Assembly (NCBI RefSeq): GCF_030539875.1
Contig: NZ_JAUNXI010000016.1
Location: forward strand, 1-43,247
DNA: 43,247 nucleotides
Direction of reading: 5' to 3'
DNA from: Methanobrevibacter sp.
GTDB taxonomy: Archaea > Methanobacteriota > Methanobacteria > Methanobacteriales > Methanobacteriaceae
Position 1 is the first letter of the stretch. The number at the start of each line of letters is the position of its first letter. Under the pieces are notes generated by a model. It was not told the DNA's origin. It made no database searches and saw only the letters and a list, made by a program, of their open reading frames with translations. This document shows, piece after piece, positions 1-43,247 of this stretch. Made by a program: the position numbers and the translations under genes.

Positions 1-82
1 TTTGAAGTATATAGAAGAGGGAAATTTGAAAGATAATACTAAGTGTTTTTATAGTTATAAGTTTACTTCAAACTTTAAATAA
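1..82 (+). CDS. Possible 3' end of a plus-strand gene, cut by the window edge
   Basis: The frame starting at position 2 is open to a TAA at 80-82 (26 codons, ending FTSNFK). The frame starting at position 1 closes at 36. A perfect inverted repeat follows at 103-126, as expected for the end of a gene converging on the minus-strand operon. There is too little sequence to name a family, and the stretch could be a chance open frame in AT-rich DNA. Confidence 0.25.
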   Translation, partial: LKYIEEGNLKDNTKCFYSYKFTSNFK

Positions 83-102
83 TAATTAGTTTTTTTAGTA
101 TA

Positions 103-126
103 AATACTTTTTTATTAAAAAGTATT
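103..126. terminator. Bidirectional hairpin between convergent genes
   Basis: A perfect 10-bp inverted repeat (AATACTTTTT, 4-nt loop, AAAAAGTATT) lies between the possible plus-strand gene end at 82 and the minus-strand DUF3194 gene end at 183. The T-runs on both strands fit archaeal T-tract termination in both directions. Confidence 0.45.
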
Positions 127-182
127 ACACTATATAATAAAAAAAGCATAATTAGTAATACACCAAAAATAAAAAAAAATAA

Positions 183-467
183 TTAAACCCTGTAATTCTC
201 ATCAATGTAAGAATCAAACCTTAAATAAGCTTCATCAATAGCCTGCATTATTTGATCTTGAGTAATTTCAGAAAGCTCATCAAATAAAACTCCAACATCA
301 ACATCAACATCTAACTGTTCATTTTCATAGTTAAGAACAATGTCCAATTCTAAATCTTCCAATTCCTTCATTGAAATTGATTTGGAAACTTCACTTTCAA
401 GAATCTCACCAAAATCATCTGAAATTGTGGCTAAATCTTCTTCGGATAAAATTTTTAATTTTGACAT
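183..467 (-). CDS. DUF3194 family protein
   Basis: This is a 94-residue, very acidic protein with no signal peptide or membrane segment. It carries an acidic patch around residues 50-58 (repeated DVDV). I recognise it as the DUF3194 protein that follows prefoldin beta in methanogen genomes; its function is unknown. It is the last gene of the eL43-rpoP-brix-pcc1-pfdB series and lies 32 nt after pfdB. Position and size suggest a small soluble accessory factor of translation or protein folding, but that is inference. The family name rests on context plus memory of the sequence. Confidence 0.7.
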   Translation of the reverse strand: MSKLKILSEEDLATISDDFGEILESEVSKSISMKELEDLELDIVLNYENEQLDVDVDVGVLFDELSEITQDQIMQAIDEAYLRFDSYIDENYRV

Positions 468-499
468 GAAAATCTAAAAAAAGAAAAAAGTATAAAGGT

Positions 500-847
500 C
501 TATTGACCCATACCCTGCATAGCTGCTTGAATAGTTGCTTGCATTTCTTCAAGTTTTTTCATTACTCTTTCTTCTTGACGTGACATAGTCTGTTTTCTCA
601 ATTCAAGAGTTTCCAATTTATCTTCCATGTCAGCTAATGCATCAGCATATTCAACTTTGATAAGCAAAGTACCAGCTTGTTTGAATACTTCAGTTGTCTC
701 ATCTGTTTTTTTAAGTTCTTCTAATGCTTTTTCAGTTTCTTGAATTTGAATTTCAACATTTTGAACTTGCATGGTTACAGCCTGTGCTTGTTGTTGTAAT
801 TGTTGAAACTGATTTAATTGTTGTTGAATGTTTTCAGGAATATCCAT
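500..847 (-). CDS. pfdB: Prefoldin subunit beta
   Basis: This is the beta subunit of archaeal prefoldin, the cytosolic hexameric chaperone (two alpha, four beta) that captures unfolded proteins and passes them to the thermosome. The 115-residue length matches the family. The N-terminal helix is rich in glutamine and leucine (residues 8-30), a central hairpin region with charged residues follows, and a second coiled-coil helix (about residues 70-110) ends in a short Gln/Met/Gly tail. That is the normal helix-hairpin-helix plan. It sits between pcc1 and the DUF3194 gene, a conserved archaeal arrangement. The alpha subunit is not in the window. Confidence 0.93.
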   Translation of the reverse strand: MDIPENIQQQLNQFQQLQQQAQAVTMQVQNVEIQIQETEKALEELKKTDETTEVFKQAGTLLIKVEYADALADMEDKLETLELRKQTMSRQEERVMKKLEEMQATIQAAMQGMGQ

Positions 848-879
848 ATTATCACCTTAATAATTATATTTAATAAACA

Positions 880-1146
880 TTAATTGGTTAAATTATTTAT
901 TTCTAATGCTAACTTAATCCATTTGATAGCCGAGTTTACAGAAGCCCTAAATGAAGTAGAATCTTCTGCATCAATATTGATTATAATATTAGACCCATCT
1001 AAATCAATTGTCATAGATGACCTAAAATTAGGAGCAGTATTAAATTCTAAAAGAATAGAATCATAAATTATTTTAGCCTGATTTTCATTTTCAAATTCAA
1101 TAACTATATTGCTTTTAACACTTTCAAGAGGATTTTTATCCGTCAT
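880..1146 (-). CDS. pcc1: KEOPS complex subunit Pcc1
   Basis: This 88-residue protein has the Pcc1/CTAG fold pattern: an N-terminal beta strand (IVIEFENENQAKIIYDSI), a central hairpin (SSMTIDLDGSNIIINIDAED) and a C-terminal helix (SFRASVNSAIKWIKLALEI). Pcc1 is the dimerising subunit of KEOPS, which makes the t6A modification at position 37 of ANN-decoding tRNAs with Kae1 and Bud32. Its start overlaps the end of the upstream Brix gene by 11 nt, so translational coupling is likely. The other KEOPS genes are elsewhere. Confidence 0.85.
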   Translation of the reverse strand: MTDKNPLESVKSNIVIEFENENQAKIIYDSILLEFNTAPNFRSSMTIDLDGSNIIINIDAEDSTSFRASVNSAIKWIKLALEINNLTN

Positions 1147-1624
1147 TTGAAACCTCTAAAAGTTTTTTAATATTAATTTTAAAATTGAGAGTGTCTCCAA
1201 ACTTGTTAATAAAACTAATTCTAGCTACCGAATCATCACTATCAGATATTAAAATGCAGTTTTCCTCTGCTTTGTCTACTAAATCAAGGTCTAAAATTTC
1301 ACTTAAGATATTAAGTTTTTTAACTTCACAAACCATTTTTAATTTTGATGGAGCAATATTTGTTTTTTCACGGGATTCTGATGCTCCAATAAGCATTGTC
1401 AATAATAATTCTCCCCTATTGGAGTAAAAGGAAATCCTACTGGGATTGCCTTTAATTTCATTTACAACAGCTAAATTATATTCTTCAACTTCCAATGCCT
1501 TAAGAAGAAGTTCTCGCATGTTCATTTTACCCCTATTAACAGAAGTAGAACCTGTTGCATGAGCTAAATTCTTACAAAACTTTCTAGTTTTGTTAGAAGG
1601 TTTTCTAGAAGTTGAAATTAACAT
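1136..1624 (-). CDS. Brix domain protein (Imp4-like ribosome biogenesis factor)
   Basis: The protein is 162 residues long, the size of the single-domain archaeal Brix proteins. The N-terminal signature is clear: ISTSRKPSNKTRKFCKNLA, then a VNRGK segment, which is the Imp4/Brix RNA-binding start. It probably helps pre-rRNA processing or 50S assembly as eukaryotic Imp4/Rpf2 relatives do. It is encoded after eL43 and rpoP and overlaps pcc1, consistent with a ribosome/tRNA housekeeping operon. No membrane segments are visible. The ATG at 1624 fits the signature at the extreme N terminus. Confidence 0.88.
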   Translation of the reverse strand: MLISTSRKPSNKTRKFCKNLAHATGSTSVNRGKMNMRELLLKALEVEEYNLAVVNEIKGNPSRISFYSNRGELLLTMLIGASESREKTNIAPSKLKMVCEVKKLNILSEILDLDLVDKAEENCILISDSDDSVARISFINKFGDTLNFKINIKKLLEVSNDG

Positions 1625-1665
1625 TTAAATCAAAAATAGTGAAAAATTAAGTAAAAGCAGATTAC

Positions 1666-1797
1666 TTATCTTGCTTTTATTATTCTAGTAGTTTCTGGAA
1701 CGTCCTTAAATAAAATCCTATATCTGCATTTAGGACACTTATTTTCCATATAACTTTTATGATCTACTGGTTCTCCACATCTTGGACATGTATACAA
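1666..1797 (-). CDS. rpoP: DNA-directed RNA polymerase subunit P (Rpb12/RPC10-like)
   Basis: A 43-residue protein reads from a TTG start: YTCPRCGEPVDH, then ENKCPKCRYRILFK, ending in TRIIKAR. The two CPxC pairs form the single zinc ribbon of archaeal RNA polymerase subunit P, and the VPETTRIIKAR tail matches the family's basic C terminus. TTG at 1797 is chosen because the protein conventionally begins at this Tyr-x-Cys and because GGAGGAG, inside the last codons of the eL43 gene, sits at the right spacing. The eL43 stop lies only 3 nt before the start codon, so the two genes are probably coupled. Confidence 0.9.
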   Translation of the reverse strand: MYTCPRCGEPVDHKSYMENKCPKCRYRILFKDVPETTRIIKAR

Positions 1798-1800
1798 GGC

Positions 1801-2070
1801 CTACTCCTCCACTTTAATGTCCCTAATACTGCGTGCTGCAGATTTTGCCATTGGAGTTTGTGGAATGTAAGCTCCACCAGTAAATACTGCACCGCATTTT
1901 CTGCATTTCCAAATTCCACTAGCTTGTCTTTTAACGTAAGGTCTAGCGCATTTAGGACAAACATGATTTTTTTTCATGTTTTCTTCAATAATCTTTACAG
2001 ATCTTTTAGCTTTTCTTCCGTATCTTGCACCGAACCTTCCTGTAATACCAACTTTTTTAGTTCTTGCCAT
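1801..2070 (-). CDS. rpl37ae: 50S ribosomal protein L37Ae (eL43)
   Basis: This 89-residue ribosomal protein begins [18 protein letters not shown], the typical basic start. It contains one zinc ribbon (CPKCARP at about residue 38, CRKCGAVF at about residue 56) and ends with the family tail [13 protein letters not shown]. It binds 23S rRNA in the large subunit. It appears to be the first gene of the minus-strand cluster running through rpoP, brix, pcc1, pfdB and DUF3194. The 260-nt AT-rich gap upstream should hold its promoter; a TATA-like TTTAAATA lies at 2183-2190 on the minus strand. Confidence 0.95.
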
Positions 2071-2330
2071 TTATATTCTCTCCGTAATAATAAAATTTAA
2101 TAAAATGTAAATCTATTTAATTTACACCGATTATCTAAAATAACCATAAAATTATCTAATGTAATAATATTATATTAACTAATATTTAAATGTTTGCTTA
2201 AAATTAGTAATTTTAAGAAAAAACAAATTTTTAACCATGAAAAATAAAAATTTTGATGAAATAAAACTATTTCCTATAAACCTTTTATGTCATATGCTAA
2301 TCTCATCAAAAAATATTATATAATATCCAA

Positions 2331-3815
2331 CTAATCGAGAGTTGGATAATTAGGACTTTCATTAGTAATCAGCAAATCATGAGGGTGGGATTCTTTAATT
2401 CCACTACTTGTAATTCTAACAAAATTTGCTTTTTCCTGCATGGCTGCAATATCTTTTGCACCGCAATATCCCATGGAAGATTTCAATCCTCCAACTAACT
2501 GGAACAGAATTTCAGAAACAGTTCCTTTATACGGCACTGCACCTTCAATTCCTTCAGGGACATATTTAGTGTGGTTCATTTTACTTTTTTGACCTTGGAA
2601 GTATCTGTCTGCTCCTCCGTCATATTCACTGGTCATTGCACCCATTGAACCCATACCACGATATTTTTTATATTGTTTGCCGTTCATGACAACAATCTCA
2701 CCAGGAGCTTCATAGGAAGCTGCAAGCAAATTACCGAGCATTACCGCATCTGCACCTGCACCAATAGCTTTAGCAACATCACCAGAGTATCTTATACCAC
2801 CATCCGCAATTACAGGAGTTCCTGACTCTGCAGCTGCATCAGCAACATCGGAAATTGCAGTCAATTGAGGTACCCCAACACCTGCTACGATACGAGTAGT
2901 ACACATTGAACCAGGACCAATACCTACTTTAAGGGCATCTACACCCATAGATATTAAATCTTCCGCAGCTTCGGCAGTAGCAATGTTACCTACGCATAAT
3001 TCCGCATCAATATTATCCTTAATGGTTTCAGTGAATTTAACAACATTCATATTGTGAGCATGAGCGCAGTCAATAGAAATAATATCTGCTCCAGCCTGAT
3101 CAAGTGCCATTGCCCTGTCCAAATCAAATGGTCCGCAAGCAGCAGCTACAAGGAAGTTGCCATCTTTGTCACGGGCAGCATTCGGATATTGTGACCTGTT
3201 TAAAATATCCTTAATAGTGAGAATTCCAACCAGTTTGCCGTCACGAACAACCGGAAGCCTTTCAATTTTGTTTTCATATGCAATGTTCAATGCTTCTTCA
3301 GCAGAAATTCCTTCCTCAACAGTTACAACATCAGAAGTCATAATATCCTTTACAGTTTTATGAGGTTCTGATTTTAAAACTGGTCTGATATCTCTTTTTG
3401 AGATAATACCAATGATTTCATCACCATCAACAACCGGAAGACCGCTGATTAGTTCATCCTGCATTTTTGCCTGAACATCAGCAATAGTGGACTCCTGTGT
3501 GATGGTTATAACATCACGAATTGTTAAGTCTTCAGCATCTTTAACTATTTTAACTTCAGCAACCTGTCTTTCCTGAGTGATGTTTCTGTGAATTACACCT
3601 ATTCCACCTTCCTGTGCCATAGCTATTGCAAGATCTGCTTCGGTTACAGTATCCATAGCTGCACTTAAAACCGGAATATTTAATTTAATTCCTTTACCTA
3701 ATTCAATTTTTGTATCAATGTCTTTCGGTTCAACATAACTTGCATTAGGAGTTAAAAGAAAATCATCGAAAGTATAAGACATCCTTGCTTCTTGAACTTT
3801 TTTAGAAAATGACAT
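2331..3815 (-). CDS. guaB: Inosine-5'-monophosphate dehydrogenase
   Basis: GuaB oxidises IMP to XMP with NAD, the committed step of GMP synthesis in the cytosol. The catalytic barrel is interrupted by two CBS domains (about residues 90-205; repeated [18 protein letters not shown]-type units). The active-site loop GPGSMCTTR places the catalytic Cys near residue 305, and [20 protein letters not shown] is the IMP phosphate-binding region. The start is put at ATG 3815 (MSFSKK) because AGGTG lies 6 nt upstream; the longer frame from GTG 3824 would start inside that site. The gene lies 13 nt after mfnB, so the two are probably cotranscribed. The length of 494 residues is normal. Confidence 0.95.
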
Positions 3816-3828
3816 TATTAACACCTAT

Positions 3829-4542
3829 TTAAAATGAATCACATAATTCCTTAAGTTCGGCAACAGCAGTATGATGTATTTTACCGGTGTTTCTGTCACC
3901 ACCTACACAAGCAGCTCCCCTGATACCAACAACATCACAACCAATGTCGTTTAATGGTTTTAATTGGTCCTTTTTAATAGAACCTGCAAGTGCAGTTAAT
4001 AAACCATATCCATGTGCCTCTTCAACAAATTCTTTTAATTGATCTAAATCTAAATAATCAAATAAAGTATGACCGTCTTTAACAGCAGTATCCAACATTG
4101 CAAGATCGCATCCTGCATCATGTGCAACTTTTGGAATTTCCATAGGATCAACTGCACCTACACGGTGAGCATCTGCATATCCTGCTGCTACAATAATTGT
4201 ATCCTCACTAACATCTTTTACAGTTTTAACAACATTTTCCATGACTTCAACAGCTTCATCATGGTTTTCTGTTCCATATAATCCAACTTTAATATAATCT
4301 GCTCCAGAAACATGAGCCCCCATTGCTGCAAGAGATACTGTACCTGGCTTGTAAGGTACATCTCCCAAAGTTGCACTTACAAGCTTGTCTTCAGGAGTTA
4401 AATTTCTAATTTCCTTAATCACCCACGGGAAATTAGCGCCTAAAGAACCTTCCTTAGGATTTTTCACATCAACAATGTCTGCTCCGCCTTTAATAGATTC
4501 AAGAGCTTCTTCACGATTTATAGGACTAATTAATAGAAGCAT
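3829..4542 (-). CDS. mfnB: (5-formylfuran-3-yl)methyl phosphate synthase, methanofuran biosynthesis
   Basis: MfnB condenses two glyceraldehyde-3-phosphates to the furan precursor of methanofuran, the C1 carrier of the first step of CO2 reduction in methanogens. The 237-residue TIM-barrel protein has Lys27 ([13 protein letters not shown]) and Lys85 (DYIKVGLYG), the positions of the key lysines known for the Methanocaldococcus enzyme. GGAGGAAATAT precedes the ATG at 4542. guaB follows after 13 nt, linking a cofactor gene to a purine gene. An unusual perfect palindrome sits just upstream of the ribosome binding site (4556-4575). Confidence 0.93.
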
Positions 4543-4555
4543 ATATTTCCTCCAA

Positions 4556-4575
4556 TATTATATTATAATATAATA
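4556..4575. repeat. 20-bp perfect palindrome in the mfnB leader
   Basis: TATTATATTA/TAATATAATA is a perfect 20-bp palindrome made only of A and T. It begins 14 nt upstream of the mfnB start and just before the GGAGG site. It could be an operator or an RNA hairpin at the start of the message. In DNA this AT-rich, chance is a real alternative. Confidence 0.35.
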
Positions 4576-4655
4576 ATGTTAGTATTTAATTACTTATAAT
4601 ATTATCGTTTTTTAAGAAAAATTCTATTATAAAAAAAGCAATTGGAAAAATGGAA

Positions 4656-5861
4656 TCATTCATGATATGGAGAGCCGTTATTAGAGACATTATCTTTAAT
4701 TAACCCGTGAGCTTTGGGATAAAATCCGACATCCGCCGACAATTTCCTCATATTTTCAATAATTTCATTAGTTGGAATAGAAACAGGGCAATTTAAAGTG
4801 CACAATCCACATAAAGTGCACATGTAAAGACCGGAATCAAAGCATGTCTCATCATCTTCAATGAATTTAGACATTGCCACTCCACGACCTCCAAGATAGT
4901 TGTTAAATCCAAATTCGTTTCCAACAGCATTATAAACAGGACAATGAACGACACAGTTTCCGCAGCCAATACAGTAAAGACATTCTTCAATCGCATGACT
5001 TCTTCCATTATCCAATAAGATAACCACTACCTTTTCAGCACCATACATATTTTTTAAGAGTTTTTTCTCAATATCGGCTGTTTTTGATGGTCCTGAAATA
5101 ATATTGATATATGATGTTACATAGTTTCCGGTGGCAAAAATTGTTTCAAGCTTTACAATTGATATTGCATCCTCAAGAGTAGGCACTATTTTATCGATTC
5201 CAGCTACAATTATATGCAAATCCATCAGAGAAACTAATGAAATATTGCCCTCATTGTGAACCATTACAATGGATCCCTCTTCTGATGCAATTGCATTGGC
5301 TCCACTTATACCTACATTAGCATTTTTCAAACGATTTAACACATCTTCCCTTACTGTTTCCATGATTTCCCTTGGAACGGGACTGACATCAACATCCAAA
5401 GATTCATTTACAATATCTGCAATATTTGATACGTTCAGATGTGAGGCCGGCCCTGTTGGATGAACCGGTTTATTATCGGTTTTTTTAAGCTGTAAAATCC
5501 GGTCTCCCAAATCTGTTTCAACAACATCAATGCTGTGTGATAAATGTTTTTTAAGGTTGATTTCTCCTAATGTATTGGACTTGGCTTTTGCAACAGTATT
5601 GCAATCATATTCCAAAAGCAAGTCAGATATGATTTTTAAAGCGTCTTGAGTATCTGTGGCGAATTCAAAATCAATACCATTTCGTTTAAATGATTCGCAA
5701 ACCTGATTGAATAACTCTTCGTTATGTTCAATTGAATATTTTTTAATCTCACGGCCTTTTGAAATCAGCCTTTTGGTGGATGGTGATTCTTTAAGAGAAT
5801 TGAACCTGTTTTTAACTGTGTCAAATGATTTTCTCATTGTTTCAAGTTCATCTTCTTTCAT
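4656..5861 (-). CDS. LutB/LldF-like protein: LUD domain plus two [4Fe-4S] motifs
   Basis: The 401-residue protein has an N-terminal LUD domain (about residues 30-290; AKSNTLGEINLKKHL and GISGANAIASEEGSIV regions). A ferredoxin-like C-terminal part follows with CIGCGNCVVHCP and CTLCGLCTLNCP, enough ligands for two [4Fe-4S] clusters. The best-known relatives, LutB and LldF, act in L-lactate oxidation with LutA/LldE. The gene overlaps the upstream CCG-domain gene by 14 nt, so the two products probably form a complex. No separate LutC-like gene is adjacent. In a hydrogenotrophic methanogen the substrate need not be lactate, so a redox-complex role is all I infer. There are no membrane segments. 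Confidence 0.8.
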   Translation of the reverse strand: MKEDELETMRKSFDTVKNRFNSLKESPSTKRLISKGREIKKYSIEHNEELFNQVCESFKRNGIDFEFATDTQDALKIISDLLLEYDCNTVAKAKSNTLGEINLKKHLSHSIDVVETDLGDRILQLKKTDNKPVHPTGPASHLNVSNIADIVNESLDVDVSPVPREIMETVREDVLNRLKNANVGISGANAIASEEGSIVMVHNEGNISLVSLMDLHIIVAGIDKIVPTLEDAISIVKLETIFATGNYVTSYINIISGPSKTADIEKKLLKNMYGAEKVVVILLDNGRSHAIEECLYCIGCGNCVVHCPVYNAVGNEFGFNNYLGGRGVAMSKFIEDDETCFDSGLYMCTLCGLCTLNCPVSIPTNEIIENMRKLSADVGFYPKAHGLIKDNVSNNGSPYHE

Positions 5862-6519
5862 TTACACCACCATATTTTACTAAAAATTCAGTCAAATCAA
5901 GTATTTCCAAATCATCAGCATCCAGATTAAGTTTGCAAAAAGGACATGTGGTTATTAATGTTTTGCAGCCAGTTTTTCTTGCCTGTTCTATTCTTGACTC
6001 TGACATCTGATTTGCAATTTCAGGATAAGCCGATTTTACGCCTCCTCCTGCTCCGCAGCATAAACTATATTCGCCAACATTACCCATTTCAACCAGATTT
6101 GCAACAGACTTGATTACATCTCTTGGTTCATCAAAAATACGGCAATGCCGTCCCAGATGACAGGAATCGTGATAAGTAACATGCAAGTCAGCTTTAGACA
6201 AATTTAACTTTCCTTCCTTAATTAATTGATTTAAAAGCTGGGAAATGTGAATTACATCCAATCCTTCATAATCTTCAGTTAGAGTTTTATAACATCCTGC
6301 ACAGGAAGTGATTATGGTTTTTCCTTTTAAAATTTCAGTATTCTTTTTTATTTGTTCATGAGCTTCCTTTAAAAAACCTGTTCTAAATAAAACAGATCCG
6401 CAGCATTTTTCATCATCTAAAATATGATAATCTACATCGGCCAATCTTAACAATTTTTCTGTTGATGCTTGAATATCCGGCAATTTTTCACGGGCGGTGC
6501 AACCTCTAAAATACAGCAT
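5848..6519 (-). CDS. LutA/HdrB-like iron-sulfur protein with two CCG domains
   Basis: This 223-residue protein has two cysteine-rich CCG modules. The first runs from CTARE near the N terminus through CCGSVLFRTGF to CAGC. The second has CHLGRHC, CCGAGGG and CPFC. Such domains bind the noncubane [4Fe-4S] clusters of HdrB and are found in LutA/LldE and GlpC. The start at ATG 6519 (MLYFRGCTARE) is preferred because GAGG lies 6 nt upstream; an open frame continues to 6552 without a better site. It follows the DUF2304 stop by one nucleotide and overlaps the LutB-like gene. It is likely the catalytic or electron-transfer partner of that protein; the substrate is unknown. Confidence 0.82.
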   Translation of the reverse strand: MLYFRGCTAREKLPDIQASTEKLLRLADVDYHILDDEKCCGSVLFRTGFLKEAHEQIKKNTEILKGKTIITSCAGCYKTLTEDYEGLDVIHISQLLNQLIKEGKLNLSKADLHVTYHDSCHLGRHCRIFDEPRDVIKSVANLVEMGNVGEYSLCCGAGGGVKSAYPEIANQMSESRIEQARKTGCKTLITTCPFCKLNLDADDLEILDLTEFLVKYGGVNERR

Positions 6520-6520
6520 G

Positions 6521-6877
6521 CTATTCCTCTTTATCTTTAAGGGAGATTTCATTATCTAAAGCTACCTCTTTGACAATCTTATTAATATCATCTTCCAACT
6601 TGTCAATTTTTTGATATAATTTAAAAATAGTATAAATCAAAACTGCAAAAACAATAATGATTATAAAATCCAGACCACGGGTTATACCAAATAAATTAGC
6701 AAAAACATTACTGAAATTAGGAAATATTGCAAATAATGTAACAAAAATCCATAGCAACGTCCATAATATAACAGTAAGCAGCGAATTTTTCTCTTTTAAA
6801 TATCTGAATAAAAACCATATAATGGCTATTACAGTCATTATTGGGAATATGATTGAGTATAAAAACATTTTAATCAC
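6521..6877 (-). CDS. DUF2304 family membrane protein
   Basis: The 118-residue protein has three hydrophobic segments (about residues 3-24, 32-52 and 68-87) followed by a charged helical tail (YQKIDKLEDDINKIVKEVALD) that may form a coiled coil. This is the plan of DUF2304 proteins, which very often accompany GT2 glycosyltransferases. It overlaps the upstream glycosyltransferase by 4 nt (ATGA type), so coupled translation is likely. It may anchor the enzyme or help move a polyprenol-linked sugar; that is inference from neighbourhood. Confidence 0.75.
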   Translation of the reverse strand: MIKMFLYSIIFPIMTVIAIIWFLFRYLKEKNSLLTVILWTLLWIFVTLFAIFPNFSNVFANLFGITRGLDFIIIIVFAVLIYTIFKLYQKIDKLEDDINKIVKEVALDNEISLKDKEE

Positions 6878-7581
6878 CTGATTTGATGTTTAATCATTTG
6901 AATTAATATCTTAAGCGCAACAATTACATTTGTTCCCTTAGCCTGAGTTTCGGGAGTATAAATAGTTTTTATTACAACTTCTTCAAATGGAATTTCATTA
7001 TCATTAACTTCGCGTATGAATTCAGAAGAGATAAGATATCCTCTAGCATTAATATTTATTTTTCTTAAAGCATCGATGGTTATGGCTCTAAAACCTGTTT
7101 GAGAATCACTTACATCCACTTTATAAAAAATTCTTGTAAGAATATTCATGATTGCATTTGCAATATTTCTACTTAATGGCATGTCTTTTAAAGGCCTAAC
7201 TCCAATTACCGCCTGAGCTCTGCCTGTTATTAGTGGCTCCAATACATTCTCCAAATCATCAACATCATGCTGACCATCAGAATCCATATTGACTATATAT
7301 TTTGGATTATACTTTAAAACCGCATCAAAACCTGTTTGCATGGCCACTCCAACACCACGATTAACAATATGTGAGTAAATAAAGATATTATCAGGATATT
7401 TCCTTTGAGATTCTCTGATAACATTCAAAGTATTATCTGAAGAACCGTCATTAACAATAACCATTTTATATCCCATCTCAGCAATTTTTTCAATTACAGG
7501 TGTAATTCTAGTTTCTTCATTGTATGCTGGAAGAATAACATATGTATCTTTTTTGTCTTCGTTTCTAACTTTAAATTCCAT
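6874..7581 (-). CDS. Family 2 glycosyltransferase (dolichol-phosphate sugar synthase-like)
   Basis: The 235-residue GT-A fold enzyme has the N-terminal VILPAYNEETRI motif, a nucleotide-binding VNDGSSDNTL, the metal-binding NMDSDGQHD, and an SQTGFRAI segment typical of DPM1/polyprenyl-phosphate glycosyltransferases. It probably transfers a sugar from an NDP-sugar to a polyprenyl phosphate at the inner face of the membrane. It has no transmembrane segments of its own; the overlapping DUF2304 gene may supply them. AGGTG lies just upstream of ATG 7581. It is the first gene of a four-gene overlapping run ending in the LutAB-like pair. Confidence 0.88.
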   Translation of the reverse strand: MEFKVRNEDKKDTYVILPAYNEETRITPVIEKIAEMGYKMVIVNDGSSDNTLNVIRESQRKYPDNIFIYSHIVNRGVGVAMQTGFDAVLKYNPKYIVNMDSDGQHDVDDLENVLEPLITGRAQAVIGVRPLKDMPLSRNIANAIMNILTRIFYKVDVSDSQTGFRAITIDALRKININARGYLISSEFIREVNDNEIPFEEVVIKTIYTPETQAKGTNVIVALKILIQMIKHQIR

Positions 7582-7592
7582 TTTACACCTTT

Positions 7593-8099
<507 letters not shown>

Positions 8100-8150
8100 T
8101 TAATTATAAAAAGAGTGTTGAAAAATTAGTAATGGTAAATTTTAAAAAAA

Positions 8151-8984
8151 TCAGTTCATATTTAACAAATCTAGAAACTTATCCTTAGCTTCATCAATTG
8201 TTAACGGATAGTCCCCGTTCATATCCAAACCTTCGTCTTCAAGTTTCTGGAATAGTTCGGTCATAACAGGCACTTTCAAGCAAGCCTGTTCAAGAATTTC
8301 TGTTCTTGCAAAAATCTCTTTAGGACTGCCTTCTGCAATTACCACACCATCAGCCAGTACATATACCCTTTGAGCATAATTTGGAACAAAATCAACATTA
8401 TGTGTTGATATTACAATTGTAATTCCTTCATCATTAAGTTCTCTTAACAATTTGGACAATCCGATAACTCCTTTCGGATCAAGACCTGCTGTCGGTTCAT
8501 CCAAAACCATTATTTCAGGTTTCATTGCAAGAATTCCTGCAATTGCAACTCTTTTCTTTTGCCCTCCACTTAAATGATGAGGGGCTGTTTTTTCATATCC
8601 TGACATTCCAACCCGAGCCAGTGCTTCTTCAACTCTGTCCTGAACTTCTTCCATAGGCAACCCCAGATTGAGAGGTCCGAATGCAACATCTTCTTCAACA
8701 GTTGGGGCGAAAATCTGGTCATCGGGATTTTGAAATACAATTCCGACTTTCTGTCTAACTTTAAGTAATGATTTTTTATCATATTTTACTTCTTCACCAT
8801 CAATAAAAATCTGACCTTCGTCAGGTCTGTAAATTCCATTTAAATGAAGAAACAGTGTAGATTTGCCTGCACCATTTTCACCTAAAAGAGCAACCATCCT
8901 GCCTTTTTCGATTTTTAAGTTTACTCCCTTAAGCGCTTGACAAATACCGTCATAGGAATATTTAAGATTTTTTACTTCTAACAT
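8151..8984 (-). CDS. cbiO: Cobalt ECF transporter ATPase CbiO
   Basis: The 277-residue ABC ATPase has Walker A GENGAGKST, Q-loop FQNPDDQIF, signature HLSGGQKKRVAIAG, Walker B EIMVLDEPTAGLD and the switch His in ISTHNVDF. The FQNPDDQ sequence and the C-terminal extension are typical of CbiO/EcfA. It powers the CbiMNQ cobalt importer at the inner membrane face, feeding metal to cobamide synthesis, which methanogens need for the Mtr methyltransferase. Its ATG directly abuts the cbiQ stop, with no gap. Nickel cannot be excluded as substrate from sequence alone. Confidence 0.93.
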   Translation of the reverse strand: MLEVKNLKYSYDGICQALKGVNLKIEKGRMVALLGENGAGKSTLFLHLNGIYRPDEGQIFIDGEEVKYDKKSLLKVRQKVGIVFQNPDDQIFAPTVEEDVAFGPLNLGLPMEEVQDRVEEALARVGMSGYEKTAPHHLSGGQKKRVAIAGILAMKPEIMVLDEPTAGLDPKGVIGLSKLLRELNDEGITIVISTHNVDFVPNYAQRVYVLADGVVIAEGSPKEIFARTEILEQACLKVPVMTELFQKLEDEGLDMNGDYPLTIDEAKDKFLDLLNMN

Positions 8985-9680
8985 TTAATCCTCTCTTTTT
9001 CTTGGTTCATAAACCGGAAGGTCACCAGAATATCCTCTTGAGTCCAAAGCATACTGCAATGTTTCGCTTTTATCAAAAGACCTTAAAAATATAATACTTG
9101 AAAGAGCACCTAGCGACTTAAATGAAGACCATAAAGAATGATATCCCAGTCTTGAATTCTGTGCTTTCTGCATAGTATCAATTTCATTTAAAAAAATGAA
9201 TATAACATTATACATTAAGAGTGCAATTTCTATTAAAACTTTGGGAACTTTCAGTGTTCTTAAACAATTTAAAATTTGGGCAATAGGTGTTGTAAGTGCT
9301 AAAAACCCCAAACATGGAAAACATCCCAATACGCGCATAAATGTATAGACTCCATAGTGTAAAGAGTCTGTTGTTACAACAATGCCAAAAAGGCCAGTTT
9401 CATATATAACATCTCCTTTTCCAAAGAAGAATATTAAGAATATACATGTTATAATAAGAAATGCCATTGGAATGGATAAAAATTTTAAATAAGATTTATA
9501 ATTAATTTTAGCAATTCCCAAAATGACAGCAGACATTGTAATAAAAACAATAACATCAAAATATAAATTATCCAATGCCAATGTAGCAATTAACAAACCG
9601 ATTGTTAAAAACAATTTGATATAAGGGTTTGTCTGCGATAACTCATTGTGATGTGCAATATAGTCCATGTCAAATTTCAT
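8985..9680 (-). CDS. cbiQ: Cobalt ECF transporter T component CbiQ
   Basis: This 231-residue membrane protein has about five hydrophobic segments (residues about 25-60, 70-90, 105-130, 145-165, 185-205). It carries the EcfT-family coupling region (ALLMYNVIFIFLNEIDTMQKAQNSR and LDSRGYSGD) that docks on CbiO. It forms the transmembrane coupler of the CbiMNQO importer. The gene lies 26 nt after cbiN and abuts cbiO. Confidence 0.9.
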   Translation of the reverse strand: MKFDMDYIAHHNELSQTNPYIKLFLTIGLLIATLALDNLYFDVIVFITMSAVILGIAKINYKSYLKFLSIPMAFLIITCIFLIFFFGKGDVIYETGLFGIVVTTDSLHYGVYTFMRVLGCFPCLGFLALTTPIAQILNCLRTLKVPKVLIEIALLMYNVIFIFLNEIDTMQKAQNSRLGYHSLWSSFKSLGALSSIIFLRSFDKSETLQYALDSRGYSGDLPVYEPRKRED

Positions 9681-9706
9681 AAAATCACTAAAATTAATAA
9701 ATAAAC

Positions 9707-9991
9707 TTATTCTTTACTTTGACCTCTCCAGTAACCGAATGCATAACCAATAATTATTGCACCTATAGCTGCTTGAAGAGCAAATAATAAACTTTCTATT
9801 TCACCACTAGGAGGTTCCCAGATGGATGAAAACCAAGGCTCGAAACCAGTTTCCTCAATAGCTTCACCGGCAGCACCGTCTGCTCCACCAAAATATCCGT
9901 CATCTTCACCAAGACCATTATACATAATCAGTGGTGCGATAAATAATACTATACAAATAACTGATAAAATAATTAATGTAGATCTATTCAT
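9707..9991 (-). CDS. cbiN: Cobalt ECF transporter auxiliary subunit CbiN
   Basis: The start is set at ATG 9991 (MNRSTLI), preceded at 5-nt spacing by AAGGTGAT; the longer frame to 10012 would run into cbiM. The 94-residue product has two membrane helices (about residues 5-24 and 66-86) joined by an acidic, glycine-rich extracellular loop and a WFSSIWEPPSGEIESLLFALQ segment. That is the CbiN plan; in bacteria CbiN helps load metal into CbiM. The cbiM stop lies 10 nt upstream. Confidence 0.88.
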   Translation of the reverse strand: MNRSTLIILSVICIVLFIAPLIMYNGLGEDDGYFGGADGAAGEAIEETGFEPWFSSIWEPPSGEIESLLFALQAAIGAIIIGYAFGYWRGQSKE

Positions 9992-10001
9992 ATTAATCAC
10001 C

Positions 10002-10667
10002 TTATGCTTCATTAGGAGCTAATGCTCCGAGTTTATCTAATAATTTTGGTTTATAAGCTTTTAATCTATCCCAGATAATTACAGTCAATATACCTTCACC
10101 AATAGCTAAAGGAATTTGAGTTACTGCGAAAATAACTAAGAATTTTACTAATGAGTCTGTGAATGTAGGGGTAGGAAAAGCAAGTGCTAATTGGAATGAA
10201 GTAGCTACATAGGTTAATAAATCTCCTAAAAATGCTGCAAAGAATATTGCAATGGTAGAAGATACATTAGCCTTAGTTAAACTTTTATATACAATCCAAG
10301 CTACAAACGGACCTACAATACCCATTGAGAAGATATTTGCACCAATAGTGGTTAAACCACCGTGAGCAAGTAAAATTGCCTGGAACAATAAAACGACAGT
10401 TGCCAATACTGCAGTTACAGCAGGGCCGAATAAAGCTGCACTTAATCCGTTACCACAAGGGTGAGAACAACTTCCAGTAACAGAAGGTAATTTCAAAGAT
10501 GATAAAACAAACATGAATGCACCGCTTACAGCAATTAAAGCTTTAGATTCAGGTTGATCCTCAATAATTTTCTTAATTTGATAAACACCAAAAGCAACAA
10601 CGATGAATGATATGACAAGCCATACAATACACCATGTTAATGGTAGATATCCTTCCATAATATGCAT
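10002..10667 (-). CDS. cbiM: Cobalt ECF transporter substrate-binding subunit CbiM
   Basis: The 221-residue protein starts MHIMEGYLP. In this family the N-terminal Met-His at the mature N terminus and further His residues coordinate the Co2+ (or Ni2+) ion. About six to seven hydrophobic segments follow, with a conserved [16 protein letters not shown] stretch (about residues 60-75). GGAGG lies 8 nt before the ATG. It is the first gene of cbiMNQO, and the region upstream contains a perfect 9-bp inverted repeat. Confidence 0.94.
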
Positions 10668-10978
10668 AAATAATTTCCTCCAATACTACATTTATCAAAA
10701 AGAATTTGATAAAAATACACAATGAAACCAAATTGAAATTAAAATCCATTAAATCTTCATCGACAATGCCCCATATGCAAATTATCATACAATCATTTGG
10801 CTTATCAAACAAAATTGACAAAACAGTCAATAAAAACTTAATTAAAATTAAAATAAATTAAAGTTTCCTTGATAATGATATTATATAGGTTATTATATAT
10901 AAATATTATTAACAATATAGATTACGCAAATTTAAATAAATCTAATAATTTAATTAATAAAAAGATAGAGTAGATAAC
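10668..10978. promoter_or_regulatory. Divergent cbiM/pyrF intergenic region
   Basis: This 311-nt AT-rich spacer separates divergent cbiM and pyrF. A near-symmetric TATA-like element (TTATATATAAA, 10893-10903) could serve either direction; used for cbiM it would give a leader of about 200 nt. A second TATA-like TTTAAATA lies at 10932-10939, about 45 nt before pyrF. I searched by eye for a cobalamin-riboswitch B12 box (GCCACTG core) on either strand and saw none. Half-site TTATCAAA occurs at 10692-10699 and 10802-10809. Confidence 0.45.
10691..10713. repeat. Inverted repeat upstream of cbiM
   Basis: TTTATCAAA, 5-nt spacer, TTTGATAAA: perfect 9-bp arms located 24 nt before the cbiM start, just upstream of its ribosome binding site. 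It could be an operator for a metal-responsive repressor or an RNA hairpin. A further half-site copy lies about 100 bp upstream. Confidence 0.5.
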
Positions 10979-11626
10979 ATGAATATAAAAAATAACTTAA
11001 TTTTAGCACTTGACGTAATGAGTGAAAGTGAAGCTATTGAAATTTGTGATTCTGTTAAAGAATATATTGATACAATAAAAATCGGTTACCCCTTGGCATT
11101 GGCTGAAGGACTTGAAATCATCAACAAATTAAAAGATAAATTTGGCTTTAAAGTAATCTGCGACTTTAAAGTGGCAGATATTGATGCAACAAACTCCAAA
11201 ATATGCGATGAAACATTCAAAGCAGGGGCAGATGCAATAATATGCCATGGTTTTGTAGGATCAGACAGCGTTCAAGCATGCTTAGATATGGCAAATAAAC
11301 ACAAAAAAGAATTATTTTTACTTACCGAAATGTCACATCCCGGAGCAAAAATGTTTCTGCAGAAAAATGCAGATGCAATAGCTCAGATGGGAGTTGATAT
11401 GGGAATTACAAACTATGTTGCACCGGCAACAAGACTTGAGAGATTATCCGATATAAGAAATATCGTTGGAAGCAGATCATACATCATATCCCCCGGTGTT
11501 GGAAAACAGGGAGGAGACGGTAAAAAAACACTTAAATATTCAAATGCAATTATTGTTGGAAGAAGCATCTATGAAAGTGAAAATCCTGAAAGTGCATGTA
11601 AAAATTTAATCGAATCCTTAAAATAA
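10979..11626 (+). CDS. pyrF: Orotidine 5'-phosphate decarboxylase
   Basis: PyrF converts OMP to UMP, the last step of pyrimidine synthesis. The 215-residue barrel begins LILALDVMSESEA, carries the catalytic DFKVADID (Lys and two Asp, the DxKxxD motif) at about residues 60-67, and ends with the phosphate-binding IIVGRSIYESENP. Length and motifs are those of the archaeal enzyme. It is transcribed alone, divergent from cbiM, and only a weak ribosome binding site is visible. Confidence 0.95.
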   Translation: MNIKNNLILALDVMSESEAIEICDSVKEYIDTIKIGYPLALAEGLEIINKLKDKFGFKVICDFKVADIDATNSKICDETFKAGADAIICHGFVGSDSVQACLDMANKHKKELFLLTEMSHPGAKMFLQKNADAIAQMGVDMGITNYVAPATRLERLSDIRNIVGSRSYIISPGVGKQGGDGKKTLKYSNAIIVGRSIYESENPESACKNLIESLK

Positions 11627-11708
11627 TACTAAAGTATTTTAATCAGAATGAATAAATTCAAGTTATGTTTAAAAATCTTTAAACAATAATTTGAATGGAG
11701 GAAATAAT

Positions 11709-11957
11709 ATGGTAAGTGAAGTTACAAAATTAATAGTGGAAACAATTTTAGGATTAATCACTACCGCATTTGCATTTGTTGCTGGTTTAGCATGGAACGA
11801 TGCAATTCAAAAACTTATTGAAACTGTTATCGGAACCGGAGATGCGCTTCCCAGTTTATTCATTTATGCAATTACCGTAACTGTTCTTGCAGTTGTCGTT
11901 ACCGTACTTATTGCAAGAGTTGCTGCTAAAATGGACGTAGAACTTGAAAATAAATAA
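11709..11957 (+). CDS. Small two-helix membrane protein (DUF5654-like)
   Basis: ATG 11709 is preceded by GGAGG at good spacing; an in-frame TTG at 11691 lies before that site and is rejected. The 82-residue product has two hydrophobic helices (about residues 10-28 and 50-70) with a polar AWNDAIQKLIETVIGTGD linker. This resembles DUF5654, a family of unknown function found in archaea. It is followed immediately by a strong hairpin terminator. Confidence 0.7.
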   Translation: MVSEVTKLIVETILGLITTAFAFVAGLAWNDAIQKLIETVIGTGDALPSLFIYAITVTVLAVVVTVLIARVAAKMDVELENK

Positions 11958-11963
11958 ATTAAA

Positions 11964-11988
11964 AAAAAAAGAATTTCATTCTTTTTTT
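11964..11988. terminator. Hairpin terminator between convergent genes
   Basis: A perfect 11-bp inverted repeat (AAAAAAAGAAT, 3-nt loop, ATTCTTTTTTT) lies between the plus-strand membrane protein (ends 11957) and the minus-strand membrane protein (ends 11994). Both strands present a T-run, so it can end both transcripts. Confidence 0.7.
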
Positions 11989-11993
11989 GATTT

Positions 11994-12521
11994 TTAGCCT
12001 AACTTTTCAAAAGTAACACCTGCAATTTCATAAGCCATCTCAAAGAATATGAAACATAAAAATATCCACACATCAAAAATGCCGCATAAAGCCAAAAGCA
12101 AAATTACAACCTTCATTACAAACCTGTATTCAAAAAACAAATTTAAAAACCTGTTATCAGTAATTTTTGATATTAACTCATGACCCACTTCATCACAAAA
12201 TGCCGAGAGAATGCAGACCAATAAAATTACAGTATTCAACTCAGGGATTCCTACAACAAGACATATTACCATAAATAAGGCCAATGTTATAATATGGTGA
12301 ATCCCATCTACTTTTAGAGCTATTAAATTACCAATTAAAATAGCTATGAAAATGTATGCTGCCTGATTAGAGTAGACTGTAGCACATGCTGATGCTATTG
12401 CACATAAAACTCCAAATAAACTAGCAAATTTTAAATCCTGCTTATCATCGAATAAATCATCTGAAAGTTTCATGAAAAATCCGGATAGTAAAAATAAAAT
12501 TGCCAAGATAATGTAACTCAT
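11994..12521 (-). CDS. Integral membrane protein of unknown function
   Basis: I do not recognise this 175-residue protein. It has about five or six hydrophobic segments (residues 2-17, 34-50, 55-70, 77-108, 132-165). A polar segment lies near residue 110 (FCDEVGHELISKITDNRF) containing conserved-looking Asp, Glu and His that could be catalytic or metal-binding. It starts 7 nt after the deoxyhypusine synthase gene, so it is probably the third gene of the regulator-dys operon. Polyprenyl or lipid chemistry is a guess only. Confidence 0.75.
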   Translation of the reverse strand: MSYIILAILFLLSGFFMKLSDDLFDDKQDLKFASLFGVLCAIASACATVYSNQAAYIFIAILIGNLIALKVDGIHHIITLALFMVICLVVGIPELNTVILLVCILSAFCDEVGHELISKITDNRFLNLFFEYRFVMKVVILLLALCGIFDVWIFLCFIFFEMAYEIAGVTFEKLG

Positions 12522-12528
12522 TTAATCA

Positions 12529-13446
12529 CTATTCAAGTTTATCCAATGCAGCTGCATAAATTAAAGGGAAAATAACTGTAACATCCCCAACCACACTGGC
12601 CAATTTAGATCCGCATCTTGCCTTTGCCCATGATTTTGCTTCTTCTAAGGGAGCTCCACCTAAACTACCTGCTTCAGGCCTATCCATTGTAATTTGGATA
12701 GCGGAATCAAGACCGCCTTTAATAACATTAGAAGCCAAAGTATAATGTTTTGTAAGGCCCCCTCCTAAAAGGATTGCACCTACTTTTGGAGATTCAAATA
12801 CAATGTCTGAGAGATATGGCATATCACCGGCAGCGCTTATTGTAAAGTCATGGTCCTGTGAAAAAATCCAGAGCTGCAAGCCCATCATTGAATCAATTAA
12901 CCCCGGTGCAAAAATCGGGACGTTATTCCTTGCAGCACTGGCTACAAAGGAGTTTTCATCTTCAACCAGAAGGCCTATTTCATACAACAATTCCTGAATT
13001 GAGATAACATTTCTTTTAGAGGATATTTTCTCAAATATTTTCAGTATTTCACTTTCAAAAATAGTGAAATCATCAGAACCAACATTAATATCTGCAATAC
13101 GACCTATTCCTTCTTCATTGAGCTCTTCATCATCTTTTCCTTCATGACGATAGTGTGATCCTCCAAAAGCTTCAACAAGATCATGTGTTATATTGGCTCC
13201 GCTTGCAACTATTAAATCGACATGTCCCTCTTTAATCATTTTAGTTACAATATTTCTCATGCCTCCAGGTATTAAAGGACCTCCGAGACTCATAAATACG
13301 CTCATATCATTATCCTGAATCATATCAACTAAAATATTGGATGCACGGGCAACCTTGCCTGCTCCTAAAACACCTGATTCATCAAATTCATCTATTAAAT
13401 CTGATATTTTCATACTACTTTCTACATCAATTTGGTTAACTTTCAT
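12529..13446 (-). CDS. dys: Deoxyhypusine synthase
   Basis: The enzyme transfers the aminobutyl group of spermidine to a lysine of aIF5A using NAD, the first step of hypusine (or deoxyhypusine) formation. The 305-residue length is normal. The catalytic lysine is Lys233 in GGGLTKHYTLASN. The NAD-binding SLGGPLIPGGMRNI and ASGANITHD stretches are present, and the C-terminal EEAKSWAKA matches the family. It lies between an HTH-CBS regulator gene (15 nt upstream) and a membrane protein gene (7 nt downstream), which suggests one operon. Confidence 0.95.
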   Translation of the reverse strand: MKVNQIDVESSMKISDLIDEFDESGVLGAGKVARASNILVDMIQDNDMSVFMSLGGPLIPGGMRNIVTKMIKEGHVDLIVASGANITHDLVEAFGGSHYRHEGKDDEELNEEGIGRIADINVGSDDFTIFESEILKIFEKISSKRNVISIQELLYEIGLLVEDENSFVASAARNNVPIFAPGLIDSMMGLQLWIFSQDHDFTISAAGDMPYLSDIVFESPKVGAILLGGGLTKHYTLASNVIKGGLDSAIQITMDRPEAGSLGGAPLEEAKSWAKARCGSKLASVVGDVTVIFPLIYAAALDKLE

Positions 13447-13461
13447 TAAATCACTTAAAAA

Positions 13462-14364
13462 TTAATTAGTAATTATTGGAAACTGGTCTAAACAGGAAAT
13501 TGTATTAATTAAATCGGTTCTTGTAACAATACCTAATAAAACGTGGTTGTTATCTGCCACTATTAATCTGGAAATGGACTTTTTAAGCATGACTTCAATG
13601 GCATTGGCTATTTTTAAATCTTCATTGACTATTACAACATTTGTTGACATCAGCTCACTAACAGTTAAATTCTCCCTGTCCTCAGCAATTGCGCGGACAA
13701 GGTCGGATAATGTGAATACACCGACAACTTTTCCATCCTTCATTACAGGAGCACCGTCAATATCATTGTCAACTAACTTTTTGGCAGCTTCCTTAACAGA
13801 AGAATCCATTTTAAAAGATATTACATCACGACTTGCAATTTCACCGACAGTCTGTTTAGGAATGCATCTGATAGTTTTTGTATCAAGCAATAGAATATTA
13901 TCCATATCATCACGGCCTACAATCGTTCCGAGAATCCCCAGGTTATTTACAGGTGTGGGGCCAATACTTATTGTATCACCTAATGCTATGTCCTTAATAC
14001 TTCCTAAAACTTTTATGGCTGCTTCGCATTCACTAGGTTGCGGAACACTGGTAAATTCGATTTTAGCAACGGAAATGTCCTTAAGTTTTTTTCCATTTTT
14101 ATAAATTGGCACTTTAAAATCTTTATCTGAAACAGTAATATTTAACGAATGGTAAGCTTCAATCGTTGGCTTATACCCTCCTCTAGGACCAGGAACTCCT
14201 TTAACTAAACCTAAACTTCTTAAAGATTGCATCTGGTTACGGATTGTTCCGGGATTTCTTCCCATAACCTCAGCAATGTCTTCACCCTTAATAGATTTAG
14301 CATTAGATGATTGGTATAAATTAATAAGAGTTTGTAAAATTTCCTTTTGAACAGATGTTAACAT
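13462..14364 (-). CDS. Winged-helix transcription regulator with paired CBS domains
   Basis: The 300-residue protein has an N-terminal winged helix (about residues 1-65; IKGEDIAEVMGRNPGTIRNQ, then GLVKGVPGPRGGY as the wing). A middle beta-rich domain follows (about 75-175), then two CBS motifs (about 178-232, GAPVMKDGKVVGVFTLSDL; and 238-296, SRLIVADNNHVLLGIVTRTD). CBS pairs usually bind adenine nucleotides or S-adenosylmethionine, so it probably senses nucleotide or energy state and controls DNA binding. It is the first gene of the operon with deoxyhypusine synthase and may autoregulate it. Confidence 0.88.
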   Translation of the reverse strand: MLTSVQKEILQTLINLYQSSNAKSIKGEDIAEVMGRNPGTIRNQMQSLRSLGLVKGVPGPRGGYKPTIEAYHSLNITVSDKDFKVPIYKNGKKLKDISVAKIEFTSVPQPSECEAAIKVLGSIKDIALGDTISIGPTPVNNLGILGTIVGRDDMDNILLLDTKTIRCIPKQTVGEIASRDVISFKMDSSVKEAAKKLVDNDIDGAPVMKDGKVVGVFTLSDLVRAIAEDRENLTVSELMSTNVVIVNEDLKIANAIEVMLKKSISRLIVADNNHVLLGIVTRTDLINTISCLDQFPIITN

Positions 14365-14714
14365 GTTTAATCCACATCCAATATTATTAATATATAATCT
14401 ATTGTAACAAATGGTTTATAATATTAATGATTTATAATGACGGTTTTTATAAATCATTTAAAAACAATTAAAAAATGAAAAGGAAGTATTAATGATATCC
14501 TTTGCACTTCTCAAAGAGTATGTCGGAGGACATGCATATGTTTAATTCCACTATATCATCAATAAACCCTTTAAAAAAAAGAATTTCAATGAAATAAAAT
14601 CCTAATTAAAGTAGATATTACTTTTACGTGATAGAAAATTGAGCATATGACTTGATAAAATGCAACTCAGAAGAATTAGATATTAATGAATTGCACTATA
14701 ATGAAAAATAGAAG
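14365..14714. other. Intergenic region with coding-like fragments
   Basis: This 350-nt spacer lies between the radical SAM gene end and the HTH-CBS gene start, both on the minus strand. It should hold the promoter of the HTH-CBS operon. Fragments read like coding DNA but have no intact gene: a 17-codon plus-strand ORF (14492-14545); a minus-strand stretch at 14511-14555 reading SGIKHMHVLRHTL, which resembles the H-x-L-R-H-T box of tyrosine recombinases; and an open plus-strand tail ending at 14711 (EELDINELHYNEK). All are short and may be remnants or chance. Confidence 0.3.
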
Positions 14715-15851
14715 CTACGGTTTCATAGCCAAATCCATTATACTGAATGCATCACCTTCTTTTCTTGGTGCTTTGCCACCTAAACCGAATGCAGAACTGG
14801 CAAATTCCTTGTTCATTCTTTTTGAAACTTCACCAAAAATTATTTTGTATGCACTGCATTGAGGATCAACTGCCTGAGGTGTTTGGTATGCTACAATTGC
14901 ATTGTAAGGACATCCTCCTTCACAATATTTAACGTACCTGCATTTTTTACAGTTCTCATCAACATAATCTCTGAATTCCTGAAGTTTTGCCCATGCATCT
15001 GAAGTTTTCAAATCATCGAAACTCGGACTGTCAACCACATTGCCTAAAACATAGTCTTCCATTCCAACAAACCGGTAGCAGGGATAAATTGAACCATCAA
15101 ATCCAACAGCCAGTGTTGTTCCTATGCAGTCTGCAAATGTACAGAGAGTTCCTCTTCTTCTAAGTGCACTCTTACAGATATGGTCCAGATCCATTATTGA
15201 AAACTTATCTAAATCGTAAAGGTATTTATCCAGCCAGTCAACTAGGAGTTTTCCATGTTCTTCCTGGTCAAGTGCCCAAGGATCGGCATTATCCCCCCGC
15301 AGAGATGGAAGGGCTGCGTGAATCTTCAAATTCATTTTTTCATTTTTAAAGAAATCATATAATTCATCTGAGAAATCTTTGGAGTAATCAGTTACTGTCA
15401 AAACAAAGTTAATTATCAATCCTTTGCTTTTAGCAAGTTCATATTTAGACATGGTTTTATCAAAATAACCTTCCCCTCTTTGATAATCATTAATATCTTT
15501 AGGCCCGTCAATACTTGTGCTTACAACAACACCATATTCAACGAATAAGTCTATGAGCTCTTCTGTTAAAAGCCAAATATTGCTTTGAAGGGAAAATCCA
15601 TCTAAATTAGGTAGCCCTGACAGTTTTTCCAAAGCTGTTTTGTAGAAATCATAACCTGCAAGAAGAGGTTCACCGCCATGAAATGTGAAATGAACTTTAT
15701 CGTCTCTAAAATCCCCTAACCAGGTTATAATCTGGTCTATAACTTCAATATCCATCATTTCTTTTGTGTTTTCAGAACCCCAACAATATTTGCATCTTGA
15801 TGGACAATTAAGTGTTGGTATAATCATTACATGAAATGTCATATTAACCAT
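14715..15851 (-). CDS. Radical SAM/SPASM enzyme, putative peptide-modifying
   Basis: The 378-residue enzyme has the radical SAM cluster motif CPSRCKYC (Cys16, 20, 23), then the SAM-contacting FHGGEPLLAG and TSIDGP. A C-terminal SPASM region carries CTFADC, a GFDGSIYPCYRF segment, and CKKCRYVKYCEGGCPYN, ligands for auxiliary [4Fe-4S] clusters. This plan is shared by sulfatase maturases and RiPP-modifying enzymes. From memory it fits the methanogen family TIGR04083. The gene overlaps the upstream small four-cysteine protein by 8 nt, and that protein is the obvious candidate substrate. A second in-frame ATG at 15842, just past the overlap, is an alternative start. No sulfatase gene is nearby. 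Confidence 0.88.
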   Translation of the reverse strand: MVNMTFHVMIIPTLNCPSRCKYCWGSENTKEMMDIEVIDQIITWLGDFRDDKVHFTFHGGEPLLAGYDFYKTALEKLSGLPNLDGFSLQSNIWLLTEELIDLFVEYGVVVSTSIDGPKDINDYQRGEGYFDKTMSKYELAKSKGLIINFVLTVTDYSKDFSDELYDFFKNEKMNLKIHAALPSLRGDNADPWALDQEEHGKLLVDWLDKYLYDLDKFSIMDLDHICKSALRRRGTLCTFADCIGTTLAVGFDGSIYPCYRFVGMEDYVLGNVVDSPSFDDLKTSDAWAKLQEFRDYVDENCKKCRYVKYCEGGCPYNAIVAYQTPQAVDPQCSAYKIIFGEVSKRMNKEFASSAFGLGGKAPRKEGDAFSIMDLAMKP

Positions 15852-16053
15852 AAATCTTATTTAATTCATTTAACAATTTTTTCTTCTCATCTTCATCAAT
15901 ATTGTCGTTTACAAAGAAGATATAACCGCATTCCTCGCATTTCACAGTGTTCATTTCTGCATGAGCCCTATGATTGTCTAGCATTTTCCTGTGAGCTATT
16001 TTATCTTTTGAACCGCATTTCGGACATGGAGCTAAAAGTTCTTCAAGTTTCAT
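15844..16053 (-). CDS. Small four-cysteine protein, candidate substrate of the radical SAM enzyme
   Basis: The protein is 69 residues with CPKCG (Cys10, Cys13) and CEECG (Cys39, Cys42), a His-rich middle (HRKMLDNHRAHAE) and an acidic-then-basic tail ending NKIYG. By itself this is a one-zinc-ribbon protein. Its coupling to the SPASM gene makes it a likely peptide substrate; I recall a Cys-rich methanogen peptide family (TIGR04165) paired with such enzymes. AAGGTGA precedes the ATG at 16053. There is no leader-like N terminus, and the alternative is an ordinary zinc-ribbon adaptor protein. Confidence 0.8.
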   Translation of the reverse strand: MKLEELLAPCPKCGSKDKIAHRKMLDNHRAHAEMNTVKCEECGYIFFVNDNIDEDEKKKLLNELNKIYG

Positions 16054-16139
16054 TTTTTCACCTTACTATTTAATTTATTTAAAAGAATATATAATGATTA
16101 TAGTTTATAAAAAGTTTAAAATTATTAAAACACATGACA

Positions 16140-17360
16140 TTAGTTTAAAAGCCTTATTATGAATTTGTAAATCGGAAAGCCGATGTGTTTTGCAAATGAT
16201 AATGTGTATTTAAAGCCAGGAAATTCAAATTCTTTTTTAACCTTTTCCAATTCCTCAACAATGTTTAATTTTTGAGGGCATTTCCTTAAGCATTTACCGC
16301 ATCCGTTACATTTACCAGCATTACCTACACTGCCCATTATTCCCCCAACATACTGATAATAATCCATAAGAGACTGGCTTACAATGCCTTTTTTGTTGAA
16401 TAAAAATTTCTCATTGTATATTTTCATGCATTCTGGAATATTCACTCCCTGAGGACATGGCATGCAGTAGCCGCAGGTGGAGCAGTTAATCTTTAGAGAA
16501 TTTCTGATTACCCTTTTAACAAGCTCAACAGTTTGCAAATCCTCAAAAGTCATTGACATTGGAGAAGTTCTATCAGCAATAGCCAAATTTTCATCAATCT
16601 GTTCTAAGCTGTTCATACCGGACAATACGCAGGAAACATTGCGGTTATTTAAAACCCATTCCAATGCCCATTCCGCATTGCTTTTATTTGGATTGGCTTT
16701 TCTGAAAACATCTTCAGCTTCTTTAGGCATGTTTCCTGCAAGAATTCCGCCCTTTAACGGTTCCATAACAAGAATACCCAGACCTTTTGATGCGGCATAT
16801 TCTATTCCCTCAACGCTTGCCTGAACATTTTCATCAAAGTAATTATACTGAACCATTACCATCTCCCAGTCATAGCAATCCACAATAGAGGAAAATTCTT
16901 CCTTAGGACCGTGATAGGAAAATCCGATGTGTCTGATTTTTCCGTCTGATTTTGCCTTTTCTATAAATTTAATCAAATCGCGCTTTAGCAAACGATTCAT
17001 ATTTTTTAAATCCACTGCATGGATTAGATAATAATCGACACAGCCAATATTAAGCCTTTTTAATTGCTCATCCAAGATTTTTTCCATGTCCTCATATTTT
17101 CTAACATTGATTGCAGGCAGTTTAGTGCAAATCTTTACCTTGGATTTCAACTCATCAGTTAGAATCTCACCTAAAAATGTTTCACTATCACCATACAAAT
17201 ATGCAGTGTCAATAAAATTGACCCCGTTTTCAATTGCATGGAAAATGAGTTTTTTGGCATTTTTTCTATCAATCTTGCCGTTTTTTTGAGGCAATCTCAT
17301 AGCGCCAAATCCGAGAGCTGAAATCTCATCTCCCGTTTTATTAACCAATCTGTATTGCAT
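16140..17360 (-). CDS. Aldo/keto reductase with C-terminal ferredoxin domain
   Basis: The 406-residue protein has an N-terminal aldo/keto reductase barrel (residues 1-270; GFGAMRLP start, catalytic Asp/Tyr in FIDTAYLYGDSE, YYLIHAVD, GFSYHG, GILVMEPLKGG). A C-terminal part with CSTCGYCMPCPQGVNIPEC and CNGCGKCLRKCPQKLNI can bind two [4Fe-4S] clusters. This fusion is common in anaerobes and methanogens; the substrate is unknown and electrons may come from ferredoxin instead of NADPH. It is followed by the small-peptide/radical SAM pair on the same strand after 86 nt, but a separate ribosome binding site argues only for loose linkage. Confidence 0.9.
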   Translation of the reverse strand: MQYRLVNKTGDEISALGFGAMRLPQKNGKIDRKNAKKLIFHAIENGVNFIDTAYLYGDSETFLGEILTDELKSKVKICTKLPAINVRKYEDMEKILDEQLKRLNIGCVDYYLIHAVDLKNMNRLLKRDLIKFIEKAKSDGKIRHIGFSYHGPKEEFSSIVDCYDWEMVMVQYNYFDENVQASVEGIEYAASKGLGILVMEPLKGGILAGNMPKEAEDVFRKANPNKSNAEWALEWVLNNRNVSCVLSGMNSLEQIDENLAIADRTSPMSMTFEDLQTVELVKRVIRNSLKINCSTCGYCMPCPQGVNIPECMKIYNEKFLFNKKGIVSQSLMDYYQYVGGIMGSVGNAGKCNGCGKCLRKCPQKLNIVEELEKVKKEFEFPGFKYTLSFAKHIGFPIYKFIIRLLN

Positions 17361-17390
17361 AGATAATCTTTAAAAATAAGTTTGGAGCAA

Positions 17391-18242
17391 TTAAACTCCA
17401 CTGATAATTTCTTTCATATATCCGATTAAATCATTTTTGGATTCCGGATTATCCATAGCAAATTCAATTGAAGTTTTTAACCATTCCAAACGGTTCCCGA
17501 TATCATAGGTTTTTCCTTCAAAGGTAACTCCGTAAATTGCATCTAATTTTTGAAGTGCATCGGTTAATTGTATTTCTCCACCGACACCAGGTTCTGTTTC
17601 ATCAATTTTATCAAAAATATCAGATGTCAGTACGTAACGGCCCATAATAGCCAAATTGGAAGGTGCCTGATGCATCAGTGGTTTTTCGACAAGCTGGTCG
17701 ATTTTATAAATGTTCTTTTCAACTTCCCTACCTTTGATAATACCGTACCTTTCCACCTTTTCTTGCGGAACCTCTTCAAGAGAGATTGCAGAAGCACCAT
17801 ACTTTTCATAAACATCGATTAATTGTTTGGTGCATGGAGTTGGACCTTTTGTAATGGAATCTCCAAGCATTACTGCAAATGCTTCATCACCTACATGCTT
17901 TTTAGCACAGTAAATTGCATCACCTAAACCTTTTTGTTCTTTTTGCCTTACATAACAAATATCCGCCAAATCTGTAATGGCACGAACCTGTTTTAATCTG
18001 TCGTCCTTGCCGGCGCTTTGTAAAGTTTGTTCAAGTTCAAAGGATTTGTCAAAATGGTCTTCAATAGACCTTTTATTTCTACCGGTAACAATCAAAATAT
18101 CGTCAATACCTGAAGCTACAGCCTCTTCAATAACGTATTGGATTGTTGGTTTGTCAAAAACAGGAAGCATTTCTTTAGGTTGTGCTTTAGTAGCAGGCAA
18201 AAATCTAGTTCCAAAACCTGCTGCCGGAATTACAGCTTTCAT
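17391..18242 (-). CDS. galU: UTP-glucose-1-phosphate uridylyltransferase
   Basis: GalU makes UDP-glucose for surface polysaccharide, glycolipid and pseudomurein precursors. The 283-residue protein begins MKAVIPAAGFGTRFLPATKA, the nucleotide-binding signature, and has KEMLPVFDKPTIQYV, MLGDSITKG and LVEKPLMHQAPSNLAIMGRY. GGTGAT lies close upstream of the ATG. It is the standard bacterial/archaeal length. It lies 30 nt before the aldo/keto reductase gene. Confidence 0.95.
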   Translation of the reverse strand: MKAVIPAAGFGTRFLPATKAQPKEMLPVFDKPTIQYVIEEAVASGIDDILIVTGRNKRSIEDHFDKSFELEQTLQSAGKDDRLKQVRAITDLADICYVRQKEQKGLGDAIYCAKKHVGDEAFAVMLGDSITKGPTPCTKQLIDVYEKYGASAISLEEVPQEKVERYGIIKGREVEKNIYKIDQLVEKPLMHQAPSNLAIMGRYVLTSDIFDKIDETEPGVGGEIQLTDALQKLDAIYGVTFEGKTYDIGNRLEWLKTSIEFAMDNPESKNDLIGYMKEIISGV

Positions 18243-18334
18243 AATATATCACCAAATAAGATTTAATTAATAATAATCTTTAATTTGATATATAAATAAG
18301 TTGGTAATTTAAAAAAAAGTATTATAACAGATAG

Positions 18335-18418
<84 letters not shown>

Positions 18419-18455
18419 ATAAAACAAAAGTAGATATTAAAAATTATGTTTTTCG

Positions 18456-18466
18456 CTATATATAAA
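18456..18466 (-). promoter_or_regulatory. TATA box of tRNA-Leu
   Basis: TTTATATATAG on the minus strand lies about 40 nt before the mature tRNA 5' end. This would start transcription about 15 nt upstream of the tRNA, leaving a short 5' leader for RNase P. Confidence 0.6.
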
Positions 18467-18477
18467 CTTAACTATTT

Positions 18478-18891
18478 TTATTCTAATTTTATAATAACAT
18501 CCATCACTTTTTCGTTTTTTAAATCTTCAATAAGATTCAAATCAAGGTCTCTTGCAGCTTTATTTGCCCTAATCATCAAGGTGCGTGAACAGGTATAATC
18601 ACTAGTTCTTGATACGATGTCTGTTGGATGGGTCAATGTTAAATCCTCATGGCCTGATCCTTCAATTTCATCATGGCCGTTTTCCGTATCTAAAATGACG
18701 GTTATTTTTGTATTGGAATCGGCAATTTTGTCCTTAAATTCCTGAGGAAAGTCAAACATTGATTTGTCCATACCTGTTCCAATAATACAATCAGCAGTCG
18801 GACCAATCTCTGCATCCTTTGTTATTTCAAAAGTGGATTTATGAAGTGAGGTGATATTTTTGTGACCTTTTGTTTGAAGCTTAAAAATCAT
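18478..18891 (-). CDS. DUF371 family protein
   Basis: The 137-residue protein is a beta-rich soluble protein with the family start KGHKNITSLHKSTFEITKD and a central GPTADCIIGTGMDKS, as well as GHGHEDLTLTHPTDIVSRTS-like phrasing (ENGHDEIEGSGHEDLTLTHP). DUF371 is restricted to archaea and its function is unknown; the name is from memory of these motifs. It is a single gene between the tRNA promoter and the divergent GIY-YIG-type gene. No ribosome binding site is visible, so it may be leaderless. Confidence 0.78.
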   Translation of the reverse strand: MIFKLQTKGHKNITSLHKSTFEITKDAEIGPTADCIIGTGMDKSMFDFPQEFKDKIADSNTKITVILDTENGHDEIEGSGHEDLTLTHPTDIVSRTSDYTCSRTLMIRANKAARDLDLNLIEDLKNEKVMDVIIKLE

Positions 18892-18944
18892 AATTAATAA
18901 ATATGTTTTAAAAATTAATTAAAGTTTCCCAACAAAATCAATAA

Positions 18945-19421
18945 ATGCTTAAGACATCAAATATAATATATCAGACAATACTTAACTTAATGATACAGAT
19001 GAAGGGATGTTACTGTTTAATAATTAATGTTAATTGTAAAAAAACAATTAAAATCGGCAAACGCTTAAAAATCCCATTTAAGAAAGGTTACTATGTTTAT
19101 GTAGGCTCGGCCATGAATTCTCTTGATGCAAGGCTTAAAAGACATTTAAGTGATGAAAAAAAGCTTCACTGGCACATAGACTATTTACTGAAAGAGGCAG
19201 AAGTTACAGATGCAATCTATAACGAATCCGGCAGAAAAATAGAATGTGCACTATCACAGTCAATAGCCATGAGGAGTTATGGAATTAAAGGCTTCGGCTG
19301 TTCTGACTGCAAATGCGAAAGTCACTTATACTATTTTAAAAATAGAAAGGAAGCTATTGAAAGCGTTTTAGATGCATACGATTCAATAGCTGCGAAATGC
19401 AGTTTTTATAAAATCAAATAA
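18945..19421 (+). CDS. GIY-YIG-like protein (DUF123)
   Basis: The conserved part starts at MKGCYCLIINV. It has the archaeal DUF123 form of the GIY-YIG fold (KGYYVYVGSAMNSLDARLKRHLSDEKKLHWHIDYLL). Tyr, Arg and His sit in catalytic-like positions, and Cys-rich DCKC lies near residue 125. Such proteins are predicted DNA nucleases related to Endonuclease III-like repair contexts, but activity is not established. The start is uncertain: ATG 18945 gives 158 residues, but ATG 18999 (M19) begins exactly at the conserved domain. It converges on the helicase gene. Confidence 0.8.
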   Translation: MLKTSNIIYQTILNLMIQMKGCYCLIINVNCKKTIKIGKRLKIPFKKGYYVYVGSAMNSLDARLKRHLSDEKKLHWHIDYLLKEAEVTDAIYNESGRKIECALSQSIAMRSYGIKGFGCSDCKCESHLYYFKNRKEAIESVLDAYDSIAAKCSFYKIK

Positions 19422-19455
19422 AAAACATTTAAGAAATCCGAAATGTGAGGATTTA

Positions 19456-22047
19456 TCATCCATTTTCTATCTTTTTAATCAGACTACTGGTTTTTTTAAC
19501 AATGCTGTTTTTATTGAATGCCTTTGATATTCTTCTGATTGCATCCAAATTCTTTATGAAATTATCCAACCATGAGAAAATGTCTCCAGGATAAACTTGA
19601 ATCTGATATTTTCTAAATAGCTTGGTTGAAATGTCCTGCGGATCTTTTCCCTTAAGCCTTTCATGAATGATGACCTCAGAAATTCCCCTTTGCATGCATG
19701 AACAAAACGGCCTGTCCTGACATCTGCATTGCATAAAATCACTCTGAAGGGCTATCAATGCATCCTGGAATTTTTTATCCACTTTTTCTATAGCTTCACC
19801 ACTGGAAATAATATCCAAAGTTGATTCTGCAAATAATCTTGTTGAAAATTTAATTTTAAGAGCATTTGCAATTTGATTGTGAATAACACTTGACAGATAT
19901 GCATTTTCAAACATTTCCAAATCCATTGCCATTGCCAAAATCAATACCTTTAGCTTGTCATACTTTTCCTTTTTCTTATACATTGGAGAGTGGCCGACAT
20001 ATCTTTTCAGATATTCCCTGTCGTTTAAAGTATTTTTAATGAATTCCGCTTCATCAACAGATAAAAATGATACTGAAGTTGCCCTTCCATATTTGGTGGC
20101 TTCCAGTCTGTTGTCGGCAGCATACCTGATTAACCCCAAATCCTCCATCTCATCAGTGGCTATTTTAAGTGAAATAGGAACATCAATATCCCTGTAGAAA
20201 TCATTTAATTGCTTTTTTGATTTAATCGAATTGGAAGAGATATCTGCAAGGATTTGCTCATAGGCAGATTCCTCATCATATTCAATAAACACGTCCTCAC
20301 TATTGCTTTCCAGCAAATCCAGAGCTTTTGATTCTTCTGATTCGCCTGCAAATTCATTACCGACTTCAGGCAATAGATAGACAATTCCCCTGTCATGATA
20401 TGACGGTCTTCCCGCACGACCAAGCATCTGTGAGAATTCATTCGGGTTAATCCATTTATTTCCCATTACAAGGGAGTCGAATATTACCTGAGAAGCCGGA
20501 AAGTCAACACCTGCTGCAAGAGCTGCTGTTGTTACAACACAGGAAATTTTGCCCTTATCAAAGTCTTTTTCAATTTTTTCCTTTTTGTAATAAGACAATC
20601 CTGCATGGTATGCATGAGCATTAATCCTTTTGTTGTTTAAAAAATTAGCTATCTGATGAGTTTTGCGCCTCGAATTTGTAAATATGATAGTTTGTCCTCT
20701 GAATCCTTTTTTAGATTTAGTATTGAACTCCTTTAAAACGAGATTTTTCATCAAATGCCTTTTTTGGGATTCGTTTCTAGTATATACAAGGTGTCTTTGT
20801 AATGGAACAGGTCTTTGTGAATACTGAACCAGCTTCATATTGAATTCAGACGCTAGAAATTCAGGATTTTTAACGGTAGCTGACAATCCTATAATCTGAG
20901 TTTTAGGATATAAATTCTTCAGACGCTTAATCAGACCGTTTAACCTGGTTCCCCTATCCTCATCATCAATCATGTGAATTTCATCAATTAAAACAACACC
21001 CAAATCAGATAATGCTTTGGAATTGCCGCTTCTAATCAGATAATCAATTCCCTCATATGTGGCAACAACAATATCTGCTGAAGAAACATCAAAGTCCGGA
21101 AAGTTGAGTTCACCTTTTGCCTTTACTCTGTTTCTTCCAACTTTAATAGTGACATTTAAACCTAATTTCGAGTATTTCTTTTTAAAATCTCTGTATTTCT
21201 GGTTGGCAAGTGCAACTAAAGGAGTTAAAAAAACGAATTTTTCACCTTTTAGGGCTTTTGTAATACCTGCAAGCTCACCAACCAGAGTTTTTCCTGAACC
21301 AGTTGCACTTACGACCAGCAGGTCTTCACCCTTCAGAAGACCATCTTTAATGGCCAAATACTGAACAGGCAATAATTTTGTGTTTCCTGACTCAAGGAGA
21401 ATATTTTTAAAGTTGGCCGGAATCTTAAGCCTTTTCATGTCAACGGGAGGTATGATATGTTTGGATTTTTTAGTTTTGTCAAATAAGGTTAATTTCGTGT
21501 TTTTTAAAGGATCAAAATGAGGATCAAGAACAGCCAGTGTTTTTTCTAAGCTTCCTGTTTTTTCCAGGATTGATTTTAAATTTCTGAAAATCTTTTTGTC
21601 AAATCCCTGAAGTTTTATTTCATGTTTTATTGTATCATATGCACAGTCCCTGCAGATTAACTGGTTATTGTGTTTATAAGAGTAAGATGAATCCACAATG
21701 GTGATATTTCCCTCATATGCGCAAAACTCACAAACTTGAGTTTTTCTAACTTTGATATTAAGTGATTTCAAGAAATTTTCCACATTTTCATCAGGAGTTG
21801 CAAGAAAAACGGCCTGTGAGCGCAAAAGCCTGATTACTTCACCTGGAGGCATTAGTTTTTCATTTAATGTAGAGTTATCATTGAAATTATAATCTGCAAC
21901 AAACCTTGAAATCGACAGCGAATCGCCTTCATGTGCAAATTTCATATTTCCAACAAATTCAGGTTTTCTTTTACGGTTAAGGGCGCCTTTCGGTGAGCCT
22001 ATCGGATATAATCTCCACTGTTTTTTAATCTTTTTTAAAACTAGCAT
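19456..22047 (-). CDS. Superfamily 2 (Ski2/Hel308-like) DEAD/DEAH helicase with zinc-binding regions
   Basis: The 863-residue protein starts with an archaeal N-terminal domain including a zinc ribbon (CEFCAYEG and CRDCAYDT, about residues 112-140). The helicase core follows: Walker A SATGSGKT (about 250), DEIH (about 350), GLSATV, TNSRRKTH, TTAALAAGVDFPAS and QMLGRAGRPSYHDRG. A winged-helix/C-terminal part carries a second cysteine cluster (CRCQDRPFCSC). I recall this architecture as DUF5814 helicases of euryarchaea. It is an ATP-dependent DNA or RNA remodelling enzyme, probably in repair or RNA surveillance. It is not canonical Hel308 because of the added Cys domains. Confidence 0.88.
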   Translation of the reverse strand: MLVLKKIKKQWRLYPIGSPKGALNRKRKPEFVGNMKFAHEGDSLSISRFVADYNFNDNSTLNEKLMPPGEVIRLLRSQAVFLATPDENVENFLKSLNIKVRKTQVCEFCAYEGNITIVDSSYSYKHNNQLICRDCAYDTIKHEIKLQGFDKKIFRNLKSILEKTGSLEKTLAVLDPHFDPLKNTKLTLFDKTKKSKHIIPPVDMKRLKIPANFKNILLESGNTKLLPVQYLAIKDGLLKGEDLLVVSATGSGKTLVGELAGITKALKGEKFVFLTPLVALANQKYRDFKKKYSKLGLNVTIKVGRNRVKAKGELNFPDFDVSSADIVVATYEGIDYLIRSGNSKALSDLGVVLIDEIHMIDDEDRGTRLNGLIKRLKNLYPKTQIIGLSATVKNPEFLASEFNMKLVQYSQRPVPLQRHLVYTRNESQKRHLMKNLVLKEFNTKSKKGFRGQTIIFTNSRRKTHQIANFLNNKRINAHAYHAGLSYYKKEKIEKDFDKGKISCVVTTAALAAGVDFPASQVIFDSLVMGNKWINPNEFSQMLGRAGRPSYHDRGIVYLLPEVGNEFAGESEESKALDLLESNSEDVFIEYDEESAYEQILADISSNSIKSKKQLNDFYRDIDVPISLKIATDEMEDLGLIRYAADNRLEATKYGRATSVSFLSVDEAEFIKNTLNDREYLKRYVGHSPMYKKKEKYDKLKVLILAMAMDLEMFENAYLSSVIHNQIANALKIKFSTRLFAESTLDIISSGEAIEKVDKKFQDALIALQSDFMQCRCQDRPFCSCMQRGISEVIIHERLKGKDPQDISTKLFRKYQIQVYPGDIFSWLDNFIKNLDAIRRISKAFNKNSIVKKTSSLIKKIENG

Positions 22048-22121
22048 TGTTTTTATATTATATCTTTAATTGTTAATAAATTTTTAAAAATAAATGGCAA
22101 AATAAGAAAAATTACTAGATT

Positions 22122-22991
22122 TTACTCAATATAATCAAATCTAGTTTCTAAAAATACAATAACGACAAAACCGATAACTGCAACAATTAAACATGGAAGC
22201 AAACCTGCCAAACTCAGTTCTACCGAATTTATAATCTCAACACCTGGAACTCTTAAAGACCCAATCATTACACCAATAAGAAATGCCATGGTTACCTCTT
22301 CATGGTTTTTAAGTAAAAAATTTAAGATTTTTGAAAATCCAAGTATCCCAATTAAAGCACCAACAATAAAAACTACGAGTTCACCAATGTGAAATTCATG
22401 AAGCGCATTTAACATATATTCATACTGTCCAAGAAGCAGCAATAGGAATGAACCTGAAATACCAGGTAAAATCATTGCGCAAATAGCTATCACTCCGGAG
22501 ATAAACAAAACCGGCAATGAGTGATTGGCTGCTATTGGATTTAAACTTACAAATATAAATGTTAAGATTCCTCCAATTAATGCAAATAAAATATTTTTTA
22601 AGCTGACACGGTTGAGCTTTTTAAATAAGACTACAGAAGATGCTATGATTAATCCAAGGAAAAATGCATAGGTAAATGCGGTGTGCACCTCCATACAATA
22701 GGTAACCAGTTTTGCAAGAGTTAAAAATGCAACGCCTATACCTAAAATAAGCGGGATGAAAAATTTAAAGTCAATTTCTTCAAATATTCCCTCTATAAAA
22801 GCATGAAAATCCCCTTTTAATAATGGTTTTATAAATCCAAAACGGATTTTACTAATTGATTCAACCAAACGACCATAAATTCCCGTAATTAAGGCTATTG
22901 TTCCACCAGAAACTCCCGGAATAATATCGGCCGAACCCATCAATATTCCGCGAATAAATAATAAAAATGATTCCATAAAATTAAAATTCAA
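22122..22991 (-). CDS. DUF368 family polyprenyl-phosphate transporter
   Basis: This 289-residue membrane protein has about eight helices and the family signature GSADIIPGVSGGTIALITGIYG near residue 20, mirrored by a second inverted half (ICAMILPGISGSFLLLLLGQYEY, about residue 165). Bacterial DUF368 proteins (PopT) recycle undecaprenyl phosphate across the membrane; in an archaeon the likely substrate is dolichyl phosphate. The start may be TTG 22991, placed right after AGGTGAT, or ATG 22976 with poor spacing. It fits with the polyprenyl-glycosyltransferase gene elsewhere in the window but is not linked to it. Confidence 0.85.
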   Translation of the reverse strand: MNFNFMESFLLFIRGILMGSADIIPGVSGGTIALITGIYGRLVESISKIRFGFIKPLLKGDFHAFIEGIFEEIDFKFFIPLILGIGVAFLTLAKLVTYCMEVHTAFTYAFFLGLIIASSVVLFKKLNRVSLKNILFALIGGILTFIFVSLNPIAANHSLPVLFISGVIAICAMILPGISGSFLLLLLGQYEYMLNALHEFHIGELVVFIVGALIGILGFSKILNFLLKNHEEVTMAFLIGVMIGSLRVPGVEIINSVELSLAGLLPCLIVAVIGFVVIVFLETRFDYIE

Positions 22992-23213
22992 ATTATCACC
23001 TGAAAAGTAATTATTATACTATTGTTTAATTTAACTTAAATAATTAATTACAAAGATATTTTCCCGTTAATAATAAAAAACATTTTCTGTTCAATGATGT
23101 CTTAAATCTTTTTAAAACATCACTTTCCCTGATAAAATAAGATTTTTCATTCATCAATTAATCTTTCAACAAATAATTTTTCTTGAAACAAGTTATGAAA
23201 AAAAGAAAAAATA

Positions 23214-23235
23214 GAATAATTCAAAAGAATTATTC
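23214..23235 (-). terminator. Hairpin terminator overlapping the aquaporin stop codon
   Basis: GAATAATTC, 4-nt loop, GAATTATTC is a perfect 9-bp stem. On the minus strand the aquaporin stop codon TAA lies within the first arm, and the stem is followed by a T-rich run. The same layout is seen at the uvrA end. Confidence 0.6.
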
Positions 23236-24003
23236 GTCTTTAAATGGCTGTGGAAGATCACAAACTCCGCTGCCCTTTGCAAGGTATGCATATGCAACTG
23301 CTGCACAAATTGCACCAAGAATAGGTCCAATCAAGTAAATAGGATAGAATGCCCAAAGGTTTTGACCTCCCAGAATCATATCCATTAAATATGGTCCAAA
23401 TGTACGTGCAGGGTTAATTGAAGCGCCGGTAAATGCTCCTAAAACAACAATTACAGCAGTAACTGTCATACCAATTGACATTCCTGCAAAACCAGGTTCC
23501 GCTTTTTTATCAACTGCAACACCCATCACAACCATCATTAAAAAGAATGTCCCTATGAATTCTGCAAACATTGCCTGCATATATCCGACACCAAGTCCCG
23601 GAGCGGTAGCTCCTAATCCTCCGATCATAACTGCCTGAGATCCCAAGCATCCGAACAATGCGAGACTTCCAAGAGATGCACCGATTACCTGTGCAACGAT
23701 ATAGTAAATACTGTCAACTAAAGCTATGTTTTTAGTTACAAGAAGTCCGATAGTTACAGCAGGATTAAAGTGTGCGCCTGATATCTTACCAAATACATAT
23801 ATTCCAACCATCACAGTCAGACCAAATGCAAAGGAAATTGCAATCCAGTCACCAAGACCTCCCAAAACACCAATTCCAACATTATCCGGATAGATGGAAT
23901 TGGACACTAAAAGAGTTATGACCGCCGCACCGGTACCGAAAAATACAAGGAAGAACGTTCCAAGTAATTCTGCGAAGAATTTTTTTCTAATATTGCAAGG
24001 CAT
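23230..24003 (-). CDS. aqpM: Aquaporin of the MIP family (AqpM-like)
   Basis: The 257-residue channel has six membrane helices and both asparagine-proline-alanine motifs: HFNPAVTIG in the first half (about residue 78) and SINPARTFGP in the second (about residue 195). The extra glycine-rich segment between helices 3 and 4 is as in AqpM of methanogens, which passes water and small solutes. AGGTGAT precedes the ATG. It follows DUF2193 by 8 nt, so they probably share an operon. Confidence 0.93.
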   Translation of the reverse strand: MPCNIRKKFFAELLGTFFLVFFGTGAAVITLLVSNSIYPDNVGIGVLGGLGDWIAISFAFGLTVMVGIYVFGKISGAHFNPAVTIGLLVTKNIALVDSIYYIVAQVIGASLGSLALFGCLGSQAVMIGGLGATAPGLGVGYMQAMFAEFIGTFFLMMVVMGVAVDKKAEPGFAGMSIGMTVTAVIVVLGAFTGASINPARTFGPYLMDMILGGQNLWAFYPIYLIGPILGAICAAVAYAYLAKGSGVCDLPQPFKDE

Positions 24004-24011
24004 TCAATCAC

Positions 24012-25511
24012 CTACACAGCTTCTCTCCATTGACAGTACTGATGTTTTACATCCGCCAGTGATGCTGAAGCACATTGCTTACATCCCCTAACAGGAGAAC
24101 CCGGTGTTTCCTTATCAAGTGCAATAATGTTTGTCATCATTGTTGCAGTAATAGGTTCTGATGTTAAAAGACACGGATAGTCTGCCAGTCTCATGAGTGA
24201 TGAGAATCTGACTGTAATAGCACATGCAGGATAAGTGTATTTTTGCGGGTTCATCAGCACTTCATTTTCTGCAATGGAAGTTAAATCAACTTCAAGACCT
24301 CTAATTCTCGGAACAAGTTCCAAAGCAGGAGCAGAGCTTACCTTTCTTGCATTGCTCAAAGCATTGAATCCTCTATATATCATGTCCATAAAGTCGCAAT
24401 TGTGTAACTCGGCAGCAGCACCCCTTTTCGGATTCTGTTGAACGAAGTTATGGAATCTTTTATTCAACAAATCAACAACCATCGGAGCAGTAAAACTGTC
24501 AAGTTCAAACAATAATTCAGTTGCACATGCAGATGAACCGGTTGAAAGTTTTAACACATCAAATGGAGATTTGAATTTGTCAAGATTGTTTCTTAATGAA
24601 TTTTCAATAACACCTGCAGTAGCCTGGATAACGGCCATTGTCACATCGTCCTTACACATATTGTAGGTGGACTGGCCGATGTGATGTCCAATATCTCCAA
24701 CACAGTATGCAGGTACTGTTACGATATTTCCGTAGTGAACACCGTCATCCATTGCCGCTTTAACTACGCTTCTCATCGCTTTTTTGTATTTGCCCATATA
24801 ATCCCTTACATCAAAGGAAGAGTGGTTTGCATCATCCATTAAGATACCTTGCCCTTCAACCGGAGTCTTATAAATCAATTGCAATGTTTCGATTTCTTTT
24901 TCAGTTGCTTGAGCAGCTGTAAAACCGTCCTCGATAGCATTGGCAAATGCATCTCCAATACCATATGAAGTATTCATACCCCAAGATTTTGCAGATAGGA
25001 TTGCCTGCTTGTGATGAACAGGAATATCCATTTTAGTTAATATCTGGTTTACAACATTGCTTGTACTTCCAGGCATTAAAGCAAAGTCAACTACACAGGT
25101 AGGGCCATAAAATCCACCGTATCTTCTAATGGACTCTTTAGCAATTAATGCTTCTGAATCGGCAATAGCCTTGATGAACTCATCTACACTGTCTGCAAAT
25201 TCCCCATCTTCTTCGCACAATATCTCCAATATAGGCGGTGTTTGGAAATGTTCAATAAAAGGATCATCTTCACATTCCAAAGTGTCTGTAATGGAAGATA
25301 AAATCTCAAAATGGTTTTTAACAGATTCCTTGTGCAAATCAATTACAGATTCTGCTTGAGTATCAAGTGCTTTCATATTTGAAACAGCATCAGCATATGG
25401 TTTTGCATCAGCTATTTTAAAGTCATTATACCTATTTTCTGATATAACTGCAATGTCTGCATTTTGAGCAGCCATTGACTCGTTAATCATTTTTTCATAT
25501 AACTCTTTCAT
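24012..25511 (-). CDS. DUF2193 family protein
   Basis: The 499-residue soluble protein of unknown function is recognised as the methanogen DUF2193 family. The start is ATG 25511 (MKELYEKMINES), preceded by AGGTGATT; the frame continues to 25541 without a better site. Features include GGFYGPTCVVDFALMPGSTSN (about 145-165), SYGIGDAFANAIEDG, YCVGDIGHHIGQSTYNMC and a C-terminal GCKQCASASLADVKHQYCQW with three Cys that could bind metal or a cluster. It has no membrane segments or signal peptide and precedes the aquaporin gene by 8 nt. The role is not known. Confidence 0.82.
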   Translation of the reverse strand: MKELYEKMINESMAAQNADIAVISENRYNDFKIADAKPYADAVSNMKALDTQAESVIDLHKESVKNHFEILSSITDTLECEDDPFIEHFQTPPILEILCEEDGEFADSVDEFIKAIADSEALIAKESIRRYGGFYGPTCVVDFALMPGSTSNVVNQILTKMDIPVHHKQAILSAKSWGMNTSYGIGDAFANAIEDGFTAAQATEKEIETLQLIYKTPVEGQGILMDDANHSSFDVRDYMGKYKKAMRSVVKAAMDDGVHYGNIVTVPAYCVGDIGHHIGQSTYNMCKDDVTMAVIQATAGVIENSLRNNLDKFKSPFDVLKLSTGSSACATELLFELDSFTAPMVVDLLNKRFHNFVQQNPKRGAAAELHNCDFMDMIYRGFNALSNARKVSSAPALELVPRIRGLEVDLTSIAENEVLMNPQKYTYPACAITVRFSSLMRLADYPCLLTSEPITATMMTNIIALDKETPGSPVRGCKQCASASLADVKHQYCQWREAV

Positions 25512-25648
25512 ATAATCACCTATGCCCATATAAAGTAACATTATTTATATGTCATAACCACATTACAGTGATTATATATTATTCAGCATAATATTTAAAT
25601 TTAATATAAAAATGGTTAAAATTAAAAAAAATCCGAATAAAAAAAGAA

Positions 25649-25780
25649 TTAAAAAGAAAAATAATAATTAAATATCACACAGTTATGCAAATTCAAATAG
25701 GCCTCACCAGACCTCCTTTCATCAGTTGCATCTTCATAAACTCTCCACCATATCATGACACCGTAATTCTGAAAAACCAC
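25649..25780 (-). pseudogene. Possible decayed coding fragment
   Basis: The minus strand is open from a GTG at 25780 to a TAA at 25649 (43 codons). It includes NYGVMIWWRVYEDATDERRSG, which has protein-like composition (Trp, Arg, Glu) unusual for chance frames in AT-rich DNA. The frame upstream is closed by TAA and TAG, while a different frame (GLAGFQFSDILNRNNATWFF, ending at TGA) reads well just before, as expected of a frameshifted remnant. No family is recognised. It may be chance or part of an RNA gene. Confidence 0.25.
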
Positions 25781-25972
25781 GTCGCGTTATTCCTATTTAA
25801 TATATCTGAAAATTGAAAACCTGCCAAACCATGGCCGCATCAGGAAGCATACTTCAGTATTTTATACATCCAAACCATAATAATCACTAAAATTAAATCA
25901 AGTTAAAGATATTCTATGAATATATATTCAAAGGAGCATTATTTATAAAAAAAATAGTACAAACAGTCTTAA

Positions 25973-25982
25973 CTTATATATT
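25973..25982 (+). promoter_or_regulatory. Candidate TATA box of rubredoxin
   Basis: An AT-rich element containing TTATATATT lies about 70-75 nt before the rubredoxin ATG and about 60 nt before its GGAG site. It would give a leader of about 45 nt. A second TATA-like sequence (ATTTATAAA) lies near 25940. Confidence 0.4.
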
Positions 25983-26049
25983 AGTTTGACTAAAATATTA
26001 ATACCATATTAGTAATTCTAATATCAAAAAAATCAAAGGAGATAGTAAA

Positions 26050-26217
26050 ATGACTGTATATGTATGTTTACATTGCGAATATAGTTTCGACACAGAAAAA
26101 GGTGACCCTTCATACAACATTCCTGCCGGAGCAACCCCTGCAGACATGCCTGATGACTGGGCTTGCCCTGAATGTGCTGCTTTAGGTGTTGAAGCATTTA
26201 TTGCCGAAGACGAATAA
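26050..26217 (+). CDS. Rubredoxin
   Basis: This 55-residue protein has the two iron-binding pairs CLHC (Cys6, Cys9) and CPEC (Cys39, Cys42), which hold a single Fe(SCys)4 centre. The conserved PDDWACPEC (residues 34-42) and GDP-x-Y-NIPAG loop are rubredoxin features. It carries single electrons, in methanogens typically to oxygen-detoxifying flavoproteins or peroxide reductases. AAAGGAGATA sits 8 nt before the ATG. It is a single gene followed by a hairpin region. No partner flavoprotein gene is adjacent. Confidence 0.93.
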   Translation: MTVYVCLHCEYSFDTEKGDPSYNIPAGATPADMPDDWACPECAALGVEAFIAEDE

Positions 26218-26587
26218 TCAAGCACATATATCCATTAAGAGTTTTTGCCAAATAAAAAAAAATTAATTTTAAAAAATGCAAATAATTTCTATTGTAAAAT
26301 AAATAAAATCTTGCATGAAAAAATTGTCCTGCGGAAATTCTTAAATAAAAATTGAACTTGGCACCTAAATGGTTGGAAGAATTGTTTAGGTGTATTGTAT
26401 TTTATTTTTGATTCATTGTACTTTTTCAGATAATGCCAGATTACATCGGGATTCAAAATTTAGTTCGTTTATCTGATTTTAATTCAAACTATAAAAGACC
26501 ATTTATACAGGATATTTTCTAAAATCGCCCTTTCTATCAGCCGATAAAAAAAAAAAAAGATTACAGCTAAAATTTAAAAAAGAGGGC
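26218..26587. other. Spacer between rubredoxin and uvrA with a hairpin
   Basis: This 370-nt region separates convergent rubredoxin and uvrA. A hairpin CACCTAAA (26362-26369) / TTTAGGTG (26385-26392), with a 15-nt loop, is the only structure of note; it may be a weak terminator of rubredoxin or part of an unrecognised RNA. The rest is AT-rich with an A13 run near 26550. No ORF of interest was seen. Confidence 0.35.
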
Positions 26588-26600
26588 TTATTTTCCCTCT
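26575..26600 (-). terminator. uvrA terminator overlapping the stop codon
   Basis: On the minus strand AGAGGG, 8-nt loop containing the uvrA TAA stop, CCCTCT, then TTTTTT. The stem is 6 bp and GC-rich relative to the surroundings, and is followed by a T-run as in an intrinsic-style terminator. Confidence 0.6.
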
Positions 26601-29470
26601 ATTAATTGTTTGGCATATGGAGTAATATTCTCATTTAACATTTTCTCCAAGAACTGGCCAGTATAAGTTCCGGCTTTGGCAACCTCTTCGGGAGTTCCTG
26701 TAGCTATTACCTGACCTCCACCGTCACCGCCTTCAGGACCCAAGTCAATAATGTGGTCTGCAGTTTTAATAACATCCAGATTATGTTCAATGACAACAAC
26801 AGTATTGCCCACATCAGTTAATCTGGCCAAAACATCAAGTAATTTCTTAATGTCTTCAAAATGAAGACCAGTGGTCGGTTCATCCAAAATATATAAAGTT
26901 TTGCCTGTGCTGGTTCTAGATAACTCTTTAGCCAATTTGATTCTTTGAGCTTCCCCACCAGACAATGTTGTTGCAGATTGGCCGATTTTCATATAGCCCA
27001 AACCGACATCATATAAAGTTTGAAGCTTTTTAGTGATTTTTGGAATGTTTTCAAAGAACTCCAAAGCTTCTTCAACAGTCATTTCCAAGACCTCATAGAT
27101 ATTTTTGCCTTTGTATCTGATATCCAAGGTCTCTTCATTGTATCTTTTACCGCTGCAAACTTCACACGGAACATATACATCCGCTAAAAAGTGCATTTCA
27201 ATCTGAACAATACCGTCACCGGAACATGCTTCACATCTTCCCCCCTTAACATTGAAAGAGAACCTTCCGGGTTTGTAGCCTCTTGCTTTAGCTTCAGGAG
27301 TGTTAGCAAATAAATCGCGAATATCGGTAAATACGCCGGTATATGTTGCAGGATTTGAACGTGGAGTTCTGCCGATTGGTTTTTGGTCAATGGCAATAAC
27401 CTTGTCAATAGCCTCCAATCCTTCAATCTCCTCATATTTACCTGCAAAGGTGAATTTTTTGGCTAATTTTTCTTTAACACCCTTGTATAATATTTCATTG
27501 ATTAAACTGCTTTTGCCAGAACCGCTGACGCCGGTAACGCAGGTGAATTTACCCAATGGAATTTCAACATCAATTTCTTTAAGGTTGTTTTGAGCAGCTC
27601 CGATTATCTTTATAAACTTGCCGTTTCCATCTCTTCTCTTGTCAGGAATATCAATTTTTTTAACCCTTGAGATATACTGGCCGGTGACTGAGTCGGGATT
27701 GTCCATAATATCGCCGGGAGTTCCCTGAGCAACAACCTTGCCTCCATATTCACCTGCCCCAGGACCAATATCCACAACATAATCTGCTGCTAAAATAGTT
27801 TCTTCATCGTGTTCTACAACAACAAGAGTATTTCCCAAATCCTTAAGTCTTTTGAGAGCCTCAATAAGTTTTTTATTGTCTCTCTGGTGAAGTCCTATAC
27901 TTGGCTCATCAAGAATGTATAATACACCAACAAGCCCTGATCCGATTTGAGTTGCCAGTCTAATCCTTTGAGCCTCCCCACCGGACAGAGTACCGGAAGA
28001 TCTTGACATTGATAAATAATCAAGTCCGACCTCAACTAAAAAGCTTAAACGTTCATTGATTTCTTTTAGAATTTCTTTTGCAATGAAATTCTCCCTTTCA
28101 GTCAATTCCAGATTCTGGAAAAATTGATATGAATCTTTAATAGCCAGATCGCAGACATCAATGATAGATTTTCCGCCGACAGTAACAGCCAATACCTCAG
28201 GCCTAAGTCTTTTGCCTCCGCAAACATGACATTTTCTATCAGACATGAATTTGGACAGGTATTTTCTTGAATAGTTAGACTTGGTTTCTATGTATAGCCT
28301 TTCCATTCTTGGAATAACCCCTTCAAATTTACGGTTGACCATGTAGGATTTGTTTCTTCTTTGAAATGAAAACGGAATCTTATCATCACAGCCGTATAAA
28401 ATAGTATTCTGATGCTGCTTATCCAAATCCCTGAATGGGACATCCATACTGAAATTATAGTATTTGGAAACTGCTTCAAGCATCTGATAGTAATAATTCT
28501 CTTTTTTTGAAGATTTTGACCATGGCGCAATAGCTCCTTCATTTAATGTCAATGTCTTGTCAGGAACAATTAAGTCAGGGTCAATTTCCATTTTTGAACC
28601 GATACCGTTACATTCAGGGCAAGCCCCCTGAGGAGCGTTAAATGAAAACATTCTTGGAGTCAGCTCTTCAAAGTTAATTCCGCAATCAACACATGCAAAG
28701 TGCTCTGAATATTTCTTCTCATAATCACCGTCTTCACCTGTGAATAAAATTGTAATTAACCCATCAGAAAATTCGGCTGCAGTTTCAAGAGAGTCGGCCA
28801 GTCTTCTTTTAAAGTCCACATCCCTTCTGATTTTAAGTCTGTCCACTACAACATCAATGCTGTGCCTGTATGTTTTTGCAAGATCAATATCCTCTTCCAA
28901 ATCTCTGATTTCGCCATCAACACGGACTCTAACAAAACCTTTGTTTCTCAAATCCTGAAAAACATCCTTGTGCTGTCCCTTTTTATCCCTTACTACCGGA
29001 GACAATATTTGAATTTTAAGCTCTTCGCCTTCTTCTATAATTGAATCGGCAATCTGGCCAATGGTTTGCTGTGAGATTTCTTCTCCGCATTTTGGACAAT
29101 GGGGAATACCTATTCTTGCAAACAGTAATCGTAAGTAATCATAAATTTCTGTAATGGTTCCTACAGTTGATCTGGGGTTTTCCCTTGTTGTTTTCTGGTC
29201 GATTGAAATGGCAGGGGACAACCCTTCAATAGATTCCATTTCGGGCTTTTTCATCTGACCTAAAAATTGTCTAGCATAAGCTGATAGTGACTCGACATAC
29301 CTACGCTGTCCTTCAGCATAGAGAGTATCAAATGCTAATGAGGACTTACCAGACCCGCTGATACCTGTAATTACAATAAATTCATCACGAGGAACACTTA
29401 CATCAATATTTTGCAGATTGTGCTCACGTGCGCCCCTGATGATAATCTCTTTTTTAAAATCTTTTGTCAT
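26588..29470 (-). CDS. uvrA: Excinuclease ABC subunit A
   Basis: UvrA is the damage-sensing ATPase of bacterial-type nucleotide excision repair. The 960-residue protein has two ABC halves: the first Walker [20 protein letters not shown] (about residue 35), the second [18 protein letters not shown] (about 650), and two LSGGEAQRI signatures. Its zinc fingers include [10 protein letters not shown]...CPECNG and CEACSGDG...CEVCSGK. It recruits UvrB, encoded 154 nt upstream. The archaeal UvrABC genes are understood to be of bacterial origin. uvrC is not in the window. AGGAG precedes ATG 29470. Confidence 0.96.
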
Positions 29471-29525
29471 AATAAACTCCTAAAATTAGCTATATAATCA
29501 TTGGAACTAACTTACATATAAACAC

Positions 29526-29544
29526 TTTCAGAGAGCATCTGAAA
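29526..29544. repeat. Inverted repeat between uvrB and uvrA
   Basis: TTTCAGA, 5-nt spacer, TCTGAAA (perfect 7-bp arms). On the minus strand it lies between uvrB and uvrA and directly precedes a TATA-like TTTATATG. It could be an operator of the uvrA promoter or a uvrB terminator. No known archaeal SOS-like operator is claimed. Confidence 0.4.
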
Positions 29545-29624
29545 AGTAAAAAAATAGTGCACAAAATCACAAAAGCATTATCATTTGATGGTGATTTGAT
29601 GGAATTATAAGAATTATCCAATCC

Positions 29625-31589
29625 TTATTTATCCATCCCTTTTAATGCATAAAGCTTGTTTCTTAAATCAGCCGCCCTTTCAAAGTCAAGTCTTGCAGCC
29701 GCCTCTTTCATATCTTTTTCCAAATCTTTGATAAGGAGGCGAAGTTCATCTTTAGGCATTTTTTCAATTTTTGCACCGGTGACTTTGTATTTCTCATCTT
29801 CTTCGGCTAATTTTTCTTTTAATGTTCTTTGAGTGGATTTTGGAGTGATTCCATTGACTTCATTATATTTCATTTGAATTTTACGCCTTTTAACAGTAGT
29901 ATCATAGGCATTTTTAACAGAATCAGTCATTTCATCTGCATACATAACCACCCGGCCGTTAACATTTCTTGCCGCCCGTCCGATAGTCTGTATTAATGAA
30001 GTTTCGTTTCTTAAAAATCCTTCCTTATCGGCATCCAAAATGGCCACTAGAGAAACTTCAGGCAAATCCAAACCTTCCCTTAAAAGGTTAACACCAACCA
30101 ATACATCAAATTTGCCTCTCCTCAAATCATCGACAATCTCAATTCTTTCCAATGTGTCGATTTCCGAGTGCATATACCTTACTTTAACACCAATTCTTGC
30201 ATAATAATCTGTTAAATCTTCAGCCATTCTCTTGGTTAAAGTAGTAACCAGAATTCTTTCATCCTTTTCGACTGTTTTTCTGACTTCCTTAAGCAAATCG
30301 TCAACCTGACCTTTGGCGGGCCTGATTAACACTTCCGGATCAACAAGTCCTGTTGGCCGTATAATCTGCTCAACGACATTTTTTGATTTTGCAATTTCAT
30401 ACTGGGAAGGTGTTGCTGAGACATATAAAACCTGACTGACAGTAGATTCAAATTCGTCAAATCTTAAAGGACGGTTTTCTTTAGCTGAAGGCAGTCTGAA
30501 ACCGTATTCCACCAAAGTTTCCTTACGTGCACGGTCGCCGTTATACATTCCTCTAATCTGAGGTACGGTAACGTGAGATTCATCAATGATTGTTAAAAAA
30601 TCATCAGGGAAATATTCCAAAAGGGAATAAGGCTTATCTCCCCATTTACGTCCTGACAGATGCATGGAATAATTTTCTATTCCTGAACAGTATCCCATTT
30701 CCTTAAGCATTTCAATATCAAAACGGGTTCTTTGCTCAAGTCTTTGAGCTTCCAATAGCTTACCCATTGAGTTCAGCTCAGAAAGCCTGTCGTCAAGTTC
30801 GCTTGTAATATTCGAAATAGCCACATCCATCTTATCCTGACCAACTACAAAGTGTTTTGCAGGGAAAATCATGTACCTGTTAAGCGATTCCTGTTTTTTT
30901 CCTGTGACCTTGTCGATTATGCTGATGGCATCTATTTCATCCCCAAATAGCTCAATTCTAATTGGCGGAGTTCCATGAACAGGGTTTATTTCAATTACGT
31001 CTCCGCGAACCCTGAACTGACCACGGGCAAATTCAATATCATTGCGTTCATATTGCATAAAAACAAGACGTGCCAGAATTTCAGATCGGTCATAAATATC
31101 CCCAACAGATATGCCGAAAGCGAATTCCCCATAATCTTCAGGCGAACCGATGCCGTAAATACAGCTCACACTGCTTACAACAATAACATCATCTCTTGAC
31201 AGCAATGACTGAGTGGCTGAGTGCCTCATAATATCAATATCATCGTTTATTGAGGCTTCCTTATCAATAAAGGTGTCTGTTCTTGGCACATAAGCTTCAG
31301 GCTGATAATAATCGTAATAGCTGACAAAGTACTCTACTGCATTATCAGGAAAAAATTCTTTAAATTCCTCATAGAGCTGAGCGGCCAGGGTTTTGTTATG
31401 TGAAATAACAAGAGTGGGTTTTTGAACCTTTTCAATAACATTTGCCATTGTAAAGGTTTTGCCTGAACCCGTTACTCCCAGAAGTGTCTGTTCCTTTACT
31501 CCGTTATTTATGCCTTCAACTAATGAATTAATGGCTTTTGGTTGATCACCTAATGGCTTGTAAGGTGATTTTAACTTGAATTCCTTCAT
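29625..31589 (-). CDS. uvrB: Excinuclease ABC subunit B
   Basis: UvrB is the helicase-like damage verifier loaded by UvrA. The 654-residue protein has Walker [17 protein letters not shown] (about residue 40), the beta-hairpin tip [20 protein letters not shown] (about 95), DESH (about 335), [12 protein letters not shown], and helicase motif [11 protein letters not shown]. The C-terminal UVR domain ([20 protein letters not shown]) binds UvrC. Length is as in bacteria. It lies 6 nt after a 96-residue unknown gene and 35 nt from its start codon to the prs group, indicating an operon with prs. Confidence 0.96.
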
Positions 31590-31595
31590 AAATAT

Positions 31596-31886
31596 CTATT
31601 TGTCAATGGAAATATTAAAGCTAATATGAATATAGCTTGGAGCGCAGCACGGAACTACTTTTTCAACCCTTATTGACAATTCACCATAGCTTTTAATTTC
31701 ATTTTCCAGATCCTTTTTGACATCCCCTGCACGTTCTTCGTTGTAAACTCTAAGAGACCCTAAAAAGACTGTTTTATCAGCCATATTCATTATGGAAACA
31801 CTATCAACAATTTCGGGTTCGGCATATTTGGCCAGGATATTATTAGACCTGTCGATTAATTCGCCCCTTATTTTCTGTTTATCCAT
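31596..31886 (-). CDS. Small protein of unknown function in the prs-uvrB operon
   Basis: I do not recognise this 96-residue soluble protein. It has an alternating strand/helix pattern, a VFLGSLRVYNEERAGDVKKD helix start and a VEKVVPCCAPSYIHIS segment with paired Cys. Its start lies 2 nt before the prs stop and its stop 6 nt before uvrB, so it is translated within the same message. A small DNA- or nucleotide-related accessory role is only a guess. Confidence 0.75.
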   Translation of the reverse strand: MDKQKIRGELIDRSNNILAKYAEPEIVDSVSIMNMADKTVFLGSLRVYNEERAGDVKKDLENEIKSYGELSIRVEKVVPCCAPSYIHISFNISIDK

Positions 31887-31888
31887 TT

Positions 31889-32803
31889 TTAATCCCTCAA
31901 TGCATCCGCTATACTTTTAGCAAGTGACACACGTGAAGTGTCAGAAGACAAGGAATTTGTTCCAATTATTTTACCTGCTCCGGCAGCATAAATCCTGGTA
32001 GCTCCATTATTGGCCAATATTGGATGCACGCAGCACACGTCAACTGATTCTGCCCCATATTGCTTCAAGATTTTAATTGCATTAACAATTGTTCCGCCGG
32101 TGGCAATAATATCATCAACGATAATGGCATGCATGCCTTTTACAGAGTCAACGTTAACAGTATTATCACTTTCACTATCGCATCTCACATCAACAATTTT
32201 AGTTTCAACCTTATCAGGTCCTAAACGGACTTTTGTCAAATATGTGCAGTCGCATCCGATAATTTCTGATATTTCCTGTGCAAATCCATAAGCTCCCTTA
32301 TCCGGTGCGATGATAAAGGGTTTATCATCTCCTTTCTTAAAGAATTTCTTATCCAAATATTCGGCAATGGCAGGCATTGCAGATACGTTCCTTGCAGGAA
32401 TGTCAAAAAAGTCCAAAACACATTCTTCATGAATATTGAATGTGATAAACTCATCGGCACCTGCTGATTGGATTAGTTCACAGACAATTTTTGCCGAAAC
32501 TGTTTCACCGGGATTGAAACGCTTTTCCTGTCTTGCATAACCCATGTATGGAACCACTACCCTTATTTTTTTAGCACCTAAATCCTTAAGATTGGCTATC
32601 ATAAACAGCAATTCCATCAGATTTTCGTCCTGAGGATATCCTGTTGACTGAATAACAGTAACTTCCTCATCAATCGGACCGTCAACTCTCAAATATCTTT
32701 CACCATCTGGAAACTTTTTAGTTTCTACATAACATAATTCTTCTCCAAGTTCACATGCAACATGTGCAGCTAAATCTTGTGAAGATGAACCGCCTATAAT
32801 CAC
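31889..32803 (-). CDS. prs: Ribose-phosphate diphosphokinase (PRPP synthase)
   Basis: Prs makes PRPP from ribose 5-phosphate and ATP for nucleotide, histidine and tetrahydromethanopterin precursors. The 304-residue protein has the flexible loop and dimer features YMGYARQEKRFNPGE (about residue 90) and the PRPP-binding DDIIATGGTIVNAIKIL (about 215). Start is GTG at 32803, with GGTGAT just upstream. The archaeal form often differs in oligomer and allosteric control from bacterial Prs. It is first in the operon with the 96-residue protein and uvrB. Confidence 0.94.
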   Translation of the reverse strand: MIIGGSSSQDLAAHVACELGEELCYVETKKFPDGERYLRVDGPIDEEVTVIQSTGYPQDENLMELLFMIANLKDLGAKKIRVVVPYMGYARQEKRFNPGETVSAKIVCELIQSAGADEFITFNIHEECVLDFFDIPARNVSAMPAIAEYLDKKFFKKGDDKPFIIAPDKGAYGFAQEISEIIGCDCTYLTKVRLGPDKVETKIVDVRCDSESDNTVNVDSVKGMHAIIVDDIIATGGTIVNAIKILKQYGAESVDVCCVHPILANNGATRIYAAGAGKIIGTNSLSSDTSRVSLAKSIADALRD

Positions 32804-32894
32804 AATATCACCAAAATTTTATATGAGATTATCTTTGTCTTTTGTAATTAAAAAGGTTAAGTATTAATATTTAAAAGTAGTATAAAACTTAATC

Positions 32895-33407
32895 ATGAAA
32901 AAATTAAATGCAATACTAATAGCAATTGTATTGATTGTTGTTGTATTTTTAGCATCAACCATAGTTAGTCCGGTTCTTATGGTGGCTGAAGACTCAACAG
33001 AAGATGCCAGTATCGACATGGCAGCCACATTCAGTTTATCCGGCATTGAATGGGTTTATCCAGGAAATTCCATTAATGCAGAAGGGCAAACCCTGCACAA
33101 TGTCCACATAAACCATCCGGAAGATCCCTACGGCGCTGCCCGTGACATAATGACATATTCCTACGGCGTTACTCCCCACATCATTTGCAGCATAAACAAT
33201 GATGCTGCACAGGCCATTTTCGGCAGCAGTATCGTAGATGATATCCGCGCAAATGACGGATACAACGGTTATGCCGGCAATAGCCATGTTCAAGGAAGCA
33301 TGTCCAGAGGAGATGCTATTGGAACAGCAATAATGCAAGACGGAATAAACGTATTTCAAATCCCACTGCAAGTATTAATGGGGAACATTAAAATATTTAT
33401 TGTTTAA
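32895..33407 (+). CDS. Membrane-anchored or secreted protein of unknown function
   Basis: The 170-residue protein has an N-terminal hydrophobic helix (about residues 6-28, after MKK) acting as a signal anchor or signal peptide; the rest is predicted outside. Motifs seen include HINHPEDPYGAARDIMTY and a Gly/Asn/Tyr-rich DGYNGYAGNSHVQGSMSRGD. No family is recognised. A TATA-like TATTTAAAAG lies about 23 nt before the ATG, so the message is probably leaderless. It is divergent from prs and convergent with a zinc-ribbon membrane protein. Confidence 0.75.
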   Translation: MKKLNAILIAIVLIVVVFLASTIVSPVLMVAEDSTEDASIDMAATFSLSGIEWVYPGNSINAEGQTLHNVHINHPEDPYGAARDIMTYSYGVTPHIICSINNDAAQAIFGSSIVDDIRANDGYNGYAGNSHVQGSMSRGDAIGTAIMQDGINVFQIPLQVLMGNIKIFIV

Positions 33408-33426
33408 TCCCCACTTTCTGTTTTTT

Positions 33427-33795
33427 TTAATTCATCATTATATAAAATGAAAGAGAAACACCCGCAAGAGATATAGCCATCAAAATTAGTCCATGTTTTC
33501 TAAGGGCGGGATGCCTTGATTGTACTAAGAAAAAGGGCATGAAAAATCCGAAAAATGTAAACGTTGAAAAAATGGTGTTTTTATAAAATAAACCGAAAAC
33601 AGCTCCGCTCCAGGACAGAAATATGGTGGTGATATAAGCTGCAATCAATGCTTTTTTATTAACCTCTAACTCCTGAGGGGCGCAGACATAAATTTGTCTA
33701 GGCTCAAGACCTTCAACTAAAGCAGTGCCGCATTTGGCACAAAAATCGTACTCATCCTGATTTTCAAAACCGCAATTTTTACATAATCTTGTCAT
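33427..33795 (-). CDS. Zinc-ribbon membrane protein
   Basis: The 122-residue protein begins with a zinc ribbon (CKNCGFENQDEYDFCAKCG, Cys at about 5, 8, 19, 22). A short linker and about three hydrophobic helices (residues 48-66, 74-92, 100-118) follow. Such zinc-ribbon/TM proteins are common and poorly characterised in Methanobrevibacter. Function is unknown. Confidence 0.75.
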   Translation of the reverse strand: MTRLCKNCGFENQDEYDFCAKCGTALVEGLEPRQIYVCAPQELEVNKKALIAAYITTIFLSWSGAVFGLFYKNTIFSTFTFFGFFMPFFLVQSRHPALRKHGLILMAISLAGVSLSFYIMMN

Positions 33796-33901
33796 TATTA
33801 TAAAGTTAATATTTCTTTATATAAATTATTTTTCAACAGGCACATGATGCTTATTTAAAACAATATAAACATTTTAAATATAACACCACATAATACTAAA
33901 T

Positions 33902-34810
33902 ATGAAAGTTAAGGATGGAATTATCGGTCTGGTTGTAGGTGATGCGTTAGGAGTTCCGGTGGAGTTTGTATCAAGGCACATGCTTGAAAAAAACCCGGTA
34001 TTTACAATGATTGGCGGAGGAATTCATAACCAGCCACCCGGAACATGGTCGGATGACACTTCAATGACGATAGCTACAATGACAAGCATCATCAATAAAA
34101 AATCCATTGACTATACAGACATTATGGATGAGTTTATCGAATGGTTCAGAAATGACAAATACACTCAGGATGAACTTTTCGATATAGGAAACGGAACATT
34201 AGAAGCTCTGGAGAGATATGAATCCGGAATTCCTGCTGTTAGATGCGGCCCTGCAGGTGAGAGAAAAAACGGTAACGGCTCATTAATGAGAATTTTGCCT
34301 CTGGCCTATATTGACGGCATTGATTATGAAACTGTTGAAAATCTCTCTTGTCTGACTCACGCACATAAAAGATCAAGAATTGCCTGTGCGTTATACGTTG
34401 AAATTGCAAAATCCATAATCAATAAGGATGATTTGACTATAAGGGAACATGTGAAAAATGCATGTGCTGAAATCACTGACCATTACAAAGACAATGAGGA
34501 ACTCGCCCACTTCAAGAGAATTTTCGATGATGATTTCTCGTCAGGCGTTTCATCCAAAGGTTATGTAGTCTCCACTCTCGAAGCGGCCATATACTGTCTT
34601 GAAAGCACATCCAATTATAGGGATGCTGTTCTTAAAGCCGTGAATCTGGGTGAGGACAGCGATACTGTAGGTGCTGTATGCGGAGGACTTGCCGGAATTT
34701 ATTACGGTTTTGATGATATCCCTATAGACTGGATTGGAAAAATCCGAAAGGTTGAAGAGATTGTTGAATTATGTGAAAAATACGAGGTCGTATGTGATGA
34801 ATATTTATGA
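33902..34810 (+). CDS. ADP-ribosylglycohydrolase family protein (DraG-like)
   Basis: The 302-residue protein has the family motifs: GLVVGDALGVPVEF (residues 8-21), GTWSDDTSMTIATM (about 45-60), HAHKRSRIA (about 155) and GEDSDTVGAVCGGLAGIYYG near the C terminus. The Asp residues bind two Mg2+ in the catalytic centre that removes ADP-ribose from proteins or small molecules. A TATA-like TTTAAATA at 33873-33880 lies about 25 nt before the ATG, so the message is probably leaderless. The next gene overlaps its end by 14 nt. No ADP-ribosyltransferase gene is next to it. Confidence 0.92.
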   Translation: MKVKDGIIGLVVGDALGVPVEFVSRHMLEKNPVFTMIGGGIHNQPPGTWSDDTSMTIATMTSIINKKSIDYTDIMDEFIEWFRNDKYTQDELFDIGNGTLEALERYESGIPAVRCGPAGERKNGNGSLMRILPLAYIDGIDYETVENLSCLTHAHKRSRIACALYVEIAKSIINKDDLTIREHVKNACAEITDHYKDNEELAHFKRIFDDDFSSGVSSKGYVVSTLEAAIYCLESTSNYRDAVLKAVNLGEDSDTVGAVCGGLAGIYYGFDDIPIDWIGKIRKVEEIVELCEKYEVVCDEYL

Positions 34811-35279
34811 AACTATTAAAAATATCAGGGCTTCCTGCAATAATTATGCAGACCCAAATCTGCTATCATTTATCATCGGCGATGACAGCCGCATGGGGAC
34901 AAACAGCATATTAGAAATTAGGGGTTACGGTATTGAAGATGATGACAGTTATGAAGAAAGGCTTTTGAAAATCAGCAGACATGAAAACATATTTCTTCCT
35001 GTTGGAATGGTGGTATTTTTACCTATTTTAAATGAGTGCGATATTTTCTCAACAGAAGATTATCATTTAAAGCTTACAGATGAAGAATTCGATGCATACC
35101 ATGATTTGGAGGAAAAATTATTCGGCATTTTAATTAAAAAAGATTCAGATGAGTACGTCATCGGAAAAACAGACATCTGCAGCTGCAGTGTCGACGCATC
35201 ATTTGAAAAACTGGACAAAAGAGACTCTGAGTTTTACAATACAATAGAAAAAATAGTAAGAGAAAAAATAATAGATTAA
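34797..35279 (+). CDS. Protein of unknown function coupled to the ADP-ribosylglycohydrolase
   Basis: The start is ATG 34797, 14 nt inside the upstream gene; GAGGT lies 8 nt before it. The open frame continues upstream to 34734 but entirely within the DraG-like coding sequence. The 160-residue product is acidic and soluble (SFIIGDDSRMGTNSIL, KISRHENIFLPVGMVVFLP, a Cys-rich ICSCSV near residue 126). I do not recognise a family. The overlap implies translational coupling, so it may be a partner or substrate of the glycohydrolase; that is inference. Confidence 0.75.
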   Translation: MNIYETIKNIRASCNNYADPNLLSFIIGDDSRMGTNSILEIRGYGIEDDDSYEERLLKISRHENIFLPVGMVVFLPILNECDIFSTEDYHLKLTDEEFDAYHDLEEKLFGILIKKDSDEYVIGKTDICSCSVDASFEKLDKRDSEFYNTIEKIVREKIID

Positions 35280-35285
35280 TCCGAC

Positions 35286-37265
35286 TTAATGTGTAGCCGG
35301 ATTATTTAAAGAGGTCTGAGGAACTTTTTCAACAACTTTAGAACCGATATTCCTCATTTTTTCGATTAGTTTGTCTTTGGAAGAACCGCTGATTAAAATG
35401 TTTTCCAGAACATCACTTAAGGTTTCGGTTGGAATGATTTGAATCATGCCCTCATATTTTTTCTCAATCATGACATCTTTTAAGTTAGATTTTGGAATCA
35501 GTACTTTTTTCATTCCGGCTTCAGCAGCAGCTTCGATTTTGGCGGTTGCCCCTCCAATAGGCATTACATCACCACGGACATTAAGTGAACCTGTCAGCGC
35601 AACGGTCTGATCGATTGGAATCTCTTCAATAGCAGAAATAACTGCAGTTGCAATACTTACACTAGCAGAATCACCTTCCACACCGTCATAGGTCTGGATA
35701 AACTGAACGTGGATGTCATAATTTGAAATATCCTTATTGGTGTATTTTTTGATTAATGCACTTACATTCTGCACAGATTCGCTTGCGATTTCGCCTAACT
35801 TACCGGTAGCAATAATCTGTCCGCCTGTTTTAGATTGGGTAGGAGCAGCTTCTGCAGCGATAGGTGATACAATACCGCTTCTATCTCCGATAACGGCAAG
35901 ACCATTGATAAGACCAATCCTTCCTCCTTTGGCAGAAACCATACTGTAATCTTTTCTCTGCATGATTGACCTGTCGGCTATTTGCTGTTCAAGTGTTCTT
36001 GCGAATTTTTTGGCTTCGAAAACATGTTCGGCAGTTACAAGATTATCACCCTTTTCAATAGCCACATCACCTGCAGACCTGACAAGTCCACCGAGATCCC
36101 TTAATCTTAATGTCAGAGCATCCTGTTTTCCAGATCTTCTTTTTGCTTCCATGATGATTTCATCCAATGCATCAGGAGCAAAATGAGGGATTCTGCCATC
36201 GTTTTTAACTTCCTGAGCTACAAACTGAACTAGCTTTTCCCTATTTTCAGTAGTGTCCTCCATGTAATCTTTCATGAACACCTCATACCCGTATCCTCTG
36301 ATTCTGGACCTCATTGCAATGTGCATTCCCTCTAAAACCTGAAGGTTACCGGATGCTACAAGTACAAAATCACATGGCGCTGCCTGAGACCTTACCATTG
36401 CACCGCTTGAGTTTTCGCTTTGACCTGTAATTGCATACTGCTTTTCCTGCATTGCAGAGAGCAGTTCCTGCTGGGTTTTCATTGACATTGTACCGATTTC
36501 GTCAATGTATAAAACTCCCCGGTTAGCTTTGTGAATCATTCCTGCCTCTACACGTTCGTGTGCAGGAGTTCCAAGCCCTCCAGACTGGTATGGATCGTGG
36601 CGCACATCACCTAAAAGAGCACCTGCGTGGGCTCCTGTTGCATCCATAAACGGTGCAAATCTGGATTCCTGATTGTTGACCAAAAGCTTTGGAGACATTG
36701 AATTGGATTTCGGTTTAATCTGAAGTGTTATAAGCAATATCAATGCAGCTGCAATAATGGATTCAAGGACTCTTCCATACATAAATCCGATTACAAGAAC
36801 ACCACCAATTGCAAACATGGTAATTATTGTTTTTTTCTCTTCCTGACCTTTAGCAGAGCCTTTAGTGGCTTTTACTATCTTTTTACCTTCACCTGCAGGC
36901 ACTGTTCTTATCAATGGGTGATTGTTGTCCTCCATGTTTGGGTATACGAGGATATCCTGCAGAGTTTCATGAGGCAGAATCTGCGCCATTCCCTTAGCAA
37001 GCATGGATTTTCCAACACCAGGATCCCCAATAAGCAAAACATTTCTTCTCTGTTTTGCCGCTTTTTTAATTGTTTCTATGGACTCCTCATGTCCGATAAC
37101 CTGGTCGATTAGTAAAGGCGGAACATCAATATCCTGTGAACTTTTAATATTATCATAATTTAACATTGGTTTAGTTTCTTCGCCGTCATCTGATTTTTCT
37201 ACAACAGGCTCATCAACTACATTTTTAGGAGAATCATCTATTATGTTCTGTTCTTCAAGTTTCAT
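35286..37265 (-). CDS. lonB: Archaeal membrane-anchored Lon protease (LonB)
   Basis: LonB is the major ATP-dependent protease of the archaeal membrane. The 659-residue protein has an AAA+ domain (Walker [11 protein letters not shown], about residue 80), two membrane helices inserted after it (about residues 145-180), the second half of the AAA+ fold, and a C-terminal protease. The Ser-Lys dyad is in [13 protein letters not shown] (Ser) and [10 protein letters not shown] (Lys). GGGAGG lies 8 nt before ATG 37265. A TATA box with an upstream direct repeat (see separate entry) suggests regulation. It converges on the DraG-like pair with a 6-nt gap. Confidence 0.95.
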
Positions 37266-37350
37266 TAAACAAACCTCCCTTTCATAAATAAATTCATCAT
37301 TAAAAAGTTAAGTCAAATATACTATTTAAATATTATTTAAATCTACAAAA

Positions 37351-37390
37351 TATATAAAGGTTTCTATTTTAGTAAACAAAGGTTAGTAAA
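37351..37390 (-). promoter_or_regulatory. lonB promoter: TATA box with upstream direct repeat
   Basis: On the minus strand a classic AAACC plus TTTATATA (TATA box at 37351-37358) would start transcription near 37327, about 60 nt before the lonB ATG. Just upstream, TTAGTAAA occurs twice (37369-37376 and 37383-37390, plus-strand sense) with a 14-nt period, a fit for a dimeric regulator contacting one DNA face near the B-recognition element. Confidence 0.55.
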
Positions 37391-37863
37391 AGATTCGTGT
37401 TTTTGAATTCATGCACCTTAACAGCACAACAATTCAAAAATGTAATTCTTTAGTTACTTTAATAATCAAAAATATTGGCAGTTTATCTTCAACATCAAAA
37501 ATCACCAAACCTACCATTATCCCCTGTCAGTTCAGACCAATAATCATACAGGTTCACATCAAAAATTTTAAAATCATACAATACAAATCCAAATCATAAT
37601 ATTTTTAATATACAAACTAAAATTCACTGAAATAAAAATTTAAATGAAAAAAAAGATAAGATATATATTTATTATTAAATATATAATCAAATGCAATGTT
37701 AATCTTCAATGATTAAATATTGCCAATCGATTTGAATGCATGGTCGCCATATCAGTCAATTTTATATTAGAATAATATTTCCATATTATTGAAAACCCCA
37801 AATTAACGAGATATTCCGAATCCATGCTTCAAATCAAATTAAGAAAATCTCATTTTAAAATTA

Positions 37864-37870
37864 TTTATAA
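37864..37870 (+). promoter_or_regulatory. TATA box of cobyric acid synthase
   Basis: TTTATAA is centred about 25 nt before the ATG at 37893, the normal distance from TATA to transcription start. No ribosome binding site is present, so the mRNA is probably leaderless or nearly so. Confidence 0.55.
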
Positions 37871-37892
37871 TATTAACTAGATATATTCACCT

Positions 37893-39419
37893 ATGACAAA
37901 TTGTATCATGGTTCAGGGAACATCCTCAAATGCTGGAAAGAGCATGCTTGTAGCGGCTTTATGTAGAATATATAAAAACAGAGGGTATAAAGTAGCCCCA
38001 TTTAAATCTCAAAACATGTCTTTAAACTCATACACCACAAAGGAAAACGGTGAAATTGGAATAGCGCAGATGCTGCAGGCGGAAGCTGCGATGGTTGAAC
38101 CGAGCATACACATGAATCCTGTTTTGCTCAAGCCGAAGGGAGATTTCACTTCAAACGTGATCATTCAGGGAAAATCCATCGGAGATATGGACTTCTACGA
38201 TTATCAGCACAAATACCATGATGATGCTCTGAAAGCCATAAAAGAAAGCTTCAATATTTTAAAAGAAGAATATGACGTCATAATCATTGAGGGGGCAGGG
38301 TCACCTGCCGAAATCAATATGCGCCGCCAGGACATTGCAAATATGGAAATTGCACACCTTGCAGATGCAAATGTTATCCTGATAGCAGACATTGAAATGG
38401 GAGGTGTTTTTGCAGCTATTGCAGGAACTTACGTCTTGCTTGACGATTATGACAGGTCACGGCTTAAGGCAACTGTAATCAACAAGTTCAGAGGAAATCT
38501 GGACATTCTAAAACCCGGACTTGATAGAATCGAAGAGATTACCGGAGAACCTGTTTTAGGAGTTCTCCCATATGACGAAACCCTGAAATTGCCCGAAGAA
38601 GATTCTGCATCCCTGACCACACACGAATTTGCAGAAAATAAAGACATCACAATAGGAGTCATAAGGCTTCCAAAAATAGCCAATTTCACAGACATCGACC
38701 CCTTTGAATACGAAGATGACGTTGCAGTTAAAATGATCGGAATCAATGATGATATCGGAGACGTCGATGCTATTTTAATTCCGGGAACCCGAAACTCTAC
38801 AGACGACATGTACGAACTGGAAAAAAGCGGCCTTGGAGACAAGATAATTGAAAAATCAAAAGACATACCGGTTATCGGAATATGCGGAGGTCTGCAAATC
38901 CTTGGAAAAATCATACATGATGAAGAAAAAAAAGAATCAAAGCACGGAACAGTCAGAGGCCTCGGACTTTTGGACATCGAATCCAAATTTGCAAGGTCAG
39001 ATAAAATAGTAACACAGTCAGAGGCAAGAATCTCTCAAAATCTCAAAGGCCTGGCCGGTGAAATATTTAAAGAAATTGCAGGTGAAACCGTTACAGGTTA
39101 TGAGATTCATGAAGGTACAAGCGAACTTTTAAATTCCGAAGCATTGCTGAACATTTCCAAAGGACAGGGAAACAACGACGAAGGCCTAATCGACGGTGCA
39201 TGCAACGGCAACGTGTTTGCAACATATTTCCATGGAATATTCCACAACTATAATTTCAGAAGAGAATTGCTGAACTATCTAAGGGTCAAAAAAGGCCTTG
39301 AAGCCAGATACGGTCCGGATCCTTATGAAACCCAAAAGGATTACTCCTTAAACAAGCTGGCAGAAATAGTTGAAGAAAATTTGGATATGAAAATCATTGA
39401 CGAATTGTTATTTCCATGA
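37893..39419 (+). CDS. cbiP: Cobyric acid synthase
   Basis: The enzyme (CobQ/CbiP) amidates four side chains of adenosylcobyrinic acid a,c-diamide using glutamine and ATP in cobamide synthesis. The 508-residue protein has an N-terminal P-loop MVQGTSSNAGKSMLVAALCRI, conserved FKSQNMSLNSY and IIIEGAGSPAEINM. The class I glutaminase Cys is in GICGGLQILG (about residue 332) and a C-terminal His in ATYFHGIFHN. It fits the cbiMNQO cobalt importer functionally, though 27 kb away. It is a single gene, probably leaderless. Confidence 0.95.
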   Translation: MTNCIMVQGTSSNAGKSMLVAALCRIYKNRGYKVAPFKSQNMSLNSYTTKENGEIGIAQMLQAEAAMVEPSIHMNPVLLKPKGDFTSNVIIQGKSIGDMDFYDYQHKYHDDALKAIKESFNILKEEYDVIIIEGAGSPAEINMRRQDIANMEIAHLADANVILIADIEMGGVFAAIAGTYVLLDDYDRSRLKATVINKFRGNLDILKPGLDRIEEITGEPVLGVLPYDETLKLPEEDSASLTTHEFAENKDITIGVIRLPKIANFTDIDPFEYEDDVAVKMIGINDDIGDVDAILIPGTRNSTDDMYELEKSGLGDKIIEKSKDIPVIGICGGLQILGKIIHDEEKKESKHGTVRGLGLLDIESKFARSDKIVTQSEARISQNLKGLAGEIFKEIAGETVTGYEIHEGTSELLNSEALLNISKGQGNNDEGLIDGACNGNVFATYFHGIFHNYNFRRELLNYLRVKKGLEARYGPDPYETQKDYSLNKLAEIVEENLDMKIIDELLFP

Positions 39420-39507
39420 CATATAACCTACATGTCATCTCTTTAACTTTAAATCATCACCAGCCGGCATACCTTAGTCATTTACCCTCTCAGACTATTT
39501 TTTGAAG

Positions 39508-39702
39508 CTATTCATTATCCATTTCATCAAGTTCCCTTTGCAAGTCGGCAATCTGCATTTCCTTATAGAACCTTTCAAACCTTCCTGTTTCAATAAGAAA
39601 CGCTGAAACCTCAAGAGCATCCCTGTAGGTATAATTTGACTCTTTGATAATCTGCTTTTTATCCTCATCCATGTAGGATGATGTATTATTTATATTAGCC
39701 AT
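39508..39702 (-). CDS. Small acidic protein of unknown function
   Basis: The 64-residue protein is mostly helical and charged (MDEDKKQIIKESNYTYRDALEV, then a coiled-coil-like KEMQIADLQRELDEMDNE tail). The N terminus is Asn-rich. It could be a small antitoxin or adaptor, but no family is recognised. It is a lone gene with a weak ribosome binding site. Confidence 0.55.
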   Translation of the reverse strand: MANINNTSSYMDEDKKQIIKESNYTYRDALEVSAFLIETGRFERFYKEMQIADLQRELDEMDNE

Positions 39703-40066
39703 AGCTATTACAACCTGTATATATTAATTAATATAATATTTTATTATTTCAATTATATAAAATTATCATGTCAAAATGACAGCGAGTTTACACTCCACTT
39801 TCATGAATTAAGGAATATATCAGAATAATCAATGGCTTTTGCACAGCAATGGACTCATCTTGTTATGCACATTCCATCATTTTTATTTTGATTTTAAATA
39901 CCTGTTTTCTGATTTGCTTTTCAGATTAAATTTCTGCAGCATATTCTCTTTAAAACTCTCCGTCTGATATTATGTTCAGGTTTGGCATTGGTTGTAAAAT
40001 GAAATGTTGCTTTAAATCCCATATTTACTTGTCGGCAAGCATTATTCATTTTAGACACTGAAAAAA
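39703..40066. other. Intergenic region with a possible short ORF
   Basis: This 364-nt region lies between two minus-strand genes. The minus strand holds a 42-codon ORF from ATG 40049 to TGA 39921, reading VNMGFKATFHFTTNAKPEHN then RRRVLKRICCRNLI, which is basic and Cys-containing. It lacks a clear ribosome binding site and has stops on both sides, so it may be a gene remnant. Nothing else was found. Confidence 0.3.
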
Positions 40067-40423
40067 CTAAACAATTATGCGCCCGTCATTATGAATATCG
40101 ATGATCACTCCGAAAATGTCTGAGATGCCAACCCAATTGCGAATACCTTCATATTCATAGAGTTCACCGTTTTTCACATAAGTTCCATTTACGTTATCAC
40201 TAATTTTTAAATCATATGAAAATTTTATAAATTCTTCAATTTCATTGTTAAGTTTATCAATATGCTTATTTCCAAAAAATGACTTAACTTTTTGTGTGAA
40301 AGTTTTATCTAATTTTTTTGATTCAATATAATCTGCTAAATCTAAATGTGATCCACACTCTTGGCAAAAATTATCATCATTTCCATTTTCAAAATTACAG
40401 TTCGGACAAAATTTTTCTGACAT
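40067..40423 (-). CDS. Zinc-ribbon protein of unknown function
   Basis: The 118-residue protein begins with a zinc ribbon (CPNCNFENGNDDNFCQECGS, Cys at 6, 9, 21, 24), followed by a basic helical linker (TFTQKVKSFFGNKH) and an alpha/beta domain ending IIDIHNDGRIIV. No membrane segment. It resembles many zinc-ribbon proteins in Methanobrevibacter accessory regions. Only a weak ribosome binding site (AGGGAAG) is visible. The role is unknown. Confidence 0.7.
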   Translation of the reverse strand: MSEKFCPNCNFENGNDDNFCQECGSHLDLADYIESKKLDKTFTQKVKSFFGNKHIDKLNNEIEEFIKFSYDLKISDNVNGTYVKNGELYEYEGIRNWVGISDIFGVIIDIHNDGRIIV

Positions 40424-40521
40424 TGAATCAAACTTCCCTATTAATTCTCATGGGCATTAAGTTATGTTTAACAAAGTTAAAATAATTATGGTAAAATTAT
40501 GAAGAAATATTGAAACATAAA

Positions 40522-41022
40522 TTACCTATTATTTCTCCAATGATATAATTTATTGGCAGTATCCCTCCTTGTCTCATCGAATTGATATTGGCCTTCATCG
40601 CCATAGCTTGCAAAATGATGTGACTGGATAAAATCACTGCAGGAATCACCAGGACCGGATGTCGGATAACCTCTACGGCAAACCATTCCATAAGATGCAC
40701 CATATGGACTTACACTCCAATAAGTACAATTTAAACAAATATTTTCCCCATTATCGATCATGGAATCATAATCCGGTTCTCCGAAATCATAATCATCATC
40801 AGAACCTATATTTCTACTGCAAACAGCATCCTCTTTACCTACAGCCCTATTACATTCATAACAATAGTATTCATCACACAAATCTCCCAGTTCATTATTA
40901 CATGTAGGGCATCTGGCAACAATAACTTCATCTTCACTAAACATTCCACCACCACATTCATTACACAAATAACCTCCAATTACTTCAGATAAATTAGCGC
41001 CGCACTTTGGACATAACTTCAT
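40522..41022 (-). CDS. Protein with several zinc-ribbon motifs
   Basis: The 166-residue protein has CPKCG (about residue 4), CNECGGG (about 20), CPTCNNE (about 38) and CYECNR (about 54), making two zinc ribbons. A Cys-bearing second part follows: ICLNCTYWSVSPYGAS and DSCSDFIQSHHF. The latter half resembles proteins that describe a washed-out metal site. GGTGGTGA lies upstream of ATG 41022. No membrane segments. Function unknown. It is the last minus-strand gene before the rhuM cassette. Confidence 0.7.
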   Translation of the reverse strand: MKLCPKCGANLSEVIGGYLCNECGGGMFSEDEVIVARCPTCNNELGDLCDEYYCYECNRAVGKEDAVCSRNIGSDDDYDFGEPDYDSMIDNGENICLNCTYWSVSPYGASYGMVCRRGYPTSGPGDSCSDFIQSHHFASYGDEGQYQFDETRRDTANKLYHWRNNR

Positions 41023-41419
41023 ACTGTCACCACCAAATTATTTTTTTTAATAAGCTCGTCTAGATTTCAACTTTTGTATGTTGATCTATTGCATCAATAT
41101 TCCATGAAATAATTTTACTAAAATCACCCATAGTAATATGTTATTAATAAATTATGTTAGTTGATAAATTTATAATTAATGTGCAATTATCATCAGCACC
41201 ATAGCCGCCAACTTAATGATTTTAAATTTTTTATTAAGTTTTCATTTCAACATTTTTCATATTCAATATAATTCTTGATTTTAATCATATTGAATAACTC
41301 ATTGCAACAATCATTAAATAGCTATTCAAGCCATATCTTTTGGACATTTATCCAAAACATTAAATAACAACCAGATAAATTTTATAACAAAGTTGATTGA
41401 AAATTACCTGTAAGTGGCA
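41023..41419. other. Intergenic region with inverted repeats
   Basis: The AT-rich spacer upstream of the rhuM cassette contains two perfect inverted repeats: ATTCAATAT (41261-41269) with ATATTGAAT (41287-41295), and TTTTGGA (41338-41344) with TCCAAAA (41351-41357). Either may be a terminator or protein-binding site. No ORF stands out in this part. Confidence 0.4.
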
Positions 41420-41569
41420 CTACATTTTCGCGAGTTTAAATATGACGAGGTCCCTAACATCCATTACAACATCACCATCATTAACATTTCCCATCAATAG
41501 CGAAGAATTGGGATTGTGAAGCTTGAAATTCCTTTTAACAGGATTATTCGAGAAATTTGCATAATACAC
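41420..41569 (-). CDS. Short ORF in the left rhuM-flanking repeat
   Basis: From GTG 41569 to TAG 41420 the minus strand encodes 49 residues beginning YYANFSNNPVKRNFKLH and containing LLMGNVNDGDVVMDVR. The related ORF in the right repeat (42836-42991) shares YANFS, VKRNF, LH, LL, GNV, VV and VR, and the differences are mostly conservative (R/K, D/N, E/D), which favours real or once-real coding. No ribosome binding site is visible; the start codon lies just beside a copy of the repeated motif. Function unknown. Confidence 0.4.
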   Translation of the reverse strand: MYYANFSNNPVKRNFKLHNPNSSLLMGNVNDGDVVMDVRDLVIFKLAKM

Positions 41570-41705
41570 TCAGAAATCTACTACTTTTAGTGAAATTTGT
41601 TCAATACAATACGAACAAAAATTGGCCAAAAGTTGGAGAATTATGTACTACTTTTTGGTCAAACTTGTTTCATATTTAACAAACAAATATTATTCATCAA
41701 ATGCT
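41442..41705. repeat. Left direct repeat flanking rhuM
   Basis: This segment aligns over its whole length with 42863-43128 in the same orientation, with the best matches in GAAATTCCTTTTAACA, AATTTGCATAAT, TACTACTTTT and ATCAAATGCT. A 48-nt core differs at only about five positions by eye. It contains two copies of a motif TACTACTTTTxGTxAAAxTTGTTxC at 41579-41602 and 41646-41671. It ends about 80 bp before the rhuM start. No terminal inverted repeats or target duplication typical of an insertion sequence are obvious. Confidence 0.75.
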
Positions 41706-41786
41706 CTTGCAAAAATTGGATATAATAATCATTAACAAATATAAAACCAATTATATAATTTTTAGATTAAAGCAAGGAGGAAACGT

Positions 41787-42830
41787 ATGCCAGAATTTAA
41801 ACTTATTGAAAAGTTATTATACAAAAGCGAACAGAATGACATCGAAGCTGAATTTTTAATAGGCAATGATACATTATGGGCAAGTAGAAAAGTTGTTGCA
41901 GAAATTTTTGGAACATCTCCTCAAACTATATCCTACCATTTTAAAAATATCATATCTGAAGATGAACTTGAAGAAAATGAAGTAAGTATATCATCAGATA
42001 AACTATTTAAAGAGAATATAGAGTTTAGCAAAGAATATTTGCAAAACTCCAAAAAAGGAGGACGCCCTCAAATATGGTTTAATCTTGATGCAATCATATC
42101 AATAGGATATAGAATAAACAGTAAAGAAGCAACACAGTTCAGAAAATGGTCCAATAAAATTTTAAAAGAATATATGGTAAAAGGATTTGTCATAGACAAA
42201 GAACTTCTAAAAAAAGGTGGAAGATTCACAGAAGACTATTTCGATGAATTATTAGAAACCATTCGAGAAATAAGGGCTTCAGAGAGAAGATTCAATCAAA
42301 AAATCACAGACATTTATGCAACAAGTTTCGATTATGACAAAGATGCAGACATCACAAAGGAATTCTTTGCAACAGTACAGAACAAACTGATATATGCAAT
42401 AAGCAACCATACTGCCGCCGAGATTATAGAAACACGAAGTGATATTGGAAAAACCCGTATGGGATTGACAACATGGAAAAAAGCACCGAATGGAAAAATA
42501 CTCCAAAGTGATGTAGTCATATCAAAAAATTATTTAAATCAGAATGAATTATCCAGATTAAACAGTTTAGTGGAAGGTTTTTTGAATTTAGCTGAATCCC
42601 GTGCAGAAGACAGAATTCCAATGGGTATGAAGGACTGGAAGGAACTGCTGGATGATTACCTCAAACTTCGAAGACTGCCAATTCTAGTTGGAAAAGGTAA
42701 AATATCTGCTGAAGAGGCTAGAAAACATGTTCTTGAAAAATATGAAAAATTCAGAGTCATGCAAGATGAAAACTTCATTTCCGACTTTGATCAAATGATT
42801 TTGGATATAAAACGATTAGAAGGAAAATAA
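41787..42830 (+). CDS. rhuM: RhuM-family protein
   Basis: The 347-residue protein has an N-terminal helix-turn-helix-like region (ASRKVVAEIFGTSPQTISYH, about residues 32-52). The RhuM signature follows (GRPQIWFNLDAIISIGYRIN, residues 91-110, then QFRKWSNKILKEYMVKGFV), and a helical C-terminal domain carries TDIYATSFDYDKDADITKEFFATVQNKLI and HVLEKYEKFRVMQDENFISD. RhuM proteins are found on pathogenicity and mobile islands; biochemical function is not settled, with links to toxin-antitoxin and defence-rich loci. AGGAGG lies 7 nt before the ATG and TTATATAAT at 41751-41759 is a likely TATA box. The gene sits inside two direct repeats. Confidence 0.88.
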   Translation: MPEFKLIEKLLYKSEQNDIEAEFLIGNDTLWASRKVVAEIFGTSPQTISYHFKNIISEDELEENEVSISSDKLFKENIEFSKEYLQNSKKGGRPQIWFNLDAIISIGYRINSKEATQFRKWSNKILKEYMVKGFVIDKELLKKGGRFTEDYFDELLETIREIRASERRFNQKITDIYATSFDYDKDADITKEFFATVQNKLIYAISNHTAAEIIETRSDIGKTRMGLTTWKKAPNGKILQSDVVISKNYLNQNELSRLNSLVEGFLNLAESRAEDRIPMGMKDWKELLDDYLKLRRLPILVGKGKISAEEARKHVLEKYEKFRVMQDENFISDFDQMILDIKRLEGK

Positions 42831-42835
42831 TATGA

Positions 42836-42991
42836 TTAAAATAGTTTTTGCTGTGAATCAATATAACTAGGCTCCCTAACTTCCTTTACAACCTCACCCT
42901 CTTTAACATTACCAATCAATAGCAGAGAATCCTGGTCATGAAGCCTGAAATTCCTTTTAACAAGCTTAGTCGAAAAATTTGCATAATCCAT
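42836..42991 (-). CDS. Short ORF in the right rhuM-flanking repeat
   Basis: From ATG 42991 to TAA 42836 the minus strand encodes 51 residues: MDYANFSTKLVKRNFRLHD, then LLIGNVKEGEVVKEVREPSY and a QQKLF end. It is homologous to the ORF at 41420-41569. Its stop lies 6 nt after the rhuM stop, convergent. There is no clear ribosome binding site, but the start is adjacent to motif copy 43003-43026. It may be a small regulator or antitoxin-like protein; that is speculation. Confidence 0.45.
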   Translation of the reverse strand: MDYANFSTKLVKRNFRLHDQDSLLLIGNVKEGEVVKEVREPSYIDSQQKLF

Positions 42992-43128
42992 ATCAAATTA
43001 TCTACTACTTTTTGTGAAATTTGTTCGTGATAATACGAAAAATAAAGTCAAAAAGTACCTGAATTATGTACTACTTTTTAGTTAAACTTTTTTCATACCT
43101 AACGAACTAACATTGCCTATCAAATGCT
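42863..43128. repeat. Right direct repeat flanking rhuM
   Basis: This is the second copy of the roughly 265-bp repeat seen at 41442-41705, same orientation. It carries the motif copies at 43003-43026 and 43069-43094 and ends ATCAAATGCTC as the left copy does. After it, TATATAATA at 43227-43235 is followed by the window end, comparable to the TATA box that follows the left copy before rhuM. A second similar gene may therefore begin just outside the window. Confidence 0.75.
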
Positions 43129-43247
43129 CACTCCATAACAGCATGCCAGTGGAATACTAAAGTAATACCTAGGATAACATACGATTAATATTAATTGCAA
43201 AATCCTACAATAAAAATATCAAAAAGTATATAATAAAAAATATCAAA
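43129..43247. other. Terminal stretch after the right repeat
   Basis: This AT-rich 119-nt tail carries a direct repeat AAAAATATCAAA (about 43213-43224 and 43236-43247) around a TATA-like TATATAATA. It looks like a plus-strand promoter for a gene beyond the window edge. No coding sequence is supported. Confidence 0.35.

Follow-up and report, generated by a model that had tools for sequence, protein, structure and literature searches.

What does the radical SAM/SPASM enzyme of this locus modify? Its gene lies next to that of a 69-residue protein with four cysteines, in a window of 43,247 nt (the whole stretch of DNA that was analysed) from a Methanobrevibacter sp. The initial annotation proposed that, if the small protein is the substrate, the two genes form a methanogen peptide-modification system. 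The features of the locus are the following.

14715..15842, minus strand: radical SAM/SPASM enzyme of the family TIGR04083 (start taken from homologues; alternative upstream start at 15851)
15783..15806, minus strand: CPSRCKYC, the CxxxCxxC motif for the SAM-cleaving [4Fe-4S] cluster (from the translation; three Cys invariant in 33 aligned homologues)
14856..15143, minus strand: SPASM domain with eight invariant Cys and an invariant CYR (from the homologue alignment and the translation)
14715..14744, minus strand: C-terminal tail SIMDLAMKP (conserved in the alignment; AlphaFold model)
15844..16053, minus strand: four-Cys zinc-ribbon-like protein of the family TIGR04165, 69 aa (from the NCBIfam score, co-occurrence and conservation)
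16012-16026, minus strand: CPKCG of the TIGR04165 protein (motif position)
15925-15939, minus strand: CEECG of the TIGR04165 protein (motif position)

The CPSRCKYC and Cys-rich SPASM motifs of the enzyme and the CPKCG/CEECG motifs of its partner were all found on the minus strand where they had been placed, and the two families named by the initial annotation proved correct. In NCBIfam profile searches the enzyme matched TIGR04083 (rSAM_pep_methan) with 589.3 bits (curated cut-off of 300) and the 69-aa protein matched TIGR04165 (methano_modCys) with 87.3 bits (curated cut-off of 60). Both scores are far above the family cut-offs, which excludes chance. The enzyme also matched the Pfam profiles Radical_SAM (PF04055) and SPASM (PF13186), both above cut-off. 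By motif and domains it is a radical SAM/SPASM enzyme, with a cluster content predicted from its sequence. The 8-nt overlap described for the two genes exists only if the first ATG is used (ORF 14715-15851, 378 aa, minus strand); homologues begin at the second ATG (15842, MTFHVM...), which leaves a 1-nt gap between the genes. The gene upstream of the pair (16143-17360) encodes an aldo/keto reductase whose C-terminal part is a ferredoxin-type 4Fe-4S domain. No mention of TIGR04083 or TIGR04165 was found in the open-licence literature, preprints excluded.

We counted the two families, including strong partial matches, in 152 genomes that share the window's phylum and also its class (Methanobacteria). 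Both were present in 134 genomes and neither in 15. In two genomes, which are 64% and 63% complete, we found the small protein alone, and in one genome the enzyme alone. Among the 96 genomes that were at least 90% complete, 88 had both, seven had neither, none had only the small protein and one had only the enzyme. The genes are non-adjacent in 28 of the Methanobacteria genomes, although separate draft contigs may explain a few of these cases. Since the pair is co-inherited even where unlinked, the link is independent of the neighbourhood. The two families work together in Methanobacteria, where they are kept or lost together; the initial annotation was right to suppose a functional link between them.

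This partnership does not extend to Halobacteriota. TIGR04083 scored above the cut-off in 132 of 393 genomes, mostly with 640 to 720 bits, i.e., above the score of the window protein, whereas TIGR04165 was above the cut-off in none of the 393 (best score of 30.8 bits). In 31 Halobacteriota loci that we searched, no small Cys protein or ORF is conserved near the enzyme. Since Halobacteriota keep TIGR04083 without TIGR04165, the enzyme has a function independent of the small protein, and on this distribution we rejected TIGR04165 as the general substrate, which it probably is not. The initial annotation would have been refuted by a small protein lacking the enzyme in most genomes, but we observed the reverse: none of the 96 genomes at least 90% complete has the small protein alone, whereas the enzyme occurs very often by itself.

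The small protein had also been considered as a possible precursor, and its conservation argues against this. In the alignment, only the four CxxC Cys, an MKxEEL-like N-terminus, a DK pair and one Arg are well conserved, and there is no variable core. The protein is usually present once, is strongly conserved and has the pattern of an ordinary zinc ribbon; its conservation fits a zinc ribbon with a structural role, or a rubredoxin-like site. The structure model is of low confidence (pLDDT of 63, pTM of 0.46). The Lar-type zinc-ribbon profile PF14354 (gathering score of 28.6) matched the window protein with 32.1 bits and the M. marburgensis protein with 27.3 bits, which probably reflects only a zinc-ribbon pattern that they share. 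We propose that TIGR04165 is probably a Methanobacteria-specific accessory partner, not a general substrate. A second TIGR04165-like protein, of 74-78 aa and with extra C-terminal Cys, was seen at L126:13872-14096, L127:7936-8172 and L200:1025-1252; it scores 81.8 bits in M. marburgensis, and in Methanothermobacter its gene is 4.8 kb away from the pair.

The distribution and neighbourhood of TIGR04083 in Halobacteriota point to methyl-coenzyme M reductase (MCR), which makes nearly all biological methane. The gene mcrA was present in 129 of the 132 genomes with TIGR04083, and TIGR04083 in three of the 165 genomes lacking mcrA (Fisher's test over the 393 genomes, p about 1e-35, a value that ignores kinship in a sample where lineages are unevenly represented). 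Where both coordinates were available (96 genomes), TIGR04083 was directly downstream of mcrA and on the same strand in 17 genomes, with gaps of 144 to 490 nt, and at most 10 kb away in six others. A class-wide sample provided more mcr-linked cases, including genomes with a 5-kb spacing. Three genomes (G362, G217 and G285) have the order Mmp10 - mcrBDCGA - TIGR04083, and NCBIfam confirmed Mmp10, McrB, McrD, McrG and TIGR04083 in the first of them. Mmp10 is the MCR arginine methyltransferase. MgmA, another MCR-modifying enzyme, was recognised by similar clustering with mcr (PMC11796369). The TIGR04083 gene is away from mcr in Methanosarcina, in the window and in the Methanobacteria loci that we examined. 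Directly downstream of TIGR04083, several Halobacteriota genomes encode a conserved protein (L285:8789-9889, L286:183-1301, L299:14564-15652) in which Pfam finds two B12-binding domains, in two of the three cases tested.

Our best explanation, to which we give a probability of roughly two in three, is that TIGR04083 is an MCR-maturation enzyme that most likely turns Asp450 of McrA into didehydroaspartate, with TIGR04165 as a partner used only in Methanobacteria. It builds on computed results, i.e., the families, the fold, the near-restriction to genomes with mcrA, the mcr linkage and the match to the published distribution of didehydroaspartate. This residue lies near thioglycine in the MCR active site and was reported in 2016. 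Reviews and papers that discuss its biosynthesis still assign no enzyme to it (PMC7581889, PMC8070964).

Didehydroaspartate is present in MCR I and II of M. marburgensis and in the MCR of M. barkeri and M. acetivorans, and absent from those of M. kandleri, M. formicicus, M. wolfeii, M. thermolithotrophicus, M. shengliensis, ANME-1 and Ethanoperedens (PMC9081873, Table 1). The MCR of ANME-2c and 2d also carry it (PMC12413448). We assigned genomes to species using McrA matches to MCR structures. Partly from the cited papers, we take 8GF5, 9QQT and 3SQG to be the MCR of M. acetivorans, ANME-2d and ANME-1, respectively. TIGR04083 is intact in Methanothermobacter marburgensis (G144, McrA-II identical to 5A8R over 552/552 residues), in Methanosarcina acetivorans (G535, McrA identical to 8GF5 over 537/537) and in ANME-2d (G515, McrA matching 9QQT with 1231 bits). 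It is absent from the ANME-1 genome (G254, McrA matching 3SQG with 1126 bits), and no copy exceeds the cut-off in M. jannaschii, which is related to the unmodified Methanococcales. In Methanothermobacter wolfeii (G151, McrA-I identical to 5A8K over 550/550 residues and also exact to 5A8W), an invariant Tyr that directly follows the last SPASM Cys, and is encoded by TAC in each of the seven other Methanothermobacter, is replaced by a TAG stop; this stop removes only about the last 40 residues, including the conserved tail, and comes from one assembly of an unspecified strain.

The comparison between gene and modification covers few species, three positive (M. marburgensis, M. acetivorans and ANME-2d) and two or three negative. 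The closest McrA match to Methermicoccus shengliensis among the genomes searched is 77% identical. The closest relatives of M. barkeri among the genomes searched, none of them an exact match, all have TIGR04083 except for a decayed copy in a Methanosarcina-like genome (G474:C47:64335-65450, 210 bits, in-frame TGA), where we predict that the modification was lost. TIGR04083 is also frameshifted, near residue 233, in the genome that we take to be M. thermautotrophicus delta-H (L189, G149), next to an intact gene for the small protein. This predicts an unmodified MCR, unless the frameshift is an old sequencing error.

Among the orphan MCR modifications in Table 1 of PMC9081873, only didehydroaspartate matches the presence and absence of TIGR04083. 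N-methylhistidine is present in M. wolfeii and ANME-1, and hydroxytryptophan is missing from both M. marburgensis and M. acetivorans; neither fits the distribution of the enzyme, nor do the modifications with known enzymes. Asp450 is also kept in the McrA of organisms without TIGR04083, hence the residue itself is not diagnostic and its replacement is uninformative as a marker of the modification. Five loci of genomes without TIGR04083 (L264-L268, in G339, G282, G329, G248 and G219) encode McrA in which DLQDQCG is changed to DQQDQLG or DAQDQMG, and therefore miss the methylated Cys too. The genome of the window encodes a second McrA (L260, G000:C13:26374-28005) that has GFYVYDLQDQAG instead of the canonical GFYGYDLQDQCG: Val takes the place of the thioglycine Gly, and Ala that of the methylated Cys, in an otherwise normal McrA (975.6 bits).

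The AlphaFold model of the enzyme (pLDDT of 89.8, pTM of 0.88) has its closest fold in anSMEcpe (Z of 34.8, with an rmsd of 2.8 A and 25% identity over 346 residues), followed by ChlB and CteB. The three Cys of CxxxCxxC and the eight SPASM Cys, presumed ligands of two auxiliary clusters, are invariant in the 33 aligned homologues. At the position of the catalytic Asp277 of anSME (YPCD in anSMEcpe), all of them have the Tyr of the CYR motif. The second-best family of the enzyme is TIGR03942, the anaerobic sulfatase maturase, with 166.8 bits for a cut-off of 349.45. We found no cobalamin-binding domain in the enzyme, in which Pfam identified only Radical_SAM and SPASM. The C-terminal tail, SIMDLAMK in the window and IMxLMxK in many relatives, follows a variable linker and is modelled with higher confidence (pLDDT of about 87-90) than this linker (61).

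We infer the substrate residue, the reaction, its mechanism and the role of TIGR04165 as follows. The target would be the first aspartate residue or its neighbourhood in the McrA motif GYDLQDQCG, namely Asp450 in the numbering of M. marburgensis (Asp470 in M. acetivorans), and would become 2,3-didehydroaspartate. The radical-SAM cluster would cleave SAM to give a 5'-deoxyadenosyl radical, which would take a hydrogen atom from the Asp, probably from C-beta. A second electron would then pass to an auxiliary SPASM cluster while a base removes the C-alpha proton, creating the C=C bond. Related enzymes provide precedents: anSME abstracts the C-beta hydrogen of a Cys or Ser side chain in a protein, freyrasin-type enzymes act on the C-beta of Asp, and a dehydro-amino acid was proposed as an intermediate (PMC8326336). 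This chemistry makes it plausible that a desaturation could stop at the alkene. The substrate Asp would be in an extended, not yet folded segment of McrA; recognition before folding is suggested by the position of the residue in the active site and by the extended McrA peptide proposed for MgmA (PMC11796369). In Methanobacteria only, the zinc-ribbon-like TIGR04165 would assist, perhaps by docking McrA or by donating electrons. The more specific claim that TIGR04083 is the didehydroaspartate synthase of MCR and depends in Methanobacteria on a dedicated zinc-ribbon protein, TIGR04165, is one that we favour only slightly.

If our best explanation is true, a known but orphan MCR modification gains a testable gene, and desaturation joins the protein chemistry of radical SAM/SPASM enzymes. 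Methanogens with didehydroaspartate could then be predicted from genome sequences, and a missing part would be supplied for the heterologous production of fully modified MCR. The name of the TIGR04083 family, which implies a peptide product, would be corrected.

Several other explanations have to be weighed against this one. TIGR04083 may aid MCR maturation by making a different, perhaps undescribed, modification, or may act on McrB or McrG. The mcr linkage and the near-restriction to genomes with mcrA would hold for any residue, but MCRs have been well mapped by crystal structures, didehydroaspartate is the sole listed orphan that fits the presence and absence of the gene, and the enzyme, which has no B12 domain, folds like an oxidase that acts on protein side chains. 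We regard this explanation as unlikely, if the strongest of the competitors. The view that TIGR04165 is the substrate, and a modified Cys-rich peptide or protein the product of the pair, is somewhat less probable still. It draws on the strong co-inheritance in Methanobacteria, even in the 28 genomes where the genes are unlinked, on their adjacency in most genomes, and on the NCBIfam names, which describe a peptide-modifying enzyme and a Cys-rich peptide. The peptide-modification system of the initial annotation does not agree with the many Halobacteriota genomes that have the enzyme but not TIGR04165, nor with the linkage of the enzyme to mcr there, nor with a small protein that has usually one conserved copy, an ordinary zinc-ribbon pattern and no variable core. 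TIGR04165 could nonetheless be a second, lineage-specific substrate.

The location of the gene away from mcr in Methanosarcina and in the window would also be expected if the enzyme acted on another methanogen protein and its mcr linkage reflected only shared regulation. This we find improbable, given that the gene directly follows mcrA in 17 genomes of several lineages and that M. wolfeii and ANME-1, where didehydroaspartate is absent, agree with our best explanation. As for an anaerobic sulfatase maturase making formylglycine, the nearest fold and the second-best family both lead to it, yet the family score is less than half the cut-off and the catalytic Asp is an invariant Tyr. On these two grounds we reject this identity, which now has hardly any probability left. 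The initial annotation had also thought it less likely for lack of a sulfatase nearby, and we indeed found none among the ten neighbouring genes scanned with Pfam.

TIGR04083 as an MCR-maturation enzyme can be compared with several known systems. It shares with anSME (PDB 4K36-4K39) a common fold and the modification of a protein residue in trans by abstraction of a C-beta hydrogen; it differs in being only 25% identical, in scoring under the family cut-off, in having Tyr for Asp277, and in its proposed substrate and product. Like Mmp10 (MamA, TIGR03278) and MgmA, it would modify McrA, and its gene can cluster with the mcr operon. Those two enzymes, however, are B12-dependent methyltransferases, whereas TIGR04083 is a SPASM protein without a B12 domain and a proposed desaturase. 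CteB and PapB, the SPASM maturases of ranthipeptides and sactipeptides, have a related radical SAM/SPASM fold but act on dedicated precursor peptides, none of which accompanies TIGR04083 in Halobacteriota. Finally, both proteins of the window are clear members of the NCBIfam families TIGR04083 and TIGR04165. The names of these families imply a peptide-modification pair, but their distribution and the mcr linkage argue that MCR is the main substrate of the enzyme, and TIGR04165 a lineage-specific partner.

Follow-up and report, generated by a model that had tools for sequence, protein, structure and literature searches.

A RhuM-family gene of Methanobrevibacter as probable cargo of a small integrative cassette targeting the 3' end of DUF1848

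The window, that is, the whole stretch of DNA analyzed here, corresponds to the entire contig C16 (43,247 bp), and the RhuM-family gene near its right end is very probably the cargo of a small integrative cassette. The ends of this cassette would be attachment (att) sites of a family of tyrosine-recombinase elements that targets the gene DUF1848, and arrays would form by accretion of such cassettes, most of them devoid of an integrase and probably mobilized in trans. Sequence comparisons revealed the anatomy of the sites, exact junctions, arrays, cassettes shared and re-ordered between species, and integrase (int) elements inserted at the same core. The units belong to the broad kind of tyrosine-recombinase integrative elements residing in the 3' end of a protein-coding gene.

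Results

The repeats flanking the RhuM gene are attachment sites

Two diverged repeats in the same orientation had been proposed around the RhuM gene from the sequence alone, and they were confirmed: the copies are 79% identical over 270 nt (E=3.9e-59, blastn against the own genome). They lie in register, with ungapped blocks of 118, 46 and 90 nt showing 82, 85 and 77% identity, respectively, at spacings of 1422-1424. Identity extends well beyond short words, as local alignment of the two segments gave a score of 258, whereas 500 shuffles yielded at most 33 and 300 other segments of the window at most 37. The initial coordinates (41442-41705 and 42863-43128) did locate the repeats but their limits had to be refined to 41439-41706 and 42839-43130.

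Read on the minus strand, each repeat consists of an arm of ~140 bp, a core of ~10 bp (TGTTATGCMAA) and the last ~50 codons of DUF1848 in frame (Table 1). In the intact DUF1848 gene the core, with the consensus TGTTATGCCAA, encodes Cys-Tyr-Ala-Asn. The arms contain two AAAGTAGTAnATAATT motifs, an inverted repeat TTCGTAT...GAACAA and, at the outer end, a TCAAATGCTC box; an inverted repeat TTCGTAT...ATACGAA is also present. The outer box of arm 1 is found as well in the upstream region of int genes. A sequence-only model of the arm ending at the core (R1) matched arm 1 at 41556-41618 and 41639-41686, and arm 2 is 83-84% identical to arms adjoining integrase genes. A third copy of the coding half, present on contig C35 of the same genome, runs on upstream of the core (HGCEYC/YAN; HGCEYCYANFS); therefore, the two copies of the window are cut exactly at the core.

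Table 1. Features of the window related to the cassette array
Feature	Position	Strand	Basis and remarks
cobQ-like gene, native neighbour of the array at its far end	37893..39419	+	Also in G001 (L092 17059-18579)
DUF1848 3' end, copy 1 (coding half)	41439..41565	-	Translation YANFSNNPVKRNFKLHNPNSSLLMGNVNDGDVVMDV...; in-frame junction at core; degenerate after ~40 codons
RhuM cassette, core to core, 1422 bp	41563..42985	-	Core positions
Arm 1	41566..41706	-	Two AAAGTAGTA-type motifs, the inner one decayed; TTCGTAT...GAACAA; outer box TCAAATGCTC
RhuM-family gene, 347 aa, probable cassette cargo	41787..42830	+	Pfam PF13310, E=8.1e-97
DUF1848 3' end, copy 2	42836..42991	-	Translation; intact to the stop, YANFSTKLVKRNFRLHDQDSLLLIGNVKEGEVVKEVREPSYIDSQQKLF then stop; tail-to-tail with RhuM
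Core of the right attachment site	42976..42987	-	ATTATGCAAA; consensus TGTTATGCCAA; alignment A1
Arm 2, part of the next (ATPase) cassette	42992..43130	-	R1 match 42978-43041, E=9.1e-16
First part of the next cassette, preceding the AAA_14/DUF4143 ATPase gene	43131..43247		Colinear alignment with L066 and L071

These results bear on what the sequence-only reading had made of the repeats. Its description of a cassette or repeat-defined module was right, with the RhuM gene as the cargo lying between two cores. Duplicated DNA with an unexplained role, as it also had it, is refuted since each copy is an attachment site made of an arm, a core and a DUF1848 3' end; the divergence of the copies is better read as separate integrations followed by decay than as one duplication that is not recent. 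That neither a transposase nor inverted termini were visible, as remarked at the time, is consistent with our interpretation: recombination is probably the work of a tyrosine integrase whose gene lies elsewhere, on contig C13 of the same genome. As a whole, the earlier reading is partly supported. The possibility that the repeat is an insertion sequence or a MITE was rejected, as a terminal inverted pair is absent and one half can be recognized, from its coding sequence, as part of a gene.

The arms, with their TTCGTAT...ATACGAA inverted repeat, lie ~80-170 bp upstream of RhuM and int, which might suggest that the repeats are operators or promoters that surround RhuM and may link it to a regulator. 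A regulatory function as their main role is contradicted by the fact that one half of every repeat derives from the coding sequence of a different gene, that the junctions fall at the recombination core and that cargo of unrelated kinds adjoins the repeats in either orientation (same in 53 cases, divergent in 34); we consider this explanation very improbable, even if an arm could possibly double as a promoter. A rule that the gene adjacent to the arm is always divergent, which held in the first examples, was dropped on the larger set from which these counts come.

Two further observations concern the sites. A box, ACTTATCAAATGCTCTC, forms the outer end of the window repeats (41697-41706 and 43120-43129) and is also conserved ahead of numerous integrases in the genus (L133-L152; 53-100% identical) even where arms differ; it is possibly an int operator or an accessory site. 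Weaker attachment-site matches (68-74%) occur elsewhere in the own genome (G000 C15:33382-33561, C4:84263-84330 and C6:20672-20757) and possibly represent older insertions at other sites.

The array occupies a conserved docking locus

Another unit had been suspected past the right copy, and the alignments support it: a related cassette of L066 and L071 matches, colinearly, first the end of C16 and next the start of C35. This ATPase cassette is broken at the contig end within a short AT-rich tandem repeat, the ATPase CDS being on C35, and the third repeat sought past position 43247 was found there, as the coding half recurs alongside the ATPase gene. On C35 the cassette ends at a decayed DUF1848 stub, partial and interrupted by stops, that adjoins the thiolase and HMG-CoA synthase genes. 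From the colinearity with L066 and L071, the order of the array is therefore HMG-CoA synthase, thiolase, DUF1848 stub, ATPase cassette, arm and 3' fragment, RhuM cassette, arm and 3' fragment, zinc-ribbon ORFs and cobQ. In genome G001 (L092), HMG-CoA synthase-thiolase-DUF1848 on one side and cobQ on the other flank a different array; these same flanks place the window in a conserved docking locus. The zinc-ribbon ORFs between the array and cobQ are two and small (40067-40423 and 40522-41022). With its diverged arms and pseudogene stub the array is probably old, and it may be immobile now, given that the similarity of its two arms is 77-79% and that the inner motif on the left is decayed.

DUF1848 arrays are present in several genera

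By blastn, the arm was matched in 36 of the 67 genomes of the genus. Model R1 found matches in 42/67 and, family-wide, in 54 of 139 genomes and 5 of 17 genera, with strong matches in three genera; the same arm and core are present in at least two genera besides that of the window. Named records carrying the exact motif amounted to 22 contigs, all from Methanobrevibacter, and the exact att pattern was absent from IMG/VR. The repeat recurs with RhuM in other genomes, yet it is not specific for RhuM and accompanies many cargos.

Within the fetched regions, the 3' end of DUF1848 follows the core in frame at 82 of 98 sites with arm and core, the remaining 16 being located elsewhere or too degenerate to tell. 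This association was not built in, because the arm model stops at the core. Further DUF1848 fragments begin at the same codon but behind other arms. A complete DUF1848 gene heads nine arrays, beside thiolase and HMG-CoA synthase (L055, L063, L067, L092, L103, L106, L116, L117 and L120); these display the layout expected of elements that restore the 3' end of their target, with the whole gene at the head and displaced 3' fragments downstream, the head of the own array being the decayed stub. Most of the arrays studied are from metagenome bins with short contigs. At many sites the outer arms are degenerate or different, and several integrases of the family may therefore take part.

The DUF1848 genes of G014 and G023, which gave no arm match, were considered as empty sites and rejected, as each contains a cassette with a degenerate arm, seen as a displaced 3' fragment; only G018 appears as an empty DUF1848 site, on a short contig. 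Outside DUF1848, a GNAT-acetyltransferase cassette with the same arm was observed in G085 and G073 (L086 ~8565 and L091 ~4591; 95.8% identity over 2.7 kb).

Cassettes are small and shared between species

The 69 core-to-core units have a median length of 1997 bp; considering ORFs of at least 80 aa, 26 units carry one ORF, 15 carry two and 2 include an integrase ORF. The cargo comprises AAA_14/DUF4143 ATPases, MFS and MatE exporters, ABC subunits, MarR/HxlR/TetR regulators, flavodoxin/FMN reductase, TauE, FAD/FeS oxidoreductases, radical SAM proteins and RhuM. Cassette ATPases match the PADLOC candidate PDC-S01 (9.5e-60 and 2.3e-142). The RhuM gene of the window is a member of the candidate defence family PDC-S05 of PADLOC by sequence match (1.6e-124), from which a role in anti-phage defence may be proposed, and it is under purifying selection (dN/dS 0.096-0.114 for the gene of the window versus homologues in other species, and ~0.10-0.15 for RhuM).

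The RhuM cassette of the window matches, at 84.5%, the last 1.3 kb of RhuM/ABC cassettes of 3903 bp that are 100.000% identical across G063, G010 and G085; the 2293-bp unit preceding them is 99.9-99.96% identical. G085 is a closed genome from a different genus than G063 and G010, and in the mcr region its DNA is merely 81-83% identical to theirs. L057 and L058 differ in which comes first, the RhuM units or the integrase unit. Other cassettes recur at 94-99.9% identity in four to seven genomes beside different neighbours; a MarR/HXXEE cassette of 1555 bp occurs in four genomes (98.5-99.9% identity) and an MFS cassette in seven. Blocks with more than 95% identity between genomes provided 118 informative ends, of which 92 lie within 200 nt of a core and 32 within 15 nt, compared to 8 and 1 for random points.

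Integrase elements use the same arms and core

The genome of the window carries on C13 (3087-24507; L187, L017) an int element of ~21.4 kb inserted in mrtB of the mrt (methyl-CoM reductase II) operon. It encodes a tyrosine integrase, a terminase large subunit, a type III restriction-modification system, PIN and DUF4062 proteins and replication-like genes. The integrase matches PF00589 (1.3e-6) and its alignment with XerA spans HxxR and Y; the catalytic core of a tyrosine recombinase beside an att site is thus found in int elements, not in the RhuM cassette itself. The mrtB gene is split exactly at the core (model position 265/265) and GTTATGCCAA is present at both ends of the element, so that direct core repeats border a precisely interrupted target. 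The int-side end carries the same arm as the window. The left end of the element consists of the core and TAGTATAGAAATTATCTACTACTTTTCTCTCACTACAG followed by a DUF1848 paralogue, "A", and this same end lies at the mrtB core in C13. The left end with TAGTATAGAAATTATCTACTACTTTTCTCTCACTACAG was also found behind the DUF1848-B core in at least six species (G005, G010, G038, G050, G058 and G063), and in these genomes and G026 DUF1848-B is cut at the core with DUF1848-A of the int element behind. Since the same left end occurs at both types of core, the element uses the DUF1848 and the mrtB cores. At the left end of int elements DUF1848-A is whole and stands behind the truncated DUF1848-B (L186, L184, L185, L179, L180, L177 and L178), as if replacing the gene broken by insertion.

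Among 20 integrase loci examined, arms lie directly upstream of int only in the group of integrases at least 96% identical (4/4 of those whose upstream region was covered; L133, L134, L135 and L137), and more distant integrases are without arms, mostly with a TCAAATGCTCTC box. The idea that any integrase of the genus might be the mover was rejected, as homologues occur in 58 of the 67 genomes and arms are associated only with this group. The homologues, up to 15 per genome, form a large family that is hardly described. The int element of L058 includes int and an MCM helicase. At the ends of the C13 element (L008 ~1485-1520 and L017 ~5483-5515), the core stands between AAAAGTAGTAGATAATTT and the inverse of this sequence, AAATTATCTACTACTTTT, which together form an 18-bp inverted pair; cassettes retain only one of the two. 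A second copy of mcrA is present on contig C9 of the same genome.

An integrase might have only founded the repeats long ago, homologous recombination between the dispersed 265-bp repeats spreading and shuffling genes ever since. An arm with its DUF1848 fragment is long enough for such exchange, which could explain part of the shuffling, and many identity blocks extend 50-150 nt beyond the core into the common DUF1848 fragment. Insertions at a 10-bp core devoid of DUF1848 homology (mrtB in C13 and the sites of L056, L057, L086, L087 and L091) and the single left end at both mrtB and DUF1848 cores argue against it, and we regard it as improbable. Somewhat less improbable, though still unlikely, is a tandem accretion of full integrative elements that later lost their own integrase by deletion, the small units being remnants that were not mobilized in trans. 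Archaeal elements are known to integrate in tandem and to lose their integrase genes (PMC8371274), and the RhuM and DUF4143-ATPase cassettes retain the region upstream of int, with its TCAAATGCTCTC box, as if int had been replaced. However, the same small units, which carry no integrase, show core-to-core identities of 98.5-100% among several species, where their order varies, and random deletion would not leave identical remnants that still move.

Proposed mechanism

We favour site-specific integration of cassettes as the origin of the arrays. The target would be the Cys-Tyr-Ala-Asn codons near the 3' end of DUF1848, between thiolase/HMG-CoA synthase and cobQ. A circular cassette, the presumed intermediate, would bring an arm, a core and a spare DUF1848 3' end; recombination between its core and that of the gene would provide the gene with the 3' end of the cassette and displace the old end downstream, behind the arm. 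Repeated insertion would generate an array in the form DUF1848 - cargo - arm/3' fragment - cargo - arm/3' fragment. Conversely, recombination between two arm-core-3' end sites of an array would release the intervening DNA as a similar circle. Cassettes lacking an integrase would be mobilized by one acting in trans and encoded by larger elements that share their arms; this is the simplest account, because nearly all cassettes are without integrase and int elements with the same arm are around.

Discussion

The arrays described here resemble integron arrays in their tandem cassettes of mostly one or two genes, a shared recombination site, tyrosine recombinase chemistry, polarity, exchange between species and accessory cargo. 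That they are true integrons, with IntI acting on attC sites, is nevertheless extremely doubtful. INT matches weakly a model of XerA-type archaeal recombinases and no IntI model (NCBIfam), and single-strand folds are not conserved among five sites (z -0.3 to -2.9). The site is the 3' end of a protein gene with double-strand arm motifs, and cargo faces either way. Moreover, whereas integron arrays lie beside intI/attI, those studied here are headed by and anchored in the target gene DUF1848, away from the integrase. We therefore reject their classification as integrons and consider them analogous. A paper on archaeal integrons makes no mention of Methanobrevibacter (PMC9668308).

Integrative elements that restore the 3' end of their target gene include phage 21 and e14 in icd and the SCC elements in rlmH/orfX, the latter using serine recombinases. 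The likeness extends to an insertion point close to the 3' end in a conserved gene, a replacement end, tandem stacking and integrase-less members; the units described here are of far smaller size (median 2.0 kb) and much greater variety, and are common to several archaeal genera. The int-bearing elements (L058, C13) are of the same kind as the provirus and plasmid elements with tyrosine integrases known in archaea (PMC8371274). The text searched of that review describes tandem integration and integrase loss, and mentions neither the term "cassette" nor arrays of integrase-less cassettes. In Methanobrevibacter smithii, an extrachromosomal circle of 2.9 kb was found in vesicles (PMC12134362). 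Like the cassette circles proposed here, it derives from an integrase-less chromosomal segment of the genus; unlike them, it is without direct repeats, carries other genes (cofH, comD) and is not part of an array.

In the literature searched, which left most subscription papers outside its scope, we found no small integrase-less multi-cassette arrays across archaeal genera and no mention of DUF1848; the novelty of the arrays is provisional because of this scope.

A broader view, to which we give an even chance, is that DUF1848 arrays are an independent archaeal counterpart of integrons, in which DUF1848 would serve as a chromosomal platform for integrase-less cassettes of one or two genes, excised and inserted as circles by an integrase that a virus-like element provides in trans, and the pool would be exchanged at present among rumen and gut Methanobacteriaceae. 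If true, this would constitute a second, unrelated solution to the cassette-array problem alongside bacterial integrons. With the docking gene, the sequence of the core and a candidate integrase identified by name, the proposal can be tested directly, and the system might provide a genetic tool for methanogens that now lack one. For the main methane producers of the rumen and gut, it would offer a concrete route for the rapid exchange of candidate defence genes, efflux pumps and redox enzymes.
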